A stretch of 64,000 nucleotides of DNA from the NCBI RefSeq assembly GCF_014200605.1, contig NZ_JACHCE010000012.1:66283-130282 (forward strand), written 5' to 3'. Positions 1 to 64,000 of this stretch are shown in pieces; the first letter of the stretch is position 1, and each line of letters starts with the position of its first letter. This stretch comes from Pedobacter cryoconitis. GTDB lineage: Bacteria > Bacteroidota > Bacteroidia > Sphingobacteriales > Sphingobacteriaceae. The notes under the pieces were generated by a model. The model made no database searches, was not told the DNA's origin, and saw nothing but the letters and a program-made list of their open reading frames with translations. A program made the translations under genes and the position numbers.

Positions 1-240
1 ATATACCTGATCAGGATCATTTATCTGAAGTTATTCAGAAAAGAGAACAGTGGTACGGAGAGCGTCATTGCTCCCCGCGGACTGATCAGTATTTTGTTAT
101 ATTATAATTTGCCTCCCTCATTGAGGTTACCCGAGATTGGTACTTCTTTTTTGTTCCTTGTCGTATTAGGTTCAAGTCTGGTAATGAGTATAGGTTTGCT
201 CGCCAGTAAAAAGATGATTGGAGCGGGACAACCTGCTTAG
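1..240 (+). CDS. C-terminal end of a probable cation/proton antiporter (partial)
   Basis: Frame 1 is open from the first base to a TAG at 238-240 and gives 79 residues, so only the 3' end of the gene is in the window. The text APRGLISILLYYNLPP followed by a hydrophobic stretch (FLFLVVLGSSLVMSIGLL) looks like the last membrane segments of bacterial CPA1-type Na+/H+ antiporters, where an APRGLIT-like motif sits in a late helix. That family assignment is from memory of the motif. The stop overlaps the stop of the convergent EVE gene within TTAG. What else it could be: another polytopic permease. Confidence 0.5.
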   Translation: MYLIRIIYLKLFRKENSGTESVIAPRGLISILLYYNLPPSLRLPEIGTSFLFLVVLGSSLVMSIGLLASKKMIGAGQPA

Positions 241-641
241 CTACCCATTTCCAGTATTTTGTCAAATTCGGTAACTTTGAGTTCCATTACTGACAGACGT
301 CCCTGTCTGACCAGTGAAATATCTTTCAGGCTTTCCTCTGCTTTAATCTGTTCCAGAGTAACCGGATGTTTTAAGGTTTCGACCGGAGCAAGATCAACAA
401 CAACCCAGTTGGTGTCATCAGTAGTTGGATCCTGATAAAATTCTCTGACCACTTTAGCGATTCCTACGATATGTTTCCCTTCATTACTGTGATAAAAAAG
501 GACAAGATCTCCTTCTTTCATCAGTTTGAGGTTGTTACGTGCCTGATAATTACGTACGCCATCCCAAAAGGTACGCCCGTCTTTATTAAACTGTTCCCAG
601 CTATATTTAAAAGGTTCTGATTTGACTAAGAAATAATTCAT
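237..641 (-). CDS. EVE domain-containing protein
   Basis: This 134-residue protein is a single EVE domain, a PUA-like fold related to human THYN1 and thought to bind modified bases. Visible hallmarks are the start MNYFLVKSEP, the WDGVRNYQARN block near residues 26-36, GDLVLFYHS near 44-52, and a VVVDLAPV strand. Length is normal for the family. The stop codon overlaps that of the convergent antiporter fragment by three bases (TTAG). No partner gene is apparent. The molecular target is unknown. Confidence 0.9.
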   Translation of the reverse strand: MNYFLVKSEPFKYSWEQFNKDGRTFWDGVRNYQARNNLKLMKEGDLVLFYHSNEGKHIVGIAKVVREFYQDPTTDDTNWVVVDLAPVETLKHPVTLEQIKAEESLKDISLVRQGRLSVMELKVTEFDKILEMGS

Positions 642-806
642 GATGTATCTGCTTTAATAAAGCTTGCAGGAAGAAAATATGATCTGCTAAAATGACCAGT
701 CTTTCTGAGCTTGTATATTCCGATCCAAAACTAATAAAAGAGAAAGGATATGTGGTTAAATAAATAACACAAAATCAAAAGGGTAAAGAAATCCTGATAC
801 AGCGGC

Positions 807-1902
807 TTAATCTTTATATGGAAAATACCGCTGCCATTTTCAGGGCGTATATTTATCTGCAATGGCCAGTTCCAGTAACTCCTTAAAGATACTTTCACCA
901 TTGTCACTGTTAGTCATGATGAGTATACCAGTTCCGGATTTTGGAAAATTATAACATAATGCCGAAACCCATCACCATGGCCTTCTTTAAAAGCCCCCCA
1001 GCCATATGGTGATTTTAAAAGTCCAAAACCTAGTCCACAACTTAATTGAATTGCATCATTTGCAATGGTGTCCCGGGTTGACAGAGGCCCCATTTGCTCT
1101 ACAGAACGAATACGGATCTGCGGGCTGAACACCTCATTAGTGTATTTGCTGTTGATAATTTTCTTTTGCATTACACCTTGAAAAAAAAGAGATAAATCAT
1201 CTAAAGAAGTTTCGAGTGTACTTGCCGATCGTGCTTCATTATCTTTATCTTTCTCGTAAATCCCGCCCTTTTCATCGTGTCCCAAACTATAATCCTGTTC
1301 AAAAGAAGGAAGGAATGTATAAGCGGTATCTGCAATACTCTTAATTTCTGATCAGCCATATCCCATCTCCAGTTGGCAAAACCTGTGGTATGATCGAGAC
1401 ACATTCTTGCAGTAATTTTTGTATACAATGTATCACCTTTAAGGCTGCTAAAGTCATCGTGCCACCTTTTCTGATGTTTGTATTCATAAATTGGCTTTGG
1501 AAGATATTGCTGCAAGGGTTTATCCAGATCTAATTTACCCTGCTCAACTAGTTTCATCACCAGAACAGCAAAAACAGATTTACTTAAAGAAGCTCAGTAA
1601 ATATTCGTAGTTGACTTCAATGCTTTTTTCTGATCCGCACGACTATATCCAAAAGTTTCTTTATAGACGATATGATTCTGATTGAAAATAGTCATTCCTA
1701 ATCCGGCAACTTTACCTTTACGCATCAGTTCAGGAAGATATTTAGTAAGGGAGTCGGAACTGATTTTAGTTCCATCGATCCTTTTGATCGACTGCTGAGC
1801 TGAGGATTTTGCAACAGCCATAAAAAGCAATAGGCAAACTACAAATGAGAAACAAAACAGATAATTACTTTTCTGAGAAACAGAGACAACATTAAGTTTC
1901 AT
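807..1902 (-). pseudogene. Serine hydrolase / class C beta-lactamase family pseudogene
   Basis: Read on the minus strand from ATG at 1902, this was a secreted serine hydrolase of the beta-lactamase/PBP4-like family (signal peptide ending near SSAQQ, then PELMRKGKVAGLGM, the SxxK box as SLSK, HTTGFANWRW, GHDEKGG and HGDG). It is broken in several places. An in-frame TGA at 1594-1596 falls where W is expected, just before ASLSK. A frameshift near 1335-1350 joins MADQKLR to EIKSIADTAYTFLP in another frame; relatives have about 40-50 more residues here including the second active-site motif, so this is probably a deletion. A second frameshift lies near 938. A second TGA at 840-842 replaces W in the terminal TPWKWQRYFPYKD. 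Surviving short reading frames are remnants. Confidence 0.88.
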
Positions 1903-2054
1903 AACAAACTGATTTACATTTGAATACAAGACAAACACAACATCAATTTGTTACTCTCTTACAATTTGTTAATAATTTTCATGTATAAGTATCAGCAAGG
2001 TCATGAATTAATTATTTCATCATTACACAAGCTTATTGAAACATAACATAATGA

Positions 2055-3080
2055 TTAATGAATCATCTTAAATAAAAGTTCTTTCAGCAGTTCGCCATCT
2101 GTTATATTCCCGGTACTGTCAACTCCTTTACTTTTCAAATCATATTCCCGGAGTAAGCTGATGATGTCAAATGTTTTATTCAGGTTATAATTTCTGGCAG
2201 CAGTTTCATAGTCTTTTACAAAGTATGGGTTCACACCTAATTCTTTGGCTGCATCACCTTTATTCTGCAAATAATGATATTTCAATATCTTGGAGAAATA
2301 GCTATTCAGATTTGCCATGACCATCACCATAGGATTGGCTTTAGGATTATCGGCGAAATAATTAATAATCTGATTACATTTCAGCACATTTCTGGAGGCC
2401 AGTGCTTTTTGCAATTCGAAAACATTATACTCTTTACTGATACCAATGTTGCGCTGTACCAGGTCGGTGTCAATAATAGTATCCTTACTGATATTTAATA
2501 ATAATTTTTCGAGCTCATTTGATATTTTCGATAAATCAGCACCCAGATACTCTGCCATTAAGGCCGAAGCCTGTGGTGCAATCTTAGCGCCCATATCTTT
2601 CACCAGCTCTTCTATCCACTGTGCTAATTTATAGTCTCTTACCGGATCAGATTGAAAAACAACACCGCTTTTAGTAATGGATTTAAATATCTTTTTACGT
2701 TTATCAAAATTTGCATATTTATAGCCAAGCACCAGAATTGTACTATCCAGTGGTTTTTCAAAATAATTCTGAATAAACTCCGCTTCTTTACTACTGCCTT
2801 CTGTTTCCTTAGACCACCTGAGATCCTGCGCTTCTTTTACAACTATCAATTGATAATCTGACATCATCGGATAACGCTTTGCCGCATTTAAGATAGTAGC
2901 CATGTCAGTATCCTTACCATACAGGACAGTCTGATTGAATCCTTTCTCCATATCATTCAATATATGGTCTTCCATATAATGAATAATCTGATCGATATAG
3001 TATGGCTCTTCACCATGTAAAAGATAAACAGGCTTAAATTTTTTAGCTTTGAGGTCTTTGATAATATCAGCAGCAGTCAT
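2055..3080 (-). CDS. holA: DNA polymerase III subunit delta
   Basis: HolA is the clamp-loader subunit that opens the sliding clamp during replication. The 341 residues match the usual length. The N-terminal LLHGEEPYYIDQ and the YPMMSDYQLIVVKEAQDL segment are typical of the AAA-like delta fold, and the C-terminal helical part (YFVKDYETAARNY, LREYDLKSKGV) is the gamma-complex domain. It is divergent from the HsdR-N-domain gene across 54 bases. A TACATTTG box (3088-3095, minus) ends 7 bases before the ATG, so its mRNA may have almost no leader. Confidence 0.95.
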   Translation of the reverse strand: MTAADIIKDLKAKKFKPVYLLHGEEPYYIDQIIHYMEDHILNDMEKGFNQTVLYGKDTDMATILNAAKRYPMMSDYQLIVVKEAQDLRWSKETEGSSKEAEFIQNYFEKPLDSTILVLGYKYANFDKRKKIFKSITKSGVVFQSDPVRDYKLAQWIEELVKDMGAKIAPQASALMAEYLGADLSKISNELEKLLLNISKDTIIDTDLVQRNIGISKEYNVFELQKALASRNVLKCNQIINYFADNPKANPMVMVMANLNSYFSKILKYHYLQNKGDAAKELGVNPYFVKDYETAARNYNLNKTFDIISLLREYDLKSKGVDSTGNITDGELLKELLFKMIH

Positions 3081-3087
3081 AATTATC

Positions 3088-3095
3088 CAAATGTA
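3088..3095 (-). promoter_or_regulatory. TAnnTTTG -7 box for holA
   Basis: Minus-strand TACATTTG matches the Bacteroidota -7 consensus TAnnTTTG and lies 7 bases before the holA ATG. No clear -33 TTTG was identified. Confidence 0.55.
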
Positions 3096-3121
3096 ACGGC
3101 TAATTACTAATTATTAAAGGT

Positions 3122-3129
3122 TATTTTTG
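3122..3129 (+). promoter_or_regulatory. TAnnTTTG -7 box for the HsdR-N-domain gene
   Basis: TATTTTTG ends 5 bases before the ATG at 3135. With transcription starting a few bases beyond the box, the mRNA would begin at or next to the start codon. Confidence 0.55.
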
Positions 3130-3134
3130 CACAA

Positions 3135-3596
3135 ATGGCATTTACTCCTACAGCATTAAATTTACCGCACCACCCTTTCAGAATAACAGAGAAGGAAGAG
3201 CAGTACTTTATTTTTGATGAAATACGTAAGAAACATCTGGTTTTAACCCCGGAAGAGTGGGTAAGACAACATTTTATACATTATCTTATCAAAGTTAAGA
3301 AGTTCCCAAGATCTTTGATACAGATTGAAGGCGGACTGAATTTAAATCAGTTACAGAAACGGACTGATATCGTTATTTTTAATACGCTTGGAGAAAGAGT
3401 TATGGTCATAGAATGTAAAGCTCCGGCGATTAAGATTTCTCAAGGGGTATTTGATCAGGCAGCAAGATATAATTCGGTACATAAGGCGAAATGGCTGGTG
3501 GTGACGAATGGGTTGAAACATTGTTACGCGGTTATCAACCACGCTACTTCACAATTCTTGTTTGTTGAAGAATTGCCAGAGTATAGGTTGTTATAA
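3135..3596 (+). CDS. Type I restriction enzyme R-like N-terminal domain protein (HsdR_N_2-like)
   Basis: This 153-residue protein is a stand-alone copy of the nuclease-like domain found at the N-terminus of type I restriction subunits. The PD-(D/E)xK pattern can be read: D in KRTDIVIF near residue 79 and ExK in VMVIECKAP near residue 95. FIHYLIKVKKFP upstream is also typical. There is no helicase, HsdM or HsdS gene nearby, so restriction activity is not implied. It is divergent from holA and followed by a strong hairpin terminator. Its cellular role is unknown; a repair or RNA-processing nuclease is possible. Confidence 0.85.
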   Translation: MAFTPTALNLPHHPFRITEKEEQYFIFDEIRKKHLVLTPEEWVRQHFIHYLIKVKKFPRSLIQIEGGLNLNQLQKRTDIVIFNTLGERVMVIECKAPAIKISQGVFDQAARYNSVHKAKWLVVTNGLKHCYAVINHATSQFLFVEELPEYRLL

Positions 3597-3669
3597 AAAA
3601 TGCTGCAAGCTTTAGACTGGCCAAGACCTGAAGTGGTCTTGGATGTCTTCAAGCTTGGCATTTTTTTTA
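3595..3669 (+). terminator. Imperfect long hairpin terminator
   Basis: AAAAAATGC and AAGCTT on the left pair with AAGCTTGGCATTTTTTTT on the right, and GGCCAAGACC pairs with GGTCTTGG around a short loop. A run of eight T follows. It lies directly behind the HsdR-N-domain gene. Confidence 0.8.
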
Positions 3670-3864
3670 TAACCCCAAAGGTATACCCCCAGAAAAAACC
3701 TTCAATACCAAGATTTGCTCATCCGCGAAACCTTTGCAGATGTCTATTAGAAGATGTTTATTTGAATAATGTATAATTGTAAAAACCCACAGCTGGAAAA
3801 ATGCAGGCTGAAAAAATTATAGTTAAAATCCCATTGCTGGAGAAATTATAGTTGTTTAACCATA

Positions 3865-4040
3865 TTCTAAAACACATAGCTAAATACCCACTATATGCGA
3901 ACACATATTCCCAAAAATTCATACACTAAAACCTACAGCAGGAAAATTACATTCTAAAACACATAGCTCAATACCTACTCTATCCGAACAAATATTCCCA
4001 AAATTTTATGGATCAGAACCTACAGCCTGAAAACCATACG
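3865..4040. repeat. Degenerate 88-bp tandem repeat, two copies
   Basis: Copy one starts TTCTAAAACACATAGCT at 3865 and copy two starts with the same 17 bases at 3953. The copies share ATATTCCCAAAA and AACCTACAGC blocks and agree at about four fifths of positions by eye. A diverged third start (CTAAAACTCACA) follows at 4041 and an older relative (AACCCACAGCTGGAAAA) precedes at about 3784. Confidence 0.8.
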
Positions 4041-4184
4041 CTAAAACTCACATTAGAAATTGCAATTATTTTTTCCAAAAGTTCTGCGTTTTAATCAGCA
4101 TGATTGTATGTGATAATCAGAATCCGATTGCAAATAATTGAACGGTCTCCCAGCTGTTATTTATTGTATTTGTCATAAGATATA

Positions 4185-4240
4185 TAGATATTCTTATACA
4201 TAGATATTTTTTACACATAGATATCCTGACATATAGATAT
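4185..4240. repeat. Four TAGATAT boxes spaced 16-17 bp
   Basis: TAGATAT starts at 4185, 4201, 4218 and 4234, giving steps of 16, 17 and 16 bases. Surrounding bases are only loosely conserved, so this is a periodic box array rather than a clean satellite. Confidence 0.7.
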
Positions 4241-4647
4241 TATCATATATCAGAAACTCAGCCACACTGATACTTATACATCTGGACATCTTAACACAAA
4301 AACAACACATTTATATATACTGATATCTATATGTAAATATATTCGAGAGTTAATAACCGTGTCTATAATGTCTTAACGATTATTACATAACAGACAAATG
4401 TAAATATACATAAGCACCAATATGTCTATATTTAAATATGCCTAGATATATCTACATAATCAAACCAGATGTCTATATATAAATAATCACTATTAAATAC
4501 AGGTCCATCAGTAGTGAAATATTTTGAATCTTCGATATAAATATATCTATATACAAATCAATAAATATATCTGGATGTAAATGAATAAATACATTTCTTA
4601 TATCAAACGGGGTACACAACAATCAGCAAAAGAAATATAAATATATA

Positions 4648-4690
4648 TTTGCATATTGATATCATTATAATATAGATATCAATATGCAAA
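4648..4690. repeat. Perfect 16-bp inverted repeat
   Basis: TTTGCATATTGATATC (4648-4663) is exactly complementary to GATATCAATATGCAAA (4675-4690) around an 11-base AT loop. There is no T-run, and no gene on either side close enough to be terminated. Confidence 0.85.
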
Positions 4691-4928
4691 ACTAAAATAA
4701 AACCATAAAATACTAATTAACTGTGCTTTATAAAACAAGAAATAAACATATATAGATAACTAGATATCTAAACATCTGATAAACACATCCAATCTGCTCC
4801 CTGCCCCAACCCACAAGCTGGATGCTAAAACCTAATTGATGATCTAATAATGATCCAAAAGAAAAGCCAGATCATATAAGCTCTGGATGATCATTATCCC
4901 AGGTCAGATTTCGAAAACAGGAAAGCTT

Positions 4929-5007
4929 AAAAAAGAGGAAGGGGCGGTTTACATGCATCAGTTGCTCTTCGCAACGTCAGCATGTAAACCGCCCCTTCCT
5001 CTTTTTT
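4929..5007 (-). terminator. 28-bp perfect hairpin terminator behind valS
   Basis: Arms 4929-4956 and 4980-5007 are perfectly complementary, with A-runs and T-runs at the outer ends, so it can terminate both directions. The 23-base loop holds its own hairpin GTTGC-TCTTC-GCAAC (4961-4975). It begins inside the valS stop codon. Confidence 0.9.
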
Positions 5008-7679
5008 TACAAACTGAGAAGAGACTCCTGGATAATCGTCATCTTCGCTTCTGCATCTGCTTTTTTATTGCGTTCATTCTGGATAATCTCTGGTTTAGCA
5101 TTCTGCACAAACCTTTCGTTATTTAGTTTCGCATCTACAGATTTCAAGAACCCCTGCAAATAAACAAGTTCCCCATTCAATCTTTCGCGCTCTGCTTCTA
5201 CATCTATTGTTTCGTTCAGCTGTACAAAGAATTCATCATTTCCTACCATAAATGCAGAGGCACCGGCTACTTTATCATTCACAAAGTCAACTTCAGTGAT
5301 ATTGGCAAGTTTAGAAATAATTGTAAGCCATTTATCATAAGCTAAAGCAGAATTAACTCTGATACTTAAAGGCAATCCTTCTTTGGGAGAAATCTGTTTA
5401 GTGTTACGGATATTACGTACTTCAGCAACAATTCCTTTAACCACTTCAACATCCTTCAATAAGGATGAATCAGCAGTTCCGACTACCGGATAAGGAGCTA
5501 CAATAATACAGTCCATTTCCCCTTTTGTTCCGAATATTTCATCATGCCATAATTCTTCTGTAATGAATGGCATAAATGGATGTAATAAACTCAGGATTTT
5601 TTCAAAGAAACCAATCGTCGCTTTCAACGAGACAGGATCTATTGGATGCTGGTAAACAGGTTTTACCATTTCCAGATACCAGGCACAGAAATCATCCCAT
5701 ACCAATTTATAAGTAGTCATTAAAGCTTCTGATAGACGGTACTGGTTATAGTTATCTTCAATTTCAGCTAATGCCTCATTGAAACGGTTTTCAAACCATA
5801 AAATAGCCTGCTCATTAGGATTTGATAAAGTCTCATCAACTTCCCAGCCTTTTACCAGACGGAAAGCATTCCAGATTTTATTGGCAAAGTTTCTTCCCTG
5901 CTCACAGTAGCTCTCATCAAACATCAAATCGTTACCGGCAGGTGAACATAGCAACATACCTACCCTTACACCGTCAGCACCATATTTCTCAATCAAACCG
6001 ATTGGATCAGGAGAGTTACCTAATGATTTAGACATTTTACGGCCTAATTTATCACGTACGATACCAGTCAGGTATACATTAGTGAATGGCTTTTTACCCA
6101 TAAATTCATGGCCTGCCATAATCATACGGGCCACCCAGAAGAATAAAATTTCAGGAGCTGTTACCAGGTCATTTGTAGGGTAATAATAATTGATGTCTTT
6201 ATTTCCAGGGTCTTTTAAGCCATTGAATACTGATATTGGCCATAACCATGACGAGAACCAGGTATCCAGTACGTCATCATCCTGTCTGATAAAAGCTGCC
6301 AGCTGATGTTTAAATCCATTAGCTTCTTCTTGAGAGAATTTACCATCAATATCTTTAAGCTTTAAAAATTCATTTAAAGCATCTTCTTTGGTTTTTGCAA
6401 CTACCCAGTCTCCTTTATCATCAAACCAGGCCGGAATACGCTGTCCCCACCATAATTGACGACTGATATTCCAGTCTCTTACATTTTCCATCCAGTGACG
6501 GTAGGTATTCACAAATTTCTCAGGAATAAGTTTCACATCACCATTCAAGACATCAGCTAAAGCAGGTTTAGCCATTTCGTCCATTTTACAGAACCATTGT
6601 AAGGAAAGCTTAGGCTCAATTGCCGCATCAGTACGCTCAGAGAATCCTACCTGTGATTTGTAGTCTTCTACTTTTTCCAGATGACCAGCCTCGTCCAGTA
6701 AAACAGCTATTTTTTTACGGGCAATAAAACGGTCTTCACCTACCAGAATTACAGCAAGCTCATTTAAAGTACCGTCATCATTTAAGATGTCAATCACAGG
6801 GAGTTTATGTTTTACACCCAGCTCATAATCATTCAGATCATGCGCAGGCGTAACTTTTAAACAACCTGTACCGAAATCCATGGTTACATATTCGTCTTCA
6901 ATGATCGGAATTTCACGGTTGATTAAAGGAACAAATACTTTTTTCCCTTTCAGATGTGTATAACGCTCATCATTTGGATTAATACAAATCGCCGCATCAG
7001 CCATAATGGTTTCAGGACGGGTCGTTGCAATAGTTAAAAATTCTGTATCGGCACCTGTAGCAGGAGCAATAGAATATTTAATATAATATAATTTCTGATT
7101 GACTTCTTTACGAATTACTTCTTCGTCCGAAACTGCAGTTTTACCTGCAGGGTCCCAGTTAACCATGCGCACTCCACGATAGATTCTTCCTTTTTTATAA
7201 AGATCTATAAAGCAGTCTATTACTGATTCTGAAAGGTCATCTTCCATCGTGAAACGTGTCCTGTCCCAGTCGCAGCTTGCGCCCAGTTTTTTCAGCTGAT
7301 CAAGGATGATACCTCCGTATTTCTCTTTCCACTCCCATGCATAGGTCATGAATTCTTCTCTTGTCAGATCTTTTTTACTGATGCCTCTTTCTTTCAGCAT
7401 AGCAACTACCTTAGCTTCTGTAGCAATAGAAGCATGGTCAGTCCCAGGAACCCAGCATGCATTTTTACCTTGCATACGTGCACGGCGAATCATGACATCC
7501 TGAATCGTATTGTTAAGCATATGGCCCATATGTAATACACCAGTGACATTTGGTGGAGGAATTACAATTGTATATGGCTCACGTTCATCTGGTTCAGAAT
7601 GAAAGAACTTTTTTGACAGCCAGTAGCTGTACCACTTGTCTTCGGTTTCGGCGGGATCGTATTTAGTAGAAATGCTCAT
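5007..7679 (-). CDS. valS: Valine--tRNA ligase
   Basis: ValRS charges tRNA-Val. The 890-residue protein has the class I signatures: HIGH as HMGH at residues 50-53 after PPPNVTG, and KMSKS at 548-552. The editing (CP1) domain lies between, with WDP near 175 and TTRPETIMAD near 219-228. A C-terminal coiled coil (residues about 815-890, LNGELVYLQGFLKSVDAKL) is typical of bacterial ValRS. A TATTTTTG box (minus, 7702-7709) ends 22 bases before the start. The transcript ends in an unusually long hairpin overlapping the stop codon. Confidence 0.98.
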   Translation of the reverse strand: MSISTKYDPAETEDKWYSYWLSKKFFHSEPDEREPYTIVIPPPNVTGVLHMGHMLNNTIQDVMIRRARMQGKNACWVPGTDHASIATEAKVVAMLKERGISKKDLTREEFMTYAWEWKEKYGGIILDQLKKLGASCDWDRTRFTMEDDLSESVIDCFIDLYKKGRIYRGVRMVNWDPAGKTAVSDEEVIRKEVNQKLYYIKYSIAPATGADTEFLTIATTRPETIMADAAICINPNDERYTHLKGKKVFVPLINREIPIIEDEYVTMDFGTGCLKVTPAHDLNDYELGVKHKLPVIDILNDDGTLNELAVILVGEDRFIARKKIAVLLDEAGHLEKVEDYKSQVGFSERTDAAIEPKLSLQWFCKMDEMAKPALADVLNGDVKLIPEKFVNTYRHWMENVRDWNISRQLWWGQRIPAWFDDKGDWVVAKTKEDALNEFLKLKDIDGKFSQEEANGFKHQLAAFIRQDDDVLDTWFSSWLWPISVFNGLKDPGNKDINYYYPTNDLVTAPEILFFWVARMIMAGHEFMGKKPFTNVYLTGIVRDKLGRKMSKSLGNSPDPIGLIEKYGADGVRVGMLLCSPAGNDLMFDESYCEQGRNFANKIWNAFRLVKGWEVDETLSNPNEQAILWFENRFNEALAEIEDNYNQYRLSEALMTTYKLVWDDFCAWYLEMVKPVYQHPIDPVSLKATIGFFEKILSLLHPFMPFITEELWHDEIFGTKGEMDCIIVAPYPVVGTADSSLLKDVEVVKGIVAEVRNIRNTKQISPKEGLPLSIRVNSALAYDKWLTIISKLANITEVDFVNDKVAGASAFMVGNDEFFVQLNETIDVEAERERLNGELVYLQGFLKSVDAKLNNERFVQNAKPEIIQNERNKKADAEAKMTIIQESLLSL

Positions 7680-7701
7680 TTATTGGGTGCTGATTAAAAT
7701 G

Positions 7702-7709
7702 CAAAAATA
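7702..7709 (-). promoter_or_regulatory. TAnnTTTG -7 box for valS
   Basis: Minus-strand TATTTTTG lies 22 bases upstream of the valS ATG, a normal spacing for a short leader. Confidence 0.5.
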
Positions 7710-7729
7710 AGGTTTTTGGAGGAAAATAT

Positions 7730-8275
7730 TTAAGGTTTCCATTCTTCCTCCAGAATGGCGTATTCAAAACTGTCCATCCATCCGGTAACTAAAGGTAAAA
7801 TCTGCCGCTTTCTGCCTTCCTGCGTCATACCGGCTTTTTCCAGTACACGGATAGAAGCCAGGTTCTCTACTGCACAACCTGCCTCGATACGGTGTAATTT
7901 CAAACGGTCAAATCCAAACCTGATGACAGCTTTGATAGCCTCTGTGGCATAACCCTGATTCCAGAAGTTCACATTAATTTTATACCAGATCTCTGCACTG
8001 TTGAATTTAGAAGAAGATAATTTAAGAGATACCAATCCGATAAAACCTCCTTTTTCAAATTCGACAGCGAAAGTGTAGTTCTTTATTGTCTTTTTCTGAT
8101 GATCATTAATCCATCCGTCTACAATGATATTAGTCTCTTCCAGATCTTTAGGAATACCCAGCGTATTATACTGGTCTGTTTCTGCCAAATGATGCAATAC
8201 ATGAATCGCTTCAAGATCAGCCATTTCAACTAATCTGAGTTTTAATCTTTCCGTAAAAAATTTCAATCTTACCAT
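7730..8275 (-). CDS. GNAT family N-acetyltransferase (RimJ/RimL type)
   Basis: This 181-residue protein is an acetyl-CoA-dependent acyltransferase of the RimJ/RimL-like GNAT group. It starts with TERLKLRLVEMADLEAI, has the GFIGLVSLKL strand and the WNQGYATEAIKAVIRFGFD acetyl-CoA loop (Q/R-x-x-G-x-A type), followed by LHRIEAGCAVENLASIRVLEKAGM, the classic N-x-x-S-x-x-x-x-E-K-x-G-F/M segment. It starts 4 bases after the stop of the upstream S9 peptidase gene, so the two are probably co-transcribed. The substrate cannot be read from sequence. Confidence 0.9.
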   Translation of the reverse strand: MVRLKFFTERLKLRLVEMADLEAIHVLHHLAETDQYNTLGIPKDLEETNIIVDGWINDHQKKTIKNYTFAVEFEKGGFIGLVSLKLSSSKFNSAEIWYKINVNFWNQGYATEAIKAVIRFGFDRLKLHRIEAGCAVENLASIRVLEKAGMTQEGRKRQILPLVTGWMDSFEYAILEEEWKP

Positions 8276-8279
8276 GCTG

Positions 8280-10433
8280 CTATTTAAGGTTTTGCATAAA
8301 ATAATCTGTTACTTTCTGATAAAGATGGGTTCTGTCTTTACCAATTACATTGTGTTCGTGACCAGGATAAATCATATAATCTACCTGTATATTATCATCG
8401 ACAGCTTTCTTAACCAGCTCCACGGTATGCTGTTGCAGAACCACGTTGTCCTGTAAACCATGAATAAGCAATAATTTGCCTTTCAGTTTCTGGATCTGAT
8501 TGGTCAGATTTGTTGCCGCATAACCCTCAGGGTTTTCCTGTGGGGTATCCATATAACGCTCTGTATACATAGCCTCATAGAAATTCCAGTTAGTAACTGC
8601 TCCACCAGCAACCGCAGCCTTGAATACATCAGGATGGTTAAGCATAAAATCTACGGTGTTAAAACCACCAAAACTCCATCCAAATAAGCCCATGTTTTCA
8701 GCATCTGTGTAAGGCAGGCCTTTCAGGTAAGTTACAGCCGACATCATATCTTCCATTTGTACATCCCCAACCCTTCTGAACATAGACTGCTCAAATGCTT
8801 TTCCACGGTTATCACTACCCCTGGTATCAATCACCATGACCACAAAACCCTGTTCAGCCAGATACTGGAACCAATAATTACCAGCACCGCCATTCCATTG
8901 ATCACGGATTAGCTGTGCATGTGAACCTCCATACCAGTAAACTATAACAGGGTGTTTTTTAGTGCTGTCCAGGTTAACAGGTTTAAAAAGATTACAGTAG
9001 ATCGCATCTCCGGCTTTTCCTTTGATCGTAAAAATAGAAGACTCTCCAAGTTTATAATCTTTCAGCGGGTCTTCTGCCTGAAATAATTGTTTTTTCAGGC
9101 CTTTTTTAACCTCAATAAGGTCAACAGTACCAGGATTTTTAGTAGAGCTGAAATAATCAAGAACTGTATTTCCCGAAGTACTTATTTCGGTTTTATGTAC
9201 AGCGAAACCAGATGTAATTCTTTTTGATTTACCAGATTTGATATTGACTACATATAAGTTTTTTGTAATTGGCGATTCTTCTGTTGATTCATAAAATAAA
9301 TTATCACCTGATGCATCAAAGCCTTTTACTTCCAGCACTTCCCATTTTCCTTTGGTCAATTGTTTAATCAGTTTCCCCTGTGCATTATATAGGTATAAAT
9401 GATTCCAGCCATCACGGTTACTCTGCCATATAAACTGCTTTGGATCATTTTTCAGGAATAATACAGGGACCAATGGTTCTACATATTTATCATCTCTTTC
9501 TTCAAAAAGTGTTTTGATATAATTACCAGTCTGTGCATTAAACTGTTTAAGCTCCATATGGTTCTGTCCACGGTTTAAAACAGCAATATAAACAAATTTA
9601 TCATCCGGACTCCAGGCGATATTTGTCAGATATTGATCCGCAGGCACTCCCGTTTTAAGGTAAACTACTGCCTGATTCTGTGTATTATAGACTCCAACAG
9701 TTACCTCATGGATTTTATCGCCTGCCATAGGGTATTTAATGTTCACATTTTTCGCCGGACGGCTCGTCCAGTCAATAATAGGATAATCAGCTACCATACT
9801 TTGATCCATACGGTAAAAAGCCAGCTGCTTCCCATCATTACTCCAATAAGTCCCTTTTTTAATACCAAACTCATCTCTGTGTACCGAAGAAGCATAAACA
9901 ATATTACCTGTTCCGTCATTGGTTACCTGTTTGGCAGTCTTACCATCGCTTACAAACAAATTGTAATTTTCAAGATAAGCTGTATATCCGGCTACACTTC
10001 TTTCTGCTTTATCTTTGCCAGCCAGCTGACTTTCAGTAATGACAGTAAAAGTATTACTCACGGGATTAAAGGCTAAAGTTGAACCGTTTGCAGTAATAAT
10101 CCAGTTTTTTTCCTGGTTAAAACGAATTGCCGGCATTATTTTTTGAGCCTTCTGGTTCGCTGTACTTAGTTTTTGATTGAGCTGACTTAAAGTCAAAAAA
10201 GGCTTACCTTCCTGATCAGCTGCACTCCCTTTAAACCACACAGTTTCGTTATTGACTTTTTTGGTGTATAGATACTCTTCTGTTCCATAAAGGAATTGAA
10301 GATTCTCCAATTTTGCCGGTGCAAGCGTAGTACGTACATTAGACATCGCATCGAGCATACTCAGGTTTTTCTGCTGACCGTTTACAATTCCAGCGCCAGA
10401 AAGCAACAAGAGGGATAAAACCAGTTTCTTCAT
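8280..10433 (-). CDS. S9 family peptidase, dipeptidyl peptidase IV type
   Basis: An exported serine peptidase that should release dipeptides from peptide N-termini. The start at 10433 gives MKKLVLSLLLLSGAG with cleavage near NGQQ; a longer frame begins at 10493 but would bury the signal peptide and pass over the promoter box. A beta-propeller (residues about 60-470) precedes the alpha/beta hydrolase domain. The nucleophile is S in GWSFGG near residue 587, the acid D in HGLQDNVV, and the His in YPGHEHNV. About 717 residues is normal for bacterial DPP-IV. TATATTTG lies 18 bases upstream. Confidence 0.92.
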   Translation of the reverse strand: MKKLVLSLLLLSGAGIVNGQQKNLSMLDAMSNVRTTLAPAKLENLQFLYGTEEYLYTKKVNNETVWFKGSAADQEGKPFLTLSQLNQKLSTANQKAQKIMPAIRFNQEKNWIITANGSTLAFNPVSNTFTVITESQLAGKDKAERSVAGYTAYLENYNLFVSDGKTAKQVTNDGTGNIVYASSVHRDEFGIKKGTYWSNDGKQLAFYRMDQSMVADYPIIDWTSRPAKNVNIKYPMAGDKIHEVTVGVYNTQNQAVVYLKTGVPADQYLTNIAWSPDDKFVYIAVLNRGQNHMELKQFNAQTGNYIKTLFEERDDKYVEPLVPVLFLKNDPKQFIWQSNRDGWNHLYLYNAQGKLIKQLTKGKWEVLEVKGFDASGDNLFYESTEESPITKNLYVVNIKSGKSKRITSGFAVHKTEISTSGNTVLDYFSSTKNPGTVDLIEVKKGLKKQLFQAEDPLKDYKLGESSIFTIKGKAGDAIYCNLFKPVNLDSTKKHPVIVYWYGGSHAQLIRDQWNGGAGNYWFQYLAEQGFVVMVIDTRGSDNRGKAFEQSMFRRVGDVQMEDMMSAVTYLKGLPYTDAENMGLFGWSFGGFNTVDFMLNHPDVFKAAVAGGAVTNWNFYEAMYTERYMDTPQENPEGYAATNLTNQIQKLKGKLLLIHGLQDNVVLQQHTVELVKKAVDDNIQVDYMIYPGHEHNVIGKDRTHLYQKVTDYFMQNLK

Positions 10434-10451
10434 TTTTTTAAATTTGATGGC

Positions 10452-10459
10452 CAAATATA
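10452..10459 (-). promoter_or_regulatory. TAnnTTTG -7 box for the DPP-IV gene
   Basis: Minus-strand TATATTTG, 18 bases before the ATG at 10433. It supports the shorter start, because the alternative start at 10493 lies upstream of it. Confidence 0.55.
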
Positions 10460-10857
10460 GCAATTCTGGTATACAGGGATGAATTTTACCCAATTTGGAA
10501 TATTTTCTCCATAATCTAATTTTTCACTCCTGCACAATAATAAGTGTTAAAATATGTTAATACAGTATTAGTTCATCAGGTTCGATCTGACAGAAAACAA
10601 TAAATAGATAAATAGATGAAAACTATCAAGGTATTCCTTCTTCCAGGGTTAATTATCAAAAAGCTGGGATTAACCAAGCTATATTACTGGTTCAACAAGT
10701 AATTGTATCCCCTCTTCTATTCAGTAATATTTTTAATAGAATAAGCATTTATAAATCGTATTTGCTAATTTGAGCCCAATCTGCCCTCCTGTATCATTTC
10801 TGTTGATTACAAATTATCCTGATTCGTTTAGGCGGTAGATCTTATTAAAAATAAAAG
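10460..10857. other. Intergenic region between divergent peptidase genes
   Basis: About 400 bases between the DPP-IV promoter and the M13 start. It holds one possible 28-codon reading frame (10616-10702) and otherwise only AT-rich sequence. No clear -7 box was found directly ahead of the M13 gene, and no terminator or RNA fold was recognised. Confidence 0.6.
10616..10702 (+). CDS. Possible 28-residue small hydrophobic protein
   Basis: An ATG frame encodes MKTIKVFLLPGLIIKK and ends LYYWFNK. It is hydrophobic with basic ends, as expected for a small membrane peptide, and is preceded by an AT-rich stretch, but it has no ribosome-binding site, no clear promoter and no family I recognise. Random occurrence is quite possible. 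Confidence 0.22.
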   Translation: MKTIKVFLLPGLIIKKLGLTKLYYWFNK

Positions 10858-12897
10858 ATGAATACAAAACACCTGAAAAGCTATTTTGCCATTTTAGGAA
10901 TAGTAGCAGCAAGCTATTCTTCCTACGCACAAAATGCACCTAAGAAATTTATAGATCCTGCAAATATGGATCTTACTGTAAAACCCGGAGATAATTTTTA
11001 CGAATATGCCAGCGGAAACTGGATTAAAAATAATCCGGTTCCTGCAAAGGAAACACGCTGGGGAAGTTTCAATGAATTAAGAGATTTTAATATTAATGCA
11101 GTAAAAAGTGTAGTTGAAGCCGCTGCTGCTGATCGCTCTGCTCCTGCAGGTTCACCAACAAGACGTGTTGGCGATTTTTACGCTGCCGCTATGGACAGTG
11201 TTACGATAGAAAAACTAAGTTATACTCCTATTAAAGCTGATCTGTCAAGAATTAATAAGATTAAAGATATTCAGGGTATTCTGGATGAAACTATCGCAAT
11301 GCGCACTTCTGGTATCGGATCTGCTATGTATAGCTTTTATGTTGGCCAGGATAGAAAGAATGTAAATAAATATGTGGCACAGCTTGGCCAGGGCGGAACA
11401 ACTTTACCTGACCGTGATTATTATTTAAAGGATGATAGCAGGACATTAAAAATCCGCGAAGCTTATCTGAACTATATGACTACTTTGTTCACGCTGACTG
11501 GCAGCTCTGCTACTGAGGCGAAACAAAAAGCAAATACTGTACTTTCTATAGAGAAAAAGCTTGCTGAAGCGCAAATGTCACGTCTTGAAATGCGTGATCC
11601 TTATAAAACGTATAATAAATTCACAGTTGCCGATTTCAATAAAACTACGCCAAATATTAACTGGGCCGCTACTTTACCAAAATTATTGGTTCAGTGGCAG
11701 GATACTGTATTAGTAGGCGCACCTAAATTCTTTGTCAGCCTGAATGAAATGCTGTCCTCTGTTTCTGTAGCAGACTGGAAAACTTACCTGGAATGGAATA
11801 TCCTTAAAAATTCTGCACCTAATCTAAGTTCTCCTTTTGTCAAAGCAAATTTTGCTTTTAACCAGGCACAGACAGGACAAAAGGTACAGACACCAAGATG
11901 GCAGACTATGTCTTCCAAAACTGATGGCTCAATTGGTGAATTATTAGGACAGCTATATGTAGCTAAATATTTCAAACCTGAAGCTAAAGCCAGAATGACA
12001 GAGATGATTAAAAATCTGCGTACTGCATTCGAGATCAGAATCAAAGGATTGGAATGGATGAGTGATGTCACTAAAGAAAAAGCTTTAGCTAAATTAAATG
12101 CTTTTGTTCCTAAAATCGGTTATCCTGATAAATGGAGAACTTATGACGGATTAAATATTGACCGCAAAACTTATTTCCAGAATCTTAGAAATGTAGGTGC
12201 ATGGGGATATAAGGAAATGGTCAGCCAGTTAGGTAAACCAGTAGATCGTACAAGATTTGGAATGACCCCGCCAACTGTAAATGCTTATTACAGCCCTACA
12301 ATGAATGAAATTGTATTCCCTGCCGGAATTTTACAGTTCCCTTTCTTTGCTGCTGATGCTGATGATGCCATTAACTATGGTGGTATCGGTGCTGTAATTG
12401 GTCATGAGATGTCTCATGGTTTTGATGATAGCGGAAGCCAGTACGATAAAGATGGTAATCTGCGAAACTGGTGGACAGATCAGGACCGTACTAAATTTGA
12501 AGCCAAAACAAAAGCATTGGGCGAACAATTTGATGCTTATACTGTATTGGATACGATTCACGTGATCGGTAAACTGACCATGGGTGAAAATATCGGCGAC
12601 TTAGGTGGTTTAAATGCTGCTTATACTGCTTTCAAAATGACTAAACAAGGTCAATCAGAAGAGAAAATCGATGGGTTCACACCAGATCAGCGTTTCTTCC
12701 TTTCATGGGCGCAGGTATGGAGAGGTAATATTTTACCTGATAATGCTGCACAATTGATTAAAACTGATCCGCATTCTCCTGGAGAATTCAGGACTATTGG
12801 TGCCCCGGTAAATATGGATGCCTGGTATAAAGCATTTGATGTGAAACCTGGCGATAAATTATACAAAAAACCAGAAGACAGAATCAGACTCTGGTAA
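10858..12897 (+). CDS. M13 family metallopeptidase (neprilysin/PepO-like)
   Basis: An exported zinc endopeptidase of the neprilysin family. A signal peptide (residues 1-24, ending SSYAQ) precedes FIDPANMDLTVKPGDNFYEYASGNW, the usual family opening. Zinc ligands are in HEMSH near residue 516 and ENIGDLGG near 580; the substrate-binding NAYY lies near 479. The end VKPGDKLYKKPEDRIRLW has the family's terminal W. Length 679 fits. A hairpin terminator (12910-12951) follows, shared with the convergent neighbour. Substrates are probably extracellular peptides. Confidence 0.95.
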   Translation: MNTKHLKSYFAILGIVAASYSSYAQNAPKKFIDPANMDLTVKPGDNFYEYASGNWIKNNPVPAKETRWGSFNELRDFNINAVKSVVEAAAADRSAPAGSPTRRVGDFYAAAMDSVTIEKLSYTPIKADLSRINKIKDIQGILDETIAMRTSGIGSAMYSFYVGQDRKNVNKYVAQLGQGGTTLPDRDYYLKDDSRTLKIREAYLNYMTTLFTLTGSSATEAKQKANTVLSIEKKLAEAQMSRLEMRDPYKTYNKFTVADFNKTTPNINWAATLPKLLVQWQDTVLVGAPKFFVSLNEMLSSVSVADWKTYLEWNILKNSAPNLSSPFVKANFAFNQAQTGQKVQTPRWQTMSSKTDGSIGELLGQLYVAKYFKPEAKARMTEMIKNLRTAFEIRIKGLEWMSDVTKEKALAKLNAFVPKIGYPDKWRTYDGLNIDRKTYFQNLRNVGAWGYKEMVSQLGKPVDRTRFGMTPPTVNAYYSPTMNEIVFPAGILQFPFFAADADDAINYGGIGAVIGHEMSHGFDDSGSQYDKDGNLRNWWTDQDRTKFEAKTKALGEQFDAYTVLDTIHVIGKLTMGENIGDLGGLNAAYTAFKMTKQGQSEEKIDGFTPDQRFFLSWAQVWRGNILPDNAAQLIKTDPHSPGEFRTIGAPVNMDAWYKAFDVKPGDKLYKKPEDRIRLW

Positions 12898-12909
12898 TCA
12901 TTTTCCAAC

Positions 12910-12951
12910 AAAAAGCACCGCTGCGGATTAATTTCCACAACGGCGCTTTTT
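12910..12951. terminator. Bidirectional hairpin between convergent genes
   Basis: AAAAAGCACCG (12910-12920) pairs with CGGCGCTTTTT (12941-12951) with one mismatch. The A-run and T-run allow use from both sides. Confidence 0.75.
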
Positions 12952-12966
12952 TTATATTTCAAATTC

Positions 12967-13989
12967 TTAAGATTTAAATCTGGTCAAAACTTTCCTGCCC
13001 AGATCATAGGTCAGCCTGAATGCCTGCTGACTACTGGTTCTTGATGGAGTATTATGCAAACTAAAAACAAATGATCCTTTGATATTTTTAAATATGATAG
13101 GGGTATAAATTAAGTCAACCCTGTTGTAGGTCTTATTTTGATAGAAACCATCTCCGTAATTGATATGAGAACCCTGACCTTTATAAAATTCCTCATATAA
13201 AGCAAAGCGTTTGTAACCAAGATAAGCACTGGCTACAAACCCTTTTGGCGTATTCAAATCGGTGACGTCTCTGATTCTCTCTATAGAAACCAGGGCACCC
13301 GCTTCAATAGTCAGTGAATCTAAAATAGTCTTATGACTAAAGTCCAGTCCCAGTTTCACCTGTATACCTCCATTATCTTCTATATGGTCACCAGCCTGTT
13401 CATTCGAGGTATAGGCATTGTGCATTAACTGAAAATAATGAGTTACATAGAAAGGCCCAGTAGTAACCGGACGATATTTACCAGAGAATCCAACTAAAAA
13501 TTGCTCACGGTCTGTTGGCGATTGCTTACTCAGCCAGTCAATCCATAGGGTTTCTGTAAAATGCTCGTTTTTATAATTCAGCAACATCCCCTGGATATTA
13601 GGACGGTAATAACGTAAAGTATCATTTAATAAAGCGCGCGGATAATCACTAAGCAACCCTTCGCGGGAAAATGCACCAATATTAAAATTCCAGTTCTTAT
13701 TGGTATAGTTATAATAAGCAACCGGATCTGCTTTCATAAATTTTCTGGAACCAAATTCATGTAATGTATTTACCCCAACAATAAAATGGTTGTTACTGTC
13801 CAGGTTTAATCCCAGATCGAGTGCCAGCCTTGTACCCGAATAAGTGTTGGACCGGGAAACATAATCTTTATATTCTCTGTTATCCATAAACCCCATACCA
13901 TTGAAATGGATATCCAGGCTGCCTTGTGCGAATGTTATAGTACTTGAAAATATTGAAACAATAATAATCAGGTAGATTTTTTTGATCAT
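12967..13989 (-). CDS. Putative outer-membrane beta-barrel protein
   Basis: A 340-residue secreted protein with a clear signal peptide (MIKKIYLIIIVSIFSSTITFAQ). The rest consists of alternating short amphipathic strands rich in Y, F, N and G (for example NFNIGAFSREGLL, ASAYLGYKRFALYEEFYKG, GSFVFSLHNTP), and the C-terminus LTYDLGRKVLTRFKS looks like a late barrel strand. I do not recognise the family; a porin-like or phosphate-selective-porin-like protein is possible. It stands alone, converging on the M13 peptidase. Confidence 0.75.
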   Translation of the reverse strand: MIKKIYLIIIVSIFSSTITFAQGSLDIHFNGMGFMDNREYKDYVSRSNTYSGTRLALDLGLNLDSNNHFIVGVNTLHEFGSRKFMKADPVAYYNYTNKNWNFNIGAFSREGLLSDYPRALLNDTLRYYRPNIQGMLLNYKNEHFTETLWIDWLSKQSPTDREQFLVGFSGKYRPVTTGPFYVTHYFQLMHNAYTSNEQAGDHIEDNGGIQVKLGLDFSHKTILDSLTIEAGALVSIERIRDVTDLNTPKGFVASAYLGYKRFALYEEFYKGQGSHINYGDGFYQNKTYNRVDLIYTPIIFKNIKGSFVFSLHNTPSRTSSQQAFRLTYDLGRKVLTRFKS

Positions 13990-14050
13990 AAAATGTGTTT
14001 TAACTTAAAAATTGGTGCTAATCTACAAAGCTTGTTTAGAATTTATGTGG

Positions 14051-14058
14051 TAATTTTG
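14051..14058 (+). promoter_or_regulatory. TAnnTTTG -7 box for mnmD
   Basis: TAATTTTG ends 5 bases before the mnmD ATG at 14064, consistent with a leaderless or nearly leaderless transcript. Confidence 0.5.
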
Positions 14059-14063
14059 TAGAA

Positions 14064-14753
14064 ATGAATATCATCACCCAAACCGCAGACGGCTCTAACA
14101 CATTATATAATGAAACCATTGGTGAACATTACCACTCCAAACATGGTGCATTACAGGAAAGCAAACATGTATTTATTGATGCCGGACTAAAATTAGCTGA
14201 ACTAAATTTCCCCGGACAGACTATCTCTATCCTCGAAATTGGCTTTGGTACAGGTTTAAATTTTCTTTTAACCTCAGCCTACGCTGACGAACAGGGGCTT
14301 TCCCTGAATTATACTGGAATTGAGGCCTACCCATTAACTCAGGAAGAATTAATCTCTACCCAATATAACCAATACGTACCTGCTCCAATCTGGGATAGCC
14401 TGATAAATGTCTATGCTGCTGCACTAAGCTCAGCTACTTCGATAAATGAGAACCAGGAATTGACTATAGCACATACTACACTGGACGCTTTTAAAGCTGA
14501 AAAGCTGTTTGATCTGGTATATTTTGATGCGTTCTCTGTACAGCATCAGCCAGAAATGTGGTCTGATGAGATTATCTGCCATGTTTGCTCTTTTATAAAG
14601 CCCAATGGGATATTTGTTACCTATGCAATCACAGGAAAATTAAAACGTGCACTCAAAAGCTGTGGAATGAAGGTTGAAAAACTTCCAGGTGCCCCTGGTA
14701 AAAGAGAAATGCTGCGTGCAATTAAAGTTCCGGCAGAACAAGCGGAGGTTTAA
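14064..14753 (+). CDS. mnmD: tRNA (5-methylaminomethyl-2-thiouridine34) methyltransferase, MnmD type
   Basis: This 229-residue protein matches the methyltransferase half of E. coli MnmC (DUF752). The SAM-binding motif is EIGFGTGLNFLL near residues 54-65, and the catalytic region is FDLVYFDAFSVQHQPEMW near 150-167. The FAD-dependent oxidase half of MnmC is absent, as in many bacteria with stand-alone MnmD. It acts on the wobble uridine of certain tRNAs. A TAATTTTG box lies 5 bases before the ATG. It is a single-gene unit. Confidence 0.92.
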   Translation: MNIITQTADGSNTLYNETIGEHYHSKHGALQESKHVFIDAGLKLAELNFPGQTISILEIGFGTGLNFLLTSAYADEQGLSLNYTGIEAYPLTQEELISTQYNQYVPAPIWDSLINVYAAALSSATSINENQELTIAHTTLDAFKAEKLFDLVYFDAFSVQHQPEMWSDEIICHVCSFIKPNGIFVTYAITGKLKRALKSCGMKVEKLPGAPGKREMLRAIKVPAEQAEV

Positions 14754-14857
14754 TTTACAAATTCCGGACTAAACTTGAACTTCTGCCAATTAAATTTGTT
14801 TTTAGGGCAAAATAAAAATCTACCAGTTTATTAAGCTGAAAAACAAATTATTTACAG

Positions 14858-15814
14858 ATGGAAAAAAGAAAATTAGGTAATACAGATTTACTGGTTTCGC
14901 CAGTAACTTTTGGCGGGAATGTTTTTGGATGGACGTTAGATGAGAAGAAATCTTTTGAAGTTCTTGATGGTTTCGTAGCTGCAGGCTTTAACTTTATTGA
15001 TACTGCGGATGTATATTCAAGATGGGTACCAGAAAATAAAGGTGGTGAATCTGAAACTATTATTGGTAACTGGATGAAGGCACGTAATAATCGCAACCAG
15101 ATTATACTAGCCACTAAAGTGGGTAGCAATATGGCTTTAGACGGGAAAAAGTGTCTTTCAAAAAAATATATACTGGAAGAAGTTGACGCTTCTCTGCTGA
15201 GGTTAAAAACAGATTATATCGATCTTTATCAATCTCATTATGATGATCCGGAGACTCCGGTACAGGAAACACTGGAAGCTTACGATCAATTGATCAGGGC
15301 AGGAAAAGTACGCTGGATTGGAGCTTCAAATTTCAGCCCGGAAAGATTTAAAGAATCGCTTGAAACCAGTGAACGTCTCAGTTTACCAAAATACCAGACT
15401 TTTCAGCCGGAATATAATTTATACCAAAGAGAAGGTTTCGAAAAAGAAATGGAACACATTTGTCTTGACAATCACATTGGCGTTATTAATTATTATTCTT
15501 TAGCCAGCGGTTTTCTTACAGGAAAGTACCGTTCAGAAGCTGATCTCGGTAAAAGCCAGCGGGGCAGTGCCGTAAAAAACTATTTAAATCCAAGGGGCTT
15601 CAAAATTCTAAAAGCGCTGGACGAAGTTTCAGAGCAATACAATGCTTCTGTTGCGAGTGTTGCCATAGCCTGGCTTATTGCAAGGCCTTCAGTGACCTCT
15701 CCTATTGCAAGTGTAACCAGCTTAAATCAATTGAAAGACCTGACAAGGGCAGCGTCCTTAAAACTTGGTATCGAAGATATTTCTATTCTGGACGAAGCCA
15801 GTGCCTGGCAATAA
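14858..15814 (+). CDS. Aldo/keto reductase
   Basis: An NADPH-dependent oxidoreductase of 318 residues with a TIM barrel. The opening MEKRKLGNTDLLVSPVTFGG is typical. The catalytic tetrad is readable as D and Y in FIDTADVYS, K in ILATKVGS and H in YQSHYDDP. RWIGASNFSPERF and FQPEYNLYQREGFE are hallmark strands of the YajO/YghZ-like group. Its substrate is not predictable. A small terminator (15840-15876) follows. Confidence 0.93.
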   Translation: MEKRKLGNTDLLVSPVTFGGNVFGWTLDEKKSFEVLDGFVAAGFNFIDTADVYSRWVPENKGGESETIIGNWMKARNNRNQIILATKVGSNMALDGKKCLSKKYILEEVDASLLRLKTDYIDLYQSHYDDPETPVQETLEAYDQLIRAGKVRWIGASNFSPERFKESLETSERLSLPKYQTFQPEYNLYQREGFEKEMEHICLDNHIGVINYYSLASGFLTGKYRSEADLGKSQRGSAVKNYLNPRGFKILKALDEVSEQYNASVASVAIAWLIARPSVTSPIASVTSLNQLKDLTRAASLKLGIEDISILDEASAWQ

Positions 15815-15839
15815 AGCTTAAGGAACATCATATATACCG

Positions 15840-15876
15840 TGCCCTGCTAATTATTTTGGCAGGGCATTTGTTTTTA
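15840..15876 (+). terminator. Hairpin terminator after the aldo/keto reductase
   Basis: TGCCCTGC (15840-15847) pairs with GCAGGGCA (15859-15866), followed by TTTGTTTTT. Confidence 0.75.
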
Positions 15877-15905
15877 GCAAGACTTTATGATTAAATTCAC
15901 CTACA

Positions 15906-17018
15906 ATGAAAAACATCTCCCCTCCTTTTTATGCCAAACTCGCTTTGGTCTTGTTTTCAATTATCTGCCTTGGGTATCTTGCAATTTTAGGCCATAGTTT
16001 GCTTGCTCCTTTACTCGCATCATTTCTATTAGCGCTGTTGTTATTACCACTGGCAAATTTCCTGGAAAATAAATGGAAGTTTAAAAGAGGCTTAGCTTCT
16101 ATTGTCTCAGTTATCCTGATGATCGCTGTGATTTCAAGTATCATGTTTTTTCTAGCCAGTCAGTTGAGCGATCTGGGACAAGACTGGCCTTTATTGAAGC
16201 AACAGGCGGTACATTCCTTTGAATCACTACAAGTATGGGTCTCCCATACCTTCAATGTAAATGCACATAAACAAATTGATTATCTAAAAGATAGTGCAAC
16301 CAGTGCCTTAGCTTCAAGTGCAACCGTATTGGGTGCTACGCTGATGACCCTATCATCTACACTTTTATTTCTTGCCTTTCTTTTATTGTTTACCTTCTTT
16401 ATCTTAAACTATCGACGCATTCTTTTTACTTTCCTGATTACCGTTTTTAAAGAAGAACATGCTGACAAGGTTAAACAAATAGTGGAGCAAATTCAGTACA
16501 TAATCAAGCGTTATATTTTAGGGTTATTTCTTCAAATGCTGATAGTTACGACGTTAACTATGGTAGTTTTATCGCTATTAGGAGTAAAATATGCTGTGTT
16601 GCTTGGTCTGATTACTGGTATTTTCAATCTGGTCCCATATGTCGGGATCTTTTCTTCTCTGCTGATCAGTGTGCTGATTACTTTTGCAACAGCAGGGGCA
16701 ACCAAAGTATTGTTTGTGATTATAGCTTATGTTGCTATTCACACATTAGATGGTAATATCCTGATGCCGCTTGTTGTTGGTTCAAAGGTAAAGATCAATG
16801 CACTGTTTGCCTTTATCGGAATTGTTGTCGGAGAGATGTTATGGGGGATTTCAGGAATGTTTTTATGTATTCCCTATCTGGCCATGCTCAAAATCATATT
16901 TGATCGTATTGATGAATTAAAGCCATGGGGACTTTTACTTGGTGAACAGGAAAAGCCCGAACGCAAACGTAAAGTATACCGGATCACTAAAAAAATCAAG
17001 CTTGAAGAGCCTGAATAA
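15906..17018 (+). CDS. AI-2E family transporter
   Basis: A 370-residue polytopic inner-membrane protein of the AI-2E (PerM/TqsA) family. Two hydrophobic segments at residues 10-50, one near 60-82, and a group of five from about 138 to 335 fit the usual topology. GLITGIFNLVPYVGIFSSL and the DGNILMPLVVGSKVKINAL segment are strongly conserved in the family. Members are variously linked to autoinducer-2 export and Na+(Li+)/H+ antiport, so the substrate is open. A basic C-terminal tail follows the last helix. Hairpin 17044-17074 lies behind it. Confidence 0.92.
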   Translation: MKNISPPFYAKLALVLFSIICLGYLAILGHSLLAPLLASFLLALLLLPLANFLENKWKFKRGLASIVSVILMIAVISSIMFFLASQLSDLGQDWPLLKQQAVHSFESLQVWVSHTFNVNAHKQIDYLKDSATSALASSATVLGATLMTLSSTLLFLAFLLLFTFFILNYRRILFTFLITVFKEEHADKVKQIVEQIQYIIKRYILGLFLQMLIVTTLTMVVLSLLGVKYAVLLGLITGIFNLVPYVGIFSSLLISVLITFATAGATKVLFVIIAYVAIHTLDGNILMPLVVGSKVKINALFAFIGIVVGEMLWGISGMFLCIPYLAMLKIIFDRIDELKPWGLLLGEQEKPERKRKVYRITKKIKLEEPE

Positions 17019-17043
17019 TAAGCTATAAATTCACAGAGTTTTT

Positions 17044-17074
17044 CAAACCCATTCTTTTAAATAGGATGGGTTTG
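17044..17074 (+). terminator. Hairpin terminator between the AI-2E gene and mazG
   Basis: CAAACCCAT (17044-17052) pairs exactly with ATGGGTTTG (17066-17074). The following T-run is weak (GTATTTTAG), so termination may be partial; that same stretch resembles a -7 box for mazG. Confidence 0.6.
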
Positions 17075-17107
17075 GTATTTTAGCAATTATATTTCAAACA
17101 AAACCCC

Positions 17108-17914
17108 ATGCCAAACAATATCCCTCCTTTAACCGCAGCCGATCCTTCATCTGCCTTTCAAAGGCTGTTAACCGTACTTGATACCCTTAGAACTGAGTGT
17201 CCATGGGACAAAAAGCAAACGATGGAAACTTTACGTCACCTGACGATAGAAGAAACCTATGAGCTTTCTGATGCCATTTTGGATGGAGATCTGACTGAGG
17301 TGAAGAAAGAACTCGGTGATGTCATGATGCATCTTGTTTTCTACGCTAAAATTGCCTCCGAAACGAACGATTTTACCATAGTTGATGTGCTTAACAGCGT
17401 TTGTGATAAATTGATTAACCGTCATCCGCATATCTATGGTGACGTAGAAGTGCAGGATGAACATGATGTAAAACGTAACTGGGAACAAATCAAACTTAAA
17501 GAAGGCAACAAATCTGTTTTAGGTGGTGTTCCGGCTTCCCTTCCTGCATTGGTAAAAGCAAGCAGGATTCAGGAAAAAGCAAGAGGTATTGGTTTTGACT
17601 GGGAAGACAAGACTCAGGTTTGGGAAAAAGTAGAAGAAGAACTTCAGGAATTTAAAAACGAATACAATGTTTTTGACAACGAAGCTATAGATCTGGAAAA
17701 AGCAGAATCTGAGTTTGGAGACCTGATTTTTTCTCTGGTTAACTATGCCCGTTTTATCGGAATTAACCCGGAAAACGCATTGGAAAAAACAAACAGAAAA
17801 TTCATCAAACGTTTCCAGTATATTGAAAGTAAAGCAAAAGAGACCGGAAAAGCATTGCAGGATATGACTTTAGCCGAAATGGATATCTACTGGAATGAGG
17901 CCAAGAAACTCTAA
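17108..17914 (+). CDS. mazG: Nucleoside triphosphate pyrophosphohydrolase MazG
   Basis: MazG hydrolyses (d)NTPs to NMP and pyrophosphate, cleaning the nucleotide pool and possibly tuning ppGpp. The 268-residue protein has two MazG domains like the E. coli enzyme. The first carries CPWDKKQT and the metal-binding EETYELSDAI with KKELGDVMMHLVFYAKI. The second carries EEELQEF and ESEFGDLIFSLVNYARF. Both metal sites look intact. A 20-bp perfect bidirectional hairpin separates it from the convergent DEAD-box gene. Confidence 0.96.
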   Translation: MPNNIPPLTAADPSSAFQRLLTVLDTLRTECPWDKKQTMETLRHLTIEETYELSDAILDGDLTEVKKELGDVMMHLVFYAKIASETNDFTIVDVLNSVCDKLINRHPHIYGDVEVQDEHDVKRNWEQIKLKEGNKSVLGGVPASLPALVKASRIQEKARGIGFDWEDKTQVWEKVEEELQEFKNEYNVFDNEAIDLEKAESEFGDLIFSLVNYARFIGINPENALEKTNRKFIKRFQYIESKAKETGKALQDMTLAEMDIYWNEAKKL

Positions 17915-17929
17915 TCCGGAAAATAAGAT

Positions 17930-17976
17930 AACATAAAAAAGCCTGTTTATTTAAAATAAACAGGCTTTTTTATGTT
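17930..17976. terminator. 20-bp perfect bidirectional hairpin
   Basis: Arms 17930-17949 and 17957-17976 are exactly complementary around a 7-base loop, with six A and six T in the stem. It ends at the base before the stop of the convergent helicase-like gene. Confidence 0.85.
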
Positions 17977-19281
17977 TTAAGAGTGTTTCTTTTTCATGGT
18001 CATTTTAGCCTTCTGGCCAATCCCATAATTGTAATTTTTTGAATTACTCTCTTTCTTTTCATGGTAAGCACCACCTCCGGCCGGCTCCTCACTCTTCACT
18101 TTTACAATACGGTTTTTATCCAGACCTTTTGTTCTTAGCGTTTTCTCTACCAGAAGTTCTTCAGGCAAATCCATCAGCTCTAATTTCTGACCAATTGATT
18201 GTTCGATCTTTTTAACCTGAACAAGTTCCATATCAGTAGCAAAAGTAATGGCAACAACCTCTTCTGGATTTTCTTTATTTTTAATGATACGGCTCAGGAA
18301 CGTTTCTTTTTCTTCCGGTACATCAAAATGGAAAATAAAAGGAATGCCATCTAAATTCAATGGTCCTTCACCCTGATTAGCTACGACTAATACCCTTGCT
18401 TCAGGAGTTTGTTTGAAATCTTCAAAATCATCAAAACCATTCTCATCAAAATGAAGAGGCCTGAACATAGAGAATTCCATTTCCTTAGGGCTTGCAAGAC
18501 TTATTGCCAGTTTCTGAGCAGTCAGTCTTGAATTTACAAATACAACTACTTTATCGAATACTTCATCATCACGCAGTAAATGGCGTAACAAATTGATTTT
18601 AGTCTTATAGTTTGGAACCTGATACAGTACCTGTGTTACCGTTTCAGTTTTTGTATCACCAAAATCCTCTACTTCAATTACTGTAGGGAAATTCAGGAAC
18701 TGGTCCGTCATTTTGGTTAATTTTTCATGAATAACCTCGGTGAATACCAAATGCTGGCATTTACCCGCACTTCTTGCTAATTCGCAAACAGGCAATTGCA
18801 TTCCCTGCTGTACAATCAGCGCAGCATCATCCACGATAAAAGTTTGTAACTTACTTAAGTTCAAACCTAATTTCAAATAAATGGCCCTTGCCCTGGTAGG
18901 CGTAGCGACCACGATATCTATACCTAAAACCAGTTCATTGACTTCAGCTTCGACCCCACCTGTACCATAAAGGCCTACAATATTAAGATCTCTATTTTTA
19001 CTCAAAGAGATAAACTGGTCAATTACCGCAATTGCACGGTCTTTATCAGCTACCAGAATTAATACTTTTGGAGCATCATCTTTGGTATACTTCAAACGCA
19101 TTAAAACGCCCAGAATATAGGCTGTTGTTTTACCTGATCCCTCAGGACCTACAGCAAGTATATCCTGCCCTCCCAGAATTCTAGACATAGTTTTCGCCTG
19201 GATTTCTTTAGGGGTTAAGTACCCCGCATCAGTCATTGCTGTAATCAGGGGCTTACTTAGTTTTAATTTATCTAACGACAC
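17977..19281 (-). CDS. DEAD-box helicase-like protein with degenerate motifs
   Basis: The 434-residue protein has the two RecA-like folds of DEAD-box RNA helicases. The Q motif region (GYLTPKEIQAKTM, residues 20-32) and Walker A (GPEGSGKT, near 45-52) are intact. Motif II reads VDDAA instead of DEAD, motif Ia VADKDRA instead of PTRELA, motif Ib TPTR, motif III FTEV instead of SAT, and motif VI LSRIIKNKE instead of HRIGRTGR. ATP may bind, but helicase activity is doubtful. The C-terminal 40 residues are basic and disordered-looking, suited to RNA binding. The start codon is GTG at 19279-19281; a TAAATTTG box lies upstream at 19310-19317. Confidence 0.88.
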   Translation of the reverse strand: MSLDKLKLSKPLITAMTDAGYLTPKEIQAKTMSRILGGQDILAVGPEGSGKTTAYILGVLMRLKYTKDDAPKVLILVADKDRAIAVIDQFISLSKNRDLNIVGLYGTGGVEAEVNELVLGIDIVVATPTRARAIYLKLGLNLSKLQTFIVDDAALIVQQGMQLPVCELARSAGKCQHLVFTEVIHEKLTKMTDQFLNFPTVIEVEDFGDTKTETVTQVLYQVPNYKTKINLLRHLLRDDEVFDKVVVFVNSRLTAQKLAISLASPKEMEFSMFRPLHFDENGFDDFEDFKQTPEARVLVVANQGEGPLNLDGIPFIFHFDVPEEKETFLSRIIKNKENPEEVVAITFATDMELVQVKKIEQSIGQKLELMDLPEELLVEKTLRTKGLDKNRIVKVKSEEPAGGGAYHEKKESNSKNYNYGIGQKAKMTMKKKHS

Positions 19282-19309
19282 AGTATTTCAGTTAAAATTG
19301 ATATTCCGC

Positions 19310-19317
19310 CAAATTTA
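19310..19317 (-). promoter_or_regulatory. TAnnTTTG -7 box for the DEAD-box-like gene
   Basis: Minus-strand TAAATTTG, 28 bases before the GTG start. Confidence 0.45.
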
Positions 19318-19464
19318 CGGAAATAAGCACAATATCCGGTATGATCTGTACGAAACCATCAAAAAACCAGCTTAAATTACCATTGTATCAACATTTTGAT
19401 ACGATTAAAGGCTATCGGGTATCAGGATTTTGTAGTTTTACCAGATCAATAAATTCCCTTTCAC

Positions 19465-21873
19465 ATGAAGAAGACAATACTAACCTTATTTTTATTCACT
19501 ACATCACTGAGCGTATTTGCGCAGGACGCGGTCAATTACCAGCAGCCTCCAAAGGCGATAGCTGATCTGTTAATGGCCAAACCAACGCCTGTGGTCAGTA
19601 TAGATGGTAAAGCAGAGTGGATGTTACTCAGCACTAAAAACTCTTACCCTTCTGTTGAAGAACTGGCTATGCCAGAATTCCGCATTGCAGGATTAAGAAT
19701 CAACCCGAATAATTTCTCTCCGAGCAGACAGACATTCATTAACAATTTCACCCTAAAAAATATTAAAACAGGGAAAACAGCATTAATTACGGGTCTTCCA
19801 ACTCCATTGTTTGCTGCTCATCCAACATGGAACCCTGCTCAGAACAAAATATCTTTTACGCAAACCACACCCAAAGGTGTTGACTTATATATCATCGACA
19901 TTACCACTTTAAAAGCAGTTAAGGTGAATAAGCAGGCACTCAACGTGGTACTTGGAAATGGGATCACCTGGGTAGATGATATGACTCTTTTATATCGGGT
20001 TGCAACAAAACCAGCCGCTTCAATTCCAGTAAAGCCTTTAATGCCAAAGGGGCCTACTGTACAGCAAAGTCTGGGTAAGGCTGCACCAAACCCTACCTAT
20101 CAGGATTTAATTAAATCCCCTTTTGATGAGCAATTATTTGAATTTCTTGCCACTTCACAACTTGTACAGTATAAAAATGGAGTGCAGACACTCATCGGCC
20201 AGCCAGCAATTTATACTTCGATTAAAGTTTCTCCGGATAAAAAATATCTGCTGCAGGAAACCATCAATAAACCATTCTCTTACCTGGTTCCTTTTGAGGG
20301 ATTCCCTGCTACAGTAAAAATTACAGAGCTGTCCGGTAAATCGATTAAAGTTTTAGCAAACCTTCCATCTACAGAGGGTAAACCATCGGGATATGACAAC
20401 ACTCAGAATGTTCCCCGCGATTATGACTGGAGAAATGATGAGGCAGCAACAATCACCTGGGCCCAGCCATTGGACAGCGGTCTGATCAAAAAACAAGTTC
20501 CTTTCCATGATGCAGTATATGCATTAAATGCTCCGTTCTTTGGTGAAGCCAAAGAATTGTTTAAAACACAAAACCGTTACCGTAGCGTAAACTGGGGAAA
20601 TTCTACACTTGCCCTGGTTGAAGAAGGACAACGCAGTAAACAGACAATCAAAGTAAGCCGTTACAATCCTTCTGCAGGAACAATGGAGACTTTGTATGAG
20701 TTAAGTCAGAACGACAAATACAATAACCCTGGTGAGGCTGTTACGGAGAAAAACACCTTTGGCCGTCAGGTCATACTGACCACAGATAACGGAACTAAAT
20801 TGTTAATGAACAATATAACAGGTTCCTCACCAAAAGGAGATCTTCCTTTTTTAGCCAAATTTGATTTGACTACAAAGAAAAATGAAATCATCTGGCGCTG
20901 TTCAGAAGGGACATATGAGTATATTGCTGATGTTCTTGATGCAAAAAAACTGGTATTATTATCCAGAAAGGAATCACAAAAAGAAGTACCAAACTACTTT
21001 ATTAAAAACCTGGTACTCAGAATGGCCGACCGCCAGATAACTGACTTCACTAATCCATATCCGGAAATGGTGGGTGTTTCCAAAGAAAAAATAGCTTACA
21101 AACGTGCCGATGGTATAGACCTTACAGGCGACCTGTATCTTCCAAAAGGCTATGATAAGGCAAAAGATGGCCCATTGCCTACCCTGATCTGGGCTTATCC
21201 ACGCGAATTTAACTCTGCAGCTGATGCAGCACAAATCAGAGGTTCAAAAGACCGCTTTACCATGATCAGCTGGGGTTCTCCTATTTATTGGGTAACACAA
21301 GGCTATGCCGTACTTGACAATGCAGAAATGCCGATTGTAGCTAAAGACGGAAAAAAACCTAATGATACTTTCATAGATCAGCTGAAATTAAATGCAGAAG
21401 CAGCGATCAATAAACTAGCAGAGCTGGGTGTTGGCGACAGAAACAGAATGGCTGTAGGCGGACATAGTTACGGCGCTTTTATGACAGCAAATCTATTGGC
21501 ACATACTAATTTATTTAAGGCTGGTATTGCCCGCAGTGGTGCTTATAACAGAACGCTGACTCCTTTCGGTTTTCAGAACGAAGACCGTACTTACTGGGAA
21601 GTTCCACAATTATATTATGAAATGAGCCCATTCAGTTATGCCGATAAAATTAAAACGCCTCTTTTATTAATTCATGGAGATTCTGATGATAATCAGGGTA
21701 CTTTTCCAATGAACAGCGAGCGTTTATTTAATGCAATCAAAGGTTTTGGCGGCACAACCAGATTTGTATTCTTACCTTATGAAGCACATGGCTACCGCGG
21801 TAAAGAAAACATCTTACATACCTTATGGGAAATGGATTCCTGGTTAGATAAATATGTGAAGAATGCCAAATAA
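19465..21873 (+). CDS. S9 family peptidase, glutamyl-endopeptidase-like (S9D)
   Basis: An exported prolyl-oligopeptidase-family serine peptidase of 802 residues. The signal peptide is residues 1-19 (ending SVFAQ). The beta-propeller spans most of the first 520 residues and the hydrolase domain the rest. The nucleophile motif is GGHSYGAFM near residue 667, D is in HGDSDDNQGTF and H in YEAHGYRG. The text GGHSYGAFMTANLLAH matches the S9D group that includes plant chloroplast glutamyl endopeptidase. A 33-bp perfect hairpin follows. It is unrelated in position to the DPP-IV gene at 8280. Confidence 0.92.
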   Translation: MKKTILTLFLFTTSLSVFAQDAVNYQQPPKAIADLLMAKPTPVVSIDGKAEWMLLSTKNSYPSVEELAMPEFRIAGLRINPNNFSPSRQTFINNFTLKNIKTGKTALITGLPTPLFAAHPTWNPAQNKISFTQTTPKGVDLYIIDITTLKAVKVNKQALNVVLGNGITWVDDMTLLYRVATKPAASIPVKPLMPKGPTVQQSLGKAAPNPTYQDLIKSPFDEQLFEFLATSQLVQYKNGVQTLIGQPAIYTSIKVSPDKKYLLQETINKPFSYLVPFEGFPATVKITELSGKSIKVLANLPSTEGKPSGYDNTQNVPRDYDWRNDEAATITWAQPLDSGLIKKQVPFHDAVYALNAPFFGEAKELFKTQNRYRSVNWGNSTLALVEEGQRSKQTIKVSRYNPSAGTMETLYELSQNDKYNNPGEAVTEKNTFGRQVILTTDNGTKLLMNNITGSSPKGDLPFLAKFDLTTKKNEIIWRCSEGTYEYIADVLDAKKLVLLSRKESQKEVPNYFIKNLVLRMADRQITDFTNPYPEMVGVSKEKIAYKRADGIDLTGDLYLPKGYDKAKDGPLPTLIWAYPREFNSAADAAQIRGSKDRFTMISWGSPIYWVTQGYAVLDNAEMPIVAKDGKKPNDTFIDQLKLNAEAAINKLAELGVGDRNRMAVGGHSYGAFMTANLLAHTNLFKAGIARSGAYNRTLTPFGFQNEDRTYWEVPQLYYEMSPFSYADKIKTPLLLIHGDSDDNQGTFPMNSERLFNAIKGFGGTTRFVFLPYEAHGYRGKENILHTLWEMDSWLDKYVKNAK

Positions 21874-21888
21874 AAGCAGGTTATCTTT

Positions 21889-21959
21889 ATAATTTACAGT
21901 CCATAAAAATAGGGGTGCCTTCCAGGAAGGCACCCCTATTTTTATGGACTGTAAATTAT
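21889..21959. terminator. 33-bp perfect bidirectional hairpin
   Basis: Arms 21889-21921 and 21927-21959 are exactly complementary around CCAGG. It fills the gap between two convergent genes and contains AAAAAT and ATTTTT tracts mid-stem. Confidence 0.88.
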
Positions 21960-21961
21960 TT

Positions 21962-23182
21962 CTATTTAAACCGTATCGCTTTCAGTGGAGATACCCTGCT
22001 GACCAGCAACGATGGTAAGATCAATACTGTGAAACAGATCAAAATGGTCGCGATATTAAGCAGCAGGACATCAGTAAGGTGTAATTCTACAGGTACATAA
22101 GCTAAATAATAAGAACTCTGATTAAGTTTAAAAATATGGGTATACTGTTGTAAGAACCCCAACCCTAATCCAAGAATATTTCCCAGTATCAATCCTATTC
22201 CAACCAGGTATAAGGCGTTATATAAAAAGATTTTCATTATACTGAAATCTGTCATTCCAAAAGCCTTTAGCATTCCGATCATATTCGTCCTTTCCAGGAT
22301 CATAATCAGCAATGCGGTAATCATATTGATTACGCCAACAATCATCATCAGAATCAGCAATACCCGGGTATTGACGTCCAGTAAAGATAACCAGGTGAAA
22401 ATGTTTGGGAAGTACTCTTTTACAGATTCTGATTTAAGATTAATCTCCATAGAAGCATAAATCTTATCGGATGCGGTCTGCAGACGGCCAAAGTTCTTAA
22501 GCTTGATTTCTATACCGCCAATCTCATTTGGCTGCCAGTTATTTAAACGCCTGATAATATTAATATCTCCCAGCACAAAACTTTTATCAATCTCTTCTAC
22601 TCCGATATCATAGATCCCTACAATTTTAAAAGGACGTTTACGTGGTGGATTCTGTACAAAGTACATGATAAAATTATCCCCGGTTTTAAGTTTCAGTCTA
22701 TTGGCTGTAAAAGAAGAAATTAAAATCTCTTTGGTGGCTTTGGCACTGTCTGCAAAATTGATAATTCTGCCGCTAACCAAATGTTTACTGATATAATCCC
22801 AATTATAGTTGCCGTCTATTCCTTTAAAATTAATGCCTTCTACCTCGTCATTTGCCGAAATAATGGCAGGTTTAGTAGCATAAGGCTGAAAATAAGCTAT
22901 ATCCTTATTGTTTTTTAGATCTGATAGTGTTTTGGGGCTGGCAACAAAGGGAGTAAGTTCAAATGAATTATTTAAATCAAGTTTAAAAATTCTTACATCG
23001 CCTACAAATCCCCTTACCTTTTCCTGAATCTCTGTTTTAAAACCTTTAATGATGGCAATCGAAAGCATCATAACCGCAAGACTCAGCATAACTCCCGCAA
23101 TAGCAATGCGGACAATTAGCTTAGAGAATGTACGTTCTGATTTAATGGCAATGCGCCTGGCTATAAAGTATTCTGTATTCAA
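21962..23182 (-). CDS. ABC transporter permease, LolC/LolE (FtsX/MacB) type
   Basis: A 406-residue inner-membrane permease. It begins NTEYFIARRIAIKSERTFSK, the hallmark opening of LolC/E-like proteins. One membrane helix lies at residues about 25-48, a periplasmic domain follows to about 265, and three helices (about 275-300, 318-345, 370-392) close the protein before SPLKAIRFK. The ATPase partner is not adjacent. The start is a TTG (23180-23182): the frame is open only a few codons upstream with no ATG. The likely role is lipoprotein release or another envelope ABC function. Confidence 0.9.
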   Translation of the reverse strand: MNTEYFIARRIAIKSERTFSKLIVRIAIAGVMLSLAVMMLSIAIIKGFKTEIQEKVRGFVGDVRIFKLDLNNSFELTPFVASPKTLSDLKNNKDIAYFQPYATKPAIISANDEVEGINFKGIDGNYNWDYISKHLVSGRIINFADSAKATKEILISSFTANRLKLKTGDNFIMYFVQNPPRKRPFKIVGIYDIGVEEIDKSFVLGDINIIRRLNNWQPNEIGGIEIKLKNFGRLQTASDKIYASMEINLKSESVKEYFPNIFTWLSLLDVNTRVLLILMMIVGVINMITALLIMILERTNMIGMLKAFGMTDFSIMKIFLYNALYLVGIGLILGNILGLGLGFLQQYTHIFKLNQSSYYLAYVPVELHLTDVLLLNIATILICFTVLILPSLLVSRVSPLKAIRFK

Positions 23183-23284
23183 AATTTTAGATAAACTTGT
23201 AACTTAGAGCCTGCTTAAACAGACGCTTAGCAAAAATGGTTATTTGATTTTAAATTCAACCATAATAAGTAAAAAAAGGTCAAT

Positions 23285-24541
23285 ATGAAACTATCTTCCA
23301 CACTAATACTCCCGGTTTGTCTTGCTATGCTCAGTATACAGGCCTGTGCAAATTCAAAAACAACAGAAAGTGATAGTTCGGGCTTGAAACCTTCTCTGCA
23401 AAAAACTATTGCCCGGGAAATCCTGACCGGAGCCGCACAGACTGAAAAATATCTGCCGCTGCTGCAGGGAAAACGTGTAGGAATGGTAGTCAACCCTACT
23501 TCAGTGATAGAAAATACCACCTCTGTAGATAGCCTTTTAAAAAGAGATATCAATATTGTCAGGATATTTGGCCCGGAACATGGATTTAGAGGTAATGCGA
23601 GTGCAGGGATTAAAGTAGCTGATGATATAGACCAGAAAACCGGCATTAAAGCAATTTCCCTATACGGTAAACATCAGATCCCCAGTACAGCAGATTTAGC
23701 TGATGTAGACATTATGGTTTTTGATATTCAGGATGTCGGTGTCCGTTTCTATACTTATATCAACACCTTACAATATGTCATGCAGGCCTGTGCCGAAAAC
23801 AATAAAGAGTTAATTATTCTGGACAGACCAAATCCGAATGGATTTTATATAGACGGGCCAATTCTTGATCCGAAATTGGTATCAGGCATAGGGCTACAGC
23901 CAATTCCGATTGTGCACGGACTTACTGTTGGTGAATATGCCGGAATGCTGAATGGTGAAGGCTGGCTGAAAAATAAAGTACAATGTAAAATCACTATCAT
24001 CCCATTGGCCAATTATACGCATGATATGGCCTACGATTTACCTGTAAAACCTTCTCCAAATTTAAATACACAGCAATCTATCCTGCTTTATCCTACATTA
24101 TGCCTCTTTGAGGGGACTTATCTAAGCCAGGGCCGTGGAACACAGTTTCCTTTTACGGTACTTGGTGCACCTGCCCTGAAAGGGAAATACAGCTTCTCTT
24201 TCATCCCTAAAAGCATCAAAGGAATGGCCGAAACCCCTTTGCACCAGGACCAGGCTTGTTATGGACTGGACCTAAGAAATTATAATATTTCAAACCTTAG
24301 GAAGGATAAAACGTTAAACATAAAGTGGCTTATTGAATTGTATAATGCTTACCCCGATAAAGCTGATTTTTTCAATTTCAAACTAAGCAAGCAGATGAAT
24401 AATTTTGATAAGCTTGCGGGTGTTTATAGTTTGAAAGAGCAAATTATTGCTGGTAAATCTGAAAAAGAAATCAGGGCAAGCTGGGAACCAGGATTAAGTC
24501 AGTATAAAAAGATGCGCAAGAAATACTTGCTGTATCCTTAA
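23285..24541 (+). CDS. namZ: Exo-beta-N-acetylmuramidase NamZ family (DUF1343) lipoprotein
   Basis: The 418-residue protein matches DUF1343, whose characterised members release terminal N-acetylmuramic acid from peptidoglycan fragments. A lipoprotein signal with Cys in SIQACANS (near residue 22) points to the periplasm or outer membrane. Family blocks are GKRVGMVVNPTS, FGPEHGFRGNA, MVFDIQDVGVRFYTY, LDRPNPN, and LFEGTYLSQGRGT. The role is probably cell-wall recycling. The gene is followed within 16 bases by a small hydrophilic protein gene. Confidence 0.92.
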   Translation: MKLSSTLILPVCLAMLSIQACANSKTTESDSSGLKPSLQKTIAREILTGAAQTEKYLPLLQGKRVGMVVNPTSVIENTTSVDSLLKRDINIVRIFGPEHGFRGNASAGIKVADDIDQKTGIKAISLYGKHQIPSTADLADVDIMVFDIQDVGVRFYTYINTLQYVMQACAENNKELIILDRPNPNGFYIDGPILDPKLVSGIGLQPIPIVHGLTVGEYAGMLNGEGWLKNKVQCKITIIPLANYTHDMAYDLPVKPSPNLNTQQSILLYPTLCLFEGTYLSQGRGTQFPFTVLGAPALKGKYSFSFIPKSIKGMAETPLHQDQACYGLDLRNYNISNLRKDKTLNIKWLIELYNAYPDKADFFNFKLSKQMNNFDKLAGVYSLKEQIIAGKSEKEIRASWEPGLSQYKKMRKKYLLYP

Positions 24542-24557
24542 CCTTAAATTGATCTTT

Positions 24558-24770
24558 ATGAACAACGACCCTAAAAAAAAGAATGAAAAACCAAGCAGCA
24601 ACTTTCAGGAACTGATTCCTGAGGTCGATGAAGGAAACAAGGCCGTAAAAAAACCAGAAGATAAAGATTACACCAAAGACGAGCCTCATTTTAAAGATCC
24701 TGCAAAAAAGAGAGAACGGGAAGAGCAGCCCGTTGAACCCATAAAAAAAGCACCCGAAAAAGGTGTATAA
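24558..24770 (+). CDS. Small, highly charged hypothetical protein
   Basis: A 70-residue protein beginning MNNDPKKKNEKPSSNF, made almost only of K, E, D, P, N and R; it should be disordered and soluble. ATG at 24558 is preferred to a TTG at 24549. It lies 16 bases after namZ on the same strand and is probably co-transcribed. I do not recognise the family. The very low hydrophobic content makes a folded enzyme unlikely. Confidence 0.6.
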   Translation: MNNDPKKKNEKPSSNFQELIPEVDEGNKAVKKPEDKDYTKDEPHFKDPAKKREREEQPVEPIKKAPEKGV

Positions 24771-24774
24771 AGCT

Positions 24775-25320
24775 TTATACAACCGGCTCTTTCTCTTTTT
24801 CAAATAAATCCAATACATCATTCCAGTTCATCACACGGGTGTGATGTAATTGGTTTACATTATGAGATGCATTAAACATTACAGGTTTCCCTTTGCAGAA
24901 ATCCAGGTTTTTGCAATGGTCATCAATCAGATAATCAGTATCGATAATACTTTTATCTCCGCACAAAACGATATTTGTCCATTTGATAAATGGAAAATAC
25001 TCATTTAACCATTCCATTTTCTCTGATAAACATTGTGGAAATTCTGTAGCTGCTGAGACCACGAAAACCTCATAGTCTTCCATTAAAGCTTTCACGGCCT
25101 CAATTGCACCCGGCATTACAGGTATAGTCCTGAAAAATCCCGGGGTATACACATATCTTTTGATAGCAGTTTTATCCGGAAATCCTTCTGGCTCCAGCAC
25201 GCCTAATCTTTCCTCTCTTGGAACCCGGATGCCATGTTCTTTTTCATACCAATCCATAAACTGCTCTTCTATATCGGCCATCACGCCATCCATATCAATG
25301 GCTATTTTCTTTCTATTCAT
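24775..25320 (-). CDS. 5'(3')-deoxyribonucleotidase family protein
   Basis: A HAD-superfamily phosphatase of 181 residues, predicted to dephosphorylate deoxynucleoside monophosphates. The catalytic DxD is in AIDMDGVMADIEEQF (residues 6-20) and the late Asp pair is in DTDYLIDDH. The start at 25320 is chosen because it puts the DMDGV motif at the expected N-terminal position; the frame runs to 25407 but passes through the promoter. It is divergent from a DeoR-family regulator, and a TATATTTG box lies 19 bases upstream within a TTGCAA-rich control region. Confidence 0.9.
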   Translation of the reverse strand: MNRKKIAIDMDGVMADIEEQFMDWYEKEHGIRVPREERLGVLEPEGFPDKTAIKRYVYTPGFFRTIPVMPGAIEAVKALMEDYEVFVVSAATEFPQCLSEKMEWLNEYFPFIKWTNIVLCGDKSIIDTDYLIDDHCKNLDFCKGKPVMFNASHNVNQLHHTRVMNWNDVLDLFEKEKEPVV

Positions 25321-25332
25321 ATTTCGTAAATT

Positions 25333-25372
25333 ATTGCAACAAATATAGCAATATATTGCAACATATTGCAAT
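25333..25372. promoter_or_regulatory. TTGCAA-box operator between nucleotidase and DeoR genes
   Basis: ATTGCAAC occurs at 25333-25340 and 25355-25362 and ATTGCAAT at 25365-25372, with a 12-bp palindrome GCAATATATTGC at 25348-25359. The boxes overlap the -7 and spacer of the nucleotidase promoter and the -33 area of the regulator promoter. Binding by the adjacent DeoR protein is an inference. Confidence 0.6.
25340..25347 (-). promoter_or_regulatory. TAnnTTTG -7 box for the deoxyribonucleotidase gene
   Basis: Minus-strand TATATTTG with a TTG 21 bases upstream, close to the usual Bacteroidota spacing, and 19 bases before the ATG. Confidence 0.6.
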
Positions 25373-25392
25373 AACACAATAAGTTTTATTTG

Positions 25393-25400
25393 TATCTTTG
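25393..25400 (+). promoter_or_regulatory. TAnnTTTG -7 box for the DeoR-family gene
   Basis: TATCTTTG ends 8 bases before the ATG at 25409; a TTG sits 24 bases upstream inside the last TTGCAA box. Confidence 0.6.
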
Positions 25401-25408
25401 CAACCAAG

Positions 25409-26158
25409 ATGATTAAGGCCGAAAGATTACAACTGATTATTGAACATATCCGTAAGGAACGAAAAGTTCTTTTAGGAGATTTGAGTACGTTATTAGAGGT
25501 TTCTGAAGATACCGTAAGACGTGATATTAAAGAGTTATCAGATCAGGGATTACTGAAAGCTGTACGTGGCGGTGCCATTTCCCGCTCGCCTATTCCTCAG
25601 CATTTCAGAGAAAGAGAACACTATGATGTCTCTCATAAAGAAATTATTGCTCAAAAGGCAGTTAAACTCATCAAAAACGGGCAGGTAGTTTTATTTGACT
25701 CAGGCACATCTGTACTGGCTATTGCCACACATTTACCAAGAGACCTGCAAATTACAGTAGTAACCAATAGTTTCCCTGTGGCTACTATTCTGGAAGACCA
25801 TCCCTTTGTAGAAGTTATCTTTTTAGGCGGCCGTTTAAATAAATCTTCTTTTTCTACTACAGGATTTGAAGTAATACAAACGATCAGGGGGATTCGTCCT
25901 GACATTTGTTTTCTTGGAATTTGCAGTATCGATCTGATTTCGGGAGTTACAGGAATAAGTTATGAAGATTGCCAGATCAAAAAGGCTATGGTCGAAACTG
26001 CTAAACAAGTTATCGCCATTGCTACCTTTGAAAAACTGGATACCACAGAACCTTACTATATCACCAGTACAAGTGATCTTGATATTATCATTACTGATAC
26101 TGATCCAAATCATGAAAACCTTAAGAGTTATAGAGATCTGGGCATCAGGCTTGAATAA
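25409..26158 (+). CDS. DeoR/GlpR family transcriptional regulator
   Basis: The 249-residue protein has the DeoR N-terminal winged helix (ERLQLIIEHIRKERKVLLGDL, then VSEDTVRRDIKELSDQGLLKAVRGGA) and a C-terminal sugar-phosphate sensor domain (VLFDSGTSVLAIATHL, FLGGRLN, CSIDLISGVTGISYEDCQIK). Members usually repress catabolic genes and respond to phosphorylated sugars. Here the divergent neighbour is a deoxynucleotidase, so a nucleoside or deoxyribose-phosphate signal is plausible but inferred. Autoregulation through the TTGCAA boxes is likely. Confidence 0.94.
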   Translation: MIKAERLQLIIEHIRKERKVLLGDLSTLLEVSEDTVRRDIKELSDQGLLKAVRGGAISRSPIPQHFREREHYDVSHKEIIAQKAVKLIKNGQVVLFDSGTSVLAIATHLPRDLQITVVTNSFPVATILEDHPFVEVIFLGGRLNKSSFSTTGFEVIQTIRGIRPDICFLGICSIDLISGVTGISYEDCQIKKAMVETAKQVIAIATFEKLDTTEPYYITSTSDLDIIITDTDPNHENLKSYRDLGIRLE

Positions 26159-26167
26159 ACAAAGAAA

Positions 26168-27214
26168 TTATTTTTTCTGTGCCGCTTTCAGGAACTGCAT
26201 CAGTATTTTTTCATCATTTTCTATAGACTGAATGGATACAGAATCATTAATATGTATTTTCTTCAGATATTTTGCCAGCTGGTCATTTTCAAAGGCTTCA
26301 AGTAATAAGGGATAAACATAAGAGCTTTTACATACTGCAGGGGTATTTCCCAGCTTACTGGCCACACATTTCAAAACTTCGGTAATAATCTTTTTCTTGG
26401 GCCGCTCCTCTTCTACGTTTCCGGCACAAATTGCCAGTTGTCTCAGTGCTTCGAGCGTACCGCCCCAGGTACGGAAATCTTTAGCAGTAAAATCACTTCC
26501 GGTAATCTCCCGGATATAATTGTTGATCATTCCCGAATCTATTCCTTTATGCGCTGTACCCTCCGTATAGTATTGAAATAAATCCTGCCCCGGAATCTCC
26601 ATACACCTTTTCACCATTTTCGCCAGGTTTTTATCATTCAGGGCAACCTCCTGCTTTACTCCTTTTTTGCCTACAAATTTCAGCTTGAGTATATTCCCAT
26701 CTATTTTAGCATGTTTATTTCTTAAAGTAGATAAACCATAACTGCCATAAAGTTCTGCATAAGCCGCATTCCCCACACGAATCAGTGTTTTTTGCATCAG
26801 CTGCACACAAATAGCCAAAACTTTCTGTTCATCATAAGCTGGCCTTTTCAAATCTTTCGCTAACCGCTTTCTGGCCTGCGGTAAAACCTTTCCAAATTCC
26901 AGTAGCCTGTAATATTTAAGATCTGATCTCCTGGATGTCCATTTGGTATGATAACGGTACTGTTTGCGTTTTGCCACATCCAGACCTGTTGCCTGCAGAT
27001 AAGCATTTTTTCTGGCTGCAATCCATACTTCAGTCCATGCCGGTGGTAAAACGAGCCCCTTTATCCTTTCCAGCTGCACCTCATCTGCTATCCGGTTACC
27101 ATTTTTATCTTCATAATAAAAATTCCCGGGTCTTCCTTTTCTGTAAAAACCAGGCATACTGTCAGTCACATAGACTAAACCAATTTCTTTTATTTCTTCG
27201 GGAGTTTGTATCAT
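26168..27214 (-). CDS. DNA topoisomerase IB (poxvirus/eukaryotic-like bacterial type)
   Basis: A type IB topoisomerase of 348 residues that relaxes supercoils through a 3'-phosphotyrosine. The N-terminal domain contains GFYRKGRPGNFYYED and LPPAWTEVWI; the catalytic domain contains VGNAAYAELYGSYGLSTLR (Arg), KLKFVGKKGV (Lys strand), DFRTWGGTLEA (Arg) and the nucleophile Tyr in CKSSYVYP near residue 298. Such small enzymes are common in soil bacteria as accessory topoisomerases. It is divergent from fmt and converges on the DeoR gene with a 9-base gap. Confidence 0.95.
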   Translation of the reverse strand: MIQTPEEIKEIGLVYVTDSMPGFYRKGRPGNFYYEDKNGNRIADEVQLERIKGLVLPPAWTEVWIAARKNAYLQATGLDVAKRKQYRYHTKWTSRRSDLKYYRLLEFGKVLPQARKRLAKDLKRPAYDEQKVLAICVQLMQKTLIRVGNAAYAELYGSYGLSTLRNKHAKIDGNILKLKFVGKKGVKQEVALNDKNLAKMVKRCMEIPGQDLFQYYTEGTAHKGIDSGMINNYIREITGSDFTAKDFRTWGGTLEALRQLAICAGNVEEERPKKKIITEVLKCVASKLGNTPAVCKSSYVYPLLLEAFENDQLAKYLKKIHINDSVSIQSIENDEKILMQFLKAAQKK

Positions 27215-27236
27215 ATAGATTAAACAAAATATGCGT

Positions 27237-27244
27237 TAACTTTG
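27237..27244 (+). promoter_or_regulatory. TAnnTTTG -7 box for fmt
   Basis: TAACTTTG in the gap between divergent topoisomerase IB and fmt genes, leaving a leader of roughly 70 bases before the fmt ATG at 27322. Confidence 0.45.
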
Positions 27245-27321
27245 CCAGAGAAAGACAGGATGCATAAACCATCACAGAATTCAGTAACAATAATTATCAC
27301 GAATAAACCAAACACACATAT

Positions 27322-28233
27322 ATGAAAATAGTTTTCATGGGAACGCCAGATTTTGCCGTTGCTTCTTTAAATGCTTTAGTTGAAGCAGGATTTGAAATTG
27401 CCGGAGTCGTAACCGCAGCAGATAAACCAGCAGGAAGAGGTCAGAAGTTACAGGAAAGTGCTGTCAAAAAATATGCTGTAGAAAAAGGTTTAAAAGTATT
27501 ACAGCCACTCAAATTAAAAGATCCTGAATTCATAGCAGAATTAAAAGCTTTAAATGCAGACCTCCATGTCGTGGTTGCTTTCCGTATGCTTCCCGAAATT
27601 GTATGGAATATGCCTGCCAAAGGCACAATCAATTTACATGGTTCACTTTTACCACAATACCGTGGTGCTGCCCCAATCAATCATGCGATCATCAACGGAG
27701 AAACAGAAAGCGGAGTAACCACTTTCTTCTTAACCCATGAAATTGATACAGGAAACGTTATTTTCGCTGAAAAGGTAGCTATCACTGAAGACGATTCGGC
27801 AGGTGACCTGCACGATAGCCTCATGCAGACCGGAGCTGGTTTACTGGTTAAAACGGTCAAAGCAATTGAAGCTGGTAATAATTATACAGAACAACCTCAG
27901 ATATTTTCTGCAGAACTTAAACATGCGCCTAAAATCTTCAAGGAATTCTGTAAAGTAGACTGGAACAATCCAGTAAAAACAGTTTATAACCTGATCAGAG
28001 GGCTTAGTCCTTATCCTACGGCCTTTTCGGTGCTTAATGATAAGACGATAAAAATATTCAAAGCAGCATACGAGGAAACAACACCTTCAGTAAGTCCAGG
28101 CACATTTGTAACTGACGGTAAAACATTTTTGAAATTTGCAGCTCAGGATGGTTTTATCTCTTTACTGGACGTACAGTATGAAGGTAAAAAAAGAATGCTG
28201 GTTGATGAATTTTTAAGAGGAATGCGTTTATAG
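27322..28233 (+). CDS. fmt: Methionyl-tRNA formyltransferase
   Basis: Fmt formylates initiator Met-tRNA using 10-formyl-THF. The 303-residue protein starts KIVFMGTPDFAVASL and carries the formyl-transfer core NLHGSLLPQYRGAAPINHAI with N, H and D (EIDTGNVI) active-site residues, followed by the C-terminal OB-like domain (VYNLIRGLSPYPTAF). Length is slightly short but normal for Bacteroidota. Its stop is 8 bases from the stop of the convergent aminotransferase, with no obvious hairpin between. Confidence 0.97.
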   Translation: MKIVFMGTPDFAVASLNALVEAGFEIAGVVTAADKPAGRGQKLQESAVKKYAVEKGLKVLQPLKLKDPEFIAELKALNADLHVVVAFRMLPEIVWNMPAKGTINLHGSLLPQYRGAAPINHAIINGETESGVTTFFLTHEIDTGNVIFAEKVAITEDDSAGDLHDSLMQTGAGLLVKTVKAIEAGNNYTEQPQIFSAELKHAPKIFKEFCKVDWNNPVKTVYNLIRGLSPYPTAFSVLNDKTIKIFKAAYEETTPSVSPGTFVTDGKTFLKFAAQDGFISLLDVQYEGKKRMLVDEFLRGMRL

Positions 28234-28241
28234 CTGATCAG

Positions 28242-29081
28242 CTATAACGCATTGAGTAAAGAACTTAGTGACTTGGTCACTTCATTAAAATATCGTTTTC
28301 TGCCATAACCCATCACCCAGCGGATACCAGATGTCGCATTGGTGATAAAAACTTCATCGGCTTCATTTAAAACCTCAGGGTTGATTTGTGCTTCTATAAC
28401 AGGGATCTGGTTAGTTTTGGCCACTTTCATCACCACATTACGCATTACCCCGGCTACACATCCTTCTGATAGCGCTGGGGTATAAATTTGCTTGTCATAA
28501 ACAACAAATACATTCGAGCTGATGCTTTCACAAAGAAAACCATGCTGATTTAAAATAAAAGCTTCATCCAGCCGGTTCTGTTGTTTATATAAACCAGCCA
28601 TCACATAAAGCAATGAGTTACTGGTCTTATAAGTAGAAAGTTTGTTGACCGGTTTAGTGATTTCATCATATACATTGATAATCAATCCCTTTTTATTCAG
28701 TTCATAACCACCCGGAGCCATTTGTCCGGCTTCGAGTATATAGCCCGATTTATTACTGTCTGGTGTATATAATCCCTCACCCTCCCGGTAAACAGAAAGA
28801 CGGAAACGTACATTATCTTTCAGTTTATTCCGCTTACTCAGCTCTGCGGTTTTCTGTTTCAGGAAATAATCATCAAACAAAATCCCGCCGTCCATCTTCA
28901 ACGCATTCATTCCCGCCTGTAAACGATCAGCATGCAATTCAGCAAATTTCAGTTTGCCTCCAGACATCCGCATAGATTCAAACAGGCCGTCACCATACCT
29001 GAAGGCCCTGTTTTTGGCTGTCAGAATGGCTTGGTCTGCCGCAATGTACTGATCGTTATGTAAAATATATTCTTGTTGCAT
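28242..29081 (-). CDS. pabC: Class IV aminotransferase, probable aminodeoxychorismate lyase
   Basis: A PLP fold-type IV enzyme of 279 residues from the start at 29081 (MQQEYILHNDQYIAADQAI). RAFRYGDGLFESMRM, the PLP lysine in LSTYKTSN, and NQHGFLCESISSNVFVV are family marks. The gene lies 7 bases downstream of rluD, so they form an operon. ADC lyase (folate) is the best guess because a matching pabB is present at 45448; branched-chain or D-amino acid aminotransferase cannot be excluded. The frame extends to 29159, but that would overlap rluD. Confidence 0.8.
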   Translation of the reverse strand: MQQEYILHNDQYIAADQAILTAKNRAFRYGDGLFESMRMSGGKLKFAELHADRLQAGMNALKMDGGILFDDYFLKQKTAELSKRNKLKDNVRFRLSVYREGEGLYTPDSNKSGYILEAGQMAPGGYELNKKGLIINVYDEITKPVNKLSTYKTSNSLLYVMAGLYKQQNRLDEAFILNQHGFLCESISSNVFVVYDKQIYTPALSEGCVAGVMRNVVMKVAKTNQIPVIEAQINPEVLNEADEVFITNATSGIRWVMGYGRKRYFNEVTKSLSSLLNAL

Positions 29082-29088
29082 TAAATTC

Positions 29089-30117
29089 TTATTGCTGTAC
29101 GATGTAGTTTCTCCATTTGTTAAGTACAGAATCGAAATCAGGAGGCAATGGTGCTTCAAATTCCATGTATTCTTTTGTCGTCGGGTGTATAAAACCTAAT
29201 GTCTGCGCATGCAAAGCCTGTCTTGGTAACATTTCAAAACAGTTGGCAACATATTGTTTATACTTTGTAAACGTTGTTCCTTTCAGGATCTTATCTCCGC
29301 CATAATTCGCATCGTTAAATAAAGGATGACCGATATGCTGCATATGTGCACGGATCTGGTGCGTCCGCCCTGTTTCAAGCTGACAGCTGATTAAAGTTAC
29401 ATATCCTAAACGTTCTAAAACGGTATAATGCGTAACTGACCACTTTCCTTTTTCTTCATCATCATAAACGTCCATGACAATTCTGTTTTTGGCGCTTCGG
29501 CCGATATATCCTGAAACTGTTCCGTTTTCTTTGATATCTCCCCAGGCTAATGCAATATATTTCCTGGTGATACTATGGTCAAAAAACTGCTTGGCCAGTT
29601 TAGTCATGGTGATTTCGTTCTTACTGATCAGCAATAAACCTGAAGTATCTTTATCAATACGGTGTACCAGTCCAGGTCTCCCTTCATTACCGGGTAATTG
29701 CGGCAATTGTTCAAAGTGGAAAGCCAGTGCATTGACTAGCGTCCCTGTATAATTATTAAATCCCGGATGCACAACCATTCCTGCTGCCTTATTCACAATA
29801 AGCAGGTCATCATCTTCATAGACAATATCTAATGGAATATCTTCAGGATAAACTTCTGTATCTCTTGGCGGATGAGGAAATACAATAGAAATCTCATCTG
29901 CTGGTTTAACCTTATAACTAGCTTTTACTGTTGCTTTATTCACCAGTACATTTCCTGCTTCAATCGCATTCTGTATGCGATTTCTTGAAGCATTCTCCAT
30001 ACGGTGCATCAAAAATTTATCTACCCGCAATAAGGACTGCCCTTTATCTACAACAATATTAAAATGTTCGTATAAATCCTGCTCTTCTAATTCCAGTCCG
30101 TTGTTATTGTTTTCCAT
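29089..30117 (-). CDS. rluD: RluA family pseudouridine synthase, RluD-like
   Basis: A 342-residue rRNA pseudouridine synthase. An S4 RNA-binding domain (residues about 17-75, SLLRVDKFLMHRM, NRIQNAIEAGNVLVN) precedes the catalytic domain. The nucleophile Asp is in VHRIDKDTSGLLL. ETGRTHQIRAHMQHIGHPL and HAQTLGFIHP are further signatures. Position-specificity (RluD sites 1911/1915/1917) is assumed from domain layout. It heads an operon with the pabC-like gene. Confidence 0.9.
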   Translation of the reverse strand: MENNNNGLELEEQDLYEHFNIVVDKGQSLLRVDKFLMHRMENASRNRIQNAIEAGNVLVNKATVKASYKVKPADEISIVFPHPPRDTEVYPEDIPLDIVYEDDDLLIVNKAAGMVVHPGFNNYTGTLVNALAFHFEQLPQLPGNEGRPGLVHRIDKDTSGLLLISKNEITMTKLAKQFFDHSITRKYIALAWGDIKENGTVSGYIGRSAKNRIVMDVYDDEEKGKWSVTHYTVLERLGYVTLISCQLETGRTHQIRAHMQHIGHPLFNDANYGGDKILKGTTFTKYKQYVANCFEMLPRQALHAQTLGFIHPTTKEYMEFEAPLPPDFDSVLNKWRNYIVQQ

Positions 30118-30365
30118 TATTTATTTTGTCAAATTTTATGGATAAATACACGGTCTGTCAAATTAAAAGAATTGACCCTATACTAATTCCATTTTACAAA
30201 ACTAATCTTTAACTATTACATTTCTGAAAGAAATTAGGTCTGCAACGCGCAGAATCTATATTAATTTACACGATAAGTCGTTTTATAACTTTTTTTTGAC
30301 TGAATATATCCCGAAATATCCCCCACCTTGGCTCCGCTTGTATCAGGACAGCTAAGCAAAAGCTT

Positions 30366-30373
30366 TATATTTG
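30366..30373 (+). promoter_or_regulatory. TAnnTTTG -7 box for the ACC deaminase-like gene
   Basis: TATATTTG ends only 4 bases before the ATG at 30378, the closest spacing in the window. Confidence 0.55.
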
Positions 30374-30377
30374 CCAG

Positions 30378-31256
30378 ATGTTTACAGATCTGCACAGTCC
30401 TTTACAACAATTAAAACATGATGCTTTAACCCAGCTTTGGGTCAAAAGGGATGATTTAATTGATCCCTATATTTCGGGAAATAAATGGCGTAAACTGAAA
30501 TATATTTTACAGGATGCTACCGCAAAAAAGAAAAAACACCTGGTTACTTTTGGCGGAGCTTATTCTAACCACCTTGTTGCTACAGCATCGGCAGCTGCCA
30601 GATCCGGATTAAAAGCTACGGCCTTTGTCAGAGGAGAAAAAGTAAACAATGAAATGCTGGTACTTTGCGCTTTATATGGCATGGAGTTGATTTTCACAGA
30701 TAGAGAAACTTATAAAGATAAAGTTGCCTGTTATACTGACTATTCCGCAGCACATCAGGACACCTATTTTATTGATGAGGGCGGAGCTTCTGCAGAAGCA
30801 GCTTTGGGTTGTGCAGAAATTATTACTGAAATCCCGCAGGATACAGCTCATCTGTTTTGTGCAGCAGGAACAGGTACAACGGCAGCCGGTTTATTGCAGG
30901 GGATTCAAAAAGCGGGTCTAAAAACCAGGCTCCATGTAATCCCCGTTTTGAAAGGTGGTGAATTTATCAGAGAAGAGATGAGCAGTTATGTCTCTACAGC
31001 TGATGAACGGCTGATTTTACATACAGACTATCATTTTGGTGGTTATGCAAAGACAAAACCAGATTTACTGGATTTCATCAGGACTTTCACAGCTCAGCAC
31101 GGGCTGCTGACAGACCCGGTTTATACAGCAAAAATGTTCTTTGCAATTGATGATTTAGCACTTAAAAATTATTTCGGTAAAGACGAGAAAATTGTGGCTT
31201 TACATACCGGCGGATTACTCGGAATTATGGGCATGAAAGATAAACTGGTTCTATAA
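30378..31256 (+). CDS. 1-aminocyclopropane-1-carboxylate deaminase / D-cysteine desulfhydrase family
   Basis: A PLP fold-type II enzyme of 292 residues. The core is WVKRDDLIDPYISGNKWRKL with the PLP lysine in GNKWRK (near residue 36), followed by LVTFGGAYSNHLVA, AAGTGTTAAGLLQG (phosphate-binding loop), and ALHTGGLLGIMG. ACC deaminase and D-cysteine desulfhydrase differ by few residues; the short length and lack of plant-associated context make a D-amino acid role at least as likely. It is a single-gene unit. Confidence 0.88.
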   Translation: MFTDLHSPLQQLKHDALTQLWVKRDDLIDPYISGNKWRKLKYILQDATAKKKKHLVTFGGAYSNHLVATASAAARSGLKATAFVRGEKVNNEMLVLCALYGMELIFTDRETYKDKVACYTDYSAAHQDTYFIDEGGASAEAALGCAEIITEIPQDTAHLFCAAGTGTTAAGLLQGIQKAGLKTRLHVIPVLKGGEFIREEMSSYVSTADERLILHTDYHFGGYAKTKPDLLDFIRTFTAQHGLLTDPVYTAKMFFAIDDLALKNYFGKDEKIVALHTGGLLGIMGMKDKLVL

Positions 31257-31356
31257 AAGAAAATTTAAAAAAAGGCTAATTATATTTTCTTGTCGTTGCG
31301 GTGGATTTTTTATTATTTTAGTTAGCAATATCTAATATTCTAACCAAAGCTAATGT

Positions 31357-32550
31357 ATGGGCCGGAGACGCTTCCTCTTAATTTTTTGTATTCTGGCAAT
31401 TTTCGTGTTTGCAATTGTGCAATGTACACAAGTAAAAAGTAAAAGTAACGATAGCAGGGGACCAGCCTATGCAGGGAGTGCTTCTTGTGTAAGCTGTCAT
31501 AAAGACCTTACAGAATCTGCGGTCCACAATTCTCATTTTAAGGCTTCAAAAATGCTGACTGAACCTGGCTCTGCCGATAGTCTGCACATACCTGATGGCG
31601 AGTTTGTTTTTAATGAGCAAACTAAAGTACAGGTAAAAAACCGTGCCGATGGCCTGTATCAATCTGCCCTGATCAATGGGGCCGATAAAAAAACAGAGCA
31701 TACAGATATGATTTTTGGCGCAGGAAACAGTGCCTATACTTTCGCATTCTGGTATGGTAAACAACTGATGCAAATGCCGTTGAACTACCTGACCAAAGGA
31801 CATCAATGGGTAAATAGCCCGGGTTTCCCCGACAACCAGATTTATTTTGGCAGACCAATTGTTTCCCGTTGTTTAGAGTGCCATAGCTCCTTTGCAGATA
31901 AAAAACTGGTACAGGGTCCTAATTTTTCGATAACAGAAGAATATGTTAAAAACTCTATTATTGCTGGTATAGATTGCGAACGTTGCCATGGTCCCGCAGC
32001 TCAGCACGTAAACTTTCATCAGCAAAATCCTACGGTGAAAACGGCTAATTTTATGGTGAGTTATAAAAAGCTGGCCTTAACACGAAGAGTAGACGTTTGT
32101 GGGGTATGCCATTCAGGAACAGCTATCCGGACGGTGAATTCTACTTTTGGTTTTAAACCTGGGGATACCTTAACAACACTTCCTCAATATAGCGCTTATA
32201 GAGGAGAAGATCCGGATGTACACGGTAAACAAAAACAACTGCTTGAGGCTAGTAAGTGTTATAAAATTGGTAAGGCAGAATGTATTACATGCCATGATGT
32301 ACATGAGAACAATAAACTTAATGCGGCAATTTATTCTGTTAAATGTATTAGCTGCCATCAGGAGGTGAAACATGAAACATTGAAAGAGAAAAACAAAGCT
32401 ATACTGGCAAAGAACTGTATCGACTGTCACATGCCGATCAAAGAATCTCATGATATTGGTTTTCAGATGAGCAACAGTAAAGAAAAGGTTCCCTATAGCA
32501 TACGCACACACCGTATTGCAATTTATAATGATCTGGTTAAGAATAAATGA
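31357..32550 (+). CDS. Seven-haem cytochrome c family protein
   Basis: A 397-residue exported protein with seven CxxCH haem sites: CVSCH 44, CLECH 172, CERCH 207, CGVCH 248, CITCH 309, CISCH 330 and CIDCH 354. The N-terminus (RRRFLLIFCILAIFVFAIVQC) looks like a lipoprotein signal. The spread resembles cytochrome c554/NrfA-related multihaem proteins, so electron transfer or nitrogen/sulfur-compound redox chemistry is possible. No oxidase, quinone-dehydrogenase partner or cytochrome maturation gene lies beside it. The exact function is not recognised. Confidence 0.85.
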   Translation: MGRRRFLLIFCILAIFVFAIVQCTQVKSKSNDSRGPAYAGSASCVSCHKDLTESAVHNSHFKASKMLTEPGSADSLHIPDGEFVFNEQTKVQVKNRADGLYQSALINGADKKTEHTDMIFGAGNSAYTFAFWYGKQLMQMPLNYLTKGHQWVNSPGFPDNQIYFGRPIVSRCLECHSSFADKKLVQGPNFSITEEYVKNSIIAGIDCERCHGPAAQHVNFHQQNPTVKTANFMVSYKKLALTRRVDVCGVCHSGTAIRTVNSTFGFKPGDTLTTLPQYSAYRGEDPDVHGKQKQLLEASKCYKIGKAECITCHDVHENNKLNAAIYSVKCISCHQEVKHETLKEKNKAILAKNCIDCHMPIKESHDIGFQMSNSKEKVPYSIRTHRIAIYNDLVKNK

Positions 32551-32723
32551 TACCGTTTCGGCCCGAAATTTACTTTCTTCGTCTGAATCGTGTCACGAAA
32601 ATCATTAACATTTGTGGCTATAAATTATTATTTCTGATAAAATCATACTTTAAACAGTTTAAACCTTGTTTTTGGTTTTTTAGTCAAAACAGGCCTTAAA
32701 CTTGTTATTCAGGGGCATTTTGT

Positions 32724-32731
32724 TAAATTTG
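32724..32731 (+). promoter_or_regulatory. TAnnTTTG -7 box for lat
   Basis: TAAATTTG, 22 bases before the ATG at 32754. Confidence 0.45.
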
Positions 32732-32753
32732 GATAAACCAAAATACAAGAATT

Positions 32754-34085
32754 ATGTATCAACTTACTGTAGCCCCAGAGCAGGTTAATGAGATTTTAAG
32801 TCAGCATGTTTTAGCTGATGGACTTGATTTGACCTATGACATGGGACAAAGTCAGGGAACATACATTTACGACTCAAAGTATAAGCGAACGCTACTGGAT
32901 TTCTTTACTTGTTTTGCATCTGTTCCCCTTGGATATAATCATCCGAAAATGGTTAATGATGCTGCCTTTACACAAAGTCTTTTGCAGGCTGCACTGGCTA
33001 ACCCTTCAAATTCTGACGTTTATACGCAGCAATATGCTGAATTTGTAAAAACTTTTGGTGCAATCGGTATCCCTTCTTATCTCCCCCATGCTTTTTTTAT
33101 AGCCGGTGGTGGGTTAGCTGTCGAAAATGCAATTAAAGTTGCAATGGACTGGAAGGTTCAGAAGAACTTTGCCAAAGGATATCAAGAGGAAAAAGGGTTT
33201 AAAGTATTGCATTTCGAAAAAGCCTTTCACGGCAGAACAGGTTATACTTTGAGCTTAACCAATACATTACCCGATAAGACTAAATGGTTCGCCAAATTTG
33301 ACTGGCCAAGGGTTTCTGTCCCAACGGTGAAATTCCCACTGGAAAATGACAATCTGGCTACAGCTATCAGCACTGAAGAGTTATCTATAGCTCAGGTTAA
33401 ACAGGCATTTGCCGATTATAAAGATGATATTTGTGCAATCATTATTGAACCGATACAATCTGAGGGTGGTGACAATCATTTACGTGAAGAGTTTTTAATT
33501 CAGCTCCGCAGCATTGCTGATGAGAATGATGCTTTCCTGATTTACGATGAAGTACAGACTGGTGTTGGCCTGACTGGTAAATTCTGGTGCCATCAGCATT
33601 ATGGTGAGAATGCCCGCCCCGATATTATTGCTTTTGGTAAAAAAATGCAGGTATGCGGAATATTAGTAGGCAACAAGGTTGATGAAGTGGAGAACAATGT
33701 TTTCCGTGTTCCCTCAAGAATTAACTCTACCTGGGGCGGTAACCTTGTTGATATGGTCAGATCGACAAAGATCCTGCAGATTATTGACGAGGATAAGTTA
33801 TGTGATCATGCTGCCCGGGTTGGTGCCTATCTGAAAGAGAACCTGGAAGGACTGGCTAAGAAGTTTGATAAAGTAAGTAATGTACGCGGTAAAGGTTTAC
33901 TCTGTGCCTTTGATTTACCCAATGGAGAAATGCGGAATGCATTTATTAAAAAAGGTTTGGAATATAATGTGATGTTCCTGGGTTGCGGACCACAAACAAT
34001 CCGCTTCCGCCCCGCCCTGATCATGGAGAGAAGTCATATCGATCAGGGACTGGATGTAATGAATAAAGTGCTGGCTGATTTATAA
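32754..34085 (+). CDS. lat: L-lysine 6-transaminase
   Basis: A class III PLP aminotransferase of 443 residues that moves the epsilon-amino group of lysine to 2-oxoglutarate, starting lysine degradation through aminoadipate semialdehyde. DMGQSQGTYIYDSKYKRT, FFTCFASVPLGYNHPKM, FHGRTGYTLSLTNT and IIEPIQSEGGDNH match the LAT subgroup. The PLP lysine is in AFGKKMQVCG. ISTWGG appears as INSTWGGNLVDM. The semialdehyde dehydrogenase is not adjacent. A small membrane-anchored protein gene follows after 6 bases. Confidence 0.93.
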   Translation: MYQLTVAPEQVNEILSQHVLADGLDLTYDMGQSQGTYIYDSKYKRTLLDFFTCFASVPLGYNHPKMVNDAAFTQSLLQAALANPSNSDVYTQQYAEFVKTFGAIGIPSYLPHAFFIAGGGLAVENAIKVAMDWKVQKNFAKGYQEEKGFKVLHFEKAFHGRTGYTLSLTNTLPDKTKWFAKFDWPRVSVPTVKFPLENDNLATAISTEELSIAQVKQAFADYKDDICAIIIEPIQSEGGDNHLREEFLIQLRSIADENDAFLIYDEVQTGVGLTGKFWCHQHYGENARPDIIAFGKKMQVCGILVGNKVDEVENNVFRVPSRINSTWGGNLVDMVRSTKILQIIDEDKLCDHAARVGAYLKENLEGLAKKFDKVSNVRGKGLLCAFDLPNGEMRNAFIKKGLEYNVMFLGCGPQTIRFRPALIMERSHIDQGLDVMNKVLADL

Positions 34086-34091
34086 TATATA

Positions 34092-34496
34092 ATGCGAAAT
34101 AGAAAGATTAATATTTTCCTGGGTGTACTGGTTTTTGTTTTGGTCATCTGGATGCTTAAGGGTACGTTTTTTCAACCCGGAACCGGCGATCTTAAAGCCG
34201 GTTTCAAGGAGGTTGCTCATTACAGAAATGAGAATAATACAGGACCGGTTCAATATGTGTTTGCTGTTACCGTAAAGGATACGATCTGGTCGGAAATGGA
34301 AACTTATGGAAATTATAAACCACACCATAAAGGTGGAAATACGAAGGTTTATTTTTTTATGGAAGGGACAGAAGTACCGACAGAGTTAGGCGCAGGAAGT
34401 GTTAATTTTGATGGGAAGTTTGATAAGGGGTGTGTAGGGTTGTACGAAAAAACAGCCATTGGTCACACGAGTATCACCAAACAGCCATTTAAATAA
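34092..34496 (+). CDS. Hypothetical membrane-anchored protein
   Basis: A 134-residue protein with one N-terminal membrane helix (residues 7-25, INIFLGVLVFVLVIWML) and a soluble remainder containing FAVTVKDTIWSEMETYGNYKPH and TKVYFFMEGTEVP. I do not recognise a family. It starts 6 bases after lat on the same strand and is probably co-transcribed, but no functional link to lysine breakdown can be read. A 30-bp perfect hairpin follows. Confidence 0.75.
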   Translation: MRNRKINIFLGVLVFVLVIWMLKGTFFQPGTGDLKAGFKEVAHYRNENNTGPVQYVFAVTVKDTIWSEMETYGNYKPHHKGGNTKVYFFMEGTEVPTELGAGSVNFDGKFDKGCVGLYEKTAIGHTSITKQPFK

Positions 34497-34523
34497 GTTC
34501 CCGGGTTTTTGCAGGGAAAATAG

Positions 34524-34612
34524 AAATAAAAAAGGCCAGTTAGTTTTCTGAACGGCTTTCACCGCGAAAAGCGCTGAAAAATGTTCAGAAAACTAACTGG
34601 CCTTTTTTATTT
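34524..34612. terminator. 30-bp perfect bidirectional hairpin
   Basis: Arms 34524-34553 and 34583-34612 are exactly complementary around a 29-base loop that holds further short pairing (TTCA/TGAA and CGC/GCG). A and T tracts lie at the stem base. Confidence 0.88.
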
Positions 34613-34720
34613 TCCATAGGATTCCTTCTTCCCCGGAAAATCCCTGACTTGATTTCAATGGAATGTTTAGTGAATCCGCGTGTTTGGGGAGGAGACAAAT
34701 AGATGGAGCAGATTGGGCGG

Positions 34721-34744
34721 ATAGATAGATAGATAGATAGATAG
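34721..34744. repeat. Tetranucleotide microsatellite (ATAG)6
   Basis: Six perfect ATAG units in a row. It is the only clean tetranucleotide run seen in the window. Confidence 0.95.
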
Positions 34745-34781
34745 ACGACTAAAGACGACTTAGAAGGACTGGTGCAAAAGG

Positions 34782-34829
34782 GATTTCGATGAACCAATGA
34801 ACCTATGGGTCCATTGGTTCATCGAAATC
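34782..34829. repeat. 18-bp perfect inverted repeat spanning a stop codon
   Basis: GATTTCGATGAACCAATG (34782-34799) is complementary to 34812-34829 around a 12-base loop. The TAG of the YdcF-like gene (34803-34805) lies in the loop, and the right arm encodes its last residues. There is no T-run. Confidence 0.85.
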
Positions 34830-36062
34830 TATCTGTAATGACATAACGTTTGGATAAAACTCCAGGTTATTATCTGATAAACGTTTTCCAACACGGTAGG
34901 GCTCATAGCCAAGTTCTTTGATGCAGCGCTGAGGCATTGTGTCACTGATGTACATGCTTTGAGATTTTACAGTAACGACAAGGGCTGGTTTATCCATTGG
35001 CATATGATACCGGAACATGAGCCTTGAAGCATTACGCAGGTTTGTGGTTGTGTGCCTGGCATGTGGCTCCATCAATATAGCACTTTCAGGGATTTGTAAA
35101 GTACGCATTAAGAAGAGCTTCATCTCGTTGGCTTCGCTGTATTTTGTTTTGTAAGGGTGTACTCTACCACCCGAAACCATGATGTAGGGAGCAACCTTGT
35201 TTTTATATTGTTCTGCTGCCAGACGACATCTAAGCATTCCCCCCGGACTGAGTTCAGTATCATGTTCCTCAGGGCCTTCTCCAGGGACAAGGATTAAGCT
35301 GTATGGGTAGGATTTGAAGTTTGTGCTCTTTATGGATAAGATTGCTGCTTTGTTTACGGTACTGGCCATTGGCTCGTAATCAGCAGCGTCATTACGTTCG
35401 TTGATTTCCAGGGCAACAAGGGCAAATTGCATCGAAGGTTCAAAGAATAGGGCGTTTTCTTTGTCAAGGCTCAATCGGGCATTGGTACGCACTAACTCAG
35501 GGTAGTTTTTATCTTTCACATCAAAACTGATAGAGTCTATTGCCGGGTAATTAGGTTTTTGGCCGTTTACATATACATTGATGACATGATTGATCGCATT
35601 GGCATCTTGTTCCCAGGCCTTGGTTAAGGTTTCTACAGGTTTCAGATTTGCATAGAGATTATAACAGCCAGAAGGGATAAGCTGATTGCTGACCAGAGAG
35701 TGTAATGCATTGCTACCACCTCCTGATGTAAAAAGGGACTCCAGACGCTTACTGACAGCCGATACCTCCTCAGGGCCAAACTGGATAGCTGTAGTTAAAC
35801 AGGAGGAGCTATTAGTACAATTCTTTATAGCATCTTCTGTTTTTGCTTTTTTGTTATTCAGCAGTTCAGTTAAGATAGGGTCCCTCTGAAGGAGAGCTCT
35901 TACAGCAGGATCTTTCTGAAATAAAGTGAGCAGGTAGTAGTTTTTATATTGAACCGCATTGTGAGTGCTTTGAAGAATATACTGACTGTCAGGATGCTGG
36001 TTTTGAGCCGATACATGGATAGCAATTAAACAACTGCAGAACAGAAGGAAGGAGAATTTCAT
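34803..36062 (-). CDS. YdcF/ElyC-like protein (DUF218) with N-terminal extension
   Basis: A 419-residue exported protein: signal peptide MKFSFLLFCSCLIAIHVSAQ, a helical N-terminal half of unknown type, and a C-terminal DUF218 domain (residues about 255-400: LILVPGEGPEE, YIMVSGGRVHP, EANEMKLFLM, MEPHARHTTTNLRNASRLM). DUF218 proteins such as ElyC and SanA act in envelope integrity, with unclear chemistry. Typical YdcF is about 260 residues, so the N-terminal half is extra. The last residues (DFDEPMDP) are encoded within an inverted repeat. Confidence 0.82.
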   Translation of the reverse strand: MKFSFLLFCSCLIAIHVSAQNQHPDSQYILQSTHNAVQYKNYYLLTLFQKDPAVRALLQRDPILTELLNNKKAKTEDAIKNCTNSSSCLTTAIQFGPEEVSAVSKRLESLFTSGGGSNALHSLVSNQLIPSGCYNLYANLKPVETLTKAWEQDANAINHVINVYVNGQKPNYPAIDSISFDVKDKNYPELVRTNARLSLDKENALFFEPSMQFALVALEINERNDAADYEPMASTVNKAAILSIKSTNFKSYPYSLILVPGEGPEEHDTELSPGGMLRCRLAAEQYKNKVAPYIMVSGGRVHPYKTKYSEANEMKLFLMRTLQIPESAILMEPHARHTTTNLRNASRLMFRYHMPMDKPALVVTVKSQSMYISDTMPQRCIKELGYEPYRVGKRLSDNNLEFYPNVMSLQIDFDEPMDP

Positions 36063-36459
36063 AGTTTTTTTTGAAGGTATTAATCTTGACAGATATATTG
36101 ATTACTGCCACGATTTTTTTAATATTTGTTAAACCATGCTCAATGAGCCTATCAGCCGAACTTCTTATATTAGGTTTTCCTAACAATGGGATTAACTTAA
36201 CATTTTCGCCAAAACTACCCGGCCAGTGTTAGCTGTATCTAAAAATAGTGTTAACTCTATTTATCAGAGGTAACAATTTAGCATCACCAGGAATAATAGA
36301 AGCAATGGCAATTACTATGACTATGATCTTCACAATCAGAGCTATACAAAAAAGGCAATGCTGTAGGAGTAAAACTGCTCCTTAATGGAACAATCACAGT
36401 ATACAGTATTGCCTTTATTTTATAAGATACGCCCTCAGGACATCAGCTTAAGATGATGA
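36063..36459. other. Intergenic region with a branched hairpin
   Basis: Nearly 400 bases between two minus-strand genes. The part next to the TlpA-like gene holds the hairpin at 36351-36416; the rest is AT-rich with no convincing reading frame or promoter. A 26-codon ATG frame at 36305 runs into the hairpin and is not supported. Confidence 0.6.
36351..36416. terminator. Branched hairpin downstream of the TlpA-like gene
   Basis: AAAGGCAATGCTGTA (36351-36365) pairs with TACAGTATTGCCTTT (36402-36416) with one mismatch; AGGAG and CTCCT inside form a side stem. A-rich and T-rich flanks suit termination in either direction. Confidence 0.65.
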
Positions 36460-37593
36460 TTATTTTAAGAGTTGCGCAAGTTTAGCATGCAACTCCTCAC
36501 CTCTCAGGTTAGTCGCTACGATTTTACCAGCAGGATCAACTAAGAAGTTTTGAGGAATTCCTCTTACGCCATAAAGTACAGCAACCTCGTTATTCCAGAA
36601 CTTCAGGTCAGAAACCTGCGTCCAGACTAAACCATCTTTTTTGATAGCAGCCAACCATGCATCTTTTTTGCCTTCCTGATCTAAGGATACACCAATAATA
36701 GTGAATTTTTTGTCCTTGAATTTATTGTAAGCAGCAACCACATTAGGGTTTTCAGCTCTGCATGGTCCACACCACGAAGCCCAGAAATCTATCAGGACAT
36801 ACTTACCACGGAAACTTGATAATTTTACAGGTTTGCCGTTTACATCGTTTTGTGTAAAATCCGGAGCCATTACCCCTACCGATGTACCACGTACAGCATC
36901 TATAGCTTTCGCAAAATCAATGCCCGCCTGTGTAGTACGCACTCTTTCTGAAAGACCTTTGTAAACAGGCTCTATTTCAGCAACATTGATGCTCTCTCCC
37001 GCCAACTCACGTAAAGCTAAAAGACTGAAGTAAGAATCAGGGTTTTCTTTGATGAAAGCCGATTGAAGGATATTCATCTCCAATTCTGCCTTCTCATATC
37101 TTTCTTTCAATGCTTTATTGAAAGCCTCATCTTTTTGTTTTGCTTCAGGAGCATCCCCGTATTCTTTATTGATCGCCATTAACTTGGCAAGAGGGCCAGC
37201 TACATATTTCATGTAATTTGCATTCTCATCATTTAATTTTGAACCACTAACTACCAGTGTGTTTAAAGAGTCTTTCGCAGATATATTAATTGTTGATGGC
37301 TCCAGGTACACAATCGCATTATCTGCTGATCTGCCCAGCTTTCTTAAGCCTTCACCCTTATGGTCAACAATAATTCTCGCCATAGAAGGGCCTTCAACTT
37401 TTCCCTTAAATGTAAATACGCCCTTATTAACTACCGCAGAATCCAAAACGGCACCATCGCCCGATCTGTAAGTAAGATATACTTTTGCCGGAGCATCCAA
37501 TGTTCCGATTTTTCCATTCAATGTAAAATCCCCGGCCTGAGCGAACAAACACGCAGGGGTAGTCATTAATAGTGACAGCACTAATCTTTTCAT
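36460..37593 (-). CDS. TlpA family disulfide reductase with DUF4369-like N-terminus
   Basis: A 377-residue exported thioredoxin-fold protein. The signal peptide is residues 1-20 (ending CLFAQ). The N-terminal DUF4369-like domain (FTLNGKIGTLDAPAKVYLTYRS) and a helical linker are typical for Bacteroidota. The thioredoxin domain begins near residue 240 (APDFTQNDVNGKPVKLSSF) and has the redox motif WASWCGPCR near 272-280, then GVRGIPQNFLVDPAGKIV with the cis-Pro. The role is periplasmic thiol-disulfide exchange. It is a single-gene unit. Confidence 0.93.
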   Translation of the reverse strand: MKRLVLSLLMTTPACLFAQAGDFTLNGKIGTLDAPAKVYLTYRSGDGAVLDSAVVNKGVFTFKGKVEGPSMARIIVDHKGEGLRKLGRSADNAIVYLEPSTINISAKDSLNTLVVSGSKLNDENANYMKYVAGPLAKLMAINKEYGDAPEAKQKDEAFNKALKERYEKAELEMNILQSAFIKENPDSYFSLLALRELAGESINVAEIEPVYKGLSERVRTTQAGIDFAKAIDAVRGTSVGVMAPDFTQNDVNGKPVKLSSFRGKYVLIDFWASWCGPCRAENPNVVAAYNKFKDKKFTIIGVSLDQEGKKDAWLAAIKKDGLVWTQVSDLKFWNNEVAVLYGVRGIPQNFLVDPAGKIVATNLRGEELHAKLAQLLK

Positions 37594-37790
37594 TTATTTT
37601 ATTTTTTAGGTGTTAGTTATTATATACCGGCATGTTTATTCAGACGAAATTGCTTCCTGTACCATACCTTCCGATAATTCAAAATTACAAGGAAAATATC
37701 GGACGCTGCCCCATGTAACCAAAATATAACGGATTATTTTTCTATAACGTATTCACCAACCCAACCTCTTTAAATTCAAATGATATTTGT

Positions 37791-39152
37791 TTAAACAAAA
37801 GCCGAAAATCCAGTTATTGCACGCCCCACAATTAAAGAGTTAATTTCTTTAGTTCCCTCATAAGAATAAATAGCTTCTGCATCGGCCACAAAACGGGCAA
37901 CATCATATTCAAGCAGAATCCCATTTCCACCCATAACCTCTCTTGCCCTGCTCACCACATCACGGGTCCGCAACGAACAAAATACTTTAGCCAATGAAGC
38001 ATGTTCATCTGTCAGCAGTCCCTGATCCTGCAATTGGGATAAACGGAAACATAAGGTTTGCATAGCCGTCAGATTAGACAGCATTTCTACCAGGTGGTTT
38101 TGAATAAGCTGGAAAGAAGCTATAGGTTTACCAAATTGCTTACGGGTCCTGGTATAGGCCAGTGCACTTTCATAAGCCCCGCGTGCACATCCCACAGCCT
38201 GCCAGGCTACACCTGCCCTGGTCATTCTCAGGACTTTGGCCGTATCTTTAAAGGAATTTGCATTTTGTAAACGATCTTCCTCATCTACCTCACAATTGGT
38301 CAGCGTGATTAACCCGTTCTGCACAATTCGCAGAGCCATTTTGTCGTGCATTTTTTCTACAGCAAAACCTTTGTTTCCTTTTCTGATCAGGAAGCCTTTT
38401 ACCTGATTATCATCCACATCTCTGGCCCATATAATGGTCACATCCGAGAAAGTAGAATTTCCTATCCATTTTTTCTGACCGTTCAGAATCCATTTACTTC
38501 CCTGCCTTTTAGCTGTGGTAGTTAATCCTCCCGCAGCCGCAGAGCCAACTTCAGGTTCGGTTAAACCAAAAGCACCGATGATTTTCATCTGCTGCATAGC
38601 TGGCAGCCATTCCTGTTTCTGAGCCTCTGAACCTAACAGATAAATTGAGCCCATAGCTAAACCACTCTGTACACCGAAAAAGGTTGACATTGAAGTGTCA
38701 ATCCTCGCCATTTCCATGGCCAGCATACCCTCCATCACATTTGATTTACCAGGACAACCGTAGCCCTGATAAGTCAGTCCGCAAATATTCAGTGCTGCAA
38801 TTTTAGGGATCAGTTCAAAAGGGAATTCAGCTTTCAGCCAGTATTCATTGACCAGAGGTTTAACCTCCTTCTCTAAAAATGCACGTACTTTTAGCTGGAG
38901 CGCACGGTCTTCTTCATTTAATGCGGTATCACCCAAATGATAAAAATCACCATTAATAGGCGGAAGCTCCTTCTTTTTGTGAGGGGTTCCCAGCATTTTC
39001 ATTAAACCTGAAAGCTGCGTTTCATCCAGACCCGCAACTGAATCCACTATCTTTTTAAGATCTACCTTTTTAGATAGTGCATCCAGTTTTTCGAGGTCCA
39101 CACTTTGGAAAAGTGTATAAGCATTTTTTATTTTAGAGAATATACCTGCCAT
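37791..39152 (-). CDS. Acyl-CoA dehydrogenase, glutaryl-CoA dehydrogenase-like
   Basis: An FAD enzyme of 453 residues. FGLTEPEVGSAAAGGLTTTA is the flavin-binding stretch, KKWIGNS follows, and the end YEGTKEINSLIVGRAITG contains the catalytic-Glu context of glutaryl-CoA dehydrogenases (EGT then GRAITG). An N-terminal extension of about 60 residues precedes the usual start region. Glutaryl-CoA would fit lysine breakdown, and lat lies a few kb away, but the two are not in one operon and the assignment is inferred from the C-terminal motif. Confidence 0.87.
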   Translation of the reverse strand: MAGIFSKIKNAYTLFQSVDLEKLDALSKKVDLKKIVDSVAGLDETQLSGLMKMLGTPHKKKELPPINGDFYHLGDTALNEEDRALQLKVRAFLEKEVKPLVNEYWLKAEFPFELIPKIAALNICGLTYQGYGCPGKSNVMEGMLAMEMARIDTSMSTFFGVQSGLAMGSIYLLGSEAQKQEWLPAMQQMKIIGAFGLTEPEVGSAAAGGLTTTAKRQGSKWILNGQKKWIGNSTFSDVTIIWARDVDDNQVKGFLIRKGNKGFAVEKMHDKMALRIVQNGLITLTNCEVDEEDRLQNANSFKDTAKVLRMTRAGVAWQAVGCARGAYESALAYTRTRKQFGKPIASFQLIQNHLVEMLSNLTAMQTLCFRLSQLQDQGLLTDEHASLAKVFCSLRTRDVVSRAREVMGGNGILLEYDVARFVADAEAIYSYEGTKEINSLIVGRAITGFSAFV

Positions 39153-39200
39153 AATTGAAACTGTTTTATCTATAGAACAGCAAATGGCCGATTTTGTTCC

Positions 39201-39935
39201 CTAACGCAGATCGAAAAGATTATCCACACCCAAAAGTTTTTTGGAAGTGAAGCCTTCTGCATAGGTCGCCCCAATAGGTTTACCCATTTCTCTGGCACGA
39301 GCAATTACACTTTCAAAAAATTCTGGTGAAGAAATATAAGTCACCGGTCCATCCAGTTCTGGATTTTTGTTGAGCTCAGGACTATGGAACTGTGTTTTAA
39401 AAGCCTTGATAGAAAGAATTTTAGTTTCTATATAAGGAGTGATATCAACAATAATATCAGGTTTAATGTACGTATCCTGAATATACTGTAAGAATAAACG
39501 TGGTCTCCATGCTTCCTGAGCTATACCATTCTCCATGGTCTTAACTTTTGGCAGCCCCGACAAGAAACAAGAATCACTCGCTAAAGAAGCAGCCCTTCCA
39601 TGATCAGGATGACGGTCATGTACCGCATTACCAAATACAATCTCAGGCTGATACTTACGGATCATTCTGATAACTTCTAATTGGTGCTCTTCATCATTTT
39701 TGAAAAACCCGTCTTTGAACCTTAAGTTTTCACGGGCATGCAGACCTAATATTTTTGCTGAATCTGCTGCTTCTCCATCACGCGTTTCAGCCGTCCCCCT
39801 TGATCCTAATTCCCCTCTCGTAAAATCAATTATCCCAACTTTTTTTCCCTGGGCTATATGTCTTAAAATTGTTCCTGAACATCCTAATTCGGCATCATCC
39901 GGATGTACAGCTAATACTAATATGTCTAATTTCAT
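39201..39935 (-). CDS. bshB1: Bacillithiol biosynthesis deacetylase BshB1
   Basis: BshB1 removes the acetyl group from GlcNAc-malate in bacillithiol synthesis. The 244-residue protein has the zinc motif AVHPDDAELGCSGT (residues 9-22), FTRGELGSRGTAETRD, and the second metal site NAVHDRHPDHGRAA near 112-125. It belongs to the LmbE/PIG-L deacetylase family. It lies behind a glutathione-peroxidase-type gene, which could in principle use bacillithiol or thioredoxin as reductant in a bacterium without glutathione. The bshA and bshC genes are not in the window. Confidence 0.93.
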   Translation of the reverse strand: MKLDILVLAVHPDDAELGCSGTILRHIAQGKKVGIIDFTRGELGSRGTAETRDGEAADSAKILGLHARENLRFKDGFFKNDEEHQLEVIRMIRKYQPEIVFGNAVHDRHPDHGRAASLASDSCFLSGLPKVKTMENGIAQEAWRPRLFLQYIQDTYIKPDIIVDITPYIETKILSIKAFKTQFHSPELNKNPELDGPVTYISSPEFFESVIARAREMGKPIGATYAEGFTSKKLLGVDNLFDLR

Positions 39936-39973
39936 TGTTTTGTTTTATGATTGCTAAGCCTGCGCTCAGAGCT

Positions 39974-40471
39974 TTATAACAGGCGCTGAATTTTCTTTCT
40001 GACCTTTGAGGACAAAGGTTTGGTGAAAGGAAAAAAGTAGTCTACTACTTCGCCATCTTTATTGATCAGATATTTATGAAAATTCCACCTTGGAGTGGAT
40101 TTGATATGACCGTTTAGGTCTTTATTGCTTAAGAATTTATAAATCGGATTAGCTTGTGAACCACGAACCATTATTTTCTCAAATACAGGAAATTTAACCC
40201 CATAATTCACTTCACAGAACTCGTAAATGGCACTTCCTACCAGAGGCTCCTGCCCGCCAAAATCATTGGACGGAAATCCAAGAACTTCAAACTCTTCGTT
40301 GTTTAATGAATCCCTGAGCTCTTGCAGTTCTTTTAACTGGGGGGCGAAACCACAAGCTGAAGCAATATTTACGATCAGGAGTACTTTACCTTTATAATCA
40401 GCTAATTTTTGATCTTTTCCATTGATTAATTTTGCATTGAACTGGTAAATACTCTGAGGGTTTTCTTCCAT
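39974..40471 (-). CDS. Glutathione peroxidase family (thiol peroxidase)
   Basis: A 165-residue peroxidase. The peroxidatic Cys is in NIASACGFAPQ near residue 40, and the Trp/Asn site is WNFHKYLI near 131. The second motif reads FPSNDFGGQEP, with Asp where classic enzymes have the catalytic Gln (NQFG). It starts 2 bases after the stop of the DUF4294 gene, so the two are co-transcribed. It most likely uses thioredoxin rather than glutathione. No signal peptide is present. Confidence 0.92.
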   Translation of the reverse strand: MEENPQSIYQFNAKLINGKDQKLADYKGKVLLIVNIASACGFAPQLKELQELRDSLNNEEFEVLGFPSNDFGGQEPLVGSAIYEFCEVNYGVKFPVFEKIMVRGSQANPIYKFLSNKDLNGHIKSTPRWNFHKYLINKDGEVVDYFFPFTKPLSSKVRKKIQRLL

Positions 40472-40473
40472 GT

Positions 40474-41094
40474 TTATTGACGATAAAATCCTGAATTCTG
40501 AATAATAGATTCGATATCTCTTTCTTCTTCAGCGTTATAAGTACTTTTTAAATTATGTCCTACTACTCTCGCAACGGACTGATAGATAAAGGCTTTGACA
40601 CCTCCTTGTGTTTCTTTAACAATTTCGTAAGTGGTACGCCCTACTTCTCTGTCAATGAGTTTAGTAAGAATCTGTCCCTGGGTAATAGTCAGTTCCTTAA
40701 TCTCTGTATTAAACATTTTCTTGATTTCAGCATCACAGGCCTTGACCAGTTTTTTATGCTCTTTGCGATCTGTGGTTACAGCCAGGTCACGCTCCAGCTG
40801 CTCATATCTTCTTTTTGCAAAAAGGGCATAAGGCATAACTTTTAGTACATTGTAACGGAGTCTGTTGAATGCTGCACGGTCTGCAGGGGTTTTAAAAATC
40901 CTGGCACCGTAGATAACCACCTCATTAAGAGGTATCCACGGGATCATTTCACCATCTTCGTTAGTTGAGGCTACTCTGATGGTATCATTTTTGCCTCTCA
41001 CAGGAAACCTTACAGGCACAGAATTATCCTGCGCCTTTAGTTCACCTACGGCAATAATGACAAATAACAGAATAAATACACTGCAAAATTTCAT
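40474..41094 (-). CDS. DUF4294 domain-containing protein
   Basis: An exported protein of 206 residues, signal peptide ending near LKAQ (residue 21). The conserved region is IPWIPLNEVVIYGARIFKTP followed by LRYNVLKVMPYALFAKRRYE, typical of DUF4294, a Bacteroidota family of unknown function. A long, basic helical segment follows (residues about 95-170). It heads the group DUF4294, gpx, bshB1 and acyl-CoA dehydrogenase on the minus strand. Confidence 0.88.
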   Translation of the reverse strand: MKFCSVFILLFVIIAVGELKAQDNSVPVRFPVRGKNDTIRVASTNEDGEMIPWIPLNEVVIYGARIFKTPADRAAFNRLRYNVLKVMPYALFAKRRYEQLERDLAVTTDRKEHKKLVKACDAEIKKMFNTEIKELTITQGQILTKLIDREVGRTTYEIVKETQGGVKAFIYQSVARVVGHNLKSTYNAEEERDIESIIQNSGFYRQ

Positions 41095-41204
41095 AAATTT
41101 ATACTCCCACGAAGTTAAAGCAAATTTAATACATTAGGTTTATAACTAAATCTAATATATTCTTAAACGATTAACAAGCAATAATTATTACGAAAATAAT
41201 ACAA

Positions 41205-43415
41205 ATGAAGAATACCTTAGTGATTGATTTAGAAGCAGAAAAGCAAGAAATCCTGAAGAGATACCGTGCACTCTTGCGTGCCTGTAAGCCAACATTACAA
41301 AAAGGAGATAAGAAAGAAATCAGAAAAGCATTCGATATGGCCCTTGAAAGTCACAAAGATATGCGCAGAAAATCTGGTGAACCTTATATTTATCACCCTA
41401 TTGCTGTGGCTCAAATCGCTGCTGAGGAAATCGGGCTCGGCACAACATCTATTGTATGTGCATTACTCCATGATGTAGTAGAAGATACGGAGATCACACT
41501 CGAAGATATTGAAAGAGAATTTGGAAAGAAAACTGCCAAAATCATTGACGGTCTTACTAAAATAGCAGGTGTATTTGATTATAACAGCTCTTTACAAGCC
41601 GAGAACTTCAGGAAAATGCTGCTTACCCTGGCAGATGATGTAAGGGTGATTTTAATTAAACTGGCAGATCGTCTTCATAACATGCGTACCATGGATTTTA
41701 TGCCAAGGCACAAGCAGTTAAAGATCGCATCCGAGACTATTTATCTGTACGCTCCTTTAGCACACAGACTGGGTTTATACGCTATAAAGTCTGAACTGGA
41801 AGACCTTTCCATGAAGTATCTGGAACCGGATACCTATAAATTTATCGCAACCAAACTGAATGAGAAAAAAGCAGAGCGCAACCTGTTTGTGAAGCATTTT
41901 GTTGATCCTATCAATGAGATATTAGCTGAACAGGGTTTTGTAGCCAGTATATATGGCCGCCCTAAATCTATCCATTCGATATGGAACAAGATGAAAAAGA
42001 AAAATATTCCTTTTGAAGAAGTATATGATCTTTTTGCAATCCGTATTATACTGGACAGTTCCCCTGAAAATGAAAAAGCAGATTGCTGGAAAGCCTATTC
42101 CATAGTTACAGATTTATACCGTCCAAATCCGGATCGTTTACGCGACTGGGTCTCTTCCCCTAAAGGAAATGGTTATGAGTCTTTGCACACTACAGTAATG
42201 GGCCCTAAAGGCCAGTGGGTAGAAGTTCAGATCCGTACACAAAGAATGAATGAGATTGCAGAGAAAGGTTTTGCTGCACACTGGAAATACAAAGAATCAA
42301 GCAATGACAATGGTCTGGATCAGTGGATTATGAAAGTCAGGGAGATGCTGAACAATCCGGAAGCTAATGCACTTGACTTCCTGGATGATTTCAAAATGAA
42401 CCTGTTTTCGGACGAAATCTTCATTTTCACACCAAAAGGGGCATTAATACAACTTCCATTGGGTGCAACCGCATTAGATTTTGCATTTGAGATCCATACC
42501 GATGTAGGCGCAAAATGTATAGGCGCTAAAGTGAACCACAAATTAGTACCACTTTCCTATAAACTGCAAAATGGAGATCAGGTAGAGATTATCACTTCCG
42601 GTAAACAAATACCAAAAGAAGACTGGCTGAATATTGTTGTAACGGCAAAAGCCAAATCGAAAATCAAGTCTTCACTAAAAGAAGAGAAAAGAAAGATTGC
42701 AGAGGGTGGAAAAGAAACACTGGAACGCAAGCTGAAATCTTTAAAGATCACTTACAATACTGACAATCTGAATAAATTAAGTTATTTCTTTAAACTGGCT
42801 TCCACACAAGAACTTTTCATAGCTGTAGCGACCGGGAAGATCGAATTGAAAGACTTAAAGGAATACCTGGCCAGCGAAAAAGAAATTGAAAACAGAGGTA
42901 CCGAGCAGCGGAATGACGGGCAGCAGATAGAAGCCCTGTTAAATAAAGTCAAAGGTCCTGAATCTGATATTTTATTGATTGGTGAAGATCTTCAGAAAAT
43001 TGACTATACACTTGCAGCCTGCTGTAACCCGATTCCCGGTGATGACGTATTTGGTTTTGTAACGGTGAGCGAAGGCATCAAAATACACCGTACCAATTGT
43101 CCGAATGCCGCACAGCTGATGGCCAACTATGGCTACAGGGTTGTGAAAGCCAAATGGAACAAACAGCAGGAACTTACTTTCCTTACCGGATTACATATTA
43201 TAGGTATTGACGATGTAGGCCTGATTAACAATATTACTAAAGTAATCTCCGGTGATTTTAAAGTGAATATGCGTTCTATTACCGTAGATACAGATAATGG
43301 TATATTTGATGGTTCAATTATGATCTTTGTAAATGATAAGGAGCATCTTGACAATCTGATCAAAAATCTTTTAGAAGTAAAAGGTGTAACAGGGGTCACA
43401 CGTTTTGATGCTTAA
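41205..43415 (+). CDS. rel: Bifunctional (p)ppGpp synthetase/hydrolase (RelA/SpoT family)
   Basis: The stringent-response enzyme, 736 residues. The HD hydrolase domain shows YHPIAVAQIAAE near 62 and HDVVEDTE near 88, both intact, so hydrolysis is expected. The synthetase domain shows EVYDLFAIRII and SPKGNGYESLHTTV near 320-333. TGS (FTPKGALIQLPLGATALDFAF) and a C-terminal ACT domain (GIDDVGLINNITKVI) complete the long-RSH layout. It is likely the main alarmone enzyme of the cell. An imperfect hairpin (43433-43508) follows. Confidence 0.96.
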   Translation: MKNTLVIDLEAEKQEILKRYRALLRACKPTLQKGDKKEIRKAFDMALESHKDMRRKSGEPYIYHPIAVAQIAAEEIGLGTTSIVCALLHDVVEDTEITLEDIEREFGKKTAKIIDGLTKIAGVFDYNSSLQAENFRKMLLTLADDVRVILIKLADRLHNMRTMDFMPRHKQLKIASETIYLYAPLAHRLGLYAIKSELEDLSMKYLEPDTYKFIATKLNEKKAERNLFVKHFVDPINEILAEQGFVASIYGRPKSIHSIWNKMKKKNIPFEEVYDLFAIRIILDSSPENEKADCWKAYSIVTDLYRPNPDRLRDWVSSPKGNGYESLHTTVMGPKGQWVEVQIRTQRMNEIAEKGFAAHWKYKESSNDNGLDQWIMKVREMLNNPEANALDFLDDFKMNLFSDEIFIFTPKGALIQLPLGATALDFAFEIHTDVGAKCIGAKVNHKLVPLSYKLQNGDQVEIITSGKQIPKEDWLNIVVTAKAKSKIKSSLKEEKRKIAEGGKETLERKLKSLKITYNTDNLNKLSYFFKLASTQELFIAVATGKIELKDLKEYLASEKEIENRGTEQRNDGQQIEALLNKVKGPESDILLIGEDLQKIDYTLAACCNPIPGDDVFGFVTVSEGIKIHRTNCPNAAQLMANYGYRVVKAKWNKQQELTFLTGLHIIGIDDVGLINNITKVISGDFKVNMRSITVDTDNGIFDGSIMIFVNDKEHLDNLIKNLLEVKGVTGVTRFDA

Positions 43416-43432
43416 AATTAACTAAATTTAAA

Positions 43433-43508
43433 AAACTGTATAAGTTTATCTGTTTTAACAGCTTGTGAGTCAAAACCAAGCAATAAACAGATAAATTTTA
43501 AACAGTTT
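43433..43508. other. Structured segment between rel and the Fur-family gene
   Basis: AAACTGT...TTTATCTGTTT (43433-43455) pairs with AAACAGATAAA...AACAGTTT (43485-43508) across an internal bulge, and GCTTG pairs with CAAGC inside. It has no strong T-run, so it could be a weak terminator, an mRNA 3' structure or an operator. Confidence 0.5.
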
Positions 43509-43532
43509 CATGGGGTTCTATATAAAAAATGA

Positions 43533-43540
43533 TACCTTTG
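43533..43540 (+). promoter_or_regulatory. TAnnTTTG -7 box for the Fur-family gene
   Basis: TACCTTTG, 17 bases before ATG 43558. It lies downstream of an alternative in-frame ATG at 43510, which argues for the later start. Confidence 0.5.
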
Positions 43541-43557
43541 AGAGGAGTTTTAAAACT

Positions 43558-44046
43558 ATGTCTACAAACCATAACAGCGAGTTGGTTAGAAAAATATTCG
43601 AAGCTTATCTCGAAAATAAAAGTCTGAGAAAAACGCCGGAGCGTTTTGCCATCTTAGAAGAAATCTATTCCAGAGATGATCATTTCGATGTAGAGACCCT
43701 CTACATCCATATGAAAAATCAGAAATACAGAGTAAGCAGGGCTACCGTGTACAATACACTGGAGTTACTTGTTTCTTGTGATCTGGTTACTAAACATCAG
43801 TTTGGGAAAAACATGGCCCAATTCGAAAAGTCTTACGGTTACCACCAGCATGATCATGTGATTTGCATTGATTGCGGTAAAGTTGTTGAATTCTGCGATC
43901 CGAGGATCCATCAGATTCAGAGCATGGTTGGTGATTTGTTGAAATTCGAAATCAAACATCATTCTCTAAACTTATATGGCAGTTGCTTCGATTGTTCAGC
44001 AAAAGCATCTATCAAACAAAAAGAGGATATCAAACACGCAAGTTAA
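43558..44046 (+). CDS. Fur family transcriptional repressor
   Basis: A metal-responsive regulator of 162 residues from ATG 43558 (MSTNHNSELVRKIFEAYL). The winged helix includes RKTPERFAILEEIYSRDDHFDVETLY and SRATVYNTLELLVSCDLV. The metal-binding half has YHQHDHVICIDCGKVVEFCD and a late CFDC. Fur, Zur and PerR types cannot be separated safely; the HQHDHVICIDCGKV pattern is general. It sits 35 bases before purA on the same strand. Confidence 0.93.
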   Translation: MSTNHNSELVRKIFEAYLENKSLRKTPERFAILEEIYSRDDHFDVETLYIHMKNQKYRVSRATVYNTLELLVSCDLVTKHQFGKNMAQFEKSYGYHQHDHVICIDCGKVVEFCDPRIHQIQSMVGDLLKFEIKHHSLNLYGSCFDCSAKASIKQKEDIKHAS

Positions 44047-44081
44047 AAAACACAATTATAATCTTTTCTTAAATAAAAATA

Positions 44082-45359
44082 ATGACGCAAGTAGACGTGC
44101 TTCTTGGCCTGCAATGGGGCGATGAGGGCAAAGGAAAAATTGTTGACGTATTATGTCCGCAGTATGATTTGATAGCTCGTTTTCAAGGCGGACCGAATGC
44201 CGGCCACACCTTAGAGTTTGATGGCAAAAAGTTTGTTTTAAATACTATTCCATCTGGTATTTTCAACAAAGACACCATGAATTTGATTGGTAATGGTGTG
44301 GTAGTCGATCCCATCATTTTAAAAAGAGAATTAGATAACCTGAAAACTGCGGGTCACGATCCTATTGCTAATGGCAAACTGGTGATTGCGCGTAAAGCAC
44401 ATCTGATTCTTCCTACTCACCAGCTTTTAGACGCTGCCAATGAGCAGAAAATGGGTAAAGATAAAATCGGTTCGACACTAAAAGGTATCGGCCCGACTTA
44501 TATGGATAAAACCGGACGTAATGGTTTACGTGTTGGAGATACTACTTTACCAGATTTCAAAGAGCGTTACAACAAACTGGTTACTAAACACAAGGAATTA
44601 CTTTCTCATTATAATTTTGAGTATGACCTGACTGAAAAAGAAGCTGCTTTCTTTGAGGCGATTGAATTTATCAAAAACATCCCTCATGTTGACAGTGAGC
44701 ACTTTGTAAACGGTTATCTTAAAGAAGGCAAAAAAGTTCTTGCTGAAGGTGCACAAGGAACATTACTGGACATTGATTTCGGTTCTTATCCTTTCGTAAC
44801 TTCTTCAAACACCACTACTGCCGGTGCTTGTACTGGTTTAGGTATTGCACCAAACAAAATCGGAAGTGTGATCGGAATTTTCAAAGCTTACTGCACCCGT
44901 GTAGGAAGCGGACCTTTCCCTACAGAACTGGAAGATGAAGTTGGAGAAAACCTGCGCCAGGTAGGCCACGAATTTGGTGCGACTACAGGCAGACCACGCC
45001 GTTGCGGATGGATTGACCTTCCTGCCCTTAAATATGCAATTATGCTGAATGGTGTTACTGAAATGGTCATGACTAAAGCTGATGTATTGAGCGGATTTGA
45101 TACAATCTATGCTTGTACACATTATGAGCACAATGGTGAAACGATTGACTACATGCCGTACGATATCATTTCTATCAAGCCTACACCAGTTGTTAAAGCA
45201 ATTGAAGGCTGGAAAACTGACATTACTAAAATCACGGAAGTTGATCAGATCCCTGCTCAGCTTGCCTCTTATATCGCTTTCTTAGAGAAAGAATTAGAAG
45301 TACCAGTAAGATACCTTTCTGTTGGTCCTGATAGAGTACAAACATTGATTCTTCCTTAA
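44082..45359 (+). CDS. purA: Adenylosuccinate synthase
   Basis: PurA joins IMP and aspartate with GTP in AMP synthesis. The 425-residue protein begins with the GTP/IMP loop LLGLQWGDEGKGKIVD (residues 7-22) and GPNAGHTLEF, and has IGSTLKGIGPTYMDK, GAQGTLLDIDFGSYPFVTSSN and GATTGRPRRCGW. Length is normal. It probably shares a transcript with the Fur-family gene 35 bases upstream. A GC-rich hairpin (45373-45408) terminates it. Confidence 0.98.
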   Translation: MTQVDVLLGLQWGDEGKGKIVDVLCPQYDLIARFQGGPNAGHTLEFDGKKFVLNTIPSGIFNKDTMNLIGNGVVVDPIILKRELDNLKTAGHDPIANGKLVIARKAHLILPTHQLLDAANEQKMGKDKIGSTLKGIGPTYMDKTGRNGLRVGDTTLPDFKERYNKLVTKHKELLSHYNFEYDLTEKEAAFFEAIEFIKNIPHVDSEHFVNGYLKEGKKVLAEGAQGTLLDIDFGSYPFVTSSNTTTAGACTGLGIAPNKIGSVIGIFKAYCTRVGSGPFPTELEDEVGENLRQVGHEFGATTGRPRRCGWIDLPALKYAIMLNGVTEMVMTKADVLSGFDTIYACTHYEHNGETIDYMPYDIISIKPTPVVKAIEGWKTDITKITEVDQIPAQLASYIAFLEKELEVPVRYLSVGPDRVQTLILP

Positions 45360-45372
45360 GCAATCAATAGAT

Positions 45373-45408
45373 ATAAAAAAGGCGGCCTTAAGAGCCGCCT
45401 TTTTTTAT
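45373..45408 (+). terminator. Hairpin terminator after purA
   Basis: ATAAAAAAGGCGGC (45373-45386) pairs with GCCGCCTTTTTTTAT (45394-45408), with a seven-T run. Confidence 0.9.
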
Positions 45409-45447
45409 TTAAGGATTAAAATAGCCTAATACTACAATTTTCAAACA

Positions 45448-46707
45448 ATGAATCCTCAGGAACTAATTTCATTTAAACAAAAAGCTTTACAATGGGCAAA
45501 TCAGTTTGAAGTCTGCTGTTGTTTTGATTCAAATGAATATACCGATCCTTATTCCAGATATGATTTCCTGCTTGCTGCCGGAGCTAAACATCAGCTCAAT
45601 GCGGCCACAGGCGATGCTTTTAAAGCACTACAGACATTTTCTCTAAAACATCCGGGCTGGTTGTTCGGTTTACTGAGTTACGATCTTAAAAATGAAATAG
45701 AGGACCTGACTTCTGCTCATGAAAATAAGCTTGATTTTCCAGACCTGTTTTTCTTTGTCCCGCAATATCTCATTGCCGTTAAAAATGGCAATATTGAAAT
45801 TCTGGCAGGTACGCCCGATCTATTAGACACCATCCATAAAATCCGGAAGTCCGCATTTTCATCTCCGGCCCCGCTAGAGATGAAACCTAAAATGAATAAA
45901 GAAACTTATTTAGATAAGGTCAATGAATTAAGGGCACATATCGCAAGGGGAGACATTTATGAAGTTAACTTCTGTCAGGAATTTTTTGCAGAAAATGCTT
46001 CCATAAACCCTTATGAGGTATACCTGAACCTGAATGAGCTATCCCCTACCCCATTTTCAGGATTCTTTAAACTTGACAGCAATTATATCCTTTCTGCAAG
46101 TCCTGAACGCTTTATGTGTAAACGCGGGAGCAGATTAATTTCCCAGCCTATCAAAGGAACTGCTAAACGAAGTAAGGACCAGACAGAAGACGAGCTGATC
46201 AAAATAGCTTTAAAAAATGACCTGAAAGAACAAGCCGAAAATGTAATGATTGTTGACCTGGTCCGGAATGATCTGACAAAAAGTGCCGTCCCCGGAACAG
46301 TTCAGGTTGATGAACTTTTTGGCATCTACAGTTTTCCACAGGTACACCAGATGATTTCTACCATAAGCTGTGAGCTGGATCCCGCACTGCATCCTGTTGA
46401 AGCTATACAGCGCACATTTCCAATGGGATCTATGACCGGAGCACCCAAACTAAGGGCTATGGAATTAATAGAAGAAACCGAATGCAGCAGAAGGGGAATG
46501 TACTCTGGCACTTTTGGCTATTTTGATCCAGAAGGAGATTTTGATTTTAATGTAGTTATCCGCAGCATTCTCTATAATGAGCAAAAGAATTACCTGTCTT
46601 TTCAGGTCGGCGGGGCAATTACTTTCGCTTCTTCTGCAGAAGCGGAATATGAAGAGTGTATGCTGAAAGCTTCAGCAATAATTAAAACGCTAAAAGGGTC
46701 GCATTAA
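45448..46707 (+). CDS. pabB: Aminodeoxychorismate synthase component I (PabB-like)
   Basis: A chorismate-utilising enzyme of 419 residues. The PIKGT motif near residue 236 carries the Lys typical of PabB rather than the PIAGT of anthranilate synthase. SPERFMCKRG, VDLVRNDLTKSA, VHQMISTI, PMGSMTGAPKLRAME and EEYEECMLKASAII-like ending are class hallmarks. It supplies aminodeoxychorismate for folate; the lyase candidate is at 28242. The N-terminal third is short compared with TrpE. The stop codon lies in the loop of its own terminator. Confidence 0.92.
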   Translation: MNPQELISFKQKALQWANQFEVCCCFDSNEYTDPYSRYDFLLAAGAKHQLNAATGDAFKALQTFSLKHPGWLFGLLSYDLKNEIEDLTSAHENKLDFPDLFFFVPQYLIAVKNGNIEILAGTPDLLDTIHKIRKSAFSSPAPLEMKPKMNKETYLDKVNELRAHIARGDIYEVNFCQEFFAENASINPYEVYLNLNELSPTPFSGFFKLDSNYILSASPERFMCKRGSRLISQPIKGTAKRSKDQTEDELIKIALKNDLKEQAENVMIVDLVRNDLTKSAVPGTVQVDELFGIYSFPQVHQMISTISCELDPALHPVEAIQRTFPMGSMTGAPKLRAMELIEETECSRRGMYSGTFGYFDPEGDFDFNVVIRSILYNEQKNYLSFQVGGAITFASSAEAEYEECMLKASAIIKTLKGSH

Positions 46708-46718
46708 CGACCCTTTTA
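46691..46718 (+). terminator. Hairpin terminator enclosing the pabB stop codon
   Basis: TAAAAGGGTCG (46691-46701) pairs with CGACCCTTTTA (46708-46718). The stop TAA at 46705-46707 is in the six-base loop. Confidence 0.8.
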
Positions 46719-46802
46719 TATGATAATCAATCACAATTCATAAAGCAGTTTTTTTCTGACAAATAATATCCCTCAATAGTTGCTGCAATCTGATTAAACT
46801 TA

Positions 46803-47630
46803 CTATCTGATTGGTTTTCCCGAAGGAGAATTAAAATATCTTTTCGCTTCTGGCAGATCTCTCTGAATCTGAGCAATCCTTGTCGCATCAGCGGGGTGAG
46901 TACTTAAAAACTCAGGTGGTTTCTGTGAAGACTGGCTAACTGCAGCCATTCTCTGCCAGAAATTAACTGCATTCGCAGGATCATAACCAGCCATAGACAT
47001 GAAGATCAATCCTAAATGATCAGCTTCCAGTTCCTGCGTCCTTGAATTAGGCAGCAAATAAAACCCTTGTGCACCAACACCATAAATCTTACTGATTGCC
47101 GCTTGTGTAGCCTCAGACTGACTGCCGGTCGCAGCACCTAATAAACCTCCCACACCTTGTGCCAATGCGGCTTTAGAAGCACGTTCTGATGAATGCTGTG
47201 CTATAGCATGGGCAATTTCATGTCCCATTACCGTTGCCAGTCCTGCATCATCCCTGGTTACAGGAAGAATACCTGAATAAACAGCTACTTTACCACCCGG
47301 CATACACCAGGCATTGACTTCTTTACTGTCAATCAGATTAAATTCCCAGCGAAAGCCCTGAATCTGTGCAGCATAACCATTCGCATTCATATATTTTGTC
47401 ACTGCAGCCGCAATCTTCTCCCCTATTCTTTTGACCCGCTGTGCATCAGCATTATTTAAGATCTTAGTATTCGGGTCTTTTAAAAGTGTAGTATAACTTT
47501 GTGCAGCGGCAGTCTGCATTTCACTTTCATTTACAAAACTTATTCTGTTTCTCCCTGACAGGGGAACTGTAGAGCACGCATAAGCCATAGATACTACAGC
47601 AGCAATACCCAGCAACGTTAATTTCTTCAT
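46803..47630 (-). CDS. M48 family metallopeptidase lipoprotein
   Basis: A 275-residue zinc peptidase of the BepA/LoiP-like M48 family. A lipoprotein signal ends at Cys in MAYACSTVPLSG near residue 19. The zinc site is GHEIAHAIAQH near 137-147, with the third ligand Glu in RTQELEADHLG near 199. It probably degrades or checks envelope proteins. It is the last gene of the minus-strand run nadC, plsY, M48, starting 6 bases after the plsY stop. Confidence 0.94.
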   Translation of the reverse strand: MKKLTLLGIAAVVSMAYACSTVPLSGRNRISFVNESEMQTAAAQSYTTLLKDPNTKILNNADAQRVKRIGEKIAAAVTKYMNANGYAAQIQGFRWEFNLIDSKEVNAWCMPGGKVAVYSGILPVTRDDAGLATVMGHEIAHAIAQHSSERASKAALAQGVGGLLGAATGSQSEATQAAISKIYGVGAQGFYLLPNSRTQELEADHLGLIFMSMAGYDPANAVNFWQRMAAVSQSSQKPPEFLSTHPADATRIAQIQRDLPEAKRYFNSPSGKPIR

Positions 47631-47636
47631 CGGTTT

Positions 47637-48290
47637 TTAGTTAATAGTTGTTTTCTTCTTAAACAGATAAACTTTAGATTCTTTGCCTTTAAGTAAGCGC
47701 TCCAGATTTTTCTGGTGTGTCACCAGAATTAAGATACACACACACATCCCATACAGCACTTCAGACTTAATGGTAGAATGCAGTATAAAAACAATCCCTA
47801 ATGGAAAAGTAAATCCTGCACATATAGAACTCAGAGATACATATTTTGTAACCAGAAGCACCGCCACAAAAACAAGAACACAAAGCATAGCTGCCGGGAA
47901 GTTAACTGCCAAAATCATTCCAAAAAGCGTAGCAACCCCTTTACCGCCCCTAAAACCGGCGAAGATAGGGAACAAATGGCCCATAACAGCAGTTACGCCC
48001 AATGCAAGCTCATAATTAACAAACTGAGAAGAATTATGGGGTCCGGTTACAGACAGCCCTATAAAATAGGCAAGTTTTGTAGCAGTGTACCCTTTAGCAA
48101 TATCAATGGTCATTACAGCCATACCAGCTTTTTTTCCCAATACACGGAAAGTATTTGTCGCACCTGCATTTCCACTGCCGTATTCTCTTACGTCAATACC
48201 ATAAAATGCCTGTCCAATCCAAACCGCTGTCGGGATAGACCCGCAGAGATAAGCCAGAATGACTGCAGAAATAGAATAGATAGATATCAT
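47637..48290 (-). CDS. plsY: Glycerol-3-phosphate acyltransferase PlsY
   Basis: An inner-membrane enzyme of 217 residues that acylates glycerol-3-phosphate from acyl-phosphate, the first step of phospholipid synthesis. It carries the three conserved motifs: GSIPTAVWIGQ near residues 17-27 with GSGNAGATNTFRVLGKKAG near 38-56, GHLFPIFAGFRGGKGVAT near 103-120, and a late loop SLSSICAGFTFP. Five to six hydrophobic segments fit. It starts 3 bases after the nadC stop. Confidence 0.97.
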   Translation of the reverse strand: MISIYSISAVILAYLCGSIPTAVWIGQAFYGIDVREYGSGNAGATNTFRVLGKKAGMAVMTIDIAKGYTATKLAYFIGLSVTGPHNSSQFVNYELALGVTAVMGHLFPIFAGFRGGKGVATLFGMILAVNFPAAMLCVLVFVAVLLVTKYVSLSSICAGFTFPLGIVFILHSTIKSEVLYGMCVCILILVTHQKNLERLLKGKESKVYLFKKKTTIN

Positions 48291-48293
48291 ACC

Positions 48294-49136
48294 TTAATAG
48301 GCTTTTAAACTCAGGTCTAAACTCTTAACTGAGTGGGTCAATGCGCCCATAGAGATATAATCAACTCCGCAGGCTGCATATTCAGCTATACTTTCTTCGG
48401 TAATCCCACCAGATGCTTCCGTAGTAAACCGATGATCAATCAGTTTCACAGCCTGTCTAAGGTCAGCAAAGCTGAAATTATCCAGCATAATCCTATTTAC
48501 CATTCCTTTTTCCAGTACCTGGTTCAATTCTTCCAGGTTTCTTACTTCAATCTCTATTTCAAGATTTTTACCATTATCTGCAAGATACTGATTAGCTGCG
48601 ATAATTGCATTAGCAATTCCACCAGCATAATCAACGTGATTATCTTTGATCAGGATCATATCATACAATCCAATCCGGTGATTTACCCCACCACCTATTC
48701 TGACCGCCCATTTTTCAAGGTATCTCATTCCAGGTGTAGTTTTCCTGGTATCCAGTATTTTAGTTGGGTAGGACGCAAGCAATTGCGTAACGTGATGAGT
48801 TTTGGTTGCAATACCACTCATTCTCTGCATACAATTTAACACTAGTCTTTCGGCCAGCAAAATAGAGTGAGAGCTGCCACTAACTGTAAAAGCGATATCA
48901 CCGTATTTAACTTCATCCCCATCTTTCAAAAAGACTTCGGTCTGTAACGCTGAATCTACCTGGCTGAAAATTTCAAGAGCAAGTTCTACTCCGGCAAGTA
49001 TACCATCCTCTTTAACCAAGAGCTTTGCTCTCCCCTGGGTTCCGGCAGGGATGGTAGACATAGAGGTATGATCACCATCACCAAGATCTTCGGCGATAGC
49101 ATTTTTTATAAATAGGTCTATTAATTTCTTATCCAA
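48294..49136 (-). CDS. nadC: Nicotinate-nucleotide pyrophosphorylase (carboxylating)
   Basis: NadC turns quinolinate and PRPP into nicotinate mononucleotide in NAD synthesis. The 280-residue protein contains EDLGDGDHTSMS, LNCMQRMSGIATKTH, LDTRKTTPGMRYLEKWAVRIGGGVNHR (read in parts; K and R residues bind quinolinate), NHVDYAGG, and EASGGITEESIAEYA. A TATTTTTG box (minus, 49153-49160) lies 16 bases upstream. Behind it come plsY and the M48 gene. Confidence 0.97.
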   Translation of the reverse strand: MDKKLIDLFIKNAIAEDLGDGDHTSMSTIPAGTQGRAKLLVKEDGILAGVELALEIFSQVDSALQTEVFLKDGDEVKYGDIAFTVSGSSHSILLAERLVLNCMQRMSGIATKTHHVTQLLASYPTKILDTRKTTPGMRYLEKWAVRIGGGVNHRIGLYDMILIKDNHVDYAGGIANAIIAANQYLADNGKNLEIEIEVRNLEELNQVLEKGMVNRIMLDNFSFADLRQAVKLIDHRFTTEASGGITEESIAEYAACGVDYISMGALTHSVKSLDLSLKAY

Positions 49137-49152
49137 AACATGTATTTTAGAT

Positions 49153-49160
49153 CAAAAATA
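49153..49160 (-). promoter_or_regulatory. TAnnTTTG -7 box for nadC-plsY-M48
   Basis: Minus-strand TATTTTTG in the 48-base gap between the DUF4783 gene and nadC, 16 bases before the nadC ATG. Confidence 0.5.
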
Positions 49161-49184
49161 GCATTTTTACCTAAATTTGCATTA

Positions 49185-49580
49185 CTATTTATCCGGTTCA
49201 ATCCGTAATTCAGTGATAAAAAAGGTGTTAGCTGTTTTTTTGAGTGTAATAGCTACCCTGAATTTTCCGTTTTTTGTACTCAGGGAAAGGATTCCGAAGC
49301 GATAATTTGGATTGGTATTAATGAGGTGCACCACTGTTGAATTAACAGGGGCATTTTTAGTGAAAAATTCTCTGACTATCTGTTCAGCCTGCGCTTTGGT
49401 ATATACGTCTTCTTCCTCATTGATCGTTAATTCTACAGATGGGGAAAAATTTTTACTGATTTCTTTTGAATTCCCAGCCTTAAATAAAGTTGATAATGAA
49501 TCAACAATATCCCCTTGAAATAACCCAGGATTAAATAGCTGGGTAAAAAAAATCAGTACCGAAAGTAAGGGTCTAATCAT
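49185..49580 (-). CDS. DUF4783 domain-containing protein
   Basis: A small exported protein of 131 residues with a short signal peptide (residues 1-20) and the DUF4783 pattern: SLSTLFKAGNSKEISKNF, VELTINEEEDVYTKAQAEQIVREFF, and VVHLINTNPNYRFGILSL. The fold is NTF2-like by family knowledge; function unknown. It lies directly ahead of nadC, a neighbourhood often seen in Bacteroidota. Confidence 0.88.
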   Translation of the reverse strand: MIRPLLSVLIFFTQLFNPGLFQGDIVDSLSTLFKAGNSKEISKNFSPSVELTINEEEDVYTKAQAEQIVREFFTKNAPVNSTVVHLINTNPNYRFGILSLSTKNGKFRVAITLKKTANTFFITELRIEPDK

Positions 49581-49987
49581 ATTCTAAAGATAACAAATAT
49601 TACGCACACAAATTATGCCATTAAGCGCTTAAAGATTATAATTTTAAATAATCAGACTTTCACCTGTAGGGGAATAATTTAAACTCTGATCCTAAACCTG
49701 ATACAGGCACTCCTGCTAAAAAGAAATAGCTGTCACATTCTTGTTAGAAAAGCTATTTACCCTCAAAAGCACAAATCTGTAGCCTGTATTTATCCGGAAC
49801 GCCAAACCCGGAAAGATTGTACTCCAGGCCATACAAATATCCAAAGTGTGTATAAATTACATTTAGATTTCTTATCCAAAATCAATAAGAGTTATATTTG
49901 TTTGGCCCCGGCTTCAAATCAGGATATAATCTGAAAGAAACAGGATGCCCTTACATTATTTATCGGCGAAATATCAATTCAATTTAA
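49581..49987. other. Intergenic region upstream of gpmI
   Basis: About 400 bases between divergent genes. It contains a 12-bp palindrome TTAAGCGCTTAA at 49621-49632, GATTAT/ATAATC arms next to it, and TATATTTG at 49895-49902, which would give gpmI an 85-base leader. No small gene is convincing. A small RNA cannot be excluded but is not shown. Confidence 0.55.
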
Positions 49988-51508
49988 ATGAATAATAAAA
50001 AAGTGATGCTCCTCATTCTTGATGGATGGGGTTACGGAAAACAGGACAATTCGGACGCTGCATATGCAGCAAATACACCTTTCTTTGATTCTTTATTAAA
50101 AAACTATCCTAATTCAAAGCTGGAAGCATCTGGTGAGGCAGTAGGTTTACCAGCCGGCCAGATGGGCAATTCGGAGGTTGGACATATGAACCTTGGTGCA
50201 GGAAGAGTCGTTTACCAGGAACTGGGAAGAATCAATAAAGCAATCAGCGATGGTTCCATTCAAACCAACAAGACCTTAGTCGATGCATTTGATTATGCAA
50301 AGAAAAACAATAAAGCAGTTCATTTTATCGGATTAGTATCTGATGGTGGTGTACATGCGCATATCAATCACCTGAAAGGCTTATGTGATGCCGCAAATGA
50401 ACAGGGGCTGAAAGATGTTTTTGTACATGCTTTCTTAGATGGCAGGGATACAGATCCAAATTCAGGACTGGGTTTCATTAAAGAACTGGATGATCACCTG
50501 AAAACTTCTACAGGTCAGATAGCCAGTTTAATTGGCCGTTACTATGCGATGGACAGAGATTCACGCTGGGAACGCGTTAAACAGGCTTACGATTTGTTAA
50601 CTAAAGGCGTTGGTGCGCCTACACAAGATCCGTTAAAAGCGATTGAGCAATCTTATGCAGATGGCATTACGGATGAGTTTATTAAACCGATCGTAGTTAC
50701 AGGTGAGAATAATCTGCCATTGGCAACTATTCAGCCTGATGACGTTGTGATCTGTTTCAACTACAGAACAGACAGGGGCCGTGAAATCACAGCGGTACTG
50801 ACACAACATGACTATCCTGATTTTGAGATGCATAAATTACCGTTATATTATGTAACGATGACTACTTATGATGAAAACTTTGAAAATGTAAAAGTTGTTT
50901 TCACTAAAGATGACCTGACAGAAACTTTAGGAGAAATCTTAGAGAAGAATCATAAAAATCAGATCCGTATTGCAGAAACAGAAAAATATCCACACGTAAC
51001 CTTCTTCTTTTCAGGTGGCAGGGAGCTGGCTTTTGAAAACGAGAAAAGATTAATGATCCCTTCTCCAAAAGTAGCTACTTATGACCTTAAACCAGAGATG
51101 AGTGCGCAGGGAATTACAGATGCCATTACACAAGAGCTGGAAACAGGCTGGGCAGATTTCATCTGCCTGAACTTCGCTAATCCGGACATGGTTGGACATA
51201 CAGGTGTTTTTGATGCCGTTGTTAAAGCAGTAGAAACAGCAGATCGCTGTGCTGAAGCTGTAGTGACCAAAGGTCTTGAAAATGGGTACGCTTTTATCAT
51301 TCTGGCAGATCATGGAAACTCAGAATTTATGGTCAACAATGACGGTTCAGTAAACACAGCACATACAACCAATCTGGTTCCTTGTATTTTAGTAGGAACT
51401 GATTACACGGCTATCGCTGACGGTAAACTGGGTGATATTGCACCAACAATTCTGAAGTTAATGGGAATTGAGAAACCTGAGATCATGACTGGAAATTACC
51501 TGGTATAA
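49988..51508 (+). CDS. gpmI: 2,3-bisphosphoglycerate-independent phosphoglycerate mutase
   Basis: A manganese-dependent glycolytic enzyme of 506 residues. The opening LLILDGWGYGKQDNSDA, the phospho-accepting Ser in GQMGNSEVGHMNLGAGR near residue 61, LDGRDTDPNSG, YYAMDRDSRWERV, and the metal site ILADHGNSEFM near 437-447 are all present. Length is normal. The downstream lipoprotein gene overlaps its stop by one base, so they are translated from one mRNA. Confidence 0.98.
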   Translation: MNNKKVMLLILDGWGYGKQDNSDAAYAANTPFFDSLLKNYPNSKLEASGEAVGLPAGQMGNSEVGHMNLGAGRVVYQELGRINKAISDGSIQTNKTLVDAFDYAKKNNKAVHFIGLVSDGGVHAHINHLKGLCDAANEQGLKDVFVHAFLDGRDTDPNSGLGFIKELDDHLKTSTGQIASLIGRYYAMDRDSRWERVKQAYDLLTKGVGAPTQDPLKAIEQSYADGITDEFIKPIVVTGENNLPLATIQPDDVVICFNYRTDRGREITAVLTQHDYPDFEMHKLPLYYVTMTTYDENFENVKVVFTKDDLTETLGEILEKNHKNQIRIAETEKYPHVTFFFSGGRELAFENEKRLMIPSPKVATYDLKPEMSAQGITDAITQELETGWADFICLNFANPDMVGHTGVFDAVVKAVETADRCAEAVVTKGLENGYAFIILADHGNSEFMVNNDGSVNTAHTTNLVPCILVGTDYTAIADGKLGDIAPTILKLMGIEKPEIMTGNYLV

Positions 51509-52038
51509 TGAAGAAACTGTCATTCTTTTCTTTAAGCATTTTGTTTTTTGCGGCCTGTAATCCTGCAGCGCCCAAAAAACAGCATGTTTCATTAACCTAT
51601 TTTGATCTGAAAGATTATATCGCAAAAGAGGCTAAACGTCTTACTGCATTAAATCCTGAGATAGATAAAACGGTTATTGTCAACAACGCTAAAGAACGTA
51701 AAAAGTTAAAGATTGCTGACTGGCCAAAAGAGCTCTCTTCTTTTTCTGATGCTGACATTAACAAATCTGCCTGGCAGGGATTGTTTAAATCAGAAAAAAC
51801 AAAAGACTCAGAAACTTACCTTTCTGACAATGAAAAAGTACCGGTAAAGTATTTAAACATCAGTTATAAAAACGGTAAAATCTACGGGATTAAGTTATTG
51901 ATCAGCAATACCAATTCATTGTACACTTCTAACGATACACTCTCTTATTTTCCTGATAGTCTGTATGAAGTTAAAAAGATACAGAACATCAGGTTACTGA
52001 AAGGAAAAAGCTATACGATCACAGGAAGGTTCAAGTAA
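51508..52038 (+). CDS. Hypothetical lipoprotein
   Basis: A 176-residue protein with a lipoprotein signal (MKKLSFFSLSILFFAAC, Cys 17). The body has LTYFDLKDYIAKEAKRLT, VNNAKERKKLKIADWPKEL and the end LLKGKSYTITGRFK. I do not recognise a named family. The ATG overlaps the gpmI stop in TAATG, so it is translationally coupled. A 20-bp hairpin terminator follows. Confidence 0.82.
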   Translation: MKKLSFFSLSILFFAACNPAAPKKQHVSLTYFDLKDYIAKEAKRLTALNPEIDKTVIVNNAKERKKLKIADWPKELSSFSDADINKSAWQGLFKSEKTKDSETYLSDNEKVPVKYLNISYKNGKIYGIKLLISNTNSLYTSNDTLSYFPDSLYEVKKIQNIRLLKGKSYTITGRFK

Positions 52039-52048
52039 AAACATAAAC

Positions 52049-52090
52049 AATAAAAAAAGCCGGAAACACATGTTTCCGGCTTTTTTTATT
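52049..52090. terminator. 20-bp perfect bidirectional hairpin
   Basis: AATAAAAAAAGCCGGAAACA (52049-52068) is exactly complementary to 52071-52090. It separates the lipoprotein gene from the convergent TPR gene. Confidence 0.9.
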
Positions 52091-52125
52091 CCCGACTGAT
52101 CACTGATCAATCTGGTTTAATTCAT

Positions 52126-52755
52126 TTATTTCAGGCTTGCAATCTGTGCTTTAACATAGTCTATCAGTGAAATGATATCCTTACGTAAAGGCTGAACAGT
52201 TAAGACCTTTTGAAAGTCTGACACCGAATTGTTAAATAATACAATACAAGCATCTTTATCTACACGTTTTTTAATCTTATAAGATTTATAAATAGCATAG
52301 TCTTTATAAGCCAGCCCCCTGTTTTGCAATAACTGAGTATCTTCCTCCCCATTGATCTCAATGGCTTTAGTAAAATCTTTAATCGCCGACTGATAGAAAG
52401 TATCGCGCATTTGATTTAAAGATTCCTTAGGGTCATTGGCCACATTTTGTCTTGCTTTACCTCTATAATAATAAGCAGAATAATCAGATGGTTTAACAGT
52501 AATCAATCTGCTGTAAGTCTCAATAGAACTCTCAAAATTACCACATTGAAAATAAGAATATCCCAGCATCTTCAATACACTCGGATTATTCGGGGTTTTA
52601 GCATCGGCCTTCTCTAATTGAGCTACTGCTCCTTTATAGTCGCCCTTCATCATTGCCTGCATTCCTAATTTATCATAACTTCCGCTTTGAGCAAAGCTGA
52701 CATTGGCAGAAACAACCAAGAATAGTATAAGCGCTTTTTTAATGTAGTTCATCAA
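52126..52755 (-). CDS. Tetratricopeptide repeat protein
   Basis: A 209-residue exported protein: signal peptide ending near SFAQS (residue 24), then TPR units such as AMMKGDYKGAVAQLEKADAK, VLKMLGYSYFQCGNFESSIE and YSAYYYRGKARQNVA, and a later QNRGLAYKDYAIYKSY. TPR proteins act as scaffolds; no partner can be read from context. It converges on the gpmI-lipoprotein unit and is divergent from lon. Confidence 0.88.
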   Translation of the reverse strand: MMNYIKKALILFLVVSANVSFAQSGSYDKLGMQAMMKGDYKGAVAQLEKADAKTPNNPSVLKMLGYSYFQCGNFESSIETYSRLITVKPSDYSAYYYRGKARQNVANDPKESLNQMRDTFYQSAIKDFTKAIEINGEEDTQLLQNRGLAYKDYAIYKSYKIKKRVDKDACIVLFNNSVSDFQKVLTVQPLRKDIISLIDYVKAQIASLK

Positions 52756-53027
52756 ATTTTATTTAATAAAGAATAAAGATATGAAATGATAGATATAAGT
52801 ACCCATAATTTACGCATCATTTATTGATATTAAAAGGTAAACGTATAAAAAACCAAATTATGATATTACTATCAATTAATTTCGCATATTCTGACTTTTT
52901 AACAGATAAAAAGCAATTATGAATGTTTGGCACAGGAGTTGAAATTATACCCATCAATATATAATTATTATTTTTATAAGCGGCAGACTGTCACATTGTC
53001 GTTTTTTTATTCTAGAAAGGCCTATTA

Positions 53028-55502
53028 ATGAGTATAAAAGATCAGTTTGATTTTGGCAATGCACTACCCATCATAAATGAAGATACGGAATTTTTCCCTT
53101 TGATGTCCCAACAGGATGAAGATGAGATGAATAACGAAGAAACCCCTGAAATATTAGCCATACTTCCCTTGAGAAATACGGTTTTATTTCCTGGAGTTGT
53201 CATCCCAATTACCGTTGGAAGAGACAAGTCCATAAAACTGATAAAAGAAGCCTATAAAGGTGACAAAATTATTGGTGTGGTTTCCCAGCTCGATGTATCT
53301 ATCGAAGATCCAACATTTGAGCAGTTAAATAAAGTTGGTACTGTAGCACATATTATCAAAATGCTGCAGATGCCTGACGGTAATACGACTGTAATCATCC
53401 AGGGGAAACAACGCTTCCGATTAATTGAAGAGGTACAATCCGAACCTTATATTAAAGTTACGATCAGTAAATTTAATGAGGCCAAGCATAAAAAAGATAA
53501 AGAATTCAAAGCCCTGGTAGCCTCTATCAGAGAAATGTCTTCACAAATTATCCAGCTATCCCCTAATATCCCGAGTGAGGCAGCAATGGCTCTCAAAAAT
53601 ATTGAAAGCACTTCTTTCCTGATCAATTTCATCTCTTCCAATATGAATGCAGATGTCAAAGACAAGCAAAAAATGCTTGAGATGGACAATCTGAGAGAAA
53701 GAGCCTTAATGGTTATGGAATTACTGACACTGGAACTGCAGATGCTGGAATTAAAAAACCAGATACAATCTAAAGTCCGTGTTGACCTGGATAAACAGCA
53801 AAGAGACTACTTTTTAAATCAGCAGCTTAAAACCATTCAGGAAGAACTGGGAGGAAACTCTTCCGATCTTGAATACGAAGCGCTAGAAGTCCGTGCTAAA
53901 AAGAAAAAATGGTCAGTACAGGTAAAGGATCATTTTGGTAAAGAACTGGAAAAGCTGGGAAGAATGAACCCTGCCGCACCCGATTATTCTGTACAGATCA
54001 ATTATCTTGAATTGTTACTTGATTTACCATGGAACGATTTCACTAAAGATAACTTTGACCTGAAACGTGCGCAAAGGGTACTGGATAAAGATCACTTCGG
54101 ACTAGAGAAAGTGAAACAGCGTATCATTGAGTATTTAGCGGTATTGAAGTTGAAACGCGATATGAAAGCTCCTATCATCTGTTTGGTAGGCCCTCCGGGA
54201 GTTGGTAAAACTTCATTGGGAAAATCAATAGCCAAAGCACTGAACCGTAAATATGTCCGTATGGCATTAGGTGGTATCAGAGATGAAGCAGAAATCCGCG
54301 GACACAGAAAGACATATATAGGTGCAATGCCCGGACGTATCATTCAGTCTATCAAAAAAGCAGGTGCCGCTAACCCGGTATTTGTATTGGATGAGATTGA
54401 CAAAGTAGGTTCTGATTTCAGAGGCGACCCTTCTTCGGCATTACTTGAAGTATTGGACCCTGAACAAAACAGTGCTTTCAATGATCATTATGTAGAAACT
54501 GATTATGATCTGTCTAACGTACTATTTATTGCGACAGCCAATTCACTGAGCAGTATTCAGCCAGCTTTGCTGGACAGGATGGAAATCATTGAAGTAAATG
54601 GTTATACCATTGAAGAAAAAATAGAGATCGCTAAAAAGTATCTTTTACCAAAACAAAAAGAACAGCACGGTATTCAGACAAAAGATATTGTCTTAAAATC
54701 AAGCCTGATTGAAAAAGTAATTGAAGACTATACCCGTGAATCCGGTGTTCGTGGTTTAGAGAAAAAAATAGGTTCACTGGTTCGTGGCGTAGCAACTAAA
54801 ATTGCTATGGAAGAGACCTATGAACCAGCATTGAGTCTTGAAGATGTAGAGCGTATTTTAGGTGCACCTATTTATGACAAAGACTTATATGAAGGCAATG
54901 AGGTAGCTGGTGTGGTAACCGGACTGGCCTGGACACAAGTAGGTGGTGATATCCTGTTTATAGAAGCAAGCCTGAGCCCTGGTAAAGGAAAATTAACCCT
55001 GACAGGTAACCTTGGTGATGTGATGAAAGAATCTGCTGTCATCGCACTCGCTTATCTCAGGGCACATGCTTCCTTATTTGGCATTGACAACCAGCTGTTT
55101 GATCTTTGGGACATCCATGTTCACGTGCCCGCAGGTGCAACACCTAAGGATGGTCCATCGGCAGGTATTACCATGCTGACTGCACTGACTTCAGCTTTCA
55201 CGCAACGTAAAGTAAAATCGAATTTAGCCATGACAGGTGAAATCACCCTTCGTGGTAAAGTTTTACCAGTTGGCGGAATCAAAGAAAAGATCCTTGCTGC
55301 CAAAAGAGCTAACATTAAAGATATCATCTTATGTAAATCCAACCGTAAGGATATCCTGGAAATCAAAGAAAGTTATATCAAAGATCTTAATTTCCATTAT
55401 GTAACTGAGATGAAAGAAGTTATTGAACTGGCATTGATGAAAGATCAGGTTAAAGATCCTCAGGATCTGACTATCAAAGTCAAACCAGCAGTGATAATCT
55501 AA
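53028..55502 (+). CDS. lon: ATP-dependent protease Lon
   Basis: The cytosolic AAA+ quality-control protease, 824 residues. The N-terminal substrate domain starts [19 protein letters not shown] near residue 45. Walker A is [12 protein letters not shown] near 388-399, Walker [11 protein letters not shown] near 450. The proteolytic Ser is in [10 protein letters not shown] near 708 and the Lys in PVGGIKEK near 754. All catalytic parts are intact. A short hairpin (55536-55563) follows. The 270 bases upstream hold no recognisable heat-shock operator. Confidence 0.98.
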
Positions 55503-55535
55503 TTGCGCAGATAAATTTTAACTCATATATTTAAA

Positions 55536-55563
55536 GCTCCGGAATAACCGGGGCTTTTTTTTT
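55536..55563 (+). terminator. Hairpin terminator after lon
   Basis: AGCTCCGG pairs with CCGGGGCT (one G-U type mismatch) followed by eight to nine T, ending just before the LpxR-like gene. Confidence 0.8.
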
Positions 55564-55572
55564 ATAATTCAC

Positions 55573-56526
55573 ATGAAATACACCGGATATTCAATCCTTT
55601 TCTTTCTATTATTCTTCTCTTCTTTTGCTTATTCACAATCTTTTAAAAATGAGGTTGGTTTTAAAAGTGATAATGATTCGTATCTGGCTCAGGGTTCTGA
55701 CCGCTATTATACGAATGGGTTATTTCTCTACTTCCGTCATGCTACAGATCAGCAAAATCTAAAGGCCGGCCTGGAAAAAAAAACCTATGAAATCACTGCT
55801 GGACAAATGATGTTCAACCCTTATTCAGGGTTTGCCCCTGATCCGGCTACACAGGATCGTCCTTTTGCAGGATACTTATATGTTGGCGGTACAATGAACT
55901 GGTTTTATAGTGATGAAAGTATCATCAGTGCAAGCGCACAAATAGGAACTACAGGAAAAAACTCTTTAGGTGAGGCAGGCCAGAAACTACTGCATAAAAC
56001 TTTTGGTTTTTATGACATTAGCGGATGGGATTACCAGATCAAAAACGAACTGACACTTAACCTTTCTGCCCAGTACACTAAATTACTGACACGTACGGCT
56101 GGCAATGCCGTTGAATTATCTTTCGAAGGATATGCAAATCTTGGAACGACCTTTAGTGGTGCAGGCGCAGGCTTACTTTTCAGAACAGGTAACCTGAACC
56201 AATTATTCAATTCAGCTTATACCCATGCAGTGATCGGCAATCATGCCAAAACCAAATCACTGGTCAAAAGAGAAATATTTTTCTATGCTAAACCTCAGTT
56301 AAATTTTGTGGCTTATGATGCAACGATTGAAGGAAGTATGTTTAACAATAACAGTCCGGTAACTTTCAGTCAGAAACCTATCGTATTTGCGCAGCAATTA
56401 GGACTGGATTACAGTGTGGATCGTTTTACTGCCGACTTTGGCGTGATATTTAAAACGAAAGAAATTAAAAGTACAGCAAGGGCACATCAGTGGGGATCTA
56501 TTACCGTGTCCTACAGATTTAACTAG
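55573..56526 (+). CDS. Lipid A deacylase LpxR family protein (DUF2219)
   Basis: An outer-membrane beta-barrel of 317 residues with a signal peptide ending SYSQ (near residue 22). FKSDNDSYLAQGSDRYYTNGLFLYFRH near 30-56 matches the LpxR start, where Asn/Asp and Thr residues form the active site. DRPFAGYLYVGG and the final strand WGSITVSYRFN are also typical. LpxR removes 3'-acyloxyacyl chains from lipid A; this activity is assumed from the family. It converges on arfB with a 6-base gap. Confidence 0.88.
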   Translation: MKYTGYSILFFLLFFSSFAYSQSFKNEVGFKSDNDSYLAQGSDRYYTNGLFLYFRHATDQQNLKAGLEKKTYEITAGQMMFNPYSGFAPDPATQDRPFAGYLYVGGTMNWFYSDESIISASAQIGTTGKNSLGEAGQKLLHKTFGFYDISGWDYQIKNELTLNLSAQYTKLLTRTAGNAVELSFEGYANLGTTFSGAGAGLLFRTGNLNQLFNSAYTHAVIGNHAKTKSLVKREIFFYAKPQLNFVAYDATIEGSMFNNNSPVTFSQKPIVFAQQLGLDYSVDRFTADFGVIFKTKEIKSTARAHQWGSITVSYRFN

Positions 56527-56532
56527 ACAAGA

Positions 56533-56955
56533 TCAATTTAACCAGGCATCCATGCCTGGCTTTTTCCTGTTTTCCTTTTTTACAGCAATTGATTTTTTGT
56601 CGCTTTTCCTTTTCAGGATCACACTTTTAGGTGTATGTGTCGGTTTCCTTTTTTTCTCCACATGAAGACCAGTCCTTAATAAAGCCATCAGTTTAATAAT
56701 ACTTTGTTCCTTATTAACCAGCTGACTCCGGTCTTCTTGCGAAACCACATGAAGATTACCCTCCGAATCTATACGGTTTGCCAGACGTTCTGCCAGTAAT
56801 GCTTTTTCTTCAGCAGTAAAAAATTCAGCAGATGCTACATGGAGGATCACCTCCACTTTACTGGAGACTTTGTTGACATTCTGCCCCCCTTTCCCTCCGC
56901 TTCTGGAAGTTTTAAAGGAAAGCGATTTAACGAGTTCTTTTCTATCTTTATACAT
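56533..56955 (-). CDS. arfB: Alternative ribosome-rescue aminoacyl-tRNA hydrolase ArfB
   Basis: A 140-residue release-factor-like peptidyl-tRNA hydrolase (YaeJ). The catalytic GGQ is in RSGGKGGQNVNKVSSKVE near residues 19-36, and the basic C-terminal tail (KRKSDKKSIAVKKENRKKPG) that enters the empty mRNA channel is present. The last codons contain the arm CCAGGCAT/ATGCCTGG (56542-56559), which also terminates the convergent LpxR-like transcript. Confidence 0.96.
   Translation of the reverse strand: MYKDRKELVKSLSFKTSRSGGKGGQNVNKVSSKVEVILHVASAEFFTAEEKALLAERLANRIDSEGNLHVVSQEDRSQLVNKEQSIIKLMALLRTGLHVEKKRKPTHTPKSVILKRKSDKKSIAVKKENRKKPGMDAWLN
56542..56565 (+). terminator. Hairpin inside the arfB 3' end
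   Basis: CCAGGCAT (56542-56549) pairs with ATGCCTGG (56552-56559), followed by CTTTTTC. It lies within the arfB coding sequence and serves the plus-strand LpxR-like gene. Confidence 0.65.
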
Positions 56956-57010
56956 AGCCGCAATAATAATTCTTTTTCTCTAAAACTATTTTAAAAAACC
57001 CTCAAAACCG

Positions 57011-57018
57011 TATATTTG
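57011..57018 (+). promoter_or_regulatory. TAnnTTTG -7 box for cmk
   Basis: TATATTTG ends 7 bases before the cmk ATG at 57026. Confidence 0.55.
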
Positions 57019-57025
57019 CAACTAT

Positions 57026-57712
57026 ATGAGAAAAAATGTGGTTGTAGCCATTGATGGTTATTCTTCATGCGGTAAAAGCACGCTGGCAAAAGCACTGGCA
57101 AAAACATTGGGTTTTATCTATATAGATAGCGGTGCAATGTACAGGGCGGTTACTTTATACTTTATACGTAACCATACCAATGTAGCTGATGAGACAGCCG
57201 TAGCCGATGCCCTCAAACACATTGAACTCAATTTTCACTCCAGAGATTACGAATCACATATCACCCTGAATGGTGAAGAAGTTTCAGAAGAAATCAGACA
57301 AATGCCTGTTTCTGAAAATGTAAGCGAAATATCTGCTTTAAAGCAGGTACGTAAAGAAATGGTCAAACAGCAGCAGCGCATGGGTAAGTCCAAAAACATC
57401 GTGATGGACGGTCGTGATATTGGTACCACTGTATTTGCTGATGCACAGGTCAAACTGTTTATGACAGCAGACCCTAAGGTCAGGGCAGAAAGAAGATTCA
57501 AAGAATTACAGAGCAAAGGCGATACAACGACTACACTGGAAGAAGTTTTTGAGAATCTTGCACACCGCGATTATGCAGATACTACAAGAAAAGAAAGTCC
57601 GCTTGTGCGTGCAGAAGATGCTATCATTCTGGACAATACAGAAATTACGCCTGCAGAACAGCTTGAATTTGCCTTAAACAAAGTCACTCCTTTCATTCCA
57701 CAGCTGGCCTAA
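57026..57712 (+). CDS. cmk: Cytidylate kinase
   Basis: Cmk phosphorylates CMP and dCMP. The 228-residue protein has the P-loop GYSSCGKSTLAKALA near residues 10-24, IDSGAMYRAVTLYF, the substrate segment MDGRDIGTTVFADAQVKLFMTA near 130-150 (read in parts), and RAERRFKEL. Length is normal. The rpsA gene follows after 159 bases with its own promoter, an order (cmk-rpsA) that is common in bacteria. Confidence 0.97.
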   Translation: MRKNVVVAIDGYSSCGKSTLAKALAKTLGFIYIDSGAMYRAVTLYFIRNHTNVADETAVADALKHIELNFHSRDYESHITLNGEEVSEEIRQMPVSENVSEISALKQVRKEMVKQQQRMGKSKNIVMDGRDIGTTVFADAQVKLFMTADPKVRAERRFKELQSKGDTTTTLEEVFENLAHRDYADTTRKESPLVRAEDAIILDNTEITPAEQLEFALNKVTPFIPQLA

Positions 57713-57829
57713 AAGAAGAATATGGGGAATTAACACCCGATTGTCATTCAAAATACATATTAACTAAGGCAAACTGTTCAAAATCAACAACATTTATTAA
57801 AAAATTCTTTCATTAAAAATATTAATTTC

Positions 57830-57837
57830 TATCTTTG
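57830..57837 (+). promoter_or_regulatory. TAnnTTTG -7 box for rpsA
   Basis: TATCTTTG about 34 bases before the rpsA ATG, leaving a leader with an AGGAGA sequence. Confidence 0.6.
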
Positions 57838-57852
57838 CAATCCCTAAAGGGA

Positions 57853-57860
57853 AAAGGAGA
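57853..57860 (+). promoter_or_regulatory. Shine-Dalgarno-like site before rpsA
   Basis: AAAGGAGA (57853-57860) ends 11 bases before the rpsA ATG at 57872 and 4 bases before an out-of-frame ATG at 57865. Such sites are rare in this window. Confidence 0.5.
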
Positions 57861-57871
57861 TTAAATGATTA

Positions 57872-59806
57872 ATGGCAAAAAAACAAGTAGCAGAAAAAGA
57901 ATTAGAGGCTAAAAAAGCCGAATTACAAGGTACAGACGCTCGTCTGACTGAAAAAGAAACCATTGAATCTGAAGCAGATTCATTGTCGATCGAACAGATC
58001 AAATCATCACTAGCAACACCAGATCAGGACTTTGACTGGGATGCAGACGATAAAGCTTTCGGAAAATACTCTGACGAAGACCGTAAAAAGTTTGAAGACA
58101 TGTATACCGATACTTTCAATCAAATCAACCAGGGTGAAATTATCAGCGGTATTGTTGTATCAATCAACAATAAAGACGTTGTATTAAACGTAGGATTTAA
58201 ATCTGACGGTTTAGTATCAACTTCTGAATTCCGTGATACACCTGATTTGAAAATCGGTGACACAGTTGATGTATTTGTTGAAGCTCCGGAAGACGCAAAT
58301 GGTCAATTGATTTTATCTCGTAAAAGAGCAAAAACTCAGAGATCTTGGGAATCTATCAACGAAGCCCTTGACAATGACAGAATCATCAACGGATTTGTTA
58401 AAAGCCGTACTAAAGGTGGTCTTATCGTTGACATCATGGGTGTTGAAGCTTTCTTACCTGGTTCTCAGATCGACATCAAACCGATCCGTGATTACGATGT
58501 TTATGTAGGTAAAACAATGGAATTCAAAGTTGTGAAAATCAACCACGAATTTAAAAACGTTGTCGTATCGCACAAAATCTTAATCGAAGACGATTTAGAA
58601 AGTCAAAAAGTTGAGATCGTATCTAAACTTGAAAAAGGTCAGGTATTAGAAGGTACTGTTAAAAACATTACTGACTTCGGTGTATTCATCGATTTAGGTG
58701 GTGTTGACGGTTTACTTCACATTACTGATATTTCTTGGGGCCGCATAGAGCATCCAAAAGAAGTATTGAGCTTGGATGAAAAAATCAATGTTGTTGTTCT
58801 TGACTTTGATGACGAGAAAAAACGTATCGCATTAGGCTTAAAACAATTAACTCCACACCCTTGGGAAAGTTTAGATACTAACCTTGTAGTTGGATCTAAA
58901 GTTAAAGGTAAAATCGTTACTGTAGCTGATTACGGTGCATTCTTAGAAATCATTCCTGGCGTTGAAGGTTTAATTCACGTTTCAGAAATGTCCTGGTCAC
59001 AAAACTTACGCAGTCCACAGGAATTCTTGAAAGTTAGCGATGAAATCGAAGCTGAAGTATTAACTTTAGACAGAGACGAACGCAAAATGAGCTTAGGTAT
59101 TAAGCAATTAACTCAAGATCCATGGCAAAATGTTGCTGAAAGATATCCTATCGGAAGCAAACATACTGCTGTAGTTAAAAACATGACTAACTTCGGTGTA
59201 TTTGTGGAAATTGAAGAAGGTATTGATGGATTAATCCATATCTCTGATCTTTCATGGTCTAAAAAAGTTAACCACCCTAACGAATTCACTAAAGTTGGTG
59301 ATACATTAGACGTAGTTGTTTTAGAATTAGACGTTGATAGCCGTAAATTAAGCTTAGGTCATAAACAATTAGAAGAAAACCCTTGGGATACTTTTGAAAC
59401 TATCTTCACGTTAGATTCAATTCACCAGGGAACTGTTGTTAAAGTAACTGATAAAGGTGCTGTTATTGCTTTACCATATGGTGTAGAAGGATTCGTTCCA
59501 ACTAAACACATGGCTAAAGAAGATGGTACTACTATCAAAGCTGAAGAAACTAATGATTTCAAAATCATTGAGTTCAACAAAGATGCTAAACGTATCGTTG
59601 TTTCTCACGCCCGTATCTGGGAAGAGGCTAAAGCTGAAGTTGCTGCTGAAGAAAGAGCTACTAAGAAAAAAGATGCCAAAGCTTCAAGCAATGCAGTTAA
59701 AAAAGTTAAAGATTCAGTTGAGAAATCAACTCTTGGTGATCTAGGTGTTCTTGCACAATTGAAAGAGCAAATGGAAGGCGAAGAAAGCAAAAACAAAGCT
59801 AAATAA
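57872..59806 (+). CDS. rpsA: 30S ribosomal protein S1
   Basis: S1 binds mRNA on the 30S subunit. The 644-residue protein has six S1 domains, beginning near residues 87, 169, 259, 340, 426 and 516. Domains 3-5 (VKNITDFGVFIDLGGVDGLLHI, read in parts; DYGAFLEIIPGVEGLIHVSEMSW; NFGVFVEIEEGIDGLIHISDLSW) are canonical RNA binders; the first two are divergent, as usual. An acidic N-terminal stretch of about 80 residues and a charged K/E/A-rich C-terminus are Bacteroidota-like. A strong terminator follows. Confidence 0.97.
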   Translation: MAKKQVAEKELEAKKAELQGTDARLTEKETIESEADSLSIEQIKSSLATPDQDFDWDADDKAFGKYSDEDRKKFEDMYTDTFNQINQGEIISGIVVSINNKDVVLNVGFKSDGLVSTSEFRDTPDLKIGDTVDVFVEAPEDANGQLILSRKRAKTQRSWESINEALDNDRIINGFVKSRTKGGLIVDIMGVEAFLPGSQIDIKPIRDYDVYVGKTMEFKVVKINHEFKNVVVSHKILIEDDLESQKVEIVSKLEKGQVLEGTVKNITDFGVFIDLGGVDGLLHITDISWGRIEHPKEVLSLDEKINVVVLDFDDEKKRIALGLKQLTPHPWESLDTNLVVGSKVKGKIVTVADYGAFLEIIPGVEGLIHVSEMSWSQNLRSPQEFLKVSDEIEAEVLTLDRDERKMSLGIKQLTQDPWQNVAERYPIGSKHTAVVKNMTNFGVFVEIEEGIDGLIHISDLSWSKKVNHPNEFTKVGDTLDVVVLELDVDSRKLSLGHKQLEENPWDTFETIFTLDSIHQGTVVKVTDKGAVIALPYGVEGFVPTKHMAKEDGTTIKAEETNDFKIIEFNKDAKRIVVSHARIWEEAKAEVAAEERATKKKDAKASSNAVKKVKDSVEKSTLGDLGVLAQLKEQMEGEESKNKAK

Positions 59807-59824
59807 TCTTCAGGCTTATATATT

Positions 59825-59857
59825 AAAAAGAGGGTGTCCAAAAGGCACCCTCTTTTT
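59825..59857 (+). terminator. Hairpin terminator after rpsA
   Basis: AAAAAGAGGGTG (59825-59836) pairs with CACCCTCTTTTT (59846-59857), with extra T after it; the A-run allows use from the convergent side too. Confidence 0.88.
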
Positions 59858-59900
59858 TTATGTCATGAAATTCGTGTCTTGATTATTCCCTGGTCACAGG

Positions 59901-60296
59901 TTAAAGAAACTTAGCTTTAAGTTCAGCAGTAGGCACCATACAACTCTCCTCTCTCCCCCAGATTGCATATCTCCGCTTAGCAATCTGATTATAGACAAAG
60001 TCTCTGATAAAGGCAGGAATAATCATCAGACCATACAACAACGGCCATGCACCACTCAAATGTCTGGTAATTCTTAATGCGGCAGTAGAACGCTGGTAAA
60101 CTTTTCCGTTCTCAAACAAAATGATACTGCTCAGTTCACTTAACGATAACCCAAAAGGCCCGAGATACTGCTGGGCAACATCACTTTGCAGCGCAGCGAA
60201 CCGGAACTGGTCTTTCTGATCTCTTTGAATAACAAATTTAACAGAGCCCGTACATAAATTACAAACACCGTCAAAAAATAGAATAGAATGCTGCAT
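59901..60296 (-). CDS. DCC family thiol-disulfide oxidoreductase (DUF393)
   Basis: A 131-residue protein with the family opening ILFFDGVCNLCTGSVKFVI (residues 4-22), where DxxCxxC is the putative redox site, then FRFAALQSDVAQQYL and a hydrophobic middle (PLLYGLMIIPAFIRDFVYN). The final CMVPTAELKAKFL is typical. DUF393 proteins are predicted thioredoxin-like enzymes of unknown substrate. It is a single-gene unit between rpsA and pyrR. Confidence 0.92.
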   Translation of the reverse strand: MQHSILFFDGVCNLCTGSVKFVIQRDQKDQFRFAALQSDVAQQYLGPFGLSLSELSSIILFENGKVYQRSTAALRITRHLSGAWPLLYGLMIIPAFIRDFVYNQIAKRRYAIWGREESCMVPTAELKAKFL

Positions 60297-60552
60297 GGTG
60301 AAATTTAGTCAATTATTGATTCAGGCTATTTGTCTTTTATTTTACTAATAACGGAAAGCCATGTTAATAATTGCAAAATTAGTATATAACAACAGATATC
60401 CCGAAACAATACTTTAAATCTTAACCCTTTTCACAAAAATAATCAAGCTAAATCTTTATATAAATCAGGCAATTAGCTTTATTTTACAATTAAAACGCAG
60501 AACCTCATTGAAATTAATTAAAATTGCGGACACATAATTCAATCCGATTTTT

Positions 60553-60560
60553 TATATTTG
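60553..60560 (+). promoter_or_regulatory. TAnnTTTG -7 box for pyrR-pyrB
   Basis: TATATTTG, 16 bases before the ATG at 60577. A TTG lies 26 bases upstream. Confidence 0.55.
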
Positions 60561-60576
60561 CCTAATCAATTTGTCA

Positions 60577-61125
60577 ATGCAAAAGAGAACCCTGCTAGAC
60601 GGTAAAAAATTCCAAATCACAATTAAGAGACTTTGTCATCAATTAATTGAGAATCACAACGATTTTTCTAATACCGTACTCATTGGTATACAGCCCCGCG
60701 GCAGTTACTTCGCAGACAGAATCAAACAAGAACTTTCAGACATTCTAAAAAACAAGACGATCAGAAAAGGTAATCTTGACATCACTTTCTTCAGAGATGA
60801 CTTCAGAAGGAAAGATGGAATTGTCTCAGCAAACAGCAATACTATAGACTTTATCATTGAAGGATGCAATGTCGTTCTAATCGATGATGTACTCTGGACA
60901 GGGCGTACCATCAGGGCTGCATTGGATGCATTGCTTGCTTTTGGCAGGCCAGCCAAAGTAGAACTTCTGGTTTTAATCGACAGAAGGTTCTCAAGACATG
61001 TACCTATTGAACCTGATTATATCGGGCAGCAGGTAGATAGCTTAGATTCCCAATTGGTAAAAGTAAGCTGGAAAGAAACAGAAGGAGAAGACAAAGTAAT
61101 TTTAATATCAGACCGAAATAAATAA
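60577..61125 (+). CDS. pyrR: PyrR bifunctional regulator / uracil phosphoribosyltransferase
   Basis: A PRTase of 182 residues from ATG 60577 (QKRTLLDGKKFQITIKRL). The PRPP loop is VVLIDDVLWTGRTIRAALDAL near residues 95-115, and the hood segment GIQPRGSYFADRI and RRKDGIVSANSNTIDF are PyrR-like. In Bacillus, PyrR binds pyr mRNA and causes attenuation; here the leader is too short for that, so enzyme activity or another control mode is likely. It is followed by pyrB after 3 bases. Confidence 0.92.
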   Translation: MQKRTLLDGKKFQITIKRLCHQLIENHNDFSNTVLIGIQPRGSYFADRIKQELSDILKNKTIRKGNLDITFFRDDFRRKDGIVSANSNTIDFIIEGCNVVLIDDVLWTGRTIRAALDALLAFGRPAKVELLVLIDRRFSRHVPIEPDYIGQQVDSLDSQLVKVSWKETEGEDKVILISDRNK

Positions 61126-61128
61126 GAA

Positions 61129-62061
61129 ATGGCAGCAGAAAAACTATCAACACGACATCTTTTAGGCATTAAAGATATTACCCTGAATGATATTGAATTG
61201 ATTTTTGAGACTGCAGATAATTTCAAAGGTGTCATTAACAGGACCATTAAAAAAGTCCCTTCCCTTCGAGATATTACGATCGCAAATATCTTCTTCGAAA
61301 ACTCTACCCGTACCAAACTTTCATTTGAACTGGCAGAGAAAAGACTTTCAGCAGATGTGATTAACTTCGCTGCATCTTCCTCTTCAGTAAGTAAAGGAGA
61401 AACACTGATTGACACAGTCAATAACATCCTGGCCATGAAAGTGGATATGGTTGTAATGAGACATCCATACGCAGGTGCTGGTGTATTTCTGAGTAAACAT
61501 ATCAACGCACAGATTGTCAACGCCGGAGACGGTGCGCATGAGCATCCAACTCAGGCCTTACTTGATGCTTACTCGATCCGTGAAAAACTAGGAGACGTAA
61601 GAGGCAAAAAAGTGGTTATCGTCGGAGACATCCTGCATTCCAGAGTTGCAATCTCTAACATACTTTGTCTTCAAAAACTAGGTGCTGAAGTTATGGTTTG
61701 TGGTCCGACAACGCTGATTCCAAAACATATCGGTGCCCTGGGGGTAAAAGTAGAACATGACCTGATCAAAGCCTTAAACTGGTGTGACGTAGCCAACATG
61801 CTGCGTATCCAGCTGGAAAGACAGGACATCAAATACTTCCCTTCTTTAAGAGAGTATGCGATGATGTACGGTCTGAACAAACAGATCCTGGACAACCTGG
61901 ACAAAGAAATTATTGTCATGCACCCTGGTCCGATTAACAGAGGAGTTGAGATTACCAGCGATGTTGCCGACAGTAAACAATCAATCATTTTAGATCAGGT
62001 AGAGAACGGTGTGGCTGTCAGAATGGCTGTACTTTATTTGCTTGCATCTCAGAAAGATTAG
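61129..62061 (+). CDS. pyrB: Aspartate carbamoyltransferase, catalytic chain
   Basis: PyrB makes carbamoyl-aspartate in pyrimidine synthesis. The 310-residue protein has the carbamoyl-phosphate site FFENSTRTKLSFELAEKRL near residues 54-72, the S/K loop SSSVSKGETL, VMRHPYAGA, the HEHPTQALLDAYSI segment near 137-150, and HPGPINRGVEI near 265-275. The regulatory chain pyrI is not adjacent, which fits a trimer-only or PyrR-linked enzyme. It is in an operon with pyrR. Confidence 0.97.
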   Translation: MAAEKLSTRHLLGIKDITLNDIELIFETADNFKGVINRTIKKVPSLRDITIANIFFENSTRTKLSFELAEKRLSADVINFAASSSSVSKGETLIDTVNNILAMKVDMVVMRHPYAGAGVFLSKHINAQIVNAGDGAHEHPTQALLDAYSIREKLGDVRGKKVVIVGDILHSRVAISNILCLQKLGAEVMVCGPTTLIPKHIGALGVKVEHDLIKALNWCDVANMLRIQLERQDIKYFPSLREYAMMYGLNKQILDNLDKEIIVMHPGPINRGVEITSDVADSKQSIILDQVENGVAVRMAVLYLLASQKD

Positions 62062-62102
62062 AATCATTCCCTTTGATCTTATACCATTCCGGCTAAATTA
62101 AC

Positions 62103-62131
62103 GTTAAACAGTGTTATCAACACTTGTTAAC
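62103..62131. repeat. Imperfect inverted repeat between pyrB and the TPR gene
   Basis: GTTAAACAGTGTT and AACACTTGTTAAC flank ATC with two mismatched positions. No T-run follows, so an operator or weak stop structure is possible. Confidence 0.45.
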
Positions 62132-62279
62132 TTCTTATGTTAATAAGACCCTTTACAATAATTATATTAGCAGCAACCATATTTGAAATCATTGCAATTA
62201 TCAGGTACCTATTGCCCTTAAAACAGCAATACAAAGGGTTCATGTTAATTTCATAACCGCTTAAAGAAATTAAACACCA

Positions 62280-64000
62280 ATGAAGAAAAAATACTTTTTT
62301 ATTCCGCTTTTATTAGCTGGTAACCTTACCGCAGGTTATGCGCAGGTAAGTGCGTTAGTAAACCTCAATAAAAACTATCAGACCGGCCTTGAATTACTTC
62401 AAAATGAAAAGTATGTCGCTGCAGCTCAACAATTCAGATTGGTTGAACAGTTAAGACAGAAACCCGGAACTGCTCAGGAAAGTAACGCAGAACTTTCTCT
62501 GTTAAAAGAGAATGCTAAATTTTATGCAGCTGTATGTGCACTGGAATTAGGCAATCGTGATGCAGAAAGTTTATTTCAAACCTTCATTAAAGACTACCCT
62601 TTAAACCCAAATACAAAACTTGCCTACTTCCATGTTGGTAAATCGTATTTCGCACAAAAAAATTATCAGAAAGCATTAGAATGGTTTGAAAAAACTGATC
62701 CTTCTACCCTTTCTCAAAAACAAAGAACAGAATATCAGTTCAAACAGGGTTATTCTTATTTTGAACTAAAAAACATAGAAAAAGCAGAGCCTTTATTCGA
62801 AGCAGTAAAAAAAGTTGACGGTCCGTTTCAGGAAAGTGCAACTTATTATTTCGCTTATATCAATTACCTGAATAAAGAATATAAAACAGCACTGAGTAAT
62901 TTTGAAAAACTGAAAGGTTCTAAAACTTATGAAGCCAGCTATCCTTATTATATCACTTCCATGTATTACCTGGATGAGCGTTATGATGATGTAATCAATT
63001 ATGCTATTCCTGTTTTAAAAGATACGAAGCAACAATTTGAAGCAGAAATGCTGAGCTTAATTGCAGCTTCTTATTTTGCTAAATCAGATTATAAAAATGC
63101 AGCACTGTATTTCAGTGATTTCTATACAAAAAGCGGTACCACTAAAACCAAAAACAACCTTTTCATTTATCAGTACGGTTATTCATTGTTTGAATTAGGC
63201 ATGTACAGAGAATCGGTAGGTATATTGGAGCAATTAACTGCTGATGATGTATATCTGCAAAGCGGAATGCATACCCTGGGACGTGCTTTTATTAAATTGG
63301 GTGATAAATCAAAAGCAAGAAGTGCATTTTTCAGAGCATCCCGTCTTGAATTTGACAAAGTAACCCAGGAAGATGCCTGGATCAATTATGCCAGATTAAG
63401 TTATGAACTTGACTTTAATCAGCAGGCTTTAGAATCTACACAGAGCTTCTTAAAACAATTCCCAACCTCACGTAAAATAAATGAGGCCAAAACATTATTG
63501 GGTGAAATTTTGCTGACTAGCAAAAACTACCAGGCAGCTATTGATATTTTAGATCCGATCCCTAATAAATCACCAGAGGCTAAAGAGGCTTATCAAAAAG
63601 TATTATATTTCAGAGGTCTGGAATTTTATAACGAGCGTGCTTTCCCGAATGCACTCTCTATGTTCCAGCGTTCCAATGCACTTCCAAGTGATTCAGAAAT
63701 TCATGCCTTAAGCACTTACTGGATGGCAGAAGCTATGTATGAACTGCGTAAATACGGAGAAGCAGTCAGAACATTCGAGAAATTCCTTGCGATGCCTGAT
63801 GCAGAAAAAACCAAGGTATATAACTTTGCAAATTATGCCTTAGCTTATTCAGCTTTCGAGGATGAAAAATATGCAAAAGCAGCTACTTATTTCGAGCGTT
63901 TCCTGAGTGGAAATGATAAAGACAAAAATACGGTAGTTGATGCAACCATGCGTTTAGCAGATTCATATTTTGTAAGTAAGAGCTATGGAAATGCGTTGAC
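62280..64000 (+). CDS. Tetratricopeptide repeat protein (partial, cut by window end)
   Basis: The frame opens at ATG 62280 and is still open at the window end (573 complete codons). The signal peptide ends near AGYAQ (residue 21). The rest is a long chain of TPR-like units, for example AYFHVGKSYFAQKNYQKALEWF, YQFKQGYSYFELKNIEKAEPLF, TLGRAFIKLGDKSKARSAFF and YALAYSAFEDEKYAKAATYF. The arrangement resembles large periplasmic TPR proteins such as those near Tol-Pal or gliding/assembly systems, but the function is not recognised. The 218 bases upstream contain an imperfect inverted repeat. Confidence 0.9.
   Translation, partial: MKKKYFFIPLLLAGNLTAGYAQVSALVNLNKNYQTGLELLQNEKYVAAAQQFRLVEQLRQKPGTAQESNAELSLLKENAKFYAAVCALELGNRDAESLFQTFIKDYPLNPNTKLAYFHVGKSYFAQKNYQKALEWFEKTDPSTLSQKQRTEYQFKQGYSYFELKNIEKAEPLFEAVKKVDGPFQESATYYFAYINYLNKEYKTALSNFEKLKGSKTYEASYPYYITSMYYLDERYDDVINYAIPVLKDTKQQFEAEMLSLIAASYFAKSDYKNAALYFSDFYTKSGTTKTKNNLFIYQYGYSLFELGMYRESVGILEQLTADDVYLQSGMHTLGRAFIKLGDKSKARSAFFRASRLEFDKVTQEDAWINYARLSYELDFNQQALESTQSFLKQFPTSRKINEAKTLLGEILLTSKNYQAAIDILDPIPNKSPEAKEAYQKVLYFRGLEFYNERAFPNALSMFQRSNALPSDSEIHALSTYWMAEAMYELRKYGEAVRTFEKFLAMPDAEKTKVYNFANYALAYSAFEDEKYAKAATYFERFLSGNDKDKNTVVDATMRLADSYFVSKSYGNAL

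Follow-up and report, generated by a model that had tools for sequence, protein, structure and literature searches.

The organisation of a bacterial chromosome by an RHH protein is known from MatP/matS, and SegB likewise has an RHH fold; MatP/matS and CdbA are not known to have a ParA partner and act at dispersed sites. In the partition systems of type Ib plasmids, the repeats ahead of the operon, direct as well as inverted, are bound by a small RHH protein that is also the repressor of this operon and that activates ParA through an arginine finger in its flexible N-terminus (PMC5016525). The passages used on pSM19035 describe seven-bp repeats that function in different orientations, with at least four contiguous repeats needed (PMC9499535), and those on SegB of the Sulfolobales describe binding sites near segAB and others scattered over the chromosome (PMC12284271). 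A 2016 review states that chromosomal partition in bacteria relies in all cases on centromere-binding proteins of the HTH kind (PMC5002424).

Our analysis concerns an AT-rich gap beside valS in Pedobacter cryoconitis. The window, by which we mean the whole stretch of 64,000 nucleotides that was analysed, is one stretch of a 6.2-Mb genome (G000) and contains a dense array of short boxes at 4171-4795. Judging from the sequence, we consider it probable, at roughly 60%, that this array is a centromere-like set of binding sites, remote from parA, that belongs to a type-Ib-like chromosomal cassette encoding a ParA and an RHH-like protein.

The array occupies part of a gap between two converging genes (Table 1), one with an HSDR_N_2 domain, which is found in 141 of the 145 genomes of the genus, and valS, whose C-terminal part is found in 142 of them. 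The original prediction had described 3673-4928 as a single gene-free, repeat-built AT island with a terminator on either side, and much of this picture held. The reading frames in it are merely 58, 54 and 49 aa long (a 79-aa frame begins at 4887 and crosses the terminator into antisense valS), GC content falls to 22-24%, a terminator-like hairpin stands at each border, and the boxes of opposite orientation are there in the array. Other elements needed correction. The interval is ordered, as claimed, but it is composite rather than one island, boxes filling only the array proper; the decayed tandem repeat exists, but with a period of 87 bp, not 88, and copies that are 80% alike; and the inverted repeat said to be perfect is so in its outer 16 nt, but its 21-nt arms match at 90%. 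The predicted phasing of the TAGATAT boxes survives in the regular steps of four of them, but not as helical phasing at 10.5 bp, of which the array shows none; its spacing excess at 17 is 0.186 (null sd 0.058).

Table 1. Features of the valS gap and its borders (window positions; 7-mer counts are of 41 TAGATAT-like 7-mers with one mismatch allowed).
Feature	Position	Strand	Basis
HSDR_N_2 domain gene, left border, converges on valS	3135-3596	+	Pfam PF13588, E 3.3e-36
Terminator-like hairpin and T run 3' of the HSDR_N_2 gene	3597-3669	+	Inverted repeat 3592-3603/3658-3669, read in the letters
Box-poor spacer with decayed 87-bp tandem repeat (3858-4047)	3673-4170	.	4/41 TAGATAT-like 7-mers
Box array, both orientations; candidate centromere-like binding array for the ParA-linked RHH-like protein	4171-4795	.	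37/41 TAGATAT-like 7-mers
Four TAGATAT boxes at steps of 16, 17 and 16 (starts 4185, 4201, 4218, 4234)	4185-4240	+	Tandem repeat of period 16
24-bp tandem repeat with two ATATCTR boxes	4537-4591	-	Repeat and box search
AT-rich inverted repeat with GATATC in each arm	4648-4690	.	Repeat search and reading of the letters
Box-free spacer left of the valS terminator	4796-4928	.	0/41 TAGATAT-like 7-mers
Bidirectional valS terminator hairpin, 37-nt arms	4929-5007	.	Conserved; compensatory changes
valS, right border	5007-7679	-	Pfam PF00133, E 1e-124

The array stands out clearly from its own genome. We counted 16 AGAYAT/ATRTCT cores in it, whereas 1000 dinucleotide shuffles lead to an expectation of 3.3 (sd 1.8) and never yielded more than 11, and in 464 kb of G000, window included, the box score was 16 per 300 nt inside the island and at most 7 outside it. 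Since the 99 AT-rich windows (GC below 28%) outside the island in this sample average 1.0 box words, with a maximum of 4, as against up to 16 in the island, the array is no by-product of AT content. Five box-like words trained elsewhere (see below) peak at 10 per 300 nt inside the island, with no more than 4 in any of the 34,012 other windows of a sample of 864 kb (14% of the 6.2-Mb genome, window included), and no other array nearly as dense was found in these 864 kb. A mobile palindromic element, one of the origins first suggested for the island, found no support in G000: the sampled DNA has no other such array, a search of the genome for another copy of the segment found none, and neither this search nor the 864 kb contained the many genomic copies of a dispersed repeat (REP/BIME/MITE-like). 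The best off-locus DNA match (C1:1057401, E 0.014) was rejected as a copy because its surroundings are without box clusters. A mobile palindrome family or ordinary terminators were likewise rejected as an explanation, as only 4 of 50 hairpins in the 464 kb hold a core word.

We compared the same gap in eleven relatives, in eight of which both border genes occur together (in G034, G093 and G139, valS lay outside the stretch used in this comparison). Box arrays occupy it in five sister species, G013, G014, G015, G042 and G127, with gaps of 503-2512 nt. The comparison of the holA-valS interval in close strains that had been proposed as a check thus favoured the original prediction, and the result that would have counted against it, close relatives with no shared boxes, is not what was found. 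The same 8-mers rank top across the six arrays, and GATATCTA occurs 21 times where 0.5 are expected. The interval itself varies in length between 60 nt and 2.5 kb and can take up insertions, such as the transposase genes in the gap of G014. It measures 60 and 66 nt in G095 and G115, with no array in G095, and in G016, a close relative without the small gene of the cassette, it is filled by other genes and again has no array. A separate observation concerns G013, in the whole genome of which AGATATC occurs 217 times, compared with 1055-1200 times in five sister species. As the reversed control is normal, G013 probably has a GATATC-specific restriction-modification system; its valS array (L052) contains no GATATC and has kept three AGACATC boxes.

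Array bases are 66-79% identical between species, compared with 71-77% at the fourfold sites of valS (four species), and this divergence at about the fourfold-site rate means that single array positions show no constraint. Such a pattern would be expected if the array were neutral debris, that is, if an AT-rich bidirectional terminator hairpin behind valS, itself made of the box words, had multiplied and been rearranged through slippage and inverted duplication and were now decaying, its likeness to the flank of parA (see below) reflecting shared hairpin ancestry or convergence without any binding. The same explanation is helped by the single hairpins of array words, followed by a T run, that stand right behind valS in G139 and G115 (among the 30 genomes nearest by valS), by a short variant stretch at this place in G113, by solitary same-word hairpins between convergent genes elsewhere, by the tandem copies of 16-17, 24 and 87 bp, and by the absence of an array from G095 and G016. 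Nor do the words change clearly more slowly than the bases: conservation was 0.85 for aligned and on average 0.81 for permuted words, which is not significant (21% of the 72 usable of 1000 permuted sets were as high). Identical 8-mers are found at 2.2-7.2 times the shuffle level between distant sister species (seven species pairs) and at 2.3-10.4 times within single arrays, a range that covers the between-species values. Neutral debris thus accounts for drift at the base level, changes in length and absences. It accounts less well for the survival of words across species that agree at only 44-59% of their valS fourfold sites, and box words are not clearly more frequent in hairpins at large: with a laxer hairpin cut, words per kb in hairpins and in comparison DNA were 1.69 and 1.35 in G000 (62 hairpins), 1.46 and 1.26 in G095 (56 hairpins), and 0 and 1.29 in G115 (37 hairpins). 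The description of the gap as neutral decayed DNA, which the original prediction had kept in reserve, may hold for single bases, which change at about the synonymous rate, but fails in its other part, an absence of shared boxes.

The alignment of five species also bears on a non-coding RNA or cis-regulatory RNA locus, another of the options first put forward and one that we regard as highly improbable. The right end of the gap does carry a strong terminator, and 14 base pairs show two-sided changes, but nine of these are in the valS terminator, where at least one sequence has changed on both sides of each pair with pairing kept. The remaining five fall in two short helices of the array, both of them broken in some of the five sequences. 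The boxes, moreover, occur in both orientations, and all 14 Rfam matches score below half of the gathering score of their family.

The DNA of the relatives was searched with a sequence-only model of the valS array, and in G095 a dense stretch of boxes lies directly upstream of a parA gene, which is followed by a small gene and then by more boxes. In G000 this cassette is on another contig than the array (G000:C1:330734-331736), with the small gene at 330734-330988. The gene for the small protein (85 aa) is present in 28 of the 145 genomes of the genus (E 0.001; two only 35-51% identical), including all six with a valS array, and absent from G016; in all 28 it is free of inner stops and parA stands 6-8 nt ahead of it. 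The ParA protein has 247 aa and matches AAA_31 from residue 1 (G095 protein), that is, it is a short Walker-type ParA without an N-terminal HTH, and its PDB profile matches to ParA/Soj proteins start at residue 2-3. Its reading frame is open in ten of ten genomes tested. In 17 pairs among these ten genomes, the identity of ParA is 88-98%, compared with 33-59% at fourfold sites, which points to purifying selection. The small protein combines an almost invariant N-terminus and a variable linker with a C-terminal part that is RHH_10-like: RHH_10 is matched by 18 of the 21 members, with a best E of 1.2e-4, and the matches to further RHH families are weak. The G000 protein itself matches RHH_10 weakly (E 0.078, 13.7 bits, cut-off 27) and gave no match in NCBIfam at E 0.1; a Pfam search at E 0.1 with the G095 protein gave none either, and the six PDB profile matches of the small protein include no solved RHH structure and no SegB.

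Within 150 nt of parA, TATCATTG is found in 28 of 28 genomes and a core box in 27. At least six words per 200 nt are found upstream of parA in 14 of the 28 (ten in G095), and one to four in the six genomes with a valS array (three in G000 itself). The dense array is thus at valS in six cassette genomes, at parA in 14 and at neither place in eight, in which we found single boxes, short stretches or none.

The words at the two loci match. EM motif finding collapsed onto TATATA, and enriched words were used in its place: from 15 genomes other than the six, we took the 20 7-mers with the strongest enrichment upstream of parA, chosen independently of the valS arrays; some of them seem to stem from genes upstream of parA in several genomes, and the five box-like ones were used alone in the 864-kb scan described above. 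All 20 together reach 33.8 per kb in the island (4151-4800), which is 16 times the 2.15 per kb of the genome sample; the controls gave 2.1 per kb in 33 AT-rich windows and 3.9 per kb (maximum 15.4) in shuffles, and the other five valS arrays 34-44 per kb. AGATATC, AGATGTC, AGACATC and ATATCTA, which rank top at parA, have z scores of 18.6, 13.9, 11.4 and 13.4 in the valS arrays of the five relatives, compared with -0.9 to 0.9 in AT-rich control windows, and the word-enrichment profiles of parA and valS correlate at 0.20 and 0.30, as against 0.05-0.07 with AT-rich controls.

Array and cassette also tend to occur together. Among the 30 genomes nearest by valS, at least six words per 200 nt stand behind valS in 9 of the 19 with the small gene and in none of the 11 without it (p 0.011, kinship ignored); when the six full valS arrays alone are counted, p is 0.061, kinship again ignored. 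The valS site is not required in every species, since 10 of the 19 cassette genomes, G095, G034, G093 and G100 among them, have at most four words per 200 nt behind valS. The palindrome TATAGATATCTATA has 26 sites in 23 of the 145 genomes, compared with nine sites in nine genomes for its reversed control. Ten of its 11 intergenic sites (one of the 11, in G088, under a 119-aa frame judged spurious) and 6 of its 15 sites in genes belong to cassette genomes (p 0.014, kinship ignored). Counted by genome, and with kinship ignored throughout, intergenic sites are found in 9 of 28 cassette genomes and 1 of 117 others (p 1e-6), in 7 of 28 and 1 of 117 once the two sites inside the valS arrays of G014 and G015 are set aside (p 4e-5), and in 6 of 28 when the G139 terminator is removed as well (p 2e-4). 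That 10 of the 11 intergenic palindromes fall in cassette-bearing genomes is, like the persistence of the words, less well explained by neutral debris, which we regard as unlikely although far from negligible.

Pairs of genes related to parA and the small gene are carried by four Pedobacter and Mucilaginibacter plasmids (of 72,556 searched; 44-63% identity), in all of which the small gene is directly behind parA and GATATC stands ahead of parA. The Pedobacter plasmid, pA27BH1 (about 63.5 kb), has further word-rich stretches with maxima of 6 and 8 words per 200 nt, the first of them 1.7-2.5 kb from the cassette. On this plasmid a box cluster lies directly ahead of another small gene (L365:13450-13650). 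Family-wide, the small gene occurs in 13 of 301 genomes (E 1e-4), six of them outside the genus, and a search of viral contigs and phages found no relative of the small protein. On the chromosome the neighbours of the cassette in three genomes are ordinary genes (SusC/SusD-like, EamA and histidine kinase; eight proteins scanned, one of them matchless). The cassette has the appearance of a partition module of plasmid origin that settled on the chromosome of a Pedobacter lineage. The plasmid relatives lend some plausibility to an array that is bound by the RHH-like protein and yet is no centromere, serving either as a decoy that sets the level of free repressor or as an incompatibility site that makes newly entering plasmids unstable if their partition system is the same. 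Type Ib centromere-binding proteins double as repressors, according to the sections cited (PMC5016525), and parS mimics on SGI1 destabilise a helper plasmid, as stated in the part of the source used here (PMC10954446). The chromosomal cassette, though, is intact and conserved, which would be needless for a pure incompatibility site, and we consider this explanation rather improbable.

Among the described systems, the cassette is most readily likened to those of type Ib (TP228 parFGH, pSM19035 delta/omega/parS and pCXC100), which resemble it in having a short ParA with a small partner, in Pedobacter RHH-like by its better profile matches, directly behind it, and AT-rich upstream repeats, which are dense in 14 of the 28 cassette genomes; in the plasmid systems these repeats, too, can be both direct and inverted and present at several sites (PMC5016525, PMC9499535). 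Unlike the plasmid systems, the Pedobacter cassette is chromosomal and lies among ordinary genes, with the array of the window's clade away from the cassette genes in the valS gap, and unlike in pSM19035 the boxes of the island are not contiguous. Archaeal SegAB, as presented in the passages used, is similar in pairing a chromosomal ParA-type protein with a DNA-binding partner and in having sites upstream of its genes and elsewhere (PMC12284271); most SegB sites are intragenic, whereas the Pedobacter boxes are intergenic and dense. As far as the account of CdbA used here goes, it resembles our proposal in being an RHH protein that organises a bacterial chromosome. Canonical ParABS has in common with the cassette a protein of the ParA family and a cis-acting site, but its partner is an HTH ParB, while that of the Pedobacter cassette is RHH-like and an HTH ParB is encoded separately. 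This canonical ParB (TIGR00180) was matched once in each of the three genomes tested, apart from both site and cassette (G000:C14, G014 at 5.69 Mb and G042 at 4.42 Mb), so that in these three genomes no HTH ParB gene stands next to either.

Of the options in the original prediction, we favour a protein-binding or chromosome-organising site, because the boxes recur beside the ParA and RHH-like cassette and are shared by five sister species. We read the array as centromere-like in trans on account of its type Ib style, with boxes that are short, AT-rich, in both orientations, dense and without helical phasing. The AGAYAT/ATRTCT boxes, whichever way they point, would be occupied by dimers of the RHH-like protein, which would form a row along the array. 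Through its nearly invariant N-terminal tail, this protein would touch ParA and raise the ATPase activity of ParA. Nucleoid-bound ParA might then exert a pull on this chromosomal region or keep it in place, in the way that type Ib systems act on plasmids. The dense array, which in the window's clade would take this role at the valS gap instead of upstream of parA, suggests a further site by which the chromosome might be attached when it is moved or positioned. In its widest form, the proposal is of a second, RHH-based chromosomal partition system, derived from a plasmid, that would work beside ParABS with its main centromere moved behind a housekeeping gene, as a counterpart of archaeal SegAB; we advance this more tentatively, at somewhat short of even odds.

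The top-ranked titles and abstracts of the literature describe no such array or cassette in Pedobacter. If the boxes are bound and acted on, they would provide, in a cultivable non-model phylum, a counter-example to chromosomal partition by HTH proteins only. The proposal, if true, would also show a route by which a plasmid partition module joins a chromosome; with cassette and array at separate loci, it would make the turnover of a centromere traceable across some 28 species, and it would give one kind of gene-free AT-rich gap a testable function.

Markers of the replication origin and terminus disagree with one another, namely the three DnaA-type genes per genome, the position of ParB and GC skew (15 stretches of G014). 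G000, G014, G042 and G127 each have three Bac_DnaA genes above the cut-off. Two hairpins, L101:19479-19528 and L099:16203-16241, carry TTATCCACA in both arms, which we take to resemble paired DnaA boxes. Elsewhere in the window, a gene for a protein of the beta-lactamase fold at 914-1938 (minus strand) seems to be split over several short frames (1201-1560 scanned) and is possibly a pseudogene, and the top-scoring hairpin of the whole 464-kb sample, with perfect arms of 34 nt, lies at 21889-21959.
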